Of a stretch of 64,000 nt of DNA, positions 1 through 64,000 are shown piece by piece. The notes below the pieces were generated by a model that saw nothing but the letters and a program-made list of their open reading frames with translations, was not told where the DNA came from and did no database searches. Within the stretch, counting starts at the first letter, position 1; each line of letters starts with the position of its first letter. This DNA comes from Chondrosia reniformis (lineage: Eukaryota > Porifera > Demospongiae > Chondrillida > Chondrillidae): positions 186,001 to 250,000 of the forward strand of contig OX359193.1 of the NCBI GenBank assembly GCA_947172415.1, given 5' to 3'. The position numbers and the translations under genes were made by a program.

Positions 1-1696
1 ACCTTGGATTGACCATCTACCAGTGGAACGGAAAGACTTGTAACAAGGATGAAAAGTTCAAAGCTGTGCAGTATTTGCAGACGTTAAAGGTACCCCTAAG
101 GAATGAATAGTGCAATGGTTACTATGGTTACAGTTGTAAGTTGTTTTGTTATAGGCTGAGAGAAGTGGCAAGCCTAAAATTGAGAGCTTGGGTAAGTGTT
201 GCATTGAGCACTGACATGACAGAATTGTAATAGTTTATGATTGAGCTCTACTGTTGCTTCTAATCAGATGAAAGGGAAATTTCTGATTCTCATGAGTTCT
301 ATACAAAATTGAGTAACGATCCACTTGAAGAGGGTGAACAGGATGAGAGTGATGTCAACACCTTTGTGCCTTCAATGTTTAGGTGTGTGAAGGACATCTC
401 CACTTTAGGGGTTATCAATAGCTAACCTGGGCAGACTGTGGCAGTTGTAGCTCAGTGACAGAGCTCTGCTGGTCAAGCTCTGTTGGTCTAACCAGCTGTC
501 ATGGGTTCAATTACCAGTAATTACTTCTTTCATGTTTTTCCCTTTTCATGATGTTTGATAATGATTACTTGTGGTTTAATGATCACTTTGATTATGCAAT
601 ACTTTGTCAAGCATTTTTTGATATTGCTTTACCAACCATGTGTAGAGTGAGTGACGAAAGTGGCAGTTTGGAAATGTCACTGATTCAGGAAAGCCAAAAA
701 CTTGACAAAGGCAATTTGGATTCCAAGGACGGTAGGAAACATGTTTGTCATAGGCGTAGGAAGCACTGGGGCACCAGGGGCACATGCCCCCTTCAATTCT
801 GTTTCCAGTTTGTGCCCCATCAAACATCAAGTCCTCTGTGATGCTCTTGCTGCTCATATGCTTAGAAGATTTATCCATAAAGTATTATTAAGATGAAGAA
901 TGACTTAATGATACCTTAAACACTTTAATATCTTTGCAATTCGTTCCATAAATTCAAGCATAACTGTCCGTGTGCTACGTATTAAGTTAATTTTGCCTTT
1001 AACACGTGCTATAGCGCTACGGAACCTAACAGGAATAATGACTGCACAGAGATTGTTGATGGTGTTGTTGATGATGTGCTCCTCCATTTTAATTTGCCTT
1101 CCTACGCCTATATTTGTAGTATGTGAAGGTTTATAGAGTGTTCTACTGCTCCATTTTGTAGTATTTATTGTCGACACTGGAAAGGGGTGCTTTGTTTGGA
1201 TTGGTTCTGGAGCAAGTGAAAATGAAAAGAAGAATGGATTAACTTATGCCCATGTAGGTCTGGACACGTACAGTATTCCATGTAGTTAGTATTTAAGATT
1301 TTAGTTTATAGCGGAATAGCAGATAGTGTTCGTACTTGAGGCATTATAAGGTAAGTTTGAATTGGGACCAAATTGTCCTACTAATGGTATCTAATACATA
1401 TTGGTAGAATAATGTTTAGACAGATAAATTTATATTATGACTTATGAATCAGTGACTCCAGACCAGACGTATTTACTTTACCCAACTATTCATTAATTTT
1501 GCTATAGTGACTCATGGGCCCGCTTGGCCTAGTACTGCCTTTTTAGTGTATAGCATGTCTCACTTTAATTATTTTTATCTTCTTTGTTTCATATTCTGTG
1601 CAGAACTATATGATGAAATCAATGCATCCCTTTGTCCCAGTTACCTGCCTTAAGGAGGGTCAGGAGACTGGACAGTTCAATGCAATCTGGGCATAA
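1..1696 (+). CDS. Gelsolin-like actin-severing protein, copy 1 (3' part)
   Basis: This is the C-terminal part of a gelsolin/severin-family protein; the 5' end lies left of the window. Visible exons are 1-89, 155-191, 268-382, 646-731, 1162-1253 and 1604-1696, with the stop TAA at 1694-1696. The first exon reads [19 protein letters not shown], typical of the second gelsolin repeat. Later exons give FIVDTGKGCFVWIGSGAS, the core of the third repeat, and the C-terminus NAIWA. Exon order, phases and most residues match the complete gene at 2419-4484, so this is a tandem paralogue. All visible splice sites and the reading frame are intact, so I do not call it a pseudogene. The family binds, severs and caps actin filaments under calcium control. 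One intron (383-645) holds a tRNA-derived SINE. Confidence 0.85.
440..600 (+). repeat. tRNA-derived SINE copy in gelsolin copy 1 intron
   Basis: The stretch carries GTAGCTCAGTGACAGAGC, a tRNA A-box-like block, and about 50 bp later GGGTTCAATTACC, a B-box-like block. A tail follows that is shared almost word for word with a second copy near 41829-41990 (CTTTCATGTTTTTCCC, then TGATGTTTGA). It lies in an intron. Tail sharing rules out a functional tRNA gene and indicates a dispersed SINE. Confidence 0.7.
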
Positions 1697-2418
1697 TGTA
1701 ATGAGTTGTGACAGTCAATTAACCTTTAACAGTAGAACTGTATTCAGTTACTAATAAACCTTAGTTTTCCCAATAGTGTGTAATTAGTCTTTGGTAGAAA
1801 TAATTGTCCATAGTGATTAGATGTACAAGTGACTGTAAGGCGCCGCCTCAGGAACACATCAGTGATACCTGCCACGCCCCTTTCAGTCCCACCACACCTC
1901 CAGAGGTCATTTGTCCTAAGGAAGGTTCTAGAGAAGGCAAGCCAATCAGATGTGAAGACCTTTTCAGATCCACCTCGACCATACTACTATGATAACTTCT
2001 TCAAGTAGGTTCACTGGATATATCTGTATATAATGGTGAGCTATTGGTCTGCAGGCATTACTTGTTCACTTGTAGTACATACCTTGTTATATAATAATAG
2101 TTGTTTTTTATTGTGACATACCATATAAATTAAACAAGATAGTATGCTTTTAATAGATGAGATCTATATATTTCTAGCTTCAGTCATGGCTTCACCATGG
2201 GCATAGCATGATTGATAATAGTGAAAAGCAAGTTTCTATATCAGAGACATTGGGCATTAGTTAGAGTAATTGGGTTTGAAGGGCGTGATATGAGCTCACC
2301 CTAAAGCCCAAATATGGTCAGCTTTTGACCGATTACTCCGCCCCCTCCGTTTACCTGGACTCGACTTGTTTGAACGTTTGGTAGATCTCTGTTTTCTGCG
2401 TCATTTGCTACAACAGTT
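1697..2418. other. Intergenic spacer between the two gelsolin copies
   Basis: About 720 bp separate the stop of copy 1 from the ATG of copy 2. It must contain the 3' UTR of copy 1 and the promoter of copy 2. A 62-codon open stretch at 1804-1992 has no good start context, splice partner or homology I recognise. I see no other gene here. Confidence 0.6.
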
Positions 2419-4484
2419 ATGGCAGGACTTGTCAAAGCAAAGAAATATGACTGGCAAGACAGCAATATCGCGCTGTTCGGGTCCGATACGGAGCGACAGG
2501 TACGCCGCGATCGCATATAGCGCAGCATAGTAATTCTGCACGTTAACCTCGCAATGCGCCTGCAATCCGTATTTAGGTGAAGAAAGCTTCCGCTGAAACT
2601 GAGCCTGCATGGAAGGGAGCGGGGCAGAGCGTAGGAATGCAGATCTGGCGTATCGTCAAGTTCAAGGTCACCCACTGGCCCAAGGAAGACTACGGAAAGT
2701 TCTTCAATGGAGATTCGTACATTCTTCTAAACACTTACAAGGAGAAGGATTCTGATGTATGCCTCGAACTGCGTCTTTGTAAAATTGTCTTATTCGTATT
2801 TGTGGTTTTCGTTGCAGGCCTTATTGTACGATGTGCACTTTTGGATAGGCCAGTACTCGACCCAGGACGAATACGGAACTGCAGCTTACAAGACTGTAGA
2901 GTTGGACACTTTGGTGAGACTAGATAGGATGGCCACTGGTCCCCAAGTTGGACTAGATTGAAGATAGCTTTCTTTTACTACAGTTGGATGACAAGCCGGT
3001 GCAGCATCGTGAGGTGATGAACCATGAGAGCGAGATGTTTAAGTCCTACTTCAAGTCCATCGAACTGTTGGAAGGAGGGTGAGGCTGGAAGTGTAGTTCT
3101 GTCAGCAGTTTATGGTTGTAATTTTATCATTTCATGAATATAGAGCTGACACTGGCTTTAGACATGTGAAGCCAACAGAATATACACCACGTCTGCTACA
3201 CTTCCATGGAGATAGAAAGGTACTAGCTACCTATGACCGAGTGTGTGTGTGTTCATCACCCAAGTAGCATACATGGCCAAAACTGCATGTGTATGTATAG
3301 TTCATCTTTAGGATAAGGAAATGGAATAGTAGTTAATTAGATATCTAATTTTCCTTGTAAAAGATTTTGAATTGAATTACTGTACCAATGGTAAGGTGGA
3401 AACAATTATAAATAACACATTCAATATTCACTGTCTAGTCAGTGTACATACTGTTTGAACACTAGTATCCAGTTTACAGTACAAATGTGCTTGATCCAAT
3501 ATTCAGCGTGTGGAGGTGAAGGAGAGGCCGTTGAACAAGCATTCGCTGGACAGCAGTGATGTGTTCATTTTGGATCTTGGATTGACCCTCTACCAGTGGA
3601 ACGGAAAGACTTGTAACAAGGATGAAAAGTTCAAAGCTGGACAGTATATGCAGCAATTAAAGGTACCCCTAATGAATGAATAGTGCAATGGTTACTATGG
3701 TTACAGTTGTAAGTTGTTTGTGTTATAGTCTGAGAGAGGTGGCAAGCCTAAAGTTGAGAGCTTGGGTAAGTGTTGCATTGAGCACTGCATTTATGAGAAG
3801 GTTTTTTAATTTTCTTGTTGAATATTTACAGAGGAAGCAGACACCTCAAAATCTCACCAGTTTTACACTAGCTTGAGTGAGGATCCTCTTGAAGATGAGA
3901 AGGAACAGAGTGACTCGGACACGTTTGTACCAGTCATCATAAGGTATGTGTAATGCTGTCGATATACTAATGGTAGGTACCCAGTGCATTTCATATGCTA
4001 ATGTTTATAGAGTCAGTGATGAAAGTGGTTCAATGAAGACTTCCCTGGTCTCAGAGAAGAAGCAGCTTGACAAGGGATACTTGGACCCCAAAGATGGTAG
4101 CTGCTTTAGTGGATGTAGATATCCTAGTTCTTTAACGCAATGTACATGCTTGATATTGTAGTGTTTATTGTGGATACTGGCAAGGTCTGCTACGCATGGG
4201 TTGGATCCGGGGCTAGCGAGGCAGAACGGAAGAATGCCATGTCTTATGCCAGCGTTAGTGTACACATACAACCTACACATCATGGATCGGGAAAATAGTT
4301 TAAAATATGAAATGCCACTTTGTACATGCCTACTATGATCTTGTGGTAGTACATTCCACCTTTTTGTGCTCCGTTAATTCTCTAGAATTACATTATCAAG
4401 ACAAAGCACCCCTTGATCCCCGTCACTATCGTAAAGGATGGTCAGGAACCAAAGGATTTCAAGGAGAATCCTGTTTGGGCTTAA
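2419..4484 (+). CDS. Gelsolin-like actin-severing protein, copy 2 (complete, severin/fragmin type)
   Basis: Complete 369-residue model. Exons: 2419-2499, 2577-2756, 2818-2913, 2984-3078, 3144-3219, 3507-3662, 3729-3765, 3832-3943, 4011-4096, 4162-4253, 4386-4484. The start [20 protein letters not shown] resembles the N-terminus of annelid gelsolin-like proteins. The block [16 protein letters not shown] and then [10 protein letters not shown] mark the first gelsolin repeat. [10 protein letters not shown] lies in repeat two and [10 protein letters not shown] in repeat three. Three repeats and about 370 residues match severin, fragmin and gelsolin-like proteins rather than six-repeat gelsolin or villin. 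The expected role is calcium-dependent severing and barbed-end capping of cytoplasmic actin filaments. The donor after exon 10 is the weaker GTTAGT. The upstream neighbour is a tandem paralogue. Confidence 0.93.
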
Positions 4485-4840
4485 TTACATTGCTGTCAGC
4501 TTCAATCAATTGAATCTCTGGAAATAGAACTCAATTTAGTTACCGAGTTATCCAACTGTAGTTTCATCTTCATCTAGTTGTGTGTAATTATAATTAGGAA
4601 TTAATCATTGGAATCATTGAATGTACCATGTGTGAGGAACTACAGTAAATAATAAGCAATAGGGTAGTGGTCAGAATGGGGGATGTGAACAACAGTGCAG
4701 TTCACTGCCTCCTCCACCAGATGTAAGATGTGTACATGACTGCCCTCTGCTGATATGGAATAGCTTTAATTATTAAAACATTGAAAAGAAAGATATTTCA
4801 CAAAAGTTGTACTGAATTATAGTGTTCTGCTATCTCTCTT

Positions 4841-5180
4841 GTGTGTCAGAAATGGGTCTCTCTTCCGTGTCAGAAATGGGTCTCTCTTCCGTGTCAGAAA
4901 TGGGTCTCTCTTCCGTGTCAGAAATGGGTCTCTCTTCCGTGTCAGAAATGGGTCTCTCTTCCGTGTCAGAAATGGGTCTCTCTTCCGTGTCAGAAATGGG
5001 TCTCTCTTCTGTGTCAGAAATGGGTCTCTCTTCCGTGTCAGAAATGGGTCTCTCTTCCGTGTCAGAAATGGGTCTCTCTTCCGTGTCAGAAATGGGTCTC
5101 TCTTCCGTGTCAGAAATGGGTCTCTCTTCCGTGTCAGAAATGGGTCTATCTTCTGTGTCAGAAATGGGTCTATCTTCTCT
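4841..5180. repeat. 24-bp minisatellite, about 14 near-identical copies
   Basis: A 24-bp unit (containing TCAGAAATGGGTCTCTCTTC) is repeated about 14 times with only a few C/T or C/A differences. The period is a multiple of three and the unit lacks stops in several frames, so long artificial ORFs run through it on both strands; on the plus strand one would read an eight-residue SVSEMGLS repeat. It lies between the stop of gelsolin copy 2 and the stop of PRKRIP1, in or next to both 3' UTRs. High unit identity implies recent expansion. Confidence 0.9.
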
Positions 5181-5235
5181 TTCCTCTAACTTGTTCACTA
5201 TATTGGATTTCAATTAGAGATGACACAATTAGCAG

Positions 5236-6156
5236 CTACTTATGAATTGAAATCTCATTTTTAGTACCTTGATCAGATGAGTTATGCACCCTACCGTCCT
5301 TTTTAGCCTGTTTCTTCTTCAATCTACAAACATGGGTGCAATGACATTAACAACAGAAGAGGAGAGTTAGAAATCATGTACCGTTTTTCTCTCTTTTTAG
5401 CCGTCCTTTGCTCACATTTGTCCTTATTATGCTGTAGTTTCTCCTGGAATAATTCATTCTCCTCATCCTAAATAATGTAAAGCTCATAACTAAAGTAGAA
5501 GACTGGATTTACAGAGCTGCAATCATCATAATACTAGACTTGAGATATCAATCTCTAGTACTATAATACAATACATAGGTCTGACACTATGCTATGCTTA
5601 CATGTATGTATAAGCAATCCACTAGTTTGACTGACCGAGAGAGCCTTCTCTTCGATAAACTTCTGTCGTGTCAGCTCCTTCCTACGTAGATGTCTGTACA
5701 CGTGATATACCTCGCTTCCAGCACCCGCACTAGATCCTACACAGGAAGGCATTGAAAAACATCAGCTCATTAATGTAGAAACATATGTCCGGCTGTGCCA
5801 AGCCTTGTATGACTACATGGTATTTGATCTATTTTCTTACCTGTGAATGTCACTAATTTAGAAGCTGTGAATGTACGCTTACCCATGTAAAACCTAATGA
5901 ATTCTGGCGGTTCCCTTGGCTTGCCATCGTCCTTAAGTTCAGGAATATCCACAGGCTTGTTCTGCAATGCGAGACGACGAAAGTTTAGCGCAACCTTTAC
6001 TCTATTTGCGTCATTCATGCAACCTTAGACACTCACTTGATCAGACATCAACTTTTGTAAGTTCATCTTTTGCACATCCAATGCGGTTTTGGGAACAGGT
6101 GCCGCTTTGAGTCGCTTCGAAGGAGGCACATCAGATGCTTCAGCTTCGGTGGCCAT
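5236..6156 (-). CDS. PRKRIP1: PRKR-interacting protein 1 homologue
   Basis: 157-residue model on the minus strand. Exons in transcript order: 6156-6037, 5961-5883, 5736-5636, 5467-5382, 5323-5236 (stop TAG 5238-5236). The diagnostic block is [20 protein letters not shown] followed by [14 protein letters not shown], which matches the conserved core of human PRKRIP1. The C-terminus is a basic Lys/Arg-rich helix ([11 protein letters not shown]), as in the family. PRKRIP1 is a small nuclear protein that binds double-stranded RNA and sits in the late spliceosome as a long helix; in mammals it was found as a PKR-binding protein. The start follows the first ATG, reading [17 protein letters not shown]. 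The gene is divergent from the 14-3-3 gene, with 133 bp between start codons. Confidence 0.9.
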
Positions 6157-6289
6157 TTTAATATGCGTCAGCTATGAATATAATTATCCTATACATTTAT
6201 TATGAATATGGTTACTGAGGTTGACGCCCCCTATAGAGTCGAAAGACGCAAAACAGAGAAGTACTTGAGAATCGTCTGAATCCTTCGCA

Positions 6290-7871
6290 ATGGCCTCGAA
6301 AGAAGACTTGACGTACAAGGCTAAGCTAGCAGAACAAGTAGAAAGATATGATGGTAATTTAATTTTGTTAACACTACCCTAAATGTGCAAGTTGTGTAAT
6401 TTTAACTTCTCTGACAGATATGGTTGAAGACATGAAGAAAATAACTACAATGGTCTCAGAGAAGGGAGAAGAATTGACCGTCGAAGAAAGAAACCTTCTT
6501 TCCGTTGCTTATAAGAATGTTATCGGTTCTAGAAGAGCTTCTTGGAGAATCATCTCGAGCATCGAGCAGAAAGAGGACCAGTCCAGTGAAAAGTTGGAAA
6601 TTATAAAAGCATACAGAGAGAAAGTTGAGAAAGAGTTGAACGGCATCTGCAATGAGGTTTTGGATCTTTTGAATACACATCTCATTAAAGGCGCCACGAA
6701 TTCCGAGACAAAAGTGTTCTATCACAAGATGTAGGTCATTGTGGCGTTACAGAGCATATTAGTGTTTACTGGCTAGAAACCACTTCATTATAATGCTTAT
6801 GTTATCACCCCACCCTCATTACACCCTCATTACACCCCCCCCCAGTCCTCGTCCCACCCTCATTCCACCCCCCCAGTCCTCGTCCCACCCACATTCCACT
6901 CCCCCAGTCCTCGTCCCACCCACATTCCACTCCCCCAGTCCTCGTCCCATCCTCCTTCCACTCCCCCAGTCCTCGTCCCATCCTCCTTCCACTCTCCCAG
7001 TCCTCATTCCACCCCTCAATCCTTGCCCCACCCTCATTCCACCCCCCAGTCCTCGTCCCATTCTCCTTCCACTCTCCCAGTCCTCGTTCCACCCTCATTC
7101 CACTCCCCCAGTCCTCGTCCCATCCTCCTTCCACCCCCCAGTCCTCAAAGGATGTTCTTCTTATTACAGGAAAGGCGACTACTATAGATACTTGGCTGAA
7201 TTCTCCTCTGGGGATACTAAGGAGAAGACAAAGGAAAACGCAGCTGAAGCTTATGCGAAAGCAACTGATGAGGCAAAGAACCTGAAATCTACTAACCCAA
7301 TTAGATTGGGCCTGGCCCTGAACTACTCTGTGTTCTACTTTGAGATCCAAAATAATTCAGAGAAAGCATGTCAGCTGGCAAAGACAGCCTTTGATGATGC
7401 TATAGCTGTACTTGATGAGCTGAAGGAGGACAGCTACAAAGATAGTACCCTAATCATGCAACTGCTGAGGGACAACCTGACCCTTTGGACTGCAGGTAGG
7501 GACAGAGCAATGAAATTTAGTTTGAAATTAGTAAATCTACCTATCTTGGTATAAATATCTCTTTGATGCACTGCTATTGAAGGTTAATCTATAAGGTGTA
7601 TATTCACCTCTCAAGTTGAAGTGAAAAGACATCTTGCTATTACTTACCATTTTCAGTTTACATGTAATGTATGTATTGTCAGTCTCTGAGCTGTTGGCAC
7701 ACAAAAAACATCTAACAATGGGAATGCCTTAATGGTGGCCTCAAAGACATGCAGATAACATATCAAACATACATTAATAGACATTGATGTTGTAATTATG
7801 TTCAATATTTATATATACTTTTTGCTTTCTGTTCAGATGCAAAGGTAGACGATGAGGCTGAAGATAACTGA
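6290..7871 (+). CDS. 14-3-3 protein
   Basis: 245-residue model with exons 6290-6353, 6418-6730, 7170-7495 and 7837-7871. Family signatures are obvious: [20 protein letters not shown] (signature 1) and [19 protein letters not shown] (signature 2). The phosphopeptide-binding groove residues K (in AYKNV), R (SRRAS), and the R-Y pair in [11 protein letters not shown] are all present. 14-3-3 proteins are dimeric cytosolic adaptors that bind phospho-Ser/Thr motifs on kinases, phosphatases and transcription factors. The C-terminal tail is short and acidic, ending DDEAEDN. Isoform class cannot be fixed by eye. Intron 2 (6731-7169) is filled by a C-rich minisatellite. The gene is divergent from PRKRIP1. 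Confidence 0.96.
6800..7150. repeat. C-rich minisatellite in 14-3-3 intron 2
   Basis: Roughly 18-22-bp units built on CCCCCAGTCCTCGTCCCA with variable CATTCCACTC or TCCTTCCACTC spacers are repeated across about 350 bp. The array lies within the intron and ends about 20 bp before the acceptor at 7169. The strand bias (C on plus) makes long spurious ORFs on both strands. Confidence 0.85.
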
Positions 7872-8060
7872 GTAGTGTCTTAGGAGTAGTGAATGTCTTA
7901 TATTTAAAGGCTCTGTGTATGTTAACAATGAACATTTACAACCAGCTGTACTGTATTGGTTATCAAGTAGTCAGATGCGTATATTGTAATAATTTAGTGA
8001 ATAAAAGTTAAAGTGATTGTGCTAAAGTCATAATTTGTTGCTAGGCAGCGTTTTCTAAAA

Positions 8061-8945
8061 ATGGCGAGCGGAAGGTTGCAATTGCAAGCTACTCACGAAC
8101 ACGTTTTAGGTAAGAAAAGTAATTAGTAGTGACTGCATATTCAATGTAGCATTTAACTCTCTTTGGATCTAGATATCGGAGGAAGAATATACGATAAAAG
8201 TTTGGAATGGGCTGAGACTGAGAAGAGACGCGCTGTCATGGCGACAGAGGAAGTTGTAAAAAGAGAAGAATCATCGGCATACGAGGCGCGTGTGACCAGA
8301 CTGAGGCAAGAATTTGAGAGCGAAAAGGAAAGTTTGTGCGAAGCGTTCCAAAAGGAACAAGAAGAGGCGATCAAACGAGCCGAAGCTCAATTGACGATAG
8401 TCTTGAAGAAAGAGGAAGAGGAGAATATTCGTCTGGTCTTGGCAAAAGAAAACAAAATAAAGCAAAGAGAAGTTCAAGATCTCAAAGAAGCATGGCAAGA
8501 CGAAATGACAAAATCTATAATGATCGCAAGAGCGGAAGAACAAAAGTTAGCGCGCCAAGAGGCAGAAGCGATGGCGATACGCGTTGCAGAAGAACGACAA
8601 GTTGACGCAGAAAGATTTGTACAGGAAAAAGAGAATGCTTTGAAGGATTTAGCAGAGAAACTGCAAGTCCAATGGGAAAAGGCAATATCAGAAGCAGTTT
8701 CACGGGAAAAGTCAGCCGGTGCAAAAGAAAGAGAGATCCTCACTGAAGATTACGAAGAGAAATTATCTGAGACGAAAGGAACAATTTGGCTCCTTGAAGG
8801 AGAGGTTTCACAACTTAAGGACAAAATTGGCATGCTTGAAGTTATTAGAGAACAACTCCAGACAGACCACAACAACTTGAAGAGAGAATTTGCAGACTTT
8901 GTCAATCATGTTCCTGGATTTAGGGATGACTTTATACTCAAGTGA
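8061..8945 (+). CDS. Coiled-coil protein, C6orf163-like
   Basis: Two exons, 8061-8109 and 8173-8945, give 273 residues with ATG at 8061. After a short N-terminus (MASGRLQLQATHEHVLDIGG) the protein is almost wholly charged coiled coil, rich in E, K, R, A and Q, until about residue 240. It ends DFVNHVPGFRDDFILK. The layout of an N-terminal I/LDIG motif, a long Glu/Lys helix and a C-terminal phenylalanine-rich end with DFIL recalls vertebrate C6orf163, whose function is poorly known. Similarity of coiled coils is weak evidence, so the assignment is tentative. It is convergent with CCDC157; only 107 bp separate the stops. Confidence 0.6.
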
Positions 8946-9052
8946 TTAAATGAAACAAAATTAATTATTATTTTCACATTTATATAATAGTATTGGTTTT
9001 ATAAAGGTATACATTTTAATATACAAGTCCTTTGGTTGTGTAGCATACAGTC

Positions 9053-11593
9053 CTAGGACCTTGCAGAGTGGTTTGCAAGTCCTGATTCACTATGGTCTTG
9101 GGAGAGTTGACTGGCTGACCGGAGTGCCTCAGCTAAGTGACCCATGTGACCTTTGTACTTTTGACCTCCTGAAGGCTGAAGGTCCGTCTTTGTAGTCATG
9201 GATGGCTGTGAGGATGAACGAAGGTTTGACCTAGTGTAATTTCGTTTTTCATATGTTGCCATTTTAAATAGATTTGGTTGCCAAAGTTTGACTGGAGTGT
9301 CAGTAGGTCGATCTCCCAACTGATCACTTGGTGGAGCTGCCCTCCCATGCAAATCTCTGTTCTGCTCTTCTAAAAGCAATATTCGTACAAGATTACTGGA
9401 TGTGTGCTTCTGAACCACTTCTGCAGGTAAATCAGATATGTCACTACCATAGGGTAGGGATGGGTAATCCACGAGTAGGCGGCACTTGCTATCTGACTCC
9501 TGCAGCGAGTGTTGGAGGTCCACAAGTCTCAACTCCACTTTTGATTTTTCCCTCTTCATCTCCTGTAGTTCTCTCGTAGACACATCTAGACAGCACTGTA
9601 GTTTGTCAAGACTATCCTATAGAATGGATAATTTCTTCTTGGAGGATACCACCTATTAGCTCATTAGGATTAGGATTAGGAATCGTATTTAATGTGGGAA
9701 GCCTTTAGCCAAGAGGCTACTCTTCCAGGCACCCACAATAGTACAAACAACATAAACATAACATACAGTAAATCAGTCAGCAATAATCAGTTTGTTCAGT
9801 GGGCAATGTTTGTTGTCAAGGGGGTGCTGTCACTGAAAAACTCATTGTGCTCCTCAGGTGACACGAGTGGGTAGGGTTAGTCAAATGATGAGCTTAATAT
9901 TACTATTGGCCTCAAATCTTTAAAATCCACTTTTTCATTTACTTACTAGCTTCTCTTTAATGTCCTCTTTGAGCTTGTGTGCTTCCTCAGCAGACTGATT
10001 GATTTTTGCTTGCAAACTTATCTTCTCTCTTTCACACATCCTCAACTGTCCCTTTAAACTCTCCCTCTCACTCTCCATCTCCTCAATTTGCTGGATAATA
10101 GTTATATGTTTCTGTTGAAGAACCTACAAGTGCCAATAATAGAACATTGGACAGAGAATATAACTGACCCAGTGCATGATGAAAAGGTTATTGCAAAAGA
10201 AGATCATAGATTAAGAGTGTTAAGTTACATTTATTCGTTCTTTAAGTGTTTTAATCTGTCCTTCTTGATTCACCAACTGTGATTGCTGCTCGTGAAGAAG
10301 AACTTCTTGCTCGCCTTGAAGACTCTTCAATTCCTTAATAGCGTCCTCCTTAACACTTAACAGGTTCTGACATTGCTGCAAGTGTCCTTGAGATCTGGTT
10401 AGGACAGACTTGAGGTCAGCCATTTTATCTTCTAAGAATGAGATATATTACACCACACCAATCTATTAGCTAAGAACTCTCAAATTAAAAGAATGTCTAT
10501 TGTGTAAAAGAACTTTGAAAACCTACCTTTCTCCAAAAATAATACTTGCTGTTCTGTCATCTTTCTGTCTACATCCAAAACTCTTCTCTTCAGCTGCTCC
10601 ATTTCTTCCAAATGAAAATTTTTCTCTTTCGTCAACCTCTTCATTTCAGCATCATGTTTACTCAATAGATTTGCAATCTTCTCCTCAGAAACATTTTCAT
10701 TCTCAATAAGTTTGTCTTTGAGAACAGTCAGCTCTTCCTGAAGATTTATAATGACACCATCCTTCCTTTTTATCTCCTCTCTGCTCTCTCTGACTTGCTC
10801 TGCAAATCTGGTACATCTGGTGACTATCTCCTTGTGCACCGTCACTACTGAAGTCATGTTCTTCTCAAAACCAGATAGCCAGGATCCTATGGACTGGTCA
10901 TCACAATCCCCGCCCCCTGGGTCATGTGACACACATGCTGCCACTGCCTTTGATGTTATACCACTAGCCCTGACAAGCACATCACGAGTCTCAGTGCAGT
11001 TGGCACAGAAAGAGAGACATGTTTCAGTCGTTTGAATGCCTTTGTCAACATTTCTACGAGCTATCACTGGTGACACATTTGACCTCTTCACAAAGGTCAC
11101 AGTCGGTATTGCGTCCTGCAGCTCTTTGTTGAGTAGCTGATTCTGGTCTGTCAATGCCTTTATGGAGGAGGCCTGCTCGTTCAGTCTCCTTCGAGACTCT
11201 GCTGTCGAGTCTTGCAGCGACTTTGCCACCTTCCTGCACACAGAGCCAAGTGAAAGTGGTACTTGGACCGCTTCCCCATCTGATACAAACCGAAGCAGAC
11301 ACTGCAGGAGATAGAGCAACCTGCAGCAGAGAGAGGAAGATGGAAGTAAATGTGGCGCTTGTAAGGTCCGCCAAGTGTCAACATACATACCTATCGCATA
11401 GTAGCTCCCTTAGGAAATCCGGAGTAATGTTGGCAGCATTCTCAAGGCAGTCCTTGATGCTAACTTTAGAAGCCTCAAGCTCCGGGTATCTCCGGGAGGG
11501 AACTTTCGCTTCTGATCCCTGGTTAACTGAAGTAAATTCCTTTATCACATTATCCACGGATAGCAGTTCTTGTTTTAACCTTACGGTCGCCAT
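9053..11593 (-). CDS. CCDC157: CCDC157 homologue
   Basis: 646-residue model. Exons in transcript order: 11593-11391, 11320-10527, 10431-10229, 10123-9947, 9616-9053. The N-terminal globular part contains ELLCDRLLYLLQCLLRFV, matching the ELVIDRLLLLLQ block of human CCDC157. It is followed by a conserved GIQTTETCLSFCANCTE segment (human: SQTIETALVPCDAC). A long coiled coil fills the middle. Near the C-terminus the block CRLLVDYPSLPY corresponds to the family's RLLVAFPDL motif. In vertebrates CCDC157 is linked to Golgi organisation and acrosome formation in spermatids; the role in a sponge-like animal is unknown. It is head-to-head with ANKFY1, with 33 bp between ATGs. Confidence 0.8.
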
Positions 11594-11626
11594 TTATGCA
11601 AAAGCTAATTGAGGCTGACCAACAAA
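11594..11626. promoter_or_regulatory. Ultra-short bidirectional promoter / 5' leaders of CCDC157 and ANKFY1
   Basis: Only 33 bp lie between the ATG of CCDC157 (-) and the ATG of ANKFY1 (+). Both 5' UTRs must be tiny or the two transcripts must overlap at their 5' ends. No TATA box is visible. The segment holds GCTAATTGAGG and CCAAC; I do not claim a specific factor site. Confidence 0.6.
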
Positions 11627-14600
11627 ATGGCGTCAGGTACAGTGTAAATTCTTAATCATTGTGCTGAAGTTTATTATTCAATTTCTCTTTATTCTTCTTA
11701 AGGAGATGCCGAAAAAATCCAAAAGCATCTGATTTTGTTGAAACAGCAGTATGGTAAACTCCAGGAGCGGTACTACGAGCTGGAACAAAAGTACCTCAAG
11801 TGTCAGACGGCAGAGGGAGTTAGAGATGGCGGGTCCAGCAAGTTTGTCTCGCAGCTGCTCAGCATGACAGGCAACCTCCACGAGAAGGAGATGTATAGGT
11901 AAGACACAACTAAAGTCTCTGGGAAAGGAGAATAAGCTAGTTCGTCTGCCCTTCTCTCCCTAGCGATGTCAAAGTGAAGATGGTGAATCGGACTGTCCCT
12001 GCTCACCGTTTTGTTCTTTGCGCTCGCAGTGAGGCGTGGGAATCTAGCGATCCATCGCTGTCCAGTACCGATGTGGTTGATTTTAGCGACCTGTCCACCA
12101 CCGCTGCATCCACGCTCCTCAAGTGGATCTACACCAACTCCATCCTCGCCTTCTCCGATCACAGCCTGGTGGTGGAACTGCTCTCTGCAGCAAACAGATT
12201 TAAATTGGACGAACTCAAGGAGAGGTTATTGTCTCTAGTGTATTTCTCATAACTTATTATTATTGGCTGTATAGTCTGTTTGTGTAGTGTATCGACCTAT
12301 AGATACAATTATGATAATGAAGACTTAATTGTGTGACGTATATTGTAAACATGTTGTCACCTTTGAATATGTACTGTTTTTCAATTACCCTCTTACAAAT
12401 AATAAAAATTGTATTGTGATGTGTACAACTGTTTAAATTATCATTATTAAATGGTCCTCAGGTGCGAGGAGTGGTTGATTGGTAACGTGACAGTACGCAA
12501 CTGTATCTACCTGTACCAAGTGTCAGAGGATCACCAAGCCAGCAATCTAAAGACTTACTGTCTAAAGGTCATCTCCGATAACTGGGCTGACCTTAATACC
12601 GAGGATTTCACCTCCCTCTCTCCAACACTGCTCTACGACATGTTCAAAGCTCACAGCCAATACCCACTTCACCTTGCCATCCAACACAATAGAGAGGATG
12701 TGGTGTTCCTATTTCTAGTAGAACATACAACTTCAGTAAGTTTCTTGCATTAAAGTATTGATAAATGCTCTTCCTGATACAGTAGCGACTAACATGTATG
12801 AAAAATCTAATGCACCATTTTCCTACATGCTATGCCTATTCTGTATAAAGCCTATAGGGGAACTAAACCTGGAAATAAAGATACAGGAGTCTTTTCTTTT
12901 CTGTCTTCTTTTCTACTTCTCCTTCTTCTGCTCCACTGGGCCTGACAGCTGTTTCTAGGAATTCCACTCTTCATCTGGGAATCTTTGTCTTCTTCTTGAT
13001 CGTTTGTGAACCCTTGGCATGCACATCATGGTAGCTCCAACTTAATGATGCTCCACTCTGTTTATAAGGTGTGCTTTCTTACTTCAGCTGTCCACTAAAC
13101 TGAACGAGCGTGACGAGAATGGTGACCACCCTCTGGACCTTGCCCTTTTGATGAGAAGTGAGAGTATTGCAAACACTCTGGTCACCAACAAGTGTGATAT
13201 GGATGCACTGAACAGCAAGGGGCAAACCCTACTCCATCTGGCCATAATGAGGGGAGACACTTTTGCTGCCAATTTTCTAATTCGCAATGGATCAAATCCT
13301 TTGGCCACAATTTCCTCAAACCAGTTCAGTCCTCTTCATTTGGTTGCCACGTACAACCCGTCAAAGGTGCTGGGGGAGGTGTCCTCTATCTTGAGGCGGG
13401 CCCCCTGGCCCAGCGAAGACATGGCCGACATTGCCACCCTCCTCCTGGAGTACCACGCCAACCCAGACTCACAGGACCAGGACGGGAACACTGCACTACA
13501 TCATTGCATCACCAGTGGGAACCACAAGGTTTTCTGCATCTTAATGAACCACGAGAGGTAAGGCAACAGTTTGGATGGTGGAAAATGTACAAGTGATTGC
13601 ATATTTCCATTCCTGTTTTTAGATTGAATCTGGAACTCCCAAATCGGAATGGGGACACACCACTCTGGCTAGCACTTGAGCACTTTACCAGTATCCACAA
13701 TCTTCCAGATTTTGAGAGTGAGGAGATGAAAGAGAGCTTTGCCAGTCGTCTGATCCAGAGAGGTTGCAGTGTGGACACTGTAGATGCCAAGACTGGTAAC
13801 TCTACACTCCAAAGGGCTGCAATGAAGCCAAGTGAAGCAGCGGCCATTTTCCTATTGCAACAAGGAGCAGATGCCAACCACAGAAACCACTGTGGAGAGA
13901 CAGCTCTTCACATGGCCTCCAGGCATAACCTTCCCCGCCTCGCCCAGGTCCTCCTGACCATGGGGGCTGACCCTAACTACCAGACTAATGTCATCCGGTT
14001 GCCAGGAAGTCAGGATCACCAAATAGCAACTCTGAAGGATGGATCGGAAGGGTTTTCCCCTCGGATCTCTCAGCCCAGCTCCACCCCCAACAGTCCCCTA
14101 GTCAGCCAAAGAAGTATAGACTCTCATCTCGGTCTCACCTCTCCAACCGCACTCAGTGCACTCAATGCTCTCAATGCTGTCTCCTTGGTAACCAGTGGTG
14201 AAACATCTGGCTTTGTTCCACATCCAAGTCAGCAAGAAATGGAAACTCACTCTGTCACAGGTAGAGCATCCAGTCAAATGGAAGCGTGCCAGAGTAGTTA
14301 ATGTGATATTTGTCAGTATATGTATGATTTGAAATAATCAATCCTCATTTCCATTTTAAATTCACCGATTCCTTCTGTGTGCACAGGTACAAATCCCTTT
14401 GGAGACTCGGATGAAGAGGAACATTCTTCTCAGCCGGGGACCGACCCGTCAGATCCACCCTCCTCCCTTCCCAGGCCCTCCCTCCCTCCGGCCACTCTCT
14501 CTTTCCCTTTTGATCCCAAATTGTTTGCAAGCAAAGAAAATGAAGATGGAGTTGAGTTTTTGGAGAGCCCTTTGCAGTTTAATGTGAAGGAGGACAGAGG

Positions 14601-17600
14601 AGGACGGACAGCTCTGCATATTGCTATTGCAATGCAGCATCACGATGTTGTCACAATCTTACTTAGTCACAGAGGTACGTATGGTTACCAACCCATCCAC
14701 CCCTCCATCCACCCCTCCATCCACCCCTCCATCCACCCCTCCATCCACCCCTCCATCCACCCATCCATCCACCCCTCCATCCACCCCTCCATCCATCATC
14801 CATCCACCCATCCATCCACCCATCCATCCACCCCTCCATCCACCCCTCCATCCACCCATCCATCCACCCATCCATCCACCCCTCCATCCATCATCCATCT
14901 ACCCATCCATCCACCCATCCATCCACCCCTCCATCCACCCCTCCATCCATCCACCCATCCATCCACCCCTCCATCCATCCACCCCTCCATCCATCCACCC
15001 CTCCATCCATCCACCTACCTGGCTATTTAACTCTTCTCGTGCAGCTACTTCTGGAAAGTTGGTGATACCTTTGAATGTCAACTTGACAGATGGTTTAGGG
15101 GAAGTCCCACTTGGGCTAGCCCTCTGGACTGGTCAGTTTGATGTTGCCAGGCAACTACTGGAATCAGGTGAGATTGGCCCCATTGAACAGTCCAAATAAG
15201 GAAATATGCTAATTACGAGTGGCACCTGTTCAACACAGCCATACAGTGACTCACCTAACAAATAGATTTTGCAGCTGCAGTGATAACACTATTTGAATCA
15301 GTAATTTTTTAAGTATTCTTTCAAGTGTCTACTGTATACATACTTATCTTCACATTGATCTCTTCATATTTCCATTGAAGGAGCTGCATTGGATGGGAAA
15401 ACAAAGGAACAGTTGAACATTCTTCATCTGGCCATTCTGAGGGAACAAGAAGAAGCGGCCATGTTTTTGTTAGATCACGGTGCCAGTTTTCAAAAAGTGT
15501 AAGTTTTGCTGCTCCTAATACATGCAAATGTGAAGGAAAGGCAAGATGGTGTTTATTGCACGCTGTGTAGGTCACCAGATGGTATACTTCATTTGGCCAT
15601 CTGTCACAAGCTATCAAAAGTGGTTCTATTTCTCTGTGAGAATGGGGTGGACCTGAAGAAGGAGGACAGGAACGGCCACACCCCTCTCTGGATTGCCCTC
15701 AGGAGCAGGCAGGACTACATAGCCAAGTGTCTGGTGAGCCAGACCATACCAGTCAAACAAGCCAGTCCTAACTGCTGTCTCACTCCTGCAGGTTGACCAT
15801 GGTTGTGACACAACTCTGTGGGCCCCTGGACCTCAAGGAGGCATGTTTACATTGCTACACAAGGCAATATTCCTCAAAGATGCCCAGTCGGCCATTTTTC
15901 TAATTAAAAATGGCAGCGACATAAACAGCCTCTATCACTTTGGATCTGATGATACCAACAGTCAGGAGGTTGACTACTGTGCCCCTTCACTCCACCTGGC
16001 CTGCGGGTTGGGGCTGGACACTGTAGTCAAGTGTCTAGTGGAGAATAGAGTTGACGCTAACCAGAAAGTGAGTTCTTGTATAGATTGTCACTTTTCTGCT
16101 CACATATTGAAGTAGACTGGAGCTATATGAAAATGTTGCCTTGCATCCATTTCTTTAGGATACTGAAGGCAATTGTGCCATTCATGTTGCCATAGGCACC
16201 CAGCATGCACAATGTGCTGGTCACCTCATCTCTCATCCTGCTGTCAACCTGAATCTGAAGGACAAACAGAACCTGACCCCCTTTGCTGCGGCACTCAAGT
16301 ACCAGGATCACCGCACTGGACTGGCCATTCTAACTAGAGAGCCTCAGGCAGCTGAACAGGTGTGATGTAACCTTTTCTCTGCCCATCCACCCACCCACCC
16401 ATCCACCCATCCACCCATCCACCCATCCACCCACCCACCCACCCACCCACCCATCCACCCACCCACCCACCCATCCACCCATCCACCCGTCCACCCATCC
16501 ACCTATCTGTTACTCTCTGATCCTGTAACAGTATGACAAACAAGGGCGTAACTTTCTTCACAATGCTGTCATTGATAAAGACGTGGAGTCCGTCATGTTT
16601 TTGATGAGTGTGCACGTCGATGTCAACTCAAAAGTACGCAACCAAACCCTCTACACTCCACTACATCTGGCAATCAAGTCTGGTTCTGAACTGCTCGTCA
16701 GACACTTGGTAAGCTACGTGTGGTACAGATGTGCCAGGTCATGTGACTAGTTTGACCCCTCCCCCTCCACTGGTGTAGCTGCTGGCTGGGGCAAAAGTGA
16801 CAGACGTTGACAACCACTCATTTGGGGTGCTCCACATGGCAGTTGAGAGGAATGGGGCGGCCATCTTGAGCATCTTGTTGCAAAATGGGGCAGACCCAGA
16901 CATGTCTGATCAAGACCTCAACACTCCACTTCATCTTGCTGTGAAGCTTGGACACTTGGAAAGTGTGAGAGCTCTGATGGAAGAGTCTTCAGCCAATTTG
17001 GGAGTCAACAACATTGTGTGAGTCGTCTTGTCTGTCACATTCACTGGATATTGCTCTGCTCCTCCTCCCTCTTCCCTCTCCTCCCTACCCTCCTCCTCCT
17101 CCTCCCCCTCCTCCCCCTCCTCCTCCTCCTCCCCCCTCTTCCCCCTCCTCCCTACCCTCCTCCTCCTCCCCCTCCTCCCCCTCCTCCCTACCCTCCTCCT
17201 CCTCCTCCTCCTCCTCCCTACCCTCCTCCTCCTCCTCCCCCTCTTCCCCCCTCCTCCCTCTCCTCCTCCCCCTCCTCCCCCTCCTCCCTACCCTCCTCCT
17301 CCCTCTTCCCCCTCCTCCCTACCCTCCTCCTCCTCCTCCCCCCTCTTCCCCCCTCCTCCCTCTCCTCCTCCCCCTCCTCCCCCTCCCCATGTTACATCTT
17401 GCCACATTCCTCACTGTTCTAGAGGTCAGAATGTACTGCACACTCTAGCGAGGTATGCCAGGGACAACGCAGCCTCCATCTTCACACTCATCACTAAAGC
17501 AGTACCAAACTTTCCACTCAATCTGCCTGATGGAGAGGGTAATACAGGTTAGCTGTTGCCATGGTGATGATATACTCCCTCTTATACAGGCAGGACATAG

Positions 17601-18324
17601 TATAGTTTTTTTCATGACAATGTACAAGTCAGTTACCATGGTGATGGTAAGGCCTATTATAAGAAGACTATTCAAAAAGATTTAAATTCACTTGGGTATA
17701 ATGTTTTGGTAATATGTTAGTACTTGTACTTTGACCTTTGACCTCTACTGCAGCACTCCTCTTGGCCTACTTCAATGGGCATACTCAACTTTGTGATGCA
17801 CTGATAAGAGCTGGGGGTCATCCAGGAGTGTCCAATAAGCAAGGAATTTCCATCTACAACGCTCCTGTGCCCACTAAACAGCTACTAATGAGGATTTTGG
17901 GTGAGTTTAATGTCTAAGGTGTGGAGTGACCTGTGTAGTGTGTTTATAATCTCCTTATAAACAGTGTGTATGATATTGTAACTGTAGATCTGATTAGTAT
18001 AGAACCACAATGGCTCGACTCTCCATACTGCCAGCAATGTCAGGTCAAATTTACCATTTCAACTAGAAAACACCATTGGTAAGAGTGGTTATAGGGTGTG
18101 TGGTTATAGGGTGTGTGGTTATAGGGGTGTGGTTATAGGGTGTGTCCAATGTCTTCCTATACTCTATTTGTATGTTTTGTTCCGTGTGCAGTCGTCATTG
18201 TGGGCGTGTCCTTTGCTCAAAGTGTACTCCACACCAATTGCCAATTATGAAGTTTGATCTTCGCAAGCCTGTTCGTTTGTGTGAAGTGTGTGGAGACTGT
18301 CTCACGTTGGGAGCGGCTCGTTAG
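11627..18324 (+). CDS. ANKFY1: Rabankyrin-5 (BTB-ankyrin-FYVE protein)
   Basis: 1309-residue model in 18 exons: 11627-11636, 11703-11898, 11964-12224, 12462-12735, 13088-13557, 13623-14260, 14387-14674, 15045-15167, 15381-15498, 15571-15733, 15792-16067, 16159-16359, 16532-16708, 16779-17017, 17423-17547, 17754-17900, 17988-18078, 18192-18324. Domain order is a short coiled coil ([13 protein letters not shown]), a BTB/POZ domain ([18 protein letters not shown]), about 20 ankyrin repeats, and a C-terminal FYVE zinc finger with [16 protein letters not shown]. The FYVE basic motif predicts PI3P binding on early endosomes. An NPF motif ([12 protein letters not shown]) starts exon 7, as in the EHD-binding loop of vertebrate rabankyrin-5. 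The protein is a Rab5 effector in macropinocytosis and endosome-to-Golgi transport. Three introns are packed with low-complexity repeats. Confidence 0.95.
12793..13005 (-). repeat. Dispersed repeat family B, copy in ANKFY1 intron 4
   Basis: Read on the minus strand it carries CCTATAGG, then on the other half CTAGAAACAGCTGTCAGGCCC (split here: AGAAACAGCTGTC, GGCCCAGTGGAG). The same modules, in the same order and spacing, recur at 33215-33385, 47383-47533 and 61600-61690 (+), with partial copies at 30237-30297 (-) and 52250-52320 (+). Confidence 0.6.
14686..15022. repeat. CCATCCACC-type minisatellite in ANKFY1 intron 7
   Basis: About 340 bp of CCATCCACCCCT/CCATCCACCCAT repeats fill the intron and end about 20 bp before the acceptor at 15044. 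All frames are open across much of it, giving artefactual Pro/His/Ser ORFs. Confidence 0.9.
16380..16505. repeat. CCACCCAT minisatellite in ANKFY1 intron 12
   Basis: About 125 bp of CCCATCCACCCA repeats begin about 20 bp after the donor at 16360 and end about 25 bp before the acceptor at 16531. Related in sequence to the array in intron 7. Confidence 0.85.
17056..17395. repeat. Polypyrimidine (CCT)n tract in ANKFY1 intron 14
   Basis: About 340 bp of almost pure C/T on the plus strand (CCTCCTCCCCCTCC units with CCTACC interruptions). Such homopurine-homopyrimidine mirror-like DNA can form triplex (H-DNA). It lies wholly in the intron between exons ending 17017 and starting 17423. Confidence 0.9.
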
Positions 18325-18459
18325 CCCAACGTATGTGTACGTGAATAAACAATAGAGTCACTTTGATAGTATCTACAGCTTTCATGTTGAACTGGATTGA
18401 GTTTTTCTAAAATTATTTCTAAAACTAATAAAGCTAGCTAGATATATTGTTCGTACATC

Positions 18460-21099
18460 TTAAGATGTGGTAGCGAGGTAGGCAATCTCTTTCTGAAGGA
18501 TATCTGTCACTCGTAGCACCTTTTCCGCCTCTGGTCCACCTATTTGACCAAGTGCAGCATGGGCGGCCTCACGGACAGTTGAAATGAAGTCATTTCTCCT
18601 ACATACAAGATAGGAGTACATCTGATATTTATTTTTCAGATACACCAATGGACACTCGTAAGCAGTCACATTGCACATTAAATACAGATACGATTATGTT
18701 GCAAATAATAAACACTGGATAATTACTGGATAATTACTGGATAATTACTGGATAATTATTATTTGCAACAATAGCCTAGGCTCAAGTGTAATAAACTCCC
18801 CTTTTCATACGATTATGTATATAATTATTATTATTATTATTAGAGTGCCCATGCATACAATATATATACATATTTAAAACACTAGAGACAATCCCTAAGT
18901 TGCACTGTATTACAAACAAACACACAAGGCCTACCAGATGTGACTTATCATGGGGACTGCCTTAGTGGCCTTCAGTCTACCCAAGGAGAGACAGGCACTC
19001 TGACGCACAATCCTGTCCTTGTCCTCCAGCAGCTCAATCAAGGTATCAATCAACCCTTCATCAGCTGTCTCAGTTCGTCCGAGGGATATTGCGGCCACAG
19101 CTCTGATGTTCGGGTCCTTGTCTCTTAGCAACTTCAGTAGAGCACTTATGATAGCCGGGCTCTGGATCTTACCTGCAGTACCATTAACAAGTACATCAGC
19201 ATAAATTAGCAAACAGGCCAAGTGCTGTTTGAGATGGTTCCATCTCTTTGAGCATCTAGAGATACAGTTGGTTCTTTAGGAATCTGACATTTCAACCCTT
19301 GACTGATGGTGACTGCTGCTATTTAATATTCATACTTCCTGTTTTTCTCTTCCCAGTGAGGGTCACATGACAGGAAGCAGAAATGGTTGGAAACAGTCTC
19401 TTTATATATAGAGAGGCAACCTCCAACAGTCACCATCAGTTGCTAAAAAAGACCCCAAGGGTCGAAACTTCCGAATCCTAAAGAACCCAACATGTCGCTA
19501 GACACTTAAAAGATGAACCATCCCAAAGATAAGTTTGGCACAGTTTGAAGAAATCCCTATCATCTAAGGGTCAAGGACTCTTTAGCCCCACCCATTTGAC
19601 CACACCTCCCTCCTACAGCTGGCCTGTATAACCTACCCAGATTCTCAATACTGGCTAGACGAACGCTGGACTCCATGCTGAAGACCTCCTGGATAGCCCA
19701 GTCACTCATGGCCAGGCTTGTAAATATCCTAATAAAGTCCTTCCCTGGTGGACACACACTGTGAAACTTGGATTTTGTAACCTTGCCATCTTCAACTACT
19801 GACTCAAACACCTTCCTTCGAACCAAAGGCTGCATCTTGCTGTCCAGCTGAGAGATGTATTTCTCCTCAATTATCTGGCTGAGTGTGGTCCAGCTAGCGC
19901 TCTCACCCTCCCCGCACATTTCAGCCCAGGTATCTCCTCCATCTCCCTTGTCATCAGGAGCTACCCTCTCCTGCCTGATGACAGGGACTGAAACTGCCCC
20001 TTTAGTCGCAGGAACATACTTCTCTGTTTCCACTTTGAGTTTGTCAAATGAGTCTTCGGATTGAGTCAAATTGGTAAAGTCAAACCATGGCAGCCCCTCC
20101 AAAGTCAATTTCCTGCATGCATACATACAGTATCTCTTGAAGAGGTCAGTTTACTATTCTTACAAGGACATCTAAGTTTTCCTTTTACTCAATTAGTCAT
20201 TACATTTTCATTCGAGTTCTATGTGAAGTGTCCCAATGTAAATCATATGCACAAACAGTTGACACACCACAGAATAGTGGAAACATGATTGCTCTTATAA
20301 ACCTTCTGATAAGCCTTAAGTGATGTCTGATAACAGTATGTACTGAATTCAATTGAAATACTTTAACACCAAAAGGTCAAACATGAAATCTATCATGTGT
20401 CTCTCACAGTCCAACTGGCATATCATTGAGGACTTTGGCCCTGTCTCCAACTCCAGCAACCAGAATAGGAGTGTTTGAGATGTAGGCCAGGGACACTTGA
20501 TCCGCACATGTCTTGCATTTGGCAGTGTTGGAGCTTGCAATGGAGATCAGTAGCTACACATTTATGGGAGGGGCGGACATATTTAATAGCAAACACACAC
20601 ATCATGAGCTCTATGCATGACCTATTGTATTATGGATAACAGCTAGGGTGTGTTGCCAAAGAATGGGCGGGGTGTGTCCAGACGGTAAATCAAATTATAG
20701 ATTCCTTACATTGTGGATATTATACAGTACCTTTGTATCAACAAGCGCTTTACCAGCCAGCTTGTCTTTCTCGGAGGAGCCCTCCAGATTCGCAAACACT
20801 GCGTATTCGAGTATTTCTAACTTGCCTTTAAATGAGTAGAATCTGATGTAGTTTGATATACAGCGAAGGAGCTACTATTTGATTAACCTACGTTGAATGT
20901 ACTGCATCTCATCTTTGTCAAGACTAGTTCCGCTGATGACAATTTCATACTTTTTGTCCAAGGTAGCTGGTTTGGGAGTTTCCTGAGCTGGGGCGGCGGC
21001 TGGTTGAGGAGGGGCCCTACTCTGAGGGCCACTATCATCTCTAGGGCGAGATGAAGACTGCTGGCGCTCGGAATTGGACGAGGAACAAGTGTTTCCCAT
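18460..21099 (-). CDS. Lipid-anchored protein with TIR-like domain and HEAT repeats
   Basis: 433-residue model. Exons in transcript order: 21099-20892, 20825-20731, 20553-20408, 20112-19637, 19172-18935, 18598-18460. The start MGNTCSSSNSE is a good N-myristoylation signal (Gly2, Ser6) with Cys5 available for palmitoylation, predicting membrane attachment. A Pro/Ala/Ser linker follows. Residues about 48-150 read KKYEIVISGTSLD ... KALVDTKVLLISIASSN ... CADQVSLAYISNTPIL; the pattern resembles a TIR fold (strand A, then the central alternating strands, then the PIL strand). I see no clear catalytic glutamate of SARM-type TIR NADases. The C-terminal half holds HEAT/PBS-lyase-type repeats, for example KDPNIRAVAAISLGR and KDRIVRQSACLSLGRL. 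I do not recognise an orthologue. Confidence 0.7.
19228..19540. mobile_element. Foldback (MITE-like) element in TIR/HEAT gene intron 4
   Basis: The left arm GATGGTTCCATCTCTTTGAG ... GTTGGTTCTTTAGGAAT ... CTGATGGTGACTG is matched, inverted, by the right arm CAGTCACCATCAG ... ATCCTAAAGAACCCAAC ... GATGAACCATC. Inverted arms are roughly 90 bp with mismatches, around a core of about 120 bp. The right flank AAGTTTGGCACAGTTTGAAG recurs almost unchanged beside a second foldback at 56417-56570. No coding capacity is visible, so it is a non-autonomous element. Confidence 0.65.
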
Positions 21100-21351
21100 C
21101 TTGCAGAGTATTAAACTCGATCTACGGCTTGATCAAAAGAATACCGTAATTATAATGCCTCGATTGATCTATATAGCTCGTGTGCCCTGCCTGGAATGAT
21201 TGGATCGTTACCGATAGTCCAAATATGGTAGTACGATTACGAATAAATATGGCAACTACCGGCGCTAACAAAGCTAGCACTCGGCTCTGTTGCCATAGTA
21301 TATAGTTGTAGAGCAGGAACACTTTCTTTGAGAGTTAGCAGAAATATTAAT
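21100..21351. promoter_or_regulatory. Divergent promoter region between TIR/HEAT gene and PH-domain gene
   Basis: 252 bp separate the two start codons. The plus-strand gene has no closer upstream ORF. No convincing TATA box at a fixed distance was found; the region contains ordinary unique sequence. Confidence 0.5.
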
Positions 21352-23736
21352 ATGTCTACAGAAATCGCGTCAAAAGAACCATCTCTTTCGCTGCCTAGTC
21401 GCAGCCTATCTGCTCCGGCTGACCGGTTGCATTCGCGATCCTCTAGTCCCAACCCGTTGTATAGCAAGTACGGATCCAACGGGGCATCGGGCAAGCTGGA
21501 CATTAGCCATCCTATATGCGAAGGTTATCTCTTCAAGCAGGGACACCTCCCTCACGTGTTTAACAGAAGATATTTTGTTCTGTATTACACACATTTGCTG
21601 TATTACAAATCGGAGGGCGATTTTGAACACGACAAAATTAAGAACCATCTTTCGGTGAGTGATTGAGATTCGCTACATGACTTTTCATTACGTGTAACTT
21701 ATTAAAGTATTTGTATGTAGAAACGTAAGATGGAATTTCAGACGGAAGGATTGTATTTGACCAAACCTGCAAAGAAGCCAAGCGGAGGGCGGTTCTGCTG
21801 GGTCCTCCACCTGCCCCACCCGATAAACCACAGAAAGTGAGTATTCAGATGTTAGTGCATGGATTCACTTGTACATTCAAATGATATGTATTACATGTAA
21901 GGGGCTCGCGAGTCGCATCAACTTGTAGGAAATTGCAACTAAATCGTGCACTTATTACCGTTGTACTTCGCTTGATGTACACAAAGACGTCAAGTGACTC
22001 CGAGTTAAAGTGCTTATACATAATTAAGCAAATCATTGTTGATACTAAAGTTGACCATAATCTGGAACTGATCGGCTTTATAGGCATGGAGGCTTTAGAC
22101 AAGGAAAGTGCTGTTTGATGAGATCATGTCATGTATATATAGCACGTCCATAGTCATGGTGAAGCCATTAGGAGGTGGCAGGTGTGAATTGTCCTATGTA
22201 TGTAGGCAGATATATATGCCTTCTATTGATGTTAATATAGCATGCACACTTTAATGGCTTGTACAAACAGGTATGCCAGCTTATATAGACTGGGAAATAC
22301 ACTTAAGCTTGTCAATAGATTCTTTTCAGGAAAAATTTGATTAACTTTCAATACTCTCAAATGATCATCAAAAGCTACCATTGAACATGTATTTACAATT
22401 ATGAGACCATTTTGCTGGATTCACCCTACCTCCATTTTGTTTGGAAATCCATTGATGTATTAATTGCCCCAAAAACAGCTCATTTTCTATGTTTATTTTT
22501 CAGTTGTTTATAATTGACACTACATGCATTTGAACTCACAGACATACCCTTTCCATCTGTAGCCACACCCCTTCATCTGTAACCACACCCCTTTCATCTG
22601 TAACCACACCCCTTCCATCTGTAGCCACACCCCTTCCATCTGTAGCCACACCCTCCCTCACCCTTCCATGTGGCCACACCCCTTCCATCTGTAGCCACAC
22701 CCCTTCCATCTGTAGCCACACCCTCCCTCACCCTTCCATGTGGCCACACCCCTTCCATCTGTAGCCACACCCCTTCCATCTGTAGCCACACCCCTTCCAT
22801 CTGTAGCCACACCCTCCCTCACCCTTTCATCTGTAACCACACCCCTTCCATCTGTAGCCACACCCTCCCTCACCCTTCCATCTGTAACCACACCCCTTCC
22901 ATCTGTAGCCACACCCTCCCTCACCCTTCCATGTGGCCACACCCCTTCTTTGCAGACACACCCTCTCTAGTAAACAAAATTATGTATATACTGTATACGT
23001 TCTAACAAACGTCACTTCTTGTACAACAAACATTTTATCATTTGAAGCAATTGGAGCTGAAACGAAGAACAAAGATGTAGGTGACAACTATTTAGATTTT
23101 TTGGATGAAACATTAGAGCGAATCTTTAAAATGCTTTCATTAGGGGGCGTTGCTCGTTGAAATGGATACTTTCGAAGTGACTGTGCTCGTTGAAATGGAT
23201 ACTTTCGAAGTGACTGTGCTAACAGCAGTTTGAGGGTTCCACGTCTACATCGGACGTTGGACATTAGGACTCTGACAACATACATTGTAGAGGGGACAGA
23301 AACGACGACAGAAACAATAGAGTCGTTGTTTCTGCCCAGTGTGACAAATATTAGCAGAAATTAGAGACAAACGAAAATTAGAATGACGTTTTTTAGAGTG
23401 TATACGTTAGTAACTTAATTATTGAGGCCACTCCTCCTTATCTACTGACACTGTCTGATTACTGTTCTTCACATTACATTAATCTGTCTCTTCTCCAGTA
23501 AAATATTGCTGGTTGCCAAAACGAAAGAGGAGAGACACAAGTGGATGCAGAGCCTCCAGTCCATCAATCCTCACCTGCACCCTCATCCTCACAAGGATGT
23601 CAATGCCTCTCCGCTGTGCAGCCCCAGTTCTTCTCCTCCAAGGGACACCGTCCAAAGATCTCTTACAACTGATTCCGAGAGCCACGAAGACCTTTGTGTG
23701 GTAGAGAATAGCAGCGGAGAGGAAGAACAGAGCTGA
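21352..23736 (+). CDS. Single PH-domain protein
   Basis: 218-residue model with exons 21352-21654, 21721-21836 and 23499-23736. I chose ATG 21352 (MSTEIASKEPS) as the first in-frame ATG. A Ser-rich N-terminus of about 60 residues precedes a PH domain: ICEGYLFKQGHLPHVFNRRY starts strand 1-2, FVLYYTHLLYYK strand 2-3, GGRFCWVLHLPHP mid-domain, and the C-terminal helix KEERHKWMQSL carries the invariant Trp. The strand 1-2 loop has Lys...Asn-Arg-Arg, weaker than the classic PI(3,4,5)P3 motif. The tail is Ser/Pro-rich and acidic (ENSSGEEEQS). A membrane-targeting adaptor is likely, but no orthologue is recognised. The 1.66-kb intron 2 holds minisatellites. Confidence 0.8.
22551..22965. repeat. About 20-bp minisatellite in PH gene intron 2
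   Basis: Units built on CCACACCCCTTCCATCTGTA alternate with a longer variant containing CCCTCCCTCACCCTTCCATG. Around 20 copies occur. Higher-order pairing of the two variants suggests duplication of multi-unit blocks. Confidence 0.85.
23152..23217. repeat. Exact 33-bp tandem duplication
   Basis: The segment starting GCTCGTTGAAATGGATACTT occurs twice in a row without a mismatch (23152-23184 and 23185-23217), in PH gene intron 2. A very recent slip or duplication. Confidence 0.85.
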
Positions 23737-23843
23737 AGTTTCAGGTTGCAGCCTGAAATCTCTTATTAACCCAAAATTATTATTTATTATTCATAAACTT
23801 TGTTCAATTTTACACTTTCTGTAACTTATTTACTTCAGTCAGT

Positions 23844-26800
23844 TTAATCCTTTTGGACCATGTTACCAATAGAATGTGATTTCCCAGGTCTGTCTACTCT
23901 ATACACCTCTTCAGCCAATACAAAGTAGCCTTCATATTCCACTTCATCAGCTGCAGTGTCATAGTGGTAATGACCTCCGTTGCCTAGGGAACTGAAGCAA
24001 TGTGTGTGTTCCACTCTGAGCTCTAGCCCCTATGTAAAGAGAAGTCATATTCTTGGAATTGAGTTATGAAAACCCAGGAATGTAGGATAAGGTAAGTTCC
24101 CATTTCCAGTGTATAGGTCACATTCCATAATTAGAAACATCACGTTACCATGGATACCAAGTGAGGACAATGCCCAAACAGACTGCATATCCCAAATTCT
24201 TAGAAATATACATATAATTACAATATATTTTTAGCAATTGTGCCATTAGGTATTCCTAAGATTAAAACTGATGTTAAGGACTTTCAAAGGATCCTTGAAA
24301 AGGTTACTGTCTGGTCCAATGGAGAACAGAGAGAGAAACATCATTAGGCCATGCATGCTCCAATTATAGGAAACATGTTTAAAGGTTGCACAATGGTGAC
24401 ATTCCTGATTAGTCACTTCTCCGAGTTTAGTTACATCTATTAGCATCACAAACAGTTTGATCAAATGAATAAAAATCACTTAACAAGTAGTGAATAAAAA
24501 ATATTGAAAGTAAAGAATATCTAAATGATTTACAAAAGGTTGCTTTTGTACAGAACTCAATTGCTGGGTATAATTTAATAGATAATCATAGCACAAGTCA
24601 TCAGCTGTGAATGGAAATAACAACTCTGTACACAGCATAAAGGAAATGAAGCATTTCTTAATTCAAAACTATACAGGTATTAATACCCATCGGTTTTATG
24701 GATCAGTGAAAAAGGAAGAAAATTTGGTATGAAATGGTATCCTTATTCAACGTTATCCTTATTCAACGTTCTATAGTTTCTAGGTAATAGTCCAGGACAA
24801 TAGTCTGTTTTATTTGTATTTTCCCTTAATTAATCCAATAACATGTATGTCAACTGGAGGAAATGGTTGATATTTAAAACAGAACTGATCTTAATTCAGT
24901 TAATGTCATCACATAACTGTGTTCCTCTCCAGGTCACATGTTCAGGTAAGTTGCATACAAGTTTCCATGGAATACATTATTAGCCAATCAGAATGCTTAC
25001 TGGATCTTTGCTAATAAACACACTCAGACAAGTCAGAGGTGCTTCCATTTCAAAGAACCTCAACCAATTGTTCACTTCTTCATCACTGTTAATTGGCTTC
25101 TCTGAAAAGTCTGGCTACAGACACAGTAAAATCATATTTTACATTTTGCATCTCAATGTTACTATATAGGAACTGACCATTACATGCAGCTTGGCCTTTC
25201 CACTCAAAATCTGAAACACGCCCCCTAAACCAACAGGGTTATCCCCATACCTGTCACCAAGGGTCTTTCTCATACAGGTTACAAAATTCTCCTCCCCAAT
25301 CCTCCTTTTGGCAATAATCCTCAAAACCTACACAATGAGGTGGGCATGTAAGCCCTATAAAGGTACATGTATACGTACTACACTTGCAGCCATCTTGTTG
25401 TATATCCATCCTACTCTCTGCCCACATGACAGTCCTCTAATTTATAAATTGTTGATTAACTTTTAAGGGACTGTCCTTGTTACAATTTTATAAATGTTTC
25501 CATACAAATCACAGATTTGGTTGCCAGGAGTGGTGTTTATCTGTGCAATATTTATTTTTGTTGTCATTTATGGAATTACATTCTATTCATTGATGCTAAA
25601 TGAAACTTGAGAAATGAGTAACAGTGTGAAGAACAAACAGGATTGAGGGACAAGTCAAGACACACTGTATATAGACATGAACACTGTAGCTGTAGCAATA
25701 GTAGTCTACAGTCTATATGCATCATAACTAGCTTGTTCCATATATAGCCATTTACATGTAAACATGCCATGTGCACACGTGTGAAATAGTCTCTACTTGG
25801 CCCAGTGGAGCTGAACCACTAACTGCTTTTTAGAGTAGTCTATTATAACAGCAGCCAATATACCATTGCAAGAGATTTACTAAAAATCTCCTCCTACCAA
25901 TTATTGGTGCATGCCTTTCTCTAAACTATATCCAAGTTGATTCAAATACGGTATATATATGGTTTCCACCAGTATAACAGCAAAGTCTTGTAAAAGCTTT
26001 GGGTACCAACGCACAGAACTGCATGCATTACAGGTAACTTTCCCATGTCCTAGCTATTGCAGATGTGTGTCTAATGATTCACCTTGCCTGGTTTTCCCTC
26101 AGAAGCTAGAAGGTTTGCCAGTGGTCCGCAAGTGGTGCTTGCATAACCATCCAACTGGTATGTGTCCCCCTAAGTGAAGAACAAATACATCACCAGGCAA
26201 TGATAAAGTGTCCTTCAACCATCAAAGAGAAATCATCCATTTTTATGGCATTAGGACTGGTTGCTAGAGTGACCTCTAGAACAGTGTTAAAGTTTGAACC
26301 CTATAATTACCCTCAAATCTCTATATCTAACACTCAAACCTCTTTTACTAACAGCATTGATGGAACTTACTGTTTCAGAGATCCGAGCCAACTTGGTCTT
26401 GTTAACTTTATCAGCAAAATTTGGCATCAATTCACAGTTCACACCCACAAAATGGGAGGACCCTGCTCCAGCTCCAATAACGAGACTTTTAGAGTCCAGC
26501 CCACAAGCCCGAACTACCTCAGCCATGTTGTACTTCTACAGTGTGACAGGCAACAGGAGAGATGGAGAGAGGGAGAAGAGGTAGATGAGAGGGAGGTAGA
26601 TGAGAGAGAGGTAGATGAGAGAGAGGGGGGGGAAGAGGTAGATGAGAGGGAGAGGGAGAGAGGGGGTAGGAAAAGGAGAGAGAGGGGGAGGGGAGATAGA
26701 GAGAAAAGTCATCAAGATATAGCAAATGCAGTAACTTCCTGTCCAGGATGTCTCTAAATAGTAACATCCGGTTTTATATCAAATAAAAACACTTCTATTA

Positions 26801-27820
26801 AACTTGACACATTTTATTCATACCAAGAATCACATGCAAATCACATTCATCCACCTTTTCTAGTTTGGGCAGTGGAAACAAGTATGGAACTCCACCTATG
26901 TCAATCAAACAAGGCCTTCCACATAATCCTATAGAAATGGAGAGACACCCTGACTCTGTTACATTATAGTGAGGAATAAGGTTTCATTATAAAGGGTAGA
27001 TTGTCAAAACTATATATTCACTGTGTATCTGATCCTATGTAAACAAGTTGTACAGTTTTATATACACATTCAGGAATGGGAATGTATATACTGCTATAAA
27101 AGGTCAAAATTAGAAGAACCACCAGTTCACTGAGTTCAGCATGACCATCCTCCCACTCAACCTGAAACTCAATTAGGAGTGCGTGCTGCTCACCTGAGGC
27201 TGCCAAGTCCCATGGCATCTCTGACAGGTTGGGACACTCTACTATGGACACTTGGACATCACTGAAATTCCTTTGAAGTCCAATTTCAATAACTACACAT
27301 GATAGTTATGAAACATGACATTGAAACTATCTAGCTATTGTATATGAACACGACACGTTGCTCTATAATACATCAATGTAGTTGCTTGTCTCTTTTCCTC
27401 TACTTTACATCTCAACTTTTACAGGACACACTATCAATGACTCTTGTTGAATGTAGTCTGGGCTACCTGATAGTCTGAGAAAGTGATATCTTTCCCATGT
27501 GTAACTAGCTATGAATGGTATGTGTATCAGTAACAGTCAAATATGAGAGTTTGCGTTGCAATCAATTGATGGGGCTATGCGACGATATTCCGAAGCCAAA
27601 GGAAAAGACTCAAGTGTGAACTAGCTAGCATGACCTAAGCCCCAAAGTGGAATGCGGATGGATGTACTATATCTGTTGATCTAAGGAGTGGCAAGGTCAA
27701 TTGAATGGTTATCTCGCATTTAATTTTCAGTTACTCCGTAAAATCCGGCTCACCCGAAACAAGTTCGTCCAAGTTCGGTTGGAATAACTGTCGACTCTCG
27801 ATCAAGTTCTCCACCGCCAT
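23844..27820 (-). CDS. C11orf54: C11orf54 homologue (DUF1907 zinc-binding ester hydrolase family)
   Basis: 335-residue model. Exons in transcript order: 27820-27754, 27292-27194, 26928-26855, 26535-26349, 26263-26220, 26169-26083, 25327-25178, 25114-25001, 24029-23844. The two short middle exons (26263-26220 and its GTTGAA donor) are the least certain. Conserved blocks are DVQVSIVECPNL, IGGVPYLFPLPK, SLVIGAGAGSSHF, ENFVTCMRKTLGDRYGDNP, NSDEEVNNWLRFFEM and the C-terminal EHTHCF ... GGHYHYDT, all matching human C11orf54. The three histidines HTH...H correspond to the zinc site seen in the human protein structure, which has esterase activity on p-nitrophenyl acetate; the natural substrate is unclear. 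Human length is 315. Introns hold GA-rich simple sequence at 26559-26705. Divergent from the tandem-PH gene, 106 bp apart. Confidence 0.9.
26559..26705. repeat. GA-rich simple repeat in C11orf54 intron 3
   Basis: About 150 bp of GAGAGGTAGATGAGAG and GAGAGGGG units on the plus strand. Low complexity purine tract in an intron, upstream of the exon starting 26535. Confidence 0.85.
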
Positions 27821-27926
27821 TTTAAGACTGTCACATTCCTCGTGATTTTCATTTTATAAGATCCAGTTTCGTGTCCCTCAAGAGGTTTAGAGTTGCTACT
27901 TAGCGTCTGCTGTAAGATTCGCTGGA
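27821..27926. promoter_or_regulatory. Bidirectional promoter of C11orf54 and the tandem-PH gene
   Basis: 106 bp lie between the start codons. The sequence includes CATTTTATAAGATCC; TTATAA could be a weak TATA-like element for the plus-strand gene about 70 bp upstream of its ATG. Confidence 0.45.
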
Positions 27927-30900
27927 ATGGCACACCAGTTTGGATTCGATCTTAAGAGACCAGTTAGGCGAGGCTACTTGCTGAAGCAGGGAGGAACGCA
28001 CAAGGCCTTCAAGAACCGTTACTTCGTCCTCTATCCAGGATTTCTAGTCTACTATAATAGCGAAGATAAATATGTTTTTGACGTAGCTAGGGGGACTCTC
28101 GGAGTGAGTGTAATTTATCTCAGTGTTAATTTGCGAGAGATGTGTTCGTTATTTGATTGTTCGTAATCTTGCTTTTCTCTGCAGAATCGTCTACATGCAA
28201 TTAAGCTGAACAAGGCGGAAGCACACAGCGCCAAATACCCCCCCAAAGGGTGTCACTGGGGCTTCACTCTCTTCGCACCAGACCCGGTAAACAAGCGAAA
28301 GTGAGCAGATTTAGTTAATGCTTCCTTCAAGCTCTTTCGCATAAATGTTAAGTGTTAACACTTTCGCTAATTGTGTCTTTGCTAATGCAAGGAAAGTGAT
28401 ACTAATTTGGCAGTAACGGCAGAGGCTGTTTCGAGCATGTCCATCGACCTGTAGAGGCCGCAGGATCATTATAAACTTGGTCCTTTAGTAGTGCAAACCT
28501 GTTATTTGTGGAACACCTCATTTACTTCAGGCCGAGCTTGATTGATATCTGATTTCGCTGTTTCCCGCTTCATTACAGACACGTACATACACATCTAAAC
28601 AGCATTTGTCCCCATACCTCGTGATAAAACAGCAGAGAACTCTAATGGATAGTGTATGTTCTGACATGCGTTCTATTCTCTTCTCAGTGGGTACCTATTC
28701 AATGCCAATGACAAGGATGATAGAAAGGAATGGATTCTTGCTATTCGAAGGGTTGTCCGTAAGTTGATGCAATTACTCAAATAAACGTGAATATCTTTAA
28801 TGTGCCAAGCCACAGAAAGTCCTAGTATAGCAGCATGTTATCAGACACATGCATAACGTGTGTGGGAATGGTATTGTCATGTTATTGTCATGTGATATGC
28901 TCTTGTGTTACCTACTTTAGATGATCAAGACAAAGTGCATGCCAAAAGGGACGGGAAGAGGGAAGAAACAAAACAGAATGGTTCTGCCCAACCTGAGCCA
29001 AAGAAAGAAGAGAAACAAAAAGATTTAAAGGAAGAAAAGCCTAACACTGATAAGACTGAAGGTTCCCTTCAGGAAGAAGAAGAAATTCAGAAGGACAAGC
29101 CAGCTATTGAGAAACAGGAGAGTGCAACTCAGGAGCTTCACTTTGGTGACGAGGGGATTACTATTATAGTCAGCGAAGATGAGTTGGATGAGCCAGAAGA
29201 TGGTAGCATTCTGTACAGAGGTAACGATGGAGAACATTCCGATGAAGACATGGGACCATCACCGTTTGTGTCACCTTGTTCATCTCCCCCGCCAGCAAAC
29301 AGTGATGACGGTGAATCAACTTCTTCAAGTGACGAGGATGAAAGAAGGAGAGACAGTGACGACAGTAAAGATAGTACACCTCCTCTTGTATTTGATGAAG
29401 CTCCTGATGTACAACAAGACAAACCATCTTTGGAGGACAAACCATCCTCCGAAGAGAAACCATCCTCCGAAAAGAAACCATCCTCCGAAGAGAAACCGTC
29501 TTCTGAAGAGAAACCGGCCTCCGAAGAGAAACCGTCTTCTGAAGAGAAACCAGCCTCCGAAGAGAAACCGTCCTCCGAAGAGAAACCGTCCTCCGAAGAG
29601 AAACCGTCTTCCGAAGAGAAACCGTCCTCCGAAGAGAAACCATCCTCTGAAGAGAAACTGCCAGAGAATGGTGGGCTGGCTGTTCCAACAGAATCAGGAT
29701 CTAAGCGAAGGAAAAGCAGTAAGTTTTCGTTAATTAGCAGTTTAAGCACTGCCAGGTGTTCATTTAGACTGTGTTTGCATCTTTTAAACAATATTTGAAA
29801 CCACATATTTCAAAAACAATTTAAGTGTTTTTATTATGCCAAGCCCCTTTTAGTTGCCATCTTTATCTTTCCTTATTTGGCACTCTACCTCACATAACAG
29901 AATCCACTAGTGTTCCTCCATGCATCCTGTATACTATCTGTGTACCGCACTGCCTTTCTGATACACCTGTAGCTGCCTTTTCTGGGAAGCAGGGTTGGCT
30001 GTACAAGCAAGGAGGCAAGCACAAGTCGTGGAAACGCAGATACTTTATCTTGTCTCCAGGAGCTTTTGCTTACTACAAGAAGCAAGGAGTAAGTTGAATG
30101 ACAACTACATACATACACCTGACGTCCCTAATGGTTGAGCCTTCAATGACTTGTATAAAACTCTCTACCAAGTCATGTAACAGGTACCTTAGAAACCCGT
30201 TAGAACTTTGAGAATGCACAATCTTTCCTCCCTCATGCACTAGACCAGACAGTTGTTCTGGGAATTCCCCCTTTCATCAGTTTCTTTTTGTGGTTATTAT
30301 CCTATCCTCATGTTTATTATGTTTGACCCCTCCCCTTTGACCCCCTCCCCTTTGACCCCTCCCCTTTGACCCCCTCCCCTTTGACCCCTCCCCTTTGACC
30401 TTCCTTTTCTTCTGTATGTGACCAGGACAAAGCAGCACAAGGTGAAGTCAAGCTGAAGAATCTGAAGGTGTTTTACCCGGCAGTAGGTAAGGTAGTGGAC
30501 ATGTTGAACTGCGTGGCTGGATGGCCATTGATTGAAAGCCATTCCACTTTAGGTGAAAGAGAACAATCTTTCCAATTTGTGGTTCACACTGAGAGTAGTT
30601 GGAATAAGAGAGAGTGAGTCGGCCATTTTATATATTGCACAATAACTGTGAAACTGACTCCTACTACTGTAGTGACTATGTGATAGCAGCTCAGAGTGAA
30701 TTTGAAATGAAGGAGTGGGTGGAAGCATTCAAGGTTAGAGAGAGAGACTATGTGTTGGTGTTGGGTGCGTGTGTTTATAATATGTCAAGTCTTTGTCAGT
30801 AAACATTAGCTGGCCAATTTGCTAAACAAAAGATAGACTGTAATTATTTTCTTGTTACTAATTTGTGCTCTTTTATTATATCTTTAATCTTTTGTTAAAA

Positions 30901-31187
30901 CATAATTATCTTAAGACTTATCTATGAATTAATAGTGAATATCCTAATTAGATGTGGTACTTAAGCCTCAAGTTTCACTTTCAAAAAATGTTTAAACAAA
31001 CCAGTTTGTATAATAAAGTCTAATCAGCACATTGTGGTCTGGTCCAGTCTCCACTATATGTATGCATAATGCCATCTGTTTGGCCTCTCTGTTTCTCCTG
31101 ACTTGTGTTACACAATCATGCTCTCTCCTTCAGCTAGCCGGCCAGAAGAACACTCGACATTCGTCAGAGGACCAGTTGAAGAAGTAG
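27927..31187 (+). CDS. Tandem PH-domain protein with acidic KPSSEE-repeat linker
   Basis: 504-residue model with exons 27927-28103, 28185-28300, 28688-28758, 28921-29718, 29973-30088, 30426-30486, 30553-30613, 30673-30733 and 31134-31187. PH1 (about residues 14-120) begins RRGYLLKQGGTHKAFKNRYF and ends DRKEWILAIRRVV. A Lys/Glu-rich linker follows, then about 12 copies of a six-residue KPSSEE-type repeat encoded by an 18-bp minisatellite (29433-29660). PH2 begins KQGWLYKQGGKHKSWKRRYF and ends EMKEWVEAFK. The KxnKRR pattern in PH2 fits 3-phosphoinositide binding; PH1 has the weaker K-N-R. A cytosolic, membrane-recruited scaffold is expected. No precise orthologue is recognised. The next gene downstream encodes a PTEN-family phosphatase, a suggestive but perhaps accidental neighbour. 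Confidence 0.82.
29433..29660. repeat. Coding 18-bp minisatellite (KPSSEE)
   Basis: About 12 units of an 18-bp repeat in exon 4 of the tandem-PH gene keep frame and vary mostly at third positions (TCC/TCT/GCC, AAG/GAG). It expands the disordered linker between the two PH domains. Confidence 0.9.
30237..30297 (-). repeat. Dispersed repeat family B, fragment in tandem-PH intron 5
   Basis: The plus strand reads AGACCAGACAGTTGTTCTGG followed by GAATTCCCCC and TTTCATCAG, the inverted counterpart of the CCAGAAACAGCTGTCTGGCC module seen at 33215-33385 and 47383-47533. Confidence 0.5.
30320..30402. repeat. CCCCTCCCCTTTGA minisatellite
   Basis: Five to six copies of a 14-15-bp unit lie 24 bp before the acceptor at 30425 in tandem-PH intron 5. 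Confidence 0.8.
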
Positions 31188-31589
31188 AGACTACAAACTC
31201 CTTTCATATTGACTTTTGTAAATTTCTACTTAACTGTTTATTAATAAAGTTTTTAATGTATATTGTATAATTAAGATAGTGCAAAGTGTGTATTTATTTT
31301 GAAAAGTGTTTGAAAGTTCTCAGTCTGGAGGAGTCAATTACCTTAAAAGGATCTCATTCCATGTTCTAGCGGCCTAAAAGTGCTAATTCACTAGTATCAA
31401 AATTACATGATGCTCCCGCTTAACGGATTGTATATATGGCCGTTAGTTGACAAAAGATTGGCGCATATTCAGTTTCTACTAAATTCAATAATAGTATTCA
31501 TTTTCAAAAGGGAGAACATAGAATAACCTCTTGTTGTAGGGGCGTTAAACTAGAAAAGCTTAATGTTTTTCGGCTTCTTATTATTGAAG
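31188..31589. other. Intergenic region
   Basis: About 400 bp between the tandem-PH stop and the phosphatase start. It must hold the 3' UTR (AATAAAG at 31242-31248 is a candidate poly(A) signal) and the next promoter. No gene is visible. Confidence 0.6.
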
Positions 31590-34924
<3,335 letters not shown>

Positions 34925-35008
34925 TAAATAACACAGGTACACTTGTTTCTCAAAATTTGTATATATTTTAAATTTTCAATGTTTCTTACATAATCATATT
35001 AAAGGACC

Positions 35009-36555
35009 TCACTTGGCATAAAGCTGAGAGGTCAATTGTTGCTTCTTTATCTCCTTGGAAACGACCTCTTTGATGTCACACGACTTGTTCAACACTGGAT
35101 AACAATATTGAACATACAACTATCATGTATTGTATGAAACATACTCCAGTCCCATGATAGATCAACCACAACTGTTTTAGCATTATGCATGAGGAAATCA
35201 TAAAACAAGAACTGCTGCTGGGAATTGAACCAGAAGTGCATTTTAGCAATGCTCCATTCATGTTTCATGTGCTCCAAATCTATTGCACTCACATTTTACT
35301 CTGCATGGATCGTGTTTTAGCAAAAAATGATTGAGTGAATCCCATCCGCCACCCACTCGCACCATTATAGTGTCGCTCAGTATCTGCATATATTAGGCAA
35401 AAAAGGAGGAATCATAGTCTCACCTGCCAGCCCACTATCTAAACTGTTGCTATGGAGACCAAAATGTACCTAATTACATAGCTAACCATATCCGTAGGAA
35501 AAATGGTGTATAGTCTATAGCCAATACTTCATTATAGCGTGGGATGATAGTCTGGATTAACTATAGTAACTCACTCGTACAAATATTACAAATGTTCTCT
35601 TTCCTTTAATGATTTCAAACTTTCCTGATTTCAATCGCCTAACTTGCAACTTGTCCTGACAGCCACATTCACTAACCAATCGAACAACCTGAGGAATTCA
35701 AAGCATGCTCATCACTTAATACTCCCTGTGGGTCTGTCCGACACTCACATCCCCATCCACTCCTGACAGTATTCTCAGCCTCTTCCGAGGGGGAGACCCT
35801 GAACTTGCACTATCACAGGAGGAAGAACTGCTTTCTCTCTCCTTCCTTTCACCTTTATAGTCCTCCTGATGATCAACTCCTTCTAATTTCAGTCCGTATT
35901 CACCTCCCTCTCTCTCATTAGACGGAACAGACTCTTCTTGGTTGCTAGGAGACACATCTTTAAACTCCTCTTTCGCAGAATCTTCATTTTCTGACTCTTT
36001 AACTTGTTGCAGATCACCACAACTAGCCAACGATTCTTTATCTATTTCCAGCTCCATTTTAATCAAATTCGGGAGTGGCATGTTAAAAGGCATTCTCCCA
36101 ACCCTTCTCGCCAGCTCCATTAAACAGAGAACTACGCCCTTCTCGTCTTTATGCATAACCAGACCATCCGATTCGAACATCACAGGATCCTCTAGTCCGA
36201 ACGCTTTGCAGAATGTTATAAAATTAGATGCGTTGTCTCTGGCTTGAAATGATTCCTTTCCAGCAGAAAAATTGACCATCACATTTGACATGGGGAGAGG
36301 GACAGGGAGCTCCACTCCCTCGTTGGCCCTCAAGTACTCCCGCCCCTTGGTCTGTATTGATCTTGCTAAAACGCAGAGATGAACTCCGGTGTCTAGCTCG
36401 TCCAGAAACGATTCGGATGTAATTTCAATTTCAAGTAATTGGCCTAGCCATTCGGCTAAATCTTCTTTGATTACTTTAATTGCTTGCGATTCTGCAACCG
36501 ATAAACGAAATTTTAGATCTCCTTCAGAAGGAACTTTCTCTCCCATAGCGGCCAT
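35009..36555 (-). CDS. GAS2: GAS2-like cytoskeletal linker (CH + GAR domains)
   Basis: 365-residue model. Exons in transcript order: 36555-35749, 35688-35575, 35383-35293, 35094-35009. An N-terminal calponin-homology domain (about residues 25-160) contains [28 protein letters not shown] and [21 protein letters not shown] Ser/Glu-rich linker follows. The C-terminal GAR domain reads [18 protein letters not shown] ... [20 protein letters not shown] then [14 protein letters not shown], a very close match to vertebrate GAS2. GAS2 proteins crosslink actin filaments and microtubules. The first exon is long and intron-free. Convergent with the phosphatase gene: the two stops are 84 bp apart. Confidence 0.92.
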
Positions 36556-36778
36556 TCCATCACTTCACGAATCAACACAAGCATCAATCAATATTTTGGT
36601 GTAGATATTCCAAACACGTCGCCCAGGTTCCGGTAGATTCCGCAAATGGAGTTCCAAATTCCCGCCAACTCACGTGATCACAATAAACAAACTATTATAA
36701 TATATTTACTGTGTCTACTACATCTAAATAATTTAATGTCATCTTAACTTAATGCTACATGGCAAGATATAGAATAAA

Positions 36779-37222
36779 TTATTTCGCCCGCATCATTGTC
36801 ATGAACTCTGAATAGTTCACCTGACCGTCCCCATCAGTATCCGCCTCTCGTATCATCTCTTCTATTTCGGACTCAGTCAACTTTTCTCCCAAACTCTTCA
36901 TGACTGACTTTAGTTCAGATGAAGTGATGTAACCATCTCCGTCTTTGTCAAATACTTTAAATGCTTCTTTGATTTCGTCGTCCGTATCACTCGATTTCAT
37001 CTTTCTCCTCATCATAGTTAGAAATTCCTCAAAGTCGATCTTACCGTTACCATCGCAGTCAACTTCATTGATCATGTCCTGAAGTTCGCGTTCCGTTGGC
37101 TGCTGCCCTAGCGATCGCATGACTGTGCCTAACTCATTAATCGTGATAGAACCGTCTCCGTCCTTATCAAATAGACCAAATGCCTCCTTGAACTCAGCTA
37201 TCTGTTCATCGGTTAGATCCAT
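36779..37222 (-). CDS. CALM: Calmodulin, intronless
   Basis: 147 residues from [19 protein letters not shown] to MTMMRAK in one exon. Four canonical EF-hand loops are present: [36 protein letters not shown] and [12 protein letters not shown]. The central helix is [17 protein letters not shown]. Vertebrate calmodulin is 149 residues and about 90 per cent alike, with differences such as Asp-Cys in loop two and Ser-Ser in loop three. Calmodulin is the main calcium sensor, activating kinases, phosphatases and channels. An in-frame ATG at 37300 would add 26 residues; I prefer 37222 from family length. All neighbours have introns, so this may be a retrocopy or a calmodulin-like paralogue. Confidence 0.93.
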
Positions 37223-37950
37223 TACAGCGATCTGTATATTTTCTCTTACTGGACTCTTCCTCAAAGTTACGAATCTCGACAATATGAATTTGTGTTGCAT
37301 TCATATCGCGTCACAAAGGATGCGGTAATTTTCATGCCTCACATGCCATTTTCATCATATCATTGCCAGGCAGCTCTCTCGGCACGCGCGTGTGCACAGA
37401 GCTCAGGGGACTTGCAACACAGAGTATTGGGGTTGAATGCATTATATCTTGTGACTAAAGTATAGTGCAAGTTAATGGAGTGGAACTGCTAGTATTAGCT
37501 GCAAATCAATGCACGGATCTCAGGTTCCACTCCAATGGCAATACAATAATTAGTAATTAATACTTAACTTAAATCACAAGTTAATTGCTCGGCTATTAGG
37601 TATTAGCTGCAAAAGAAATCCTACCAGCAGTGTTTTGCAACTGATCTTTTTCATTTCATACAACTTAAAAATTTTAATTGAAATATATATATTTTAAGCA
37701 CTCGAGAGTTATACAGGTGCATATCATTAAGTGCTTGGACTGCATTATCATTTAAGGCCATATAAAATAGTTCCCGTTTCGGGATTTCGCAGGAAACCTA
37801 CACCGGAAGTTGACTTATAGGTGGGGTTGCACAATTATGATGCAACCGTGCAACCATTATACCCTAGAGAGTATCTATATAGTGCAACCACTTATTAGTG
37901 CACACAGAAGGTCAAGGTGACGCTAACATAGAAGTCATCTTTTTTGGTTG
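37223..37950. other. Long divergent spacer, calmodulin / SPFH gene
   Basis: 728 bp, the longest gene-free divergent region here. It is AT-rich with TATATATATTTT near 37685 and a stretch TATAAAATAG near 37761. It may include an unseen 5' non-coding exon of calmodulin. No ORF, tRNA or repeat family member is recognised. Confidence 0.5.
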
Positions 37951-40186
37951 ATGGCTGAAACTGAGTTAAAGGAGCTCAGATCTGCAGAGACGGAAAGACA
38001 AGCTACTGCGAAAGTTACTGCGACTTCAAGCTACGTCGAGCATACGCCTAAGACAACCTCATTCTCTGCCGCGGAAGAGGGAAAAGCTACAGAGACAACC
38101 GATTACCACAACAGCAACAAACCATCCATGGAAAAAATTAGATCAAAAATGGGCGAAGAAAACACGAAAATACTGAAAATTGGGTTGATAATCGGCGGAA
38201 TAGTGATTGGCATTGTAGTTGGGCTGATTGTAATCCTCGTACCGCTCAGTTTCTCCGATATCAAATATTACGAGGTAGACCAATTCTTCACTATTATTAC
38301 GTATACTACTGGCATAGATAGTCTGTGATTAATGTTCCGCTTGTCCTAATTAGTATCAGCGCTCGGCGGTCGTTTCATCAATTACAATATTCCATGTTGG
38401 GTAAGGTGTATATGCGGCCCATTGTAAGAAGGAAGAACAATCTGTATCATCCAATGCTCTATGGGAGTGGTGTTTATGTAGCGTGCCCCTTAGCAGCCCC
38501 TTATTCAACTGTTAGCCATAAGTATGTGTAGACGATGTTTTAGAATGTTCATATAATGTGATGGAGCGGTTTCTGGACCATTTGAAGCGTGGGGTCCTAT
38601 TCTAATTCAAGTGTGCTCAAAGGGTACACATGATCAACCCTGCATTACTTGAGGGGCTAACCTTTGACCTTTTGATCATCGGTAATTAACCTTTCACTTC
38701 CTGTGTTGTTGAATACAAAGCTATTATTTTATTGTTAATCTATCTTCTCAGATGGGCTTCTCACAAAGGAAGAGCACTGGCGAGGTAGACACTTCACAAG
38801 TGTACACAGCTGGACGTCACTTCACATCACTGGACTATACATTTAGGGTTTTCCCCAGAGATGCTCACTTGGTGGAGTTTGACAACCTGGGGATCTTTGC
38901 CACCCCTGCTGCTGGACAGGAAGCAGGTCGCTCCAGTTTTGAGTTGAGAATTGATGTATCCTTCCAGTACTTTCTGAGGCCTTCAGAGTTAGCGATCTTG
39001 CACAGTGACTACGAGCTGCAATACAGGCAAACAATCATCAATGCTGCTGAGTCAACAATTAAGGGAGTCAATGTATTCACGGCTGATCAATACTTTAAGA
39101 ACAGGACTCTAGTAGAGGAAGAGATGCTGAGACGTTTGCAAAACAGTCTAGGTGGAGTAGATTGTTGTGACTCCTACTGTTCTGACACGAGATTCAAGGA
39201 CGGCCAGAAACTGGACTTTATTGATTGTGATACTTGTAGAACAGCGTGTCCTGCTGATGACCAGACATTTCATGTAGATGTTAGGTAAGCACTGCTTAAC
39301 AACTCTTAGGGATGCTGTTTGGTGAATAGGTTCATCCCATTTCCCCCTTCTGTTCCCATTCCCATTTCCCCATTCTGTTCCCATTCCCATTTCCCCCTTC
39401 TGTTCCCATTCCCATTTCCCCATTCTGTTCCCATTCCCATTCCCATTTCCCCATTCTGTTCCCATTGCCATTTCCCTGGTTGAACTTTCCATTGGTTCTT
39501 GACTGTAGGTATTTTCAGTTGAAACGGATTAGTCTGCCTGGTGAATTGAGAAGTAGTTTCCTCTCACAGATTGTAGAACTGGAAGACGCACAAAGGGAAA
39601 CATCACTACAGGACTTAGCTATTGTCAATGCCAACATTGATCGAGATGTTCAGGTCATACAGAACAATGCAACTAGACGGAGAGAAGAGGCCGAGGCAGA
39701 GGCTGCATTCATTCGCAGACAAGCTACTGCAGAAGTAAGTTTTTATAGTCAAGATGGGTGAAAATTCCAAACTATAGGTGATGAGTCTTATCTGCAATTT
39801 ATCCAGAACACTGTGTTCAGTGTGTCTGTTCAGCAGTTTCACTTTACATATAATAATAATATGATCACCACCGGCAGTTTTTGTTTCATAACACATTGTC
39901 TATTTACATCTATAATGAGCCATTTTGACTCCTGAATTTTATAATGAACTACTTTTTAAATCCAAAAGCATTAAATTTGTTATGTTGTTGTTGTATCTCT
40001 CCCTAGTCTGCTGCAATCATTGAAAATGCCAGGAGTGATGGCTTGTCCATGTTCTATGATACGCTGAACATCACAGATGCTGCTCACAAGGCATCCTTCG
40101 ACTATCTTAGAGCTTTGAGGAGAAAGAACAAGTTGAGACTCTCTGTGGGATATTCTCAAGCTATATCAGGTCCATTTACCACCTGA
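37951..40186 (+). CDS. Single-pass membrane protein with SPFH/Band-7-like domain
   Basis: 420-residue model with exons 37951-38274, 38752-39284, 39509-39734 and 40007-40186. A charged 70-residue N-terminus (MAETELKELRSAETERQA) precedes one strong membrane helix (IGLIIGGIVIGIVVGLIVIL). A beta-rich region follows (LDYTFRVFPRDAHLVEFDNL) with a cysteine cluster CCDSYCSD ... CDTCRTACPAD. The C-terminal third is the hallmark: RYFQLKRISLPGELRSSF and a long alanine/glutamate helix (RRREEAEAEAAFIRRQATAE), as in prohibitin, stomatin and flotillin family members. Topology is probably N-in with the SPFH part outside the cytosol or in the lumen, because the cysteine cluster suggests disulphides. No exact orthologue is recognised. 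SPFH proteins oligomerise into membrane rings. Confidence 0.75.
39334..39477. repeat. CCCATTTCCCC-type minisatellite in SPFH gene intron 2
   Basis: Five to six copies of a 24-28-bp unit built on CTGTTCCCATTCCCATTTCC lie in the intron 39285-39508. Confidence 0.85.
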
Positions 40187-40305
40187 TTTGACTTATGCAC
40201 TTTTCCTAGTATATAACTGAAGCTATTCAGACCATATTAACATGCAGCTCGTATTGTACAGTGGTTTAATTTCATTGGCTTGTGATTGTCACGTGATCTC
40301 GAAAA

Positions 40306-41630
40306 ATGGCCGGGCAGAGCGATTTGGATAGGTTCGAGGGGATTTCTTTACTGGTCGAGACGCTTTTAATTTGTCTATTTACTGTCTCACTCAGGCAAAT
40401 AGAACAGCTACGGCGAAGCGAAATAATAACAGAACAAGAAGTGAAGCAGCTTTGTTTGAAAGCCAGAGAAATATTAGCAGAGGAGAGTAACGTACAGCGA
40501 ATCGATACGCCAGTGACAGTAGGTTACAATTTTACTGGTAACTCTCCAGTTGTATCGATTTCTAAACTGTTAGGTTTGTGGGGACATCCACGGGCAGTTT
40601 TACGACTTGAAGGAGCTGTTTCGAGTGGGAGGAGATGTCCCTGATATGAACTATCTCTTCCTAGGAGACTTTGTGGATAGAGGATTTTACAGCGTCGAGA
40701 CCTTCCTTCTTTTACTAGCTTTAAAGGTTTGTTTGGTGTAGAGTTCCTCTACTCTAATGGAGAGCTTCATGTTACAATAGTGAATGACATTCTCATTTTC
40801 TTGCTAATTAAATTGAACTTTATATTCATTTTAAAATGGAGGACAACAGGGTCTGGTGATTGAGGTTTGTGTGTATATTCTTAGGTGAGGTACCCAGATC
40901 GGATATACCTGATTCGAGGCAACCACGAGAGTCGACAGATAACCCAGGTTTATGGATTTTATGACGAGTGCAAGAGGAAGTATGGTTCTGTCAATGTATG
41001 GCGCTACTGTACTGAAGTGTTTGACTATCTTAGTTTATCGGCCATCATTGATGGAAAGGTAAGATTAATGTAAATACAAGATGATGATTGAAGGTGATTG
41101 TAATGTTTATCTTGTTAGATATTTTCAGTCCACGGAGGACTCTCACCGAGCATCAGTACTTTGGACCAGATACGCACCATTGACAGGAAACAGGAAGTGC
41201 CTCATGACGGTCCTATGTGTGATCTCCTTTGGTCGGACCCCGAGGAGGTCAAGGACTGGGCCCTCAGTCCCCGGGGGGCGGGGTTTCTCTTCGGTGCTGA
41301 TGCTGTTACTAAATTTAATGAGATTAACAACATCAGTTTGATATGCCGTGCTCACCAGTTGGTCATGGAGGGATACAAATGGCACTTTGATCAAACTGTG
41401 CTCACGGTGTGGTCGGCACCTAACTACTGTTACAGGTGTGGCAATGTGGCAGCCATTTTTATTCTTGATGAAAACCTTCAGAAAGATTTTGTCATTTTTG
41501 AGGCTGCTCCTAATGTGAGTTTAAAACTGGTCATGTGCAGGTTTATAGTATTAAATGAAATATCTGTGTTCTCAAATAGGATGCTCGGGGAAAACCAACA
41601 AAGAAGCCTATAGCAGAATATTTCTTGTAA
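40306..41630 (+). CDS. PPP4C: Protein phosphatase 4 catalytic subunit
   Basis: 307 residues, exactly the human length. Exons: 40306-40331, 40395-40518,40574-40726, 40885-41058, 41119-41514, 41580-41630. Metal and catalytic motifs of the PPP family are intact: CGDIHGQ, GDFVDRG, RGNHESR, the HGGLSPS histidine and [11 protein letters not shown]. The N-terminus [17 protein letters not shown] and the C-terminus KKPIAEYFL (human KKPVADYFL) identify PP4 rather than PP2A or PP6. The terminal Leu is the carboxymethylation site. PP4 acts in DNA repair, centrosome function and signalling with its R2/R3 subunits. The first donor is atypical (GTTCGA). The gene follows the SPFH gene by 119 bp on the same strand. 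Confidence 0.96.
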
Positions 41631-41735
41631 TATATAAACCTTATATATATGACCTAATATATACCAACACTTATGTCTGTAATGTCAATTGGTTATACTT
41701 GCAAACTCCCTTTGTTCACTTTGTCTTCACTGGCC

Positions 41736-41995
41736 AGCGACCGAGTGGTTAAGATGGCCCTCCCACTGGAAATGGGCTTTGATCTCCAGTCTCCCCTTGT
41801 CTCCCGTGGAGCTAGGGAGCATTGCTGTGGCAATTGTAGCTCAGTGGCTTGCAGAGCACTGGTGGTCATAACCAGCTGTCCTGGGTTAAATTCCTGGCAG
41901 TTTCCTCTTTCATTTTTTCCCTCTTCTTGATGTTTGAAAAATGATTATAAGTACTTGTGGTTGGATTATCACTTCATTTATTTAATACAAAATAC
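41736..41995 (+). repeat. Composite tRNA-derived SINE
   Basis: Two tRNA-like heads occur in tandem. The first, GCGACCGAGTGGTTAAGATGG, resembles the 5' half of tRNA-Ser. About 80 bp later comes a second head, GTAGCTCAGTGGCTTGCAGA ... GTCCTGGGTTAAATTCC, with A- and B-box-like blocks. The tail CTTTCATTTTTTCCC and TGATGTTTGA is shared with the copy at 440-600. It lies in the 3' flank of PPP4C, between convergent genes. Confidence 0.7.
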
Positions 41996-42092
41996 AGTAT
42001 TACAATTTTATTACTAAGCAGTTTTAATATGTTGGGTAAGGTGTATTAAAATGTATATTACAGAGATCATAGGTTGAAGTATTGAGCAGATA

Positions 42093-45000
42093 TTAATTAT
42101 TTAGATAGGGTGAAAATATAGTTACTGATGCTATATATCCATTCTCCATTACCTGTTAGCAGTTATGTGGGAGAGAGAGAAAGGAGACGTAATAATGGGG
42201 AGTAGTAGTATAGGATACACGAGAATTGAAATGTATCGGACATATATATGGAGGATTGAGGTGTATAATATTTTACAACAGGATATGTATATACCTCAAA
42301 GATGAGGTTCCCACTTCCAAAGCATTGTGAAGATCCAAATGGATTGACCACATTAGTTGAAGGATTACGTTTGAGGTAGTACGGTTCTTCCTCAGTCTGA
42401 CCCAAATGCAACTCGCTCCACTGAATCATACAAGATATTGGAAATAGAGATGATAGTACATTGTGTAGTTTAGTTGTTAAAACATTTATAAATACAAACA
42501 TACCTTGGTGGAAGGAGTTAGCCGAATTGTTTTATCATCTTCATCTCTCAAAGTTATCACAAAATCACATCTGTGATACCTGAACATGAACAAGAAAGAG
42601 CAACAGCTATGATAGCAAGATCTATCCAAGAGAAGATGAGCCTCACATTCCAAAGTTGTAATGACCAGGGTAGTTTGTGTGTAGTACAAACTTCTTGGCG
42701 CAGTGAGTCACGGCATCAAACAAAACATCCTATAAAATAAAGGGACCTCAAAACCCTTCCTTTCTAAGTCATCTGTATCCTCTCCCTCTCCCTCTCCCTC
42801 TCCAACTTCCTCTTACTCTCCCTCTTCTTCATCCTTCCCTCTCTCAAAAATACCTACCATTCCAAGAGTAAAATAGTTGAAAAAGTAGTCTGAATGCTGC
42901 GACACAAGCTTTTTGTGTTTGTCCTTCAGGTGTATTCTCATCTACAAGACATAGACATGTACAGTGTGAATGTCACTCAGAACAGAATACTCTGACACAC
43001 TGCCACGTGTACCTTGTCAACATCTTTATAAAACACTTTTGCTGGCGCTCCCAAGGAAGACAATACATCTTGAACGCTCCCACCGAAACACAATACCACT
43101 TCCTTGTGAACCATCCTATCTGAAGCACCTCTTCTCTGACCAACTACATACAGCAACAGATCCCCAGTACCCCCCACACAGGGACCAATCAGATCCCCAG
43201 TACCCCCCACACAGGGACCAATCAGATCCCCAGTACCCCCCACACAGGGACCAATCAGACCCCCAGTACCCCCCACACAGGGACCAATCAGATCCCCAGT
43301 ACCCCCCACACAGGGACCAATCAGATCCCCAGTACCCCCCACACAGGGACCAATCAGATCCCCAGTACCCCCCACACAGGGTACCAATCAGATCCCCAGT
43401 ACCCCCCACACAGGGTACCAATCAGATCCCCAGTACCCCCCACACAGGGTACCAATCAGATCCCCAGTACCCCCCACACAGGGACCAATCAGACCCCCAG
43501 TACCCCCACACAGGGACCAATCAGATCCCCAGTACCCCCCACACAGGGACCAATCAGACCCCCAGTACCCCCCACACAGGGACCAATCAGACCCCCAGTA
43601 CCCCCCACACAGGTACCAATCAGACCCCCAGTACCCCCCACACAGGGACCAATCAGATCCCCAGTACCCCCCACACAGGGACCAATCAGACCCTATAGAC
43701 ACTTGCCTTCACTCTTAAGCAAAACAGTCGTCTTTGTTACATAGTCACCCTCTTTCTCCACTTGAACTTGCTCAGCAAAGCAGTTACCATGGCAACATGA
43801 TGGAGGGACCTCTGGGACCTCTGCCTTTTGACAGCTTCCTCCGCAGTACAACATGACCCTCTTGAGGACGATTTTGGTCTTGTACTCCTCCTCCATGTCC
43901 CCTGTGATCTGTGGAGGAAGAGACATGGCCGCTGACTGAGGAGTGGGCACTGGCATCGAGAAGGCAAACGTAATGCCAGGCCAGCTCAGCAACAGAAATT
44001 TCTGCTTTGAATCTAAAACTATATAGAAACATGAATTAGGGTGGATTATACAGTAGATGCTACCACTCAGCCTCATCAACCTGATGATATATGTAATAAC
44101 TGCTAAATTAAAACATTAACAACACATTGTGCCTTATTCTAGCTCTTTGATATGGAAATTCATTACCTGGCTTTTTATAGACTGCACCAAAGGTAGATTC
44201 TATTGCTGAATAAGTAGTTGGCACATCAGGAAAGCTGAACTCGCTGTTAAAGTATTTTAGTATTATTCTTCTCAAGTCGTACACCATAATCAGCTACAGC
44301 AAATATACAGATGAAGACGTACCCTTGACACGACTGCCAGAGCAGGTCAGGCGTGCCACCTACACTTAGTTACAGATGCAAGCACATTATTTAGATTTAC
44401 CTAACACTGACCATTCCGTCTTGTGTGCTTCCGATATGTTTGTACGAATTTGCTATCGATCAACTAATATTATACATGTGAATCGTTAGCTTATAAAAGT
44501 AGGCGTGGCATCCCTAAACGCCTTCGAATTCGTTCATATGACCTTTGCAATGTTGCTACAGACTACGTTTCTCCTCGCGCTAGTATTGTCGGCTACGGCA
44601 CTGGAAGTTCGATCCATCGATGACTACGGCGCAGTAGCCAACGATTCTTCAGTGAGTGCTTCGTTTAAAAATAGCGCTGCAATTGTCAAGGCCCTTCAAG
44701 CTGCCGCTAAAGGCGATGCCGTCCTGGTACCTCCGTACAAGAAGTATTTTATCTATCCAGCCATGGCCAGCGGACTTAGAGGCATACAGCTGTGGATTGA
44801 AGGTGAATTAATCGCCCAGTCAAATATATCTGCCTGGCCAAACGACGGGAAGTCCTACTACCATCTGTTATACCTCCAGGATTGCAGGGATATCATTATA
44901 ACGGGAAAGACGACTGGACGAATCGACGGACAGGGCTTCAAGTGGTGGGTCGAACTCATGTTTAATCTACTGCCGTACTCGCGACCAAAGATGTTAGTAA

Positions 45001-46296
45001 TGGAGAACTGTATAGACGTTCTAATTGAAAACATAAGTGCGTCGAATTCCCCCAGTTTCCATATGGACCTCAGAAACATGACAAACCTCATTGTGAGGAA
45101 CGTCCATATTTGGGTAAACGTGACAGCTCAGAAGGCGCTCACAAAGACAAAGCTGAATCCATGGGGTATTCCCATGTTCCCCTTCAACACTGACGGTATA
45201 GACCCTTCGGGAAGAAACATACTCATTCAAAACATCACCGTGGAGAACTATGACGATGCTGTAGCGGTAAAACCCATGCAGTTGCTGAATGGAGGATGCA
45301 CAGAGAATATAACGGTAGAAAATTCGCGGGTGGTCATCGGTGTTGGGATGAGTATCGGTTCTGTTCCACCAAATTCTAATATTAACTGCATCAGAAATGT
45401 CACATTCCGAAATATTGATTTTGAATATCCAATTAAAGCAATTTATGTAAAAACAAACTCTGGTAAAAATGGCCACGGAATTATTGACAATATTCTCTAT
45501 GAGAACATAAGGATCCGTTCTCCTGTGCTATGGGCTGTATACATTGGCCCCCAGCAGCAGTACGAGCCCAATGGTGGAGGGGACGGACTGTGGCCCCCTC
45601 CCCAACCACTAGTCAATGTGACCCGCATCACTCTGAGGAACGTGACGTCGGAGAAGGGGTGGCTGAACGCTGGAGTACTGAGATGTGCTGCGTCAAATCC
45701 ATGCAAGGAGTTTGTGTTTGATAGTGTGCAGGTGAAGGGATGGCTGGCCGGCTTCTACATCTGTGAGAACATCCAAGGACTATCCAACCACTCTGACCCC
45801 CAGCCCATGGCCAACTGTAAGAAACCGGATGAGGTTCCCTTCAATTATCTCCTATCTCATGTGCACTTCCCTTAACTGATAGTATGGCGGACAAACACTT
45901 GTATATTATCTTAGAGAGTACTGAGTTTCACTGTTAATCAAGCTATGGTTATTTGCTGTATAATATATACTAATGTATTTCTACTGTCGTATCAGTATTC
46001 AACTCACCTTTAGTCGTTGCGTAACTGAGTCGAATTTAAGAGATATTCCGTGTTCAGCGAGGTCTATATCTATGTCGTCATCAAGTGGATACTTTTTGTT
46101 GAAGGCAATAGCGATATCTCTAGAGAACTTCTCCTTCAGGAGGTTCAGTGCCAGGGGGAGAGGCATTCCTGGAAGAACGCAAACGAGAACATGACAGATT
46201 TGCTTTAAATGGTTGCTAGGATATTCTACAACCTAAAGCAAACTCCCAAGAACCGCTACTGACAGACTTCTGAGGATTTACGTCTAGCTCCAACAT
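42093..46296 (-). CDS. PHAF1: PHAF1 (C16orf70/UPF0183) homologue
   Basis: 399-residue model. Exons in transcript order: 46296-46233, 46168-46008, 44293-44167, 44018-43703, 43115-43013, 42941-42858, 42729-42647, 42579-42504, 42420-42295, 42152-42093. The N-terminus [20 protein letters not shown] aligns with human MLDLEVVPERSLGNEQWEF. Other matching blocks are [83 protein letters not shown] and [23 protein letters not shown]1 forms a complex with BCAS3 on phagophores through phosphoinositides during autophagy. Intron 2 (44294-46007) contains a complete gene on the opposite strand; intron 4 contains a 33-bp minisatellite. Human length is 422. Confidence 0.92.
43166..43690. repeat. 33-bp minisatellite in PHAF1 intron 4
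   Basis: About 16 units of a 33-bp repeat (core CCCCCACACAGGGACCAATC) with small variants such as GGTACC or a C deletion. The array runs from about 50 bp upstream of the acceptor of exon 5 (minus strand, near 43116) to about 12 bp from the donor of exon 4 (43702), so it nearly fills the intron. Confidence 0.92.
44492..44498 (+). promoter_or_regulatory. Candidate TATA box of the nested GH28 gene
   Basis: TATAAAA lies 40 bp before the ATG at 44538, a suitable distance for a transcript with a very short leader. It is the best TATA-like element in the window. Position and sequence are seen; function is inferred. Confidence 0.5.
44538..45875 (+). CDS. Secreted GH28 (polygalacturonase-like) protein, intronless, nested in PHAF1
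   Basis: 445 residues in one exon. ATG 44538 is followed by a signal peptide ([19 protein letters not shown]). The mature part is a right-handed beta-helix of glycoside hydrolase family 28: it opens [12 protein letters not shown], as pectinases do, and carries repeated turns such as [19 protein letters not shown]28 motifs are partly changed. NTDG is intact (Asp219), and the DD pair is present (YDDAVAV, Asp239-Asp240). The GHG motif is GVG, so the histidine is Val269. The RIK motif is YVK (Tyr303-Lys305). GH28 enzymes hydrolyse galacturonan or related acidic polysaccharides; here activity may differ or be lost. Several N-glycosylation sequons are present. It is intronless, has its own TATA-like box, and lies antisense in PHAF1 intron 2. 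GH28 is rare in animals, so horizontal origin is a candidate explanation. Confidence 0.85.
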   Translation: MTFAMLLQTTFLLALVLSATALEVRSIDDYGAVANDSSVSASFKNSAAIVKALQAAAKGDAVLVPPYKKYFIYPAMASGLRGIQLWIEGELIAQSNISAWPNDGKSYYHLLYLQDCRDIIITGKTTGRIDGQGFKWWVELMFNLLPYSRPKMLVMENCIDVLIENISASNSPSFHMDLRNMTNLIVRNVHIWVNVTAQKALTKTKLNPWGIPMFPFNTDGIDPSGRNILIQNITVENYDDAVAVKPMQLLNGGCTENITVENSRVVIGVGMSIGSVPPNSNINCIRNVTFRNIDFEYPIKAIYVKTNSGKNGHGIIDNILYENIRIRSPVLWAVYIGPQQQYEPNGGGDGLWPPPQPLVNVTRITLRNVTSEKGWLNAGVLRCAASNPCKEFVFDSVQVKGWLAGFYICENIQGLSNHSDPQPMANCKKPDEVPFNYLLSHVHFP

Positions 46297-46488
46297 TTCC
46301 AGCTTTCTAAACAAAATGAGTATGTCCCTTAATTTTAGTCTCTTGCGCAATACTTCAAGCTATCAAACGTTGAAACTGTACACAGTCAATAGACTAGACA
46401 GTACAATGACAATTATATTCTTTAGGACTTTACAACAACAGAGTATTCTGTAACATAAAACGAGTTAAATAAGTTTACGGAGTTGCGA

Positions 46489-46797
46489 CTACTGTTCGTA
46501 TTTGTCTTTAATATGCTTCCATAGTTTCTACAGAATGAAATAAAAACAATACACTATTCCAAAGAAACATACAATTCAAATGAGTGAGGCAGTTTTTGAC
46601 TACATAGCTTAGATATAGTCTATGATTTAATACAAAACTTCAGTGGAGATACTCACTCCCTGGTTCATCCTGTCCCATAGCTTTTCGGTGCCTTCGTCAA
46701 AAATTCTTTCAAACACTATTGCTCCTACAATAATTGTAGCAGCAAAGGTCGAGGTTCTTCTGAATAAAGCCCCATACAATGTTCTAGCGAGCCCCAT
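46489..46797 (-). CDS. UQCR10: Cytochrome b-c1 complex subunit 9
   Basis: 59 residues from two exons, 46797-46657 and 46527-46489. The sequence LYGALFRRTSTFAATIIVGA, then VFERIFDEGTEKLWDRMNQG and KLWKHIKDKYEQ, is a very close match to human UQCR10 (63 residues). It has one membrane helix and no cleavable presequence. UQCR10 is a small supernumerary subunit of respiratory complex III in the inner mitochondrial membrane and contacts cytochrome c1. It is head-to-head with TIMM22, another inner-membrane protein, with 60 bp between start codons. Confidence 0.95.
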
Positions 46798-46857
46798 TTT
46801 ATGTCACGTGCACAACTACTAATATTGCGCAATTCTAAAATTAATTTGCTGTGTGCA
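46798..46857. promoter_or_regulatory. Bidirectional promoter of UQCR10 and TIMM22
   Basis: 60 bp between the ATG of UQCR10 and the preferred ATG of TIMM22. It contains GTCACGTGCAC, with an E-box-like CACGTG, and AATATTGCGCAATTC, with the palindrome ATTGCGCAAT (C/EBP- or NRF-1-like GCGCA). These are visible motifs; binding is inference. An in-frame ATG at 46801 is only 3 bp from the UQCR10 ATG and is unlikely to be used. Confidence 0.55.
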
Positions 46858-47794
46858 ATGCAGGAGAGAGGTAGCGGTGAGAGAGTAAAGCATGATATAC
46901 CGACCGTCCTGGGTCTCATGAGAAGAGGTACGTTGAGCAATGGAGAGCAGATGAAACCCTTTTCGTGGCTCACTATAACTACCAAGCCAAAAACTAGGGA
47001 AGAATTAAGAGTTGAGAGATTCTTTGAAAGTTGTCCTTTTAAGACTGGTGCTGCTGGAGTTGGAGGTAACCTTTGAGTGCAGCTTGGTAGATTGGTCACG
47101 TGACTACAATGTGATTTGTAGGTTTCGCCTTGGGTGGTGCCTTTGGCCTATTCACAGCCTTCCTTGACCCAAATGTGACGGGGGAATCCCCACTTGCAAC
47201 CAAAATGTCAGGTAAACAGGTTGCCAAGGAGATTAGTAACAGAGGATGGTCTATGGCAAAGAACTTTGGAATATTTGGTGCCATGTTTGCTGCAACAGAG
47301 TGTTTGCTGGAATCAGTACGTCCATACTCATTGGAATAGTCTATCTATAATGTTACCATGGTGATGGTCGCATAGATAATCTGATCAAGAAGAAGATAAA
47401 GATTCCCAGGGTCACTGATGAAGAGTGGAATTCCCAGAAGCAGTTGTCTGGCCCAGTGGAGGAGAAAACTCTTGTATCCTCATCCAAAGCTATCATAGAT
47501 TTACTCTAAAGTAGATGTAGTATGTTGAAAAATGTTTTTTTTTTAAAGATTATTTGTGTGTTTGCAGTATCGGGGTAAATCTGACATCAGCAATAGTGTC
47601 ATGTCTGGGTGCATCACCGGAGGGCTTATTGGATTGAGAGGTGAGTATGCAATGAATGTGCTTGTTAAATGGAATTGTCCATGTCCTGATGAATGTGTTC
47701 TCTTCTTGCAGCTGGAGTGAAGGCTGCCTTGGTGACCTCTGCTGGGTTTGGAGCATTCTCGATTGTAATAGACTATTTCTTTTTAAGAAGATAG
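46858..47794 (+). CDS. TIMM22: Mitochondrial import inner membrane translocase Tim22
   Basis: 185-residue model with exons 46858-47065, 47122-47315, 47568-47640 and 47712-47794. The Tim17/22/23 fold is evident: four hydrophobic segments including AAGVGGFALGGAFGLFTAFL, AKNFGIFGAMFAATECLLES and SGCITGGLIGLRAGVKAALV. The segment ESYRGKSDISNSVMSG matches Tim22's conserved loop between the second and third helices, which argues for Tim22 rather than Tim17 or Tim23. Tim22 forms the carrier translocase that inserts multi-spanning proteins into the inner membrane. Intron 2 carries a family B repeat. Confidence 0.92.
47383..47533 (+). repeat. Dispersed repeat family B, copy in TIMM22 intron 2
   Basis: Contains GATTCCCAGGGTCACTGATG, AATTCCCAGAAGCAGTTGTC, GGCCCAGTGGAGGAG and TTTACTCTAAAGTAGATGTA, in the same order as the copy at 33215-33385. 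Confidence 0.65.
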
Positions 47795-47867
47795 CATTGT
47801 ATATTTTTATATGATGACAGATAGACAACATCAGCTACACACGTACCAAAATACATATAAACTGTTA

Positions 47868-50800
47868 CTATAAAAACAGTGACTTTCTTTTGCCTTCTTG
47901 AAAGTGAGCAGTTCTATGAGCAAAATCTTCGGGCAAGCTGTATCTGCTAAAGCTTTTACGAGTGTTGTTTGGAGAATTTTGGGGGCTGTTTCTAATGGAT
48001 CTCCCCTTTGGTTGTAGATAGGTTACATGTCCTCCAAACTGCTGACCATACAGCTTGCAATGCATATTGTGAATGCAAGCATGTTGCAACAAAGGATTGG
48101 TGAGGAAGGCTTCGTGCATCTGCTTGATGCAGCGTCTTGACAGGTGGCTGGTATTGTCATCAGGAGCTGGACAGAGGGGAATGAGTTTGTAATATATATA
48201 AAACATTAAAAAGACAGCCATGTTTTTGGTTATCCTTCCTTACAGACACTACAGTACTGATACAAAGTTGAACATGAGAGGGGTGCTATGGGGATAGTAT
48301 TTTGGTATCATTAACCTAACTGTTTCGGTTGCATACAAACAAATTGTTTATATAATTTAGATGTACTTGTACTTGAAATTATTATCCTTATAACTGCATG
48401 GTGTCAACAAGTTACGCAGCATAAATTAATTGGTGATTCATAGCGTCACATCTGCACTCAATGTGACTCGCTTGAACAAAGGAAATCACATAGTAGCCTT
48501 CCAAATTATCATCATAGCATTTGACAGGACAGATGGAATAAAGACCCTTTACCATTTATCAGATTTACCAGATAGATAATGGTAAAGGTCTTTATTGCAC
48601 CTGACCTGTAAATAATTTGACCAAATTTCACCGCAATGCATCATTATATTAGTTTAGTCTTTATACATTGGTTTCTCTACCTTCCATTCTCCTGTCAACA
48701 GCCGAATAGGAGACAACCAGTGCATCCTTTACTAACAGCTAAATAATAAAAAGACATTTAACAAGTCGATAGAGTTATCTATGGGGAATCCCCTACCTCA
48801 GCTGTTCCTGCCGGCTCCCTGTCTACATCAAACAGTTTGATATTGGCATTTATATCATTCAGAGTCTTAAACACACAGTGCCACTGAGGGGTAGAAACAC
48901 ACATCAGGTGAGGGTCACTTGGTACCAGCTTGTGCAGGCATACCATGTCTTTGATGTGTGTTATTTCATTGGCCAAGGACTTGTTGCCTAGCAACAGCAG
49001 AGAGGTGTCATTGCATGTCAGTACTGCTATGCAACATTGCTCCAAAGTTTCTAATCCTCCCAACTCCTGAAATATAACATTTTCATAAATACACTCATAA
49101 ATGGTAATTGGTGAGGCTAACCTTCACTAAGTCATCAATACAGGTATCAGCTGTCTTCTCAGAAGAGCTGGAAATATGCAATCTGGTGACACTCTCCTCG
49201 AGGGAGGGCATTTTAGGAGTCTCAACAAGATGAATCTCATCCACACTATCCACTCTGATCTCAGAATCCACCCTCTGAGTGTCATCTTGGACTAACATTG
49301 TGGTCAACACTCGGAGGTGACTTGAAGCAAATGATGATGATGGAGTTCTGAATGCTTCCTCTTGTTGGACCAACTCAAAGGGGAGTTTCCCTTCATTCTC
49401 TAATGTACCATCTTTAACCTCGGCTGCAGGCTCTGTTTTACCCTGCCCACAGATCTCCAGATGGTCAAGGAGGGACACTGATGGAGTGAGGAATCCTTCA
49501 ACTTCAGAGCTGCCTCGTGACACATTCTGGGGTGAGGAAGAAGAGGTGTTCTGCGAAGGAGATGAAGTAACCAGGCTGCTACTCTTGTGTGGAAGCTTGT
49601 ATTTCTCTGAAATTATTATCGGCTCTGTAACAATCTTCCCTTGGCTAGCTGGTGCATCTTCTGACATCTTGTCATTAGTAGGACCATTGATACAATTTAG
49701 ACTTTCCCCATGGGGGGGTACAGGGGTTAGGCTACTGGTACTCTTATCCGATCCATCCTCAGATGGACCATCTCTTTTGCAGTTCTCTGGTATAGCATAG
49801 ATAACCCTGTATTCGTCAGGTGGAGATTTCTGAGCAATACCAGTTGGGGAGAATTCGATTGCACTCTCCTTATCATTATTGCTTTCTAATCTGTGCCTTT
49901 GAGAAGATCTTCTTTTTCGAGTATTTGATGGTGAAGCATTAGATTTCAGTGATTTGTAGGCAGCAGTGAAATCCGCAGCTTCAGGACGATTGCGATGAAT
50001 TAAACCAGACACTTCCTTTACAGGGAGATAGACAAAGTGCAATCGACCTCCCGGTAAATCTTTGTAGAGAGAAGAGACATGTATCTGAGAGACCTCCACA
50101 AGCTACAGACACTCTCACTCACCATCTGCCTCAATGGTCAGCATTGATTCCTTAAAGTGATCTCTCTTCTGAATCAACGGAAGAAGCATGATGCATGTGG
50201 TAGCAGGAAGTAAGTTGCACAATACCCTACAAGAAAAGGAGTCAATAAATAACAGTCTCTTAACTATCTCTAATAATTTAACAATCTCTCATATAACTTT
50301 CAAGCTTGTCAGCCATTTTAAAATAAAAAAGGTAAAAAAACAGCTTAGACAGGTCAAGTAGTTGTGTTTACCTGTCTTTGTAAACAACACATCCAGAATA
50401 CAGGCTACAGTCTCTGGTACACCAGTTCAAGAGTTGAGAGGCCTGAATGTATACCTTGGTCGACATCTAAAGCAGTATAAATTGAACTATCATGTGAGCA
50501 TCACATGACAATCATGTGACTATCATGATATGCGGCTCACTTTGCTAGGTCTGTTTAACAGATATGGAATGACACTAAAGATGCAGCTCAATTGTGACTG
50601 ATGTTTCAATAAGACTTCCTCCATGTAGACTGGAACTAGCAACCTTAAGCTCCTCATCAGTGCCTGCCAGTTGCCATTGCACTCAGACTATATGCAGGGA
50701 GGGGAAGACCCTGTAATCTAATAAACAGCCATGTGCATAATTTAGTTAAAGTGGCTGTATTTAATAATTTGATTATCAAATATATCTTTAATTAGTTGAC

Positions 50801-51451
50801 AATGTTTAAATAGACAATTTATGAACTATATAGATGGTTTTAAATAATTTTCACAACTTAATCAATGTACGTATTTTAAAAAAACTACATTTCAGCAATG
50901 TTCAATTTCTATCAAATAGTTCTTTCCAATTAGAAATTCCAATCTTATAAATGCTCACATTTCAGGGACATGCAATAGATAGTGAATGTCAATAGCTGGA
51001 CCCACCTCCAGAAGCCAGTCAGGGGAGTGATGGTAAAACATGAAAAGGTTTCGCAACTCCTCCAGGTACCGAATGGTATATGACGGCTCTTCTAGCGTCC
51101 TAGTAGACATTATCTAAAGCAATAATGAAACAACTTGGACCAACATGCTGCATGTACAAGAGCTAGCAATAGTCCACGTACAATTATAAAACGCTTCCCC
51201 AAACGCTTTACAGCAAATCCACGCGATTTGGTAACAATGAACTGCACGTTGTCGCCTTGGAACTCGATTAGAACTTTATAAGCTCCAGTAATCTGGCCGC
51301 AGAGGCGAACTTTGTCATCATCTTCCATTTCCGAAAAAGGAAAGTGGAAGGCAATAGATTCTTTAAAGTCATCTTCGCCCTTTGCTTTAAAGGGATCAAC
51401 AATGAATACCGTTCGGTCGTACGCCGGCACCTTTTCACCCTGTTCAGCCAT
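47868..51451 (-). CDS. HPS4: HPS4 (BLOC-3 subunit) homologue
   Basis: 713-residue model; human HPS4 is 708. Exons in transcript order: 51451-51182, 51113-51006, 50466-50372, 50226-50123, 50059-49122, 49066-48797, 48738-48681, 48166-47868. The N-terminal longin-type domain contains SIAFHFPFSEMEDDDKVRLC then GQITGAYKVLIEF, matching human [21 protein letters not shown]. Next comes LNWCTRDCSLYSGCVVYKDR (human ILAGCILYKG). GGRLHFVYLPVKEV matches ASGHFAFLHVPVPDG. A long Ser-rich disordered region follows, as in vertebrates. The C-terminal longin part includes LLQHACIHNMHCKLYGQQFG. With HPS1 it forms BLOC-3, the guanine-nucleotide exchange factor for Rab32/38 in lysosome-related organelle biogenesis. 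Confidence 0.82.
48537..48596. repeat. Near-perfect palindrome in HPS4 intron 7
   Basis: The left arm AATAAAGACCCTTTACCATT (48537-48556, then TATC) is mirrored by the right arm GATAATGGTAAAGGTCTTTA (48575-48594, then TT), with two one-base bulges and a 14-base loop. It would form a stem of about 22 base pairs. It may be a tiny foldback element. Confidence 0.75.
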
Positions 51452-51600
51452 ACGCGTCGTATATCTATGGTTCAGCGGCCATTTTCAGTCATGTGATTTC
51501 CCAGCACATTTTTATTTTTTAATATTTTATAGCATAATCTTTGTTTAGCATACAAGTTCTGGACATAGGCGCACTACTCTACTATCCACTCTAATATCTA

Positions 51601-52566
51601 CTACTGGCACTGCTTGGGAATGGTAAACATTGTCTTTGGAGGCTCTTCTTCCTTGTAGGAGGTGAACACTTCAAGAATGAATTGACCAGGAATCTCGGTC
51701 TCAATAGCATGAGGCATCATTGGGCTAGCCTTGGTGACCGCGACGCTGATCCTCACATCTGCTCCCTACAGGGAAGGGGGAGGGGGAGGGGTGCTGGTAA
51801 TGCAGGAGTTGGTCAGAAAATGGCAGTCCCTACACTCACATGAAACTCCCATACGTCATAGGCTACATGCCTTATTTCTATCTCTCCAACATAGACGGAT
51901 ACTTTAAGGAAATCCCAGTAAGATGGCAGACTCTTCATGGTCAAGTTCCTAACTCCGCATCTCTCAGTTGTTTCACTAAATTAAATGACATTATGTCTTA
52001 ACAGTTTAACAAGCGGAATGTCTGGATGCATGATAGTAACCTACCCTCGGATGTCGTACTGCTTTCCCTACAAAAGGAGCAACACTTTGTAAGTTGAGTG
52101 AATATGGTAAAAAGTGTCAACCTACAGTATTGTATAGCGAGAGTTGATATGCATGAACTCGATTAGCAACGGTAAAGTTGGTCATGGCGCTGTTTTGCGA
52201 CGTAGAGCGAGCCCTCATTCCTGTAAGTGAAACAAAATGCAAGCTCTCTTCAGGTTTAGTTCCCCTATAGGCTCTTTTACAGAATAGGCATATAGCATGT
52301 AGGAAAATGGTATCTTAGATTTTTCATGACATCAATGTGGCTTGATTATATAGAAAACAAATTAACTACTATCCATTTACCTTTTCCAAACACTGTTTGT
52401 TCCGCATGAATCTCAATGTCCAACTAGAAAAGACTGCAAAGTGAACTAACAACAAGAAAATGCAGAAAGAACTTACAGCGGCTACGAACGTGTCCTTAAA
52501 CGTTGGTCGCGTTTGTGCAAAAGCCAAGGCGAGCACTGAAGCAAAGACTAGCAAGATCAGCTTCAT
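51601..52566 (-). CDS. Secreted ependymin-related protein
   Basis: 183-residue model. Exons in transcript order: 52566-52477, 52423-52381, 52220-52126, 52067-52045, 51975-51840, 51765-51601. A signal peptide is clear (MKLILLVFASVLALAFAQ). The rest is beta-rich with few motifs. The blocks YDIRGETTERCGVRNLTMKS, YDVWEF and the C-terminal TMFTIPKQCQ follow the order of conserved features in ependymin-related proteins (cysteine in a Q-x-x-x-x-C context, a central W, and a terminal CQ). Ependymins are secreted or lysosomal, bind hydrophobic ligands or calcium, and form cysteine-linked dimers. Only two cysteines are present in the mature chain, fewer than in vertebrate EPDR1. The family call is by pattern and is moderate. 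Confidence 0.62.
52250..52320 (+). repeat. Dispersed repeat family B, right half only
   Basis: GGTTTAGTTCCCCTATAGGC, TTACAGAATAGGCATATAGC and ATGTAGGAAAATGGT match, in order, the half-element at 12793-12870 read on the minus strand. It lies in the ependymin-related gene's intron 2 (52221-52380). Confidence 0.55.
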
Positions 52567-52827
52567 TTCTGACGAAAACGTTCACCGAAGACTGCAAAGG
52601 AACTCAGCAAAAAGGTCTCTCAAAGTCCTTATTTGGAGATGGCCCCACAAGTCATATGATTGTGACACGGAGTGTAACGCGAAGTTATACGGAAGCTACC
52701 AAAACACATCAAAAGAATAAAAGCATAGACTCACTATAGGAAGTCCACGATAAAGGCAAACATAACGAATATAGTTAAACACTTTTGTGCCATAAATTAA
52801 AAGCCTGATTTCATTAAGAAAATCTTA

Positions 52828-58079
<5,252 letters not shown>

Positions 58080-58856
58080 CTTACGGCACTAAACAATATC
58101 GATATCTCCCGTCAACTCAACCTACGTACTAAGACCAGTAATTTCGTACTAATGATATAACGGAAAACTGTCCTACCAAAGAAGCCTTACACTTTACACA
58201 CTCCATGTTTAAACACCCCGGTATGTAGAAGGAATGCGATTATGATAATACCGACTCCTCAAACATGCATGGAATGTAGCCTTCCAGATGGATCAGCACT
58301 TACCTAATCAAAACTATACGGAGTGGAAATTTCGCCTATTTTCGAATTTTATTTTCTTCATATACCTAATGTAGTTAAAGTATAAGTAACCTTGACGCAG
58401 ATATGAAATATGTGCGAAAAAACAGCTTTCTGCGAGAAATGTAAGGTTCTATTTACAAGTCGTTACGTGCAGTTTCCTAAAATACTTGTAATTAGCACAT
58501 TACTCAGGGCATGTAGTGTATGCGTCACAAAGGGTTGACGAAGCCAAAGCGATGGGCGTCAACACATAACGGATATCCCGTAACTAATCTTGCGACTCGC
58601 TTTGTGAAGTTTAATTATACAGAATGCCCGACGGCCGACCTCACCTGAACTTGGTCTCTTCTTTGGCTTCCTGTCAGAAGGCGGTGGTGTGACGGTAGAT
58701 GTACTACACTTTCTCATTTCATCACTAGCTAACTCTACACTTTCTCCTAGGCTCCATCTCAGCAAACCTTTTATGCACTAACATAACACAGACTTTTGGA
58801 GACACGCCCCAAACCCCCACATACACCCACTCCATTTATTGCGCAAGTCTATAAAA
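58080..58856. other. Divergent region, LIMK / PPTC7
   Basis: About 780 bp. It holds the possible LIMK upstream exon (58206-58177). A minus-strand open stretch runs 58765-58627 and ends at a good donor (TCAG|GTGAGG); it reads MLRWSLGESVELASDEMRKC then STSTVTPPPSDRKPKKRPSS. This could be a first coding exon of a small unknown gene or of a LIMK isoform, but I could not find a frame-compatible partner exon with confidence. Confidence 0.35.
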
Positions 58857-60189
58857 ATGGCCGCTAGACTGCTGACGAGGTCGTTCAATAAAACGATCCA
58901 CACTTCTTCTCTTAACTCAGCGCTGCATCTCATTACATCTTCATTTGGAGTGTCCAAGTTTGGAAAGAAAATGATAATGGTCGAGGATGCAGTTAAATCA
59001 GTTGGCGATGACGCGCTACTTGTGTACAGTAGCAACAAAATTGCAGTTCTAGGCGAGCATTGGATAATTAAATTTGTGTATTAAGTGTACTTCATATGCA
59101 TGATGAGTGTAGCACAGTTACACGCAGTACTTCGTTAAGACCAATGGGCTTGTTAGTCTCGTGAACCAGACCGCTATATCACCTCCATATTTACTTGATG
59201 ACATCACCCAATTCTATCTTTGCTGCTCTATAGGAGTGGCTGATGGCGTGGGTGGTTGGAGGGAAAAAGGGGTAGATCCCTCCCTGTTTGCTAAAGCACT
59301 AATGACATCATGTAAGAGTGTTGCTGCTCAGATGCAGTCAGAATGCAATCCGGTAACGGTGTTACAAAAGAGTCACATGACTGTCATGCAAGACACAAGT
59401 GTCCCGGAAGGTAGGCCCCCAGTGCCTGGAAACGGAAGAACTGTCTGTCATGGTTATATCTGTTTCTTCAGGAAGTAGCACAGCTTGTGTTGGTGTGTTG
59501 AATAAGGAGAAACACGTGTTAAGTGTTGCCAATCTTGGAGACTCTGGATTCCTTATTTTGAGGAACCATTCAGTTTTGGTCAAATCAAAGGAACAACAAC
59601 ACTACTTTAATGCACCTTACCAATTAGCCAAGCATAATCTAGGGGCTTCCCCTATTCCAGGAGAGGATAGGTATGTGTGTGTGCATGTCTGCAAATCAGT
59701 CATTCATAATTGTGTTTCTCAAGCATAGGGCCAGTATGTCTGATTCCTATAATATCAATCTAGAAGATGGTGATTACATTCTCTTTGCAACAGATGGTCT
59801 CTATGACAACATGTATCTCAAAGACATTTTGGAAAACTTACAGTTGAGTAAGAACCTATCTAATGAAATAGTAAGTAAACGAGTTAGTGAACAGACATTC
59901 TAATTCCATAATATCTATATTCCATTATGTCGACATAAACCTAATTGTCATTAATTGGCTTGTATGTAGTATATCTAGTGTGAAACTACTTCATTAAAGT
60001 ATCCTTTCCTGCTAGGAGCTGAGGGCAGCGGTGGAGAGATTAGTTACTAGCTGCTGTGAATTGGCACGCGACAAGTTATATCTTTCCCCATTTGCCAGAA
60101 ATGCCAACATCGAAGGCATCAGATTGAGAGGTGGCAAAGTGGATGATATAACAGTTATACTCAGTAAAATAGTAAAAACTGAGGATTGA
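58857..60189 (+). CDS. PPTC7: Mitochondrial PP2C-type phosphatase PPTC7
   Basis: 295-residue model (human 304). Exons: 58857-59052, 59234-59410, 59472-59670, 59729-59870, 60016-60189. The Arg/Ser-rich N-terminus [20 protein letters not shown] looks like a mitochondrial targeting sequence. PP2C metal-binding motifs are [36 protein letters not shown] and [21 protein letters not shown] matches the PPTC7 signature. PPTC7 dephosphorylates mitochondrial proteins, supports coenzyme Q synthesis and limits BNIP3/NIX mitophagy. The first intron must use a GC donor (CTAG|GCGAGC) to keep the frame. The 3' end is 15 bp from the next gene's stop. Confidence 0.92.
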
Positions 60190-60204
60190 AAATATTTATG
60201 TACA

Positions 60205-60671
60205 TTATTTTCGTTTGCTTTTCTCTTTTTTTCCCTTTCCTGATATTTTTACTATTTTGAAATTGGTTTCTTTCTCAAACGCCTTGGAAACAACTTCTTT
60301 TTCAATATGTTTTCGTATGTCCTTTTCTAAAGCCTGCAATGTTGAAAGAGCATTGTCAATCACAGTCTGTGCTCAAAGGACAGCATTGCTATACTAAGGC
60401 AGTTCATAAATGAATGACGTACTTGCTTTAGCTTGGAGGATTTACTCGATCCGTTCTTTTTAAATAGTCTTGCACTCGTCGAGCTCTTCTTCATTTCTAT
60501 AAGGATCATTGGAACTGTACACTGCGCAGCGGGTGTGAGAGATCGAGGCTAGGTATTATGGATAGATCTAGATGCCTAAAGCTTACGTTTTCTCTCCTTC
60601 TTCCTCTTTAGGTTCTGTACAGCAGCACTCCCAAAGCGAGTTGAAGGCTTTTTACTCGATCCTTGTGCCAT
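60205..60671 (-). CDS. C19orf53: UPF0390 (C19orf53-like) small basic protein
   Basis: 95-residue model (human 99). Exons in transcript order: 60671-60587, 60496-60423, 60333-60205. It begins MAQGSSKKPSTRFGS, like the MAQG start of human C19orf53, and is very rich in Lys. The C-terminal helix LEKDIRKHIEKEVVSKA aligns with human LEVGIRKKIEHDVVMKA. The function is not established; the composition suggests a nucleic-acid-binding or nucleolar protein. It is divergent from RAD51C (49 bp between start codons) and convergent with PPTC7 (15 bp between stops). Confidence 0.75.
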
Positions 60672-60720
60672 CTTCGAGAATGGTAACTAACGAAGAAAAA
60701 CGCAAATTTTGGCGACCGTT

Positions 60721-62607
60721 ATGGCTGCGGCTATTTACAGGCCGTTGAATACTCTACCGTTACCAGGTGTCTTGAAGGTCAAGCTAGCGAGGAAAGGCTA
60801 CGACACCGTAGGAGACATTCATAGTTTGCAAGCTTCTACCCTGGTGACAGGTACACGCCAGGTAGACTGTTTTAACTTGTTGTTTAGAGATTTCTGCACA
60901 ATATCTATTCCATCTGTATTGTGTATGCTAATCTAGAGCTCGAAGTAACTGAAGAGGAAGCGGAAACGATTTTAAAGTGTGCAAATGAAGGACATGAAAC
61001 TGCAACCGCGGTCCAGTCGACCAGCAACGTTGCAAATTCCGGAGGCTGCACTTTAGTTGAACTACTTAAACGGGAGCAGGAGATGGGAAATATAGTCAGC
61101 TTTTGTGCTAAAATTGATGAAATGTTAGGTGGGTGCCATTTTATGTATCCATCCCTCCATCCATCCCTCTGTACCACATCAGGTGGGGGTGTGCCAATTG
61201 GAAGGATGACGGAGGTGTGTGGTTCCCCTGGAGTGGGTAAGACACAGATGTGTATGCAGCTAGCAGTGGATGCTACCATTCCTGAAGCATTCGGTGGAGT
61301 GGGTGGGGCGACCATATACATTGACACAGAGGGTAGTCTGGTGGTGGAGCGTTTGGCTCAGATAGCCGCTGCAGCTGTGGAGCACATCAAAGAGGTCGCA
61401 GAAGGGGCAGAGGGAGAAGGTCTGTTAATTAACTACATGGATTAAAGCCAAACATTATATTCTTTTTATCAGAAACCTCATATATTATATTAGGACTATA
61501 TCACATTAGTAATATGAAGTAGAGTTTCTCTGATTATTGATTACATAGCTGATACAAGGAATATGAAGGATAAACTTAGTCCTTTCAAGAGAAAGGTTGA
61601 TCATGTTAGGGAAATTCCCAGAAATAGCTGTCAGGCCCATTGGAGAAGGAGAAGGAGAAAAGACTGTATCCTCATCATCTGTATCTTAGCCCCATCTTAT
61701 CTCTATGAGAATAGGTAAACTTTAAGTTACTACAATTTTCTTAATCCAGATGTAGAGTCCATAAGTGCTGCTAGCAGGTACACTGTGGAGCACGTTCTCA
61801 AGTCTATTTATTGTGTTCGGATATTAACTCACACTGAGCTTCTGGCCATGGTGAATATCTTACCCAAATTTGTGGAGGAGAATCCTTTAATTAAACTCAT
61901 CATAATTGATAGTGTAGCCAGCCCTTTCAGAAATGAGTTCACTGATCTTGGGCTTCGAAATAGACTCTTAAATGGAATGGCACAGAAATTGATCAAAATG
62001 GCCTCTGAAAAAGGACTAGCAGTCAGTGAACAAGAATATAACACCTATCTTTTGAATGGTTCATCTTTCAACTGTTTGAGTGTCCAACTGCATCCTTGGA
62101 TGCTAAGTGGAAAGATGAACATTCAAGGATGTACTAATTTCTTCAAGATTCACATCAATGTTTGTAAATGTCACATGACAATGATTACTTCCTCCTGTCC
62201 TCTGACCTCAGGTGGTATTGACCAATCAGATGACTTTGCAGCAGGGTCAGAAGGGGGAGGGGCTACAGAGGATGACCCCTGCACTAGGGGAATCTTGGGG
62301 TCACGTTTGCACTATAAGAATAGTTCTGTATAGAGAAAAGGGGTCTCGCTATGCACTGCTCTACAAGTCACCATCCAAAAAAGAAATGTGTGTTACTTAT
62401 AAGATCACTGTAAGTTTTTTTAATCATCTTTAATAATGTGATCAACTTGCTCTAATTGTTTGTCTTTAGGAGTTTGGCCTTAGAGATGTTGATTTTCCGG
62501 ATCAAGAGGACTTGTTGACTGACTGTCCTTCTGAAGAATGCAGGCTGGACAATTCTGGGGAGTGCGAACCGCCCAAAAACAAAAAAGCCCATGTACAAAG
62601 ACATTGA
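60721..62607 (+). CDS. RAD51C: RAD51 paralogue RAD51C
   Basis: 388-residue model (human 376). Exons: 60721-60850, 60937-61128, 61183-61419, 61750-62021, 62212-62409, 62470-62607. I chose ATG 60721. An N-terminal helix-hairpin-helix-like region precedes the RecA fold. Walker A is EVCGSPGVGKTQMCMQLAVD, Walker B IKLIIIDSVASPFR. Family-specific blocks are ECFGG-like EAFGGVGGATIYIDTEGS, HTELLAMVNILPKF, LTNQMT, PALGESWGH and LYKSPSKKE, all matching human RAD51C. RAD51C works in the BCDX2 and CX3 complexes in homologous recombination and fork protection. The C-terminus is rich in Lys and may supply the nuclear signal. Introns 3 and 4 contain repeat elements. Confidence 0.93.
61600..61690 (+). repeat. 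Dispersed repeat family B, fragment in RAD51C intron 3
   Basis: GGAAATTCCCAGAAATAGCT, GTCAGGCCCATTGGAGAAGG and CTGTATCCTCATCATCTGTA match the left half of the copies at 33215 and 47383. Confidence 0.6.
62055..62140. mobile_element. MITE-like fragment in RAD51C intron 4
   Basis: AATGGTTCATCTTTCAACTG followed by TTTGAGTGTCCAAC matches the terminal arm of the foldback elements at 19228 and 56417. A short inverted match, GGAAAGATGAACATTC, follows about 45 bp later. Confidence 0.5.
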
Positions 62608-62664
62608 GTAATTACCTCATGAATCTAATTAGGTCTATGAATATTCTTAGATACATGCTGCAAA

Positions 62665-64000
62665 ATGGCGACCCACGTGGGTGACTCAGTCGAGTGCAGC
62701 AGTGAAGTGGACAATGCAGATTCACCTGATGTCGACAACTCAAAAGATGAATGGATTGACATGACCGAGTCGTTTCTGCATTTATGTGGCAAACTAGACG
62801 CTGGTGAACTCGTTTATGATTCCCTTTTCTCTCTCGGCGAAGCAATGTCGGCCGTGGAATTCCTGGATCCTAGAATGGATTTAAACGCTCGCTCCAACTG
62901 GTATAAGGAAGGACTATTTACAGTCAAAGAAGCATTCGAGGATATTGTAGAATTGGAGTCCTTTGCAAGCGCCCAGATACTTGGTATTGTTGACGAATTG
63001 GTCTCCCTAATCGCCACCTGGCTGGGCGGGCACACCATAGCACAAACTGTCTACACGTGTATCTACCTCCACGATGTGTCCGCGGTGAAACACAGACCTC
63101 TCGGTAACATGCTGTCGGCCTTGACTTGCTGCGTCGAACTTATGAGAGAATCAATCTTTAGAGCGCGCGTGTACATCGAAGACGACCACCAATGCGTTAC
63201 TCTAGGATTGAATGCCACTTCGGTGGAGAACTCGGTGGACCAGATGGTAGCTTGCTTGAAGGAACAAGAAGACTGTGTTCAGCATTCCTTGAAGAAGACA
63301 CTCAAGCTGTCAAAGGAAGATGGCAAGACTGAAGAGAATTTGGATCTTGAACTGGCTTTGCAAAAAGCTTTACTGGCTCGCCTGAGATTGTGTCGACTTT
63401 TGCTTCAATTGTTTCACTATCTCAAAGCTCCCCAAGCACTTAAATCTATTCCTTTTACTGTAGATACAAAATTTTTGGCACAATTGATTGAACAATCTAG
63501 GTTGGTTTTGGAAGAAGTGGGTGAAACCCTCTCATTAAGTGCATCATGGGATGCTAAAGAAAGATTAAGATATGGGTTCCATGATGGAATCAACAACCTA
63601 ATTCTGCCGCCCTCCCCCAAGGATGTCGTCAAGCTGAGCCGCAGAGAGGGAGTGTCCTACATAAAGGAGGTACTGGAGGGCCTGTCAGAGGTAGCCAAAG
63701 TGCTGTCCGCAGACTCCTTCAAGGAGACCCAGCAGACACTGTATGCCTTGTGTAGTCCCTCGCAGCCCCCCAGCGTTGTGGTCAGGTCATATCTTAGAAA
63801 TCTCTTGGAGTACAAGCTTAACTCTAAATTAAATGATTCAACATTGCTAGAGTCCTACATTCGACAAGACATGCGGCATTTTAACAATCCTCCTTCACTG
63901 AACCCAAAATCTCAGCTATCTAGTGTTGAAGAGGCACAGAGTATTGTGTCCAAGTGCCTTGCTGCCTGTGCAGACCCAGTCCAGTCCAGCATCCTCCTCT
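62665..64000 (+). CDS. NAA35: N-terminal acetyltransferase C auxiliary subunit (5' part)
   Basis: The reading frame is open from ATG 62665 to the window edge, at least 445 codons in one exon. Matching blocks to NAA35/Mak10 are WIDMTESFLHLCGKLDAGEL, LFSLGEAMSAVEFLDPRMD, IATWLGGHTIAQTVYTCIYL and SRREGVSYIKEVLEGL; human has LFGLFEAMSAIEMMDPKMD and TWLEGHSLAQTVFTCLYI. NAA35 anchors the NatC complex (NAA30, NAA38) on ribosomes and supports co-translational N-terminal acetylation. The human protein is 725 residues, so about 60 per cent is visible. The start is 57 bp after the RAD51C stop on the same strand. Such a long intron-free exon is unusual in this window. Confidence 0.92.
   Translation, partial: MATHVGDSVECSSEVDNADSPDVDNSKDEWIDMTESFLHLCGKLDAGELVYDSLFSLGEAMSAVEFLDPRMDLNARSNWYKEGLFTVKEAFEDIVELESFASAQILGIVDELVSLIATWLGGHTIAQTVYTCIYLHDVSAVKHRPLGNMLSALTCCVELMRESIFRARVYIEDDHQCVTLGLNATSVENSVDQMVACLKEQEDCVQHSLKKTLKLSKEDGKTEENLDLELALQKALLARLRLCRLLLQLFHYLKAPQALKSIPFTVDTKFLAQLIEQSRLVLEEVGETLSLSASWDAKERLRYGFHDGINNLILPPSPKDVVKLSRREGVSYIKEVLEGLSEVAKVLSADSFKETQQTLYALCSPSQPPSVVVRSYLRNLLEYKLNSKLNDSTLLESYIRQDMRHFNNPPSLNPKSQLSSVEEAQSIVSKCLAACADPVQSSILL

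Follow-up and report, generated by a model that had tools for sequence, protein, structure and literature searches.

The genome of the sponge Chondrosia reniformis carries an intact GH28 (polygalacturonase-like) gene, whose single exon lies in antisense orientation within a predicted intron of the PHAF1 gene. In the reading that we favour, and hold with middling confidence, its product would be a resident, secreted, probably N-glycosylated hydrolase of acidic polysaccharides, with eukaryotic-like features, whose gene is old in the PHAF1 intron.

The window analysed (a stretch of 64,000 nucleotides) matches C. reniformis chromosome 5, and the whole locus sits on a single scaffold of the curated, chromosome-level assembly. 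The ORF (positions 44538–45875, plus strand) comprises 445 codons and a stop in one exon, with no internal stop. Its residues 82–413 match the Pfam profile PF00295 (E 1.5e-37, scoring 129.9 bits where the cut-off is 22.9), and its membership in GH28 is far beyond chance. This confirms the identity proposed in the first-pass annotation, whose NTDG and YDDA landmarks are found at residues 217–220 and 238–241. The ORF is the sole GH28 match found in the assembly, and a search of it with the related PF12708 profile found nothing. Judged by eye on the translation, residues 1–21 (44538–44600, plus strand) form a likely signal peptide with Ala at −1 and −3. The protein includes 11 sequons, a number reached by 0 of 2000 shuffles, at a density of 2.6 per 100 compared to up to 3.4 per 100 in bacterial sequences. 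Bacterial contamination as the source of the ORF is excluded by the PHAF1 exons which flank it on both sides within the chromosome scaffold.

PHAF1 is encoded on the minus strand. The coding part of exon 1 (46233–46296) was read from the sequence, while exon 2 (46008–46168) and exon 3 (44167–44293) are defined by PF03676 matches together with sequence reading. The match over exon 2 (45945–46169, profile 8–82) overruns the exon and hence contains two stops, and that over exon 3 (44168–44302, profile 61–103) scores 24.6 bits, alone below the 27-bit cut-off. The next exon match (43714–44019, profile 105–206) is followed by four more collinear PF03676 matches on the same side of the GH28 ORF. As read from the sequence, exon 2 ends in CGACTAAAG/GTGAGT and exon 3 starts at TGCTGTAG/CTGATT (slashes mark the junctions). 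These delimit intron 2 (44294–46007), a GT..AG intron of 1714 nt, of which 1338 nt are the GH28 ORF. The ORF lies wholly within a predicted PHAF1 intron whose junctions were read from the sequence; the antisense nesting first annotated is borne out, with PHAF1 exons on either side in a single scaffold.

The first-pass annotation also attributed to the gene its own TATA-like box. A TATAAA is indeed present at 44492–44497 (plus strand), approximately 45 nt 5′ of the ATG, as a candidate element, but finding one such hexamer within 244 bases is unremarkable, with 0.1–0.2 expected by estimate. Neither AATAAA nor ATTAAA occurs in the 132 nt between the GH28 stop and the intron end. Two perfect inverted pairs bracket the ORF, one of 11 nt (44295–44305/45950–45960) and one of 10 nt (44467–44476/45957–45966), and are taken for chance. 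A sigma-70 promoter scan was set aside as irrelevant to a sponge.

Active-site residues were counted over 113 aligned prokaryotic or phage-labelled sequences among the matches listed. Some of these homologues were picked by a DD-motif pattern, and the sample is biased in this respect; 25 of the 113 were found without the pattern, though some genes came by both routes. Motif I (NTD, residues 217–219, 45186–45194) and motif II (DD, residues 239–240, in YDDA, 45252–45257) are both intact on the plus strand, Asp219 being shared by 112/113 and the DD pair by 113/113 of the listed matches. Motif III reads GVG rather than GHG: Val269 (45342–45344, plus strand) occupies a position which is His in 112 of the listed matches and Arg in one, and His in 24/25 of those found without the pattern. 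Motif IV reads YVK rather than RIK, with Tyr303 (45444–45446, plus strand) at a position where the listed matches carry Arg (103), Tyr (9) or Gln (1), followed by a conserved Lys305 (45450–45452, plus strand; 113/113 among the matches listed). The protein thus retains Asp219, Asp239, Asp240 and Lys305, and has neither the GHG nor the RIK that define polygalacturonases. The first-pass annotation makes no mention of these changes, which affect two of the four signature motifs of GH28. Since the motif-III His and motif-IV Arg are both replaced, the substrate is probably other than plain polygalacturonan, somewhat as for rhamnogalacturonan-type GH28. Rhamnogalacturonase A (1rmg), an enzyme of that type, gives a weak match (residues 218–325, E 0.025), and our tree includes no rhamno-type sequence.

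Near the C-terminus, Cys383 and Cys389 form a CX5C pair (45684–45704, plus strand). The pair occurs in 0/113 prokaryotic or phage-labelled sequences among the matches listed, and in 0/25 of those found without the DD-motif pattern, while CX5C is present in both plant chains. The plant polygalacturonases (8ikx/7b7a and ADPG2, 7b8b) share with the sponge protein NTD, DD, the C-terminal CX5C and a Pro before its second Cys, but have GHG and RIK and less sequence ahead of NTDG. Fungal endopolygalacturonases (1czf, 1nhc, 6kvh) also carry a C-terminal Cys pair and, later, CEN or CKN (CENIQ in the sponge), but the Cys spacing is one residue shorter (CX4C), GHG and RIK are intact and overall similarity is low. 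Bacterial GH28 proteins such as L104 and L016–L019 give the top pairwise scores and share the NTDGIDPSG and GMSIG wording, but have no C-terminal Cys pair and keep the His and Arg.

The first-pass annotation had proposed acquisition by transfer followed by insertion into the PHAF1 intron. The GH28 identity, the single exon and the antisense nesting are upheld, and transfer with insertion is one candidate origin, with which the single exon and the one GH28 match found in the genome are consistent. Its recent form, however, is not supported: codon use is native, no close prokaryotic relative was found, nesting within the nearest bacterial clade is rejected and the branch leading to the sponge protein is long (see below), and we regard it as very improbable. 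The codon use score of the gene (mean log relative frequency, −1.19) falls within the native range, since eight window ORFs span −1.11 to −1.25 and all 13 reference ORFs, each omitted in turn, span −1.11 to −1.33, so that the comparison with its neighbours gives no sign of recent arrival; GC3 (0.533) is slightly over that of the eight window ORFs (0.391–0.532). No prokaryotic relative exceeds 31.5% identity by blastp, the highest identity in any search being 38% on a 216-residue piece. No close relative was found across eight prokaryotic sets, which overlap and add up to 1976 genome searches, or in plasmid and phage collections; single-protein scans of genome-contig and viral-contig collections returned no relative, and two sponge-type DNA motifs had 0 and 0 matches in viral contigs. 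Protist GH28-like proteins with a particular 12-letter wording provide a vague lead only. The gene could also be a retrocopy of an intron-bearing parent that was later lost, in agreement with its lack of introns and its antisense position inside one. Against this quite improbable origin, no second GH28 was found in the assembly, no A-tract is seen by eye, and a repeat search of the intron found short repeats only, with no direct repeat of at least 10 nt bracketing the ORF. Such retrocopy marks (A-tract, repeats) can be erased by age.

An ancient transfer from an unsampled bacterial lineage, followed by fast evolution in the sponge and convergence of the eukaryote-like cysteines, is favoured by pairwise similarity: the top prokaryotic blastp match, the bacterial L104, scores 142 bits (30% identity over 402 residues), while the best plant chain scores 62.9 bits by phmmer, a different program. 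The shared NTDGIDPSG and GMSIG wording points in the same direction, and in a different sponge glycosyl hydrolases are reported to belong to the genes likely transferred from prokaryotes (PMC4784904). For phylogeny, an 80% identity filter reduced 110 blast matches to 77. An unrooted tree of 53 sequences was then built from 45 of these (the best 34 and each fourth of the remainder), 1bhe, the sponge protein and six eukaryotic chains; the six chains and 1bhe, some of them partial segments, were the only representatives of their groups. The sponge protein attaches between 46 bacterial or phage-labelled sequences (100/98) and the six plant/fungal chains (99/92), each group forming one side of a branch that leaves the sponge out. 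It is thus not nested within the bacterial sequences, nor placed firmly on the eukaryotic side; with four long sequences removed, 43 still form a side without the sponge (99/98). Midpoint rooting places it beside all bacteria, and its nearest sequences by path length are bacterial. No other end branch is as long as that of the sponge protein (3.12, followed by 1bhe, 2.73, and 4c2l, 2.66), so this position may be artificial. AU tests reject its placement within the nearest bacterial clade, a clade selected once the tree was known (p 0.0039; p 0.0124 without the four long sequences), and with 1bhe (p 0.0048), while placement with plants (p 0.075) or fungi (p 0.077) is not rejected. Given this rejection and the absence of the cysteine pair from the listed matches, an ancient bacterial origin seems to us unlikely. 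A further and likewise unlikely alternative concerns function rather than origin: with both the motif-III His, to which a catalytic role is attributed in polygalacturonases (PMC6102391, PMC9146145), and the motif-IV Arg replaced, the protein may be catalytically dead and retained as a secreted binding or structural protein. The three catalytic Asp and Lys305 are nevertheless kept, and rhamno-type GH28 proteins, reported to lack motif III, are still classed as enzymes (PMC6102391).

In the reading that we favour, that of a resident sponge hydrolase, the gene would be of old origin, through transfer from another eukaryote or through vertical descent with loss elsewhere, rather than a recent bacterial gift. 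It would be long settled on the strand opposite PHAF1, in its intron, with its own transcription. The product, a putative beta-helix protein which is probably N-glycosylated and whose C-terminal cysteines appear nearer to those of plant and fungal GH28 than to the sampled bacterial ones, would enter the secretory pathway and might hydrolyse uronate-bearing acidic polysaccharides from algal or microbial food or from mucus, by a GH28-type mechanism via Asp219, Asp239 and Asp240. More speculatively, an early-branching animal may have retained a eukaryotic, non-bacterial GH28 lineage and reworked it into a secreted uronan hydrolase for algal and microbial acidic polysaccharides, with a Val/Tyr active site in place of His/Arg, encoded by an independent gene inside PHAF1.

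The literature consulted treats animal GH28 proteins as transferred enzymes for plant digestion, chiefly of insects. Those of beetles, stick insects and the black fungus gnat also reside in animal genomes, but are described as horizontally acquired, microbially derived pectinases of mostly herbivorous species, while neither feeding on plants nor a close donor is known for the sponge. The transcriptome of a cnidarian holobiont is described as including a polygalacturonase homologue (PMC6025448), and titles and abstracts of the open literature, among the matches listed, mention no GH28 gene from the genome of a sponge. The nesting in PHAF1 provides a clean marker, since the age of the gene would follow from finding it at this site in further sponges. 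A GH28 protein in a filter feeder, with two signature residues replaced, would broaden where and how this family acts, and offers a chance to test the family without its usual His.

The single-exon ORF at 44538–45875 (+) has a single Pfam match, to GH28 (E 1.5e-37), and within its assembly it is the sole match found either with the GH28 family or with its own protein, in a search of six frames, exon by exon, returning the best candidates only. This assembly includes 15 contigs and 117,379,552 bases, the window being positions 186001–250000 of contig 5 (8,804,818 bases); odChoReni1.1 is described as 117.37 Mb in 14 chromosomes, with a chromosome 5 of 8.8 Mb and a mitochondrion of 17.45 kb (PMC12181767). 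On the minus strand, collinear matches to the PHAF1 profile (PF03676) flank the gene on both sides, that of exon 3 lying below the cut-off when taken alone, and the junctions of exons 2 and 3 have GT and AG ends. PHAF1 intron 2 (46007–44294; 1714 nt) is made up of 244 nt 5′ of the ATG, the 1338 nt GH28 gene and 132 nt past the stop. The gene is therefore wholly intronic and antisense to PHAF1, as the first-pass annotation had proposed. A TATAAA precedes the ATG by about 45 nt, and neither AATAAA nor ATTAAA occurs between the stop and the end of the intron.

Several other features were also observed. A 33-bp minisatellite (43157–43690; 16 copies, 97% matches) lies between two later PHAF1 exon matches and, being open in several frames, generates a false ORF at 42970–43698. 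Two further strong matches to the PHAF1 profile (191–389) occur on contig 4 of the same assembly, at 252203–252793 (−) and 6052662–6053258 (+), in long open frames (714 and 988 codons, respectively), in addition to the window's own PHAF1, which has introns. A QCR9/UQCR10-like coding stretch (46630–46803, −) precedes the PHAF1 start by about 330 nt, on the same strand. A calmodulin-like ORF with four EF-hands in one open frame (36779–37300, −) is possibly another intronless gene.

Codon use was scored as mean log relative codon frequency against 3,632 codons of the C. reniformis genome, from 13 ORFs each left out in turn: eight in the window and five long open frames from its flanks and two other stretches, two of which resemble transposon genes by eye. 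The sponge GH28 scores −1.19, compared to −1.108 to −1.334 for all 13 and −1.108 to −1.246 for the eight window ORFs, and is thus within the native range, although the test is blunt. Synonymous codons chosen at random score −1.22, and codons drawn from the reference score −1.14. Its GC3 is 0.533, against 0.391–0.532 for the window ORFs.

Residues 1–21 of the protein look, by eye, like a signal peptide. There are eight cysteines, and the mature part carries 11 N-glycosylation sequons, a number reached by none of 2000 shuffles. We place little weight on this count since it is inflated by N-[IV]-T-rich beta-helix repeats, and some bacterial sequences have a higher density (as much as 3.4 per 100, compared to 2.6 here).

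Published GH28 motifs are SPNTDG, GDDC, CGPGHGISIGSLG and RIK; the aspartates of motifs I and II and the histidine of motif III are catalytic, motif IV is thought to bind substrate carboxylates (PMC6102391; similar roles in PMC9146145), and rhamno-type enzymes are without motif III (PMC6102391). When aligned with 113 distinct prokaryotic or phage-labelled sequences, the sponge protein retains Asp219 (112/113), Asp239 and Asp240 (both 113/113) and Lys305 (113/113). In contrast, position 269 is Val instead of His (112/113; Arg in one, the prokaryotic GH28 L120), and position 303 is Tyr where 103 of the 113 have Arg, nine Tyr and one Gln. Two flavobacterial members, L093 and L095, share this Tyr but keep the motif III His. 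Because the catalytic aspartates are retained, we infer that the protein would hydrolyse an acidic polysaccharide, and because His and Arg are lost, its substrate is probably other than plain polygalacturonan. That it has lost catalysis is a serious rival explanation.

Beyond the gene's own assembly, relatives were sought in prokaryotes, viruses, plasmids, phages and PDB chains. Six weak plasmid and four phage matches were all below 30% identity, alignment-based scans gave 24–31% for the best 80 loci of species genomes and three matches in viral contigs, and matched pieces in the prokaryote protein searches never exceeded 38%. These searches matched 19 of 20 genomes picked for having one (E limit 1e-8), 2/229 and 7/217 (1e-12), and 2/343, 10/337, 7/291, 4/345 and 7/194 (1e-15), the set of 194 overlapping that of 337. 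The best prokaryotic match, L104, gave 142 bits and 30% over 402 residues by blastp (35% in the search tool's own figure); the best PDB chains are plant GH28 (phmmer E 2.3e-16). The sponge protein has a C-terminal cysteine pair, and none of the 113 prokaryotic or phage-labelled sequences has Cys at either of its positions, 383 or 389. At the site of this sponge pair, the two plant chains have ACSDSLPC and NCSKNYPC, and fungal endopolygalacturonases have LCGSGSC or LCGDGSC and, after that, CEN or CKN. The two cysteines of the fungal pair are one residue closer together, and only the second is in register in the automatic alignment; the xylogalacturonan hydrolase segment stops short of this region and is uninformative there.

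In an unrooted tree of 53 sequences, one branch (100/98) separates 46 bacterial or phage-labelled members, including the PDB chain 1bhe, from the rest, and another (99/92) does so for the six chains from plants and fungi. Neither group includes the sponge GH28, which thus attaches between them. Midpoint rooting, used for drawing only, places it beside bacteria, and its nearest sequences by path are bacterial. AU tests rejected holding it with the six nearest bacterial sequences (p 0.0039, a clade picked once the tree was seen) or with 1bhe (p 0.0048) and did not reject plants (p 0.075) or fungi (p 0.077). With four long sequences removed, 43 bacterial sequences again exclude it (99/98; nearest-clade placement p 0.0124). 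Its end branch is the longest in both trees (3.12 and 3.35), so long-branch pull is possible.

We take the sponge GH28 to be an old, secreted protein whose active site has changed and which is closer in type to eukaryotic than to bacterial GH28; this leaning is due to the cysteine pair and exclusion from the sampled bacteria, with no firm grouping with plants or fungi. It may have entered by eukaryote-to-sponge transfer, by an old bacterial transfer whose source lineage is unsampled, or by descent with loss in most animals. The earlier proposal of acquisition by transfer followed by insertion into the intron is supported in part, but not in a recent form. For another sponge, Amphimedon, the likely prokaryotic transfers listed include glycosyl hydrolases, and in one transferred group of peptidases most genes now have host traits such as introns (PMC4784904); the main text of that paper contains neither "pectin" nor "polygalacturonase", and that of PMC12198962 neither "sponge" nor "Porifera". 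The sponge GH28 is not a new kind of system but a real oddity, and one with a clear test.
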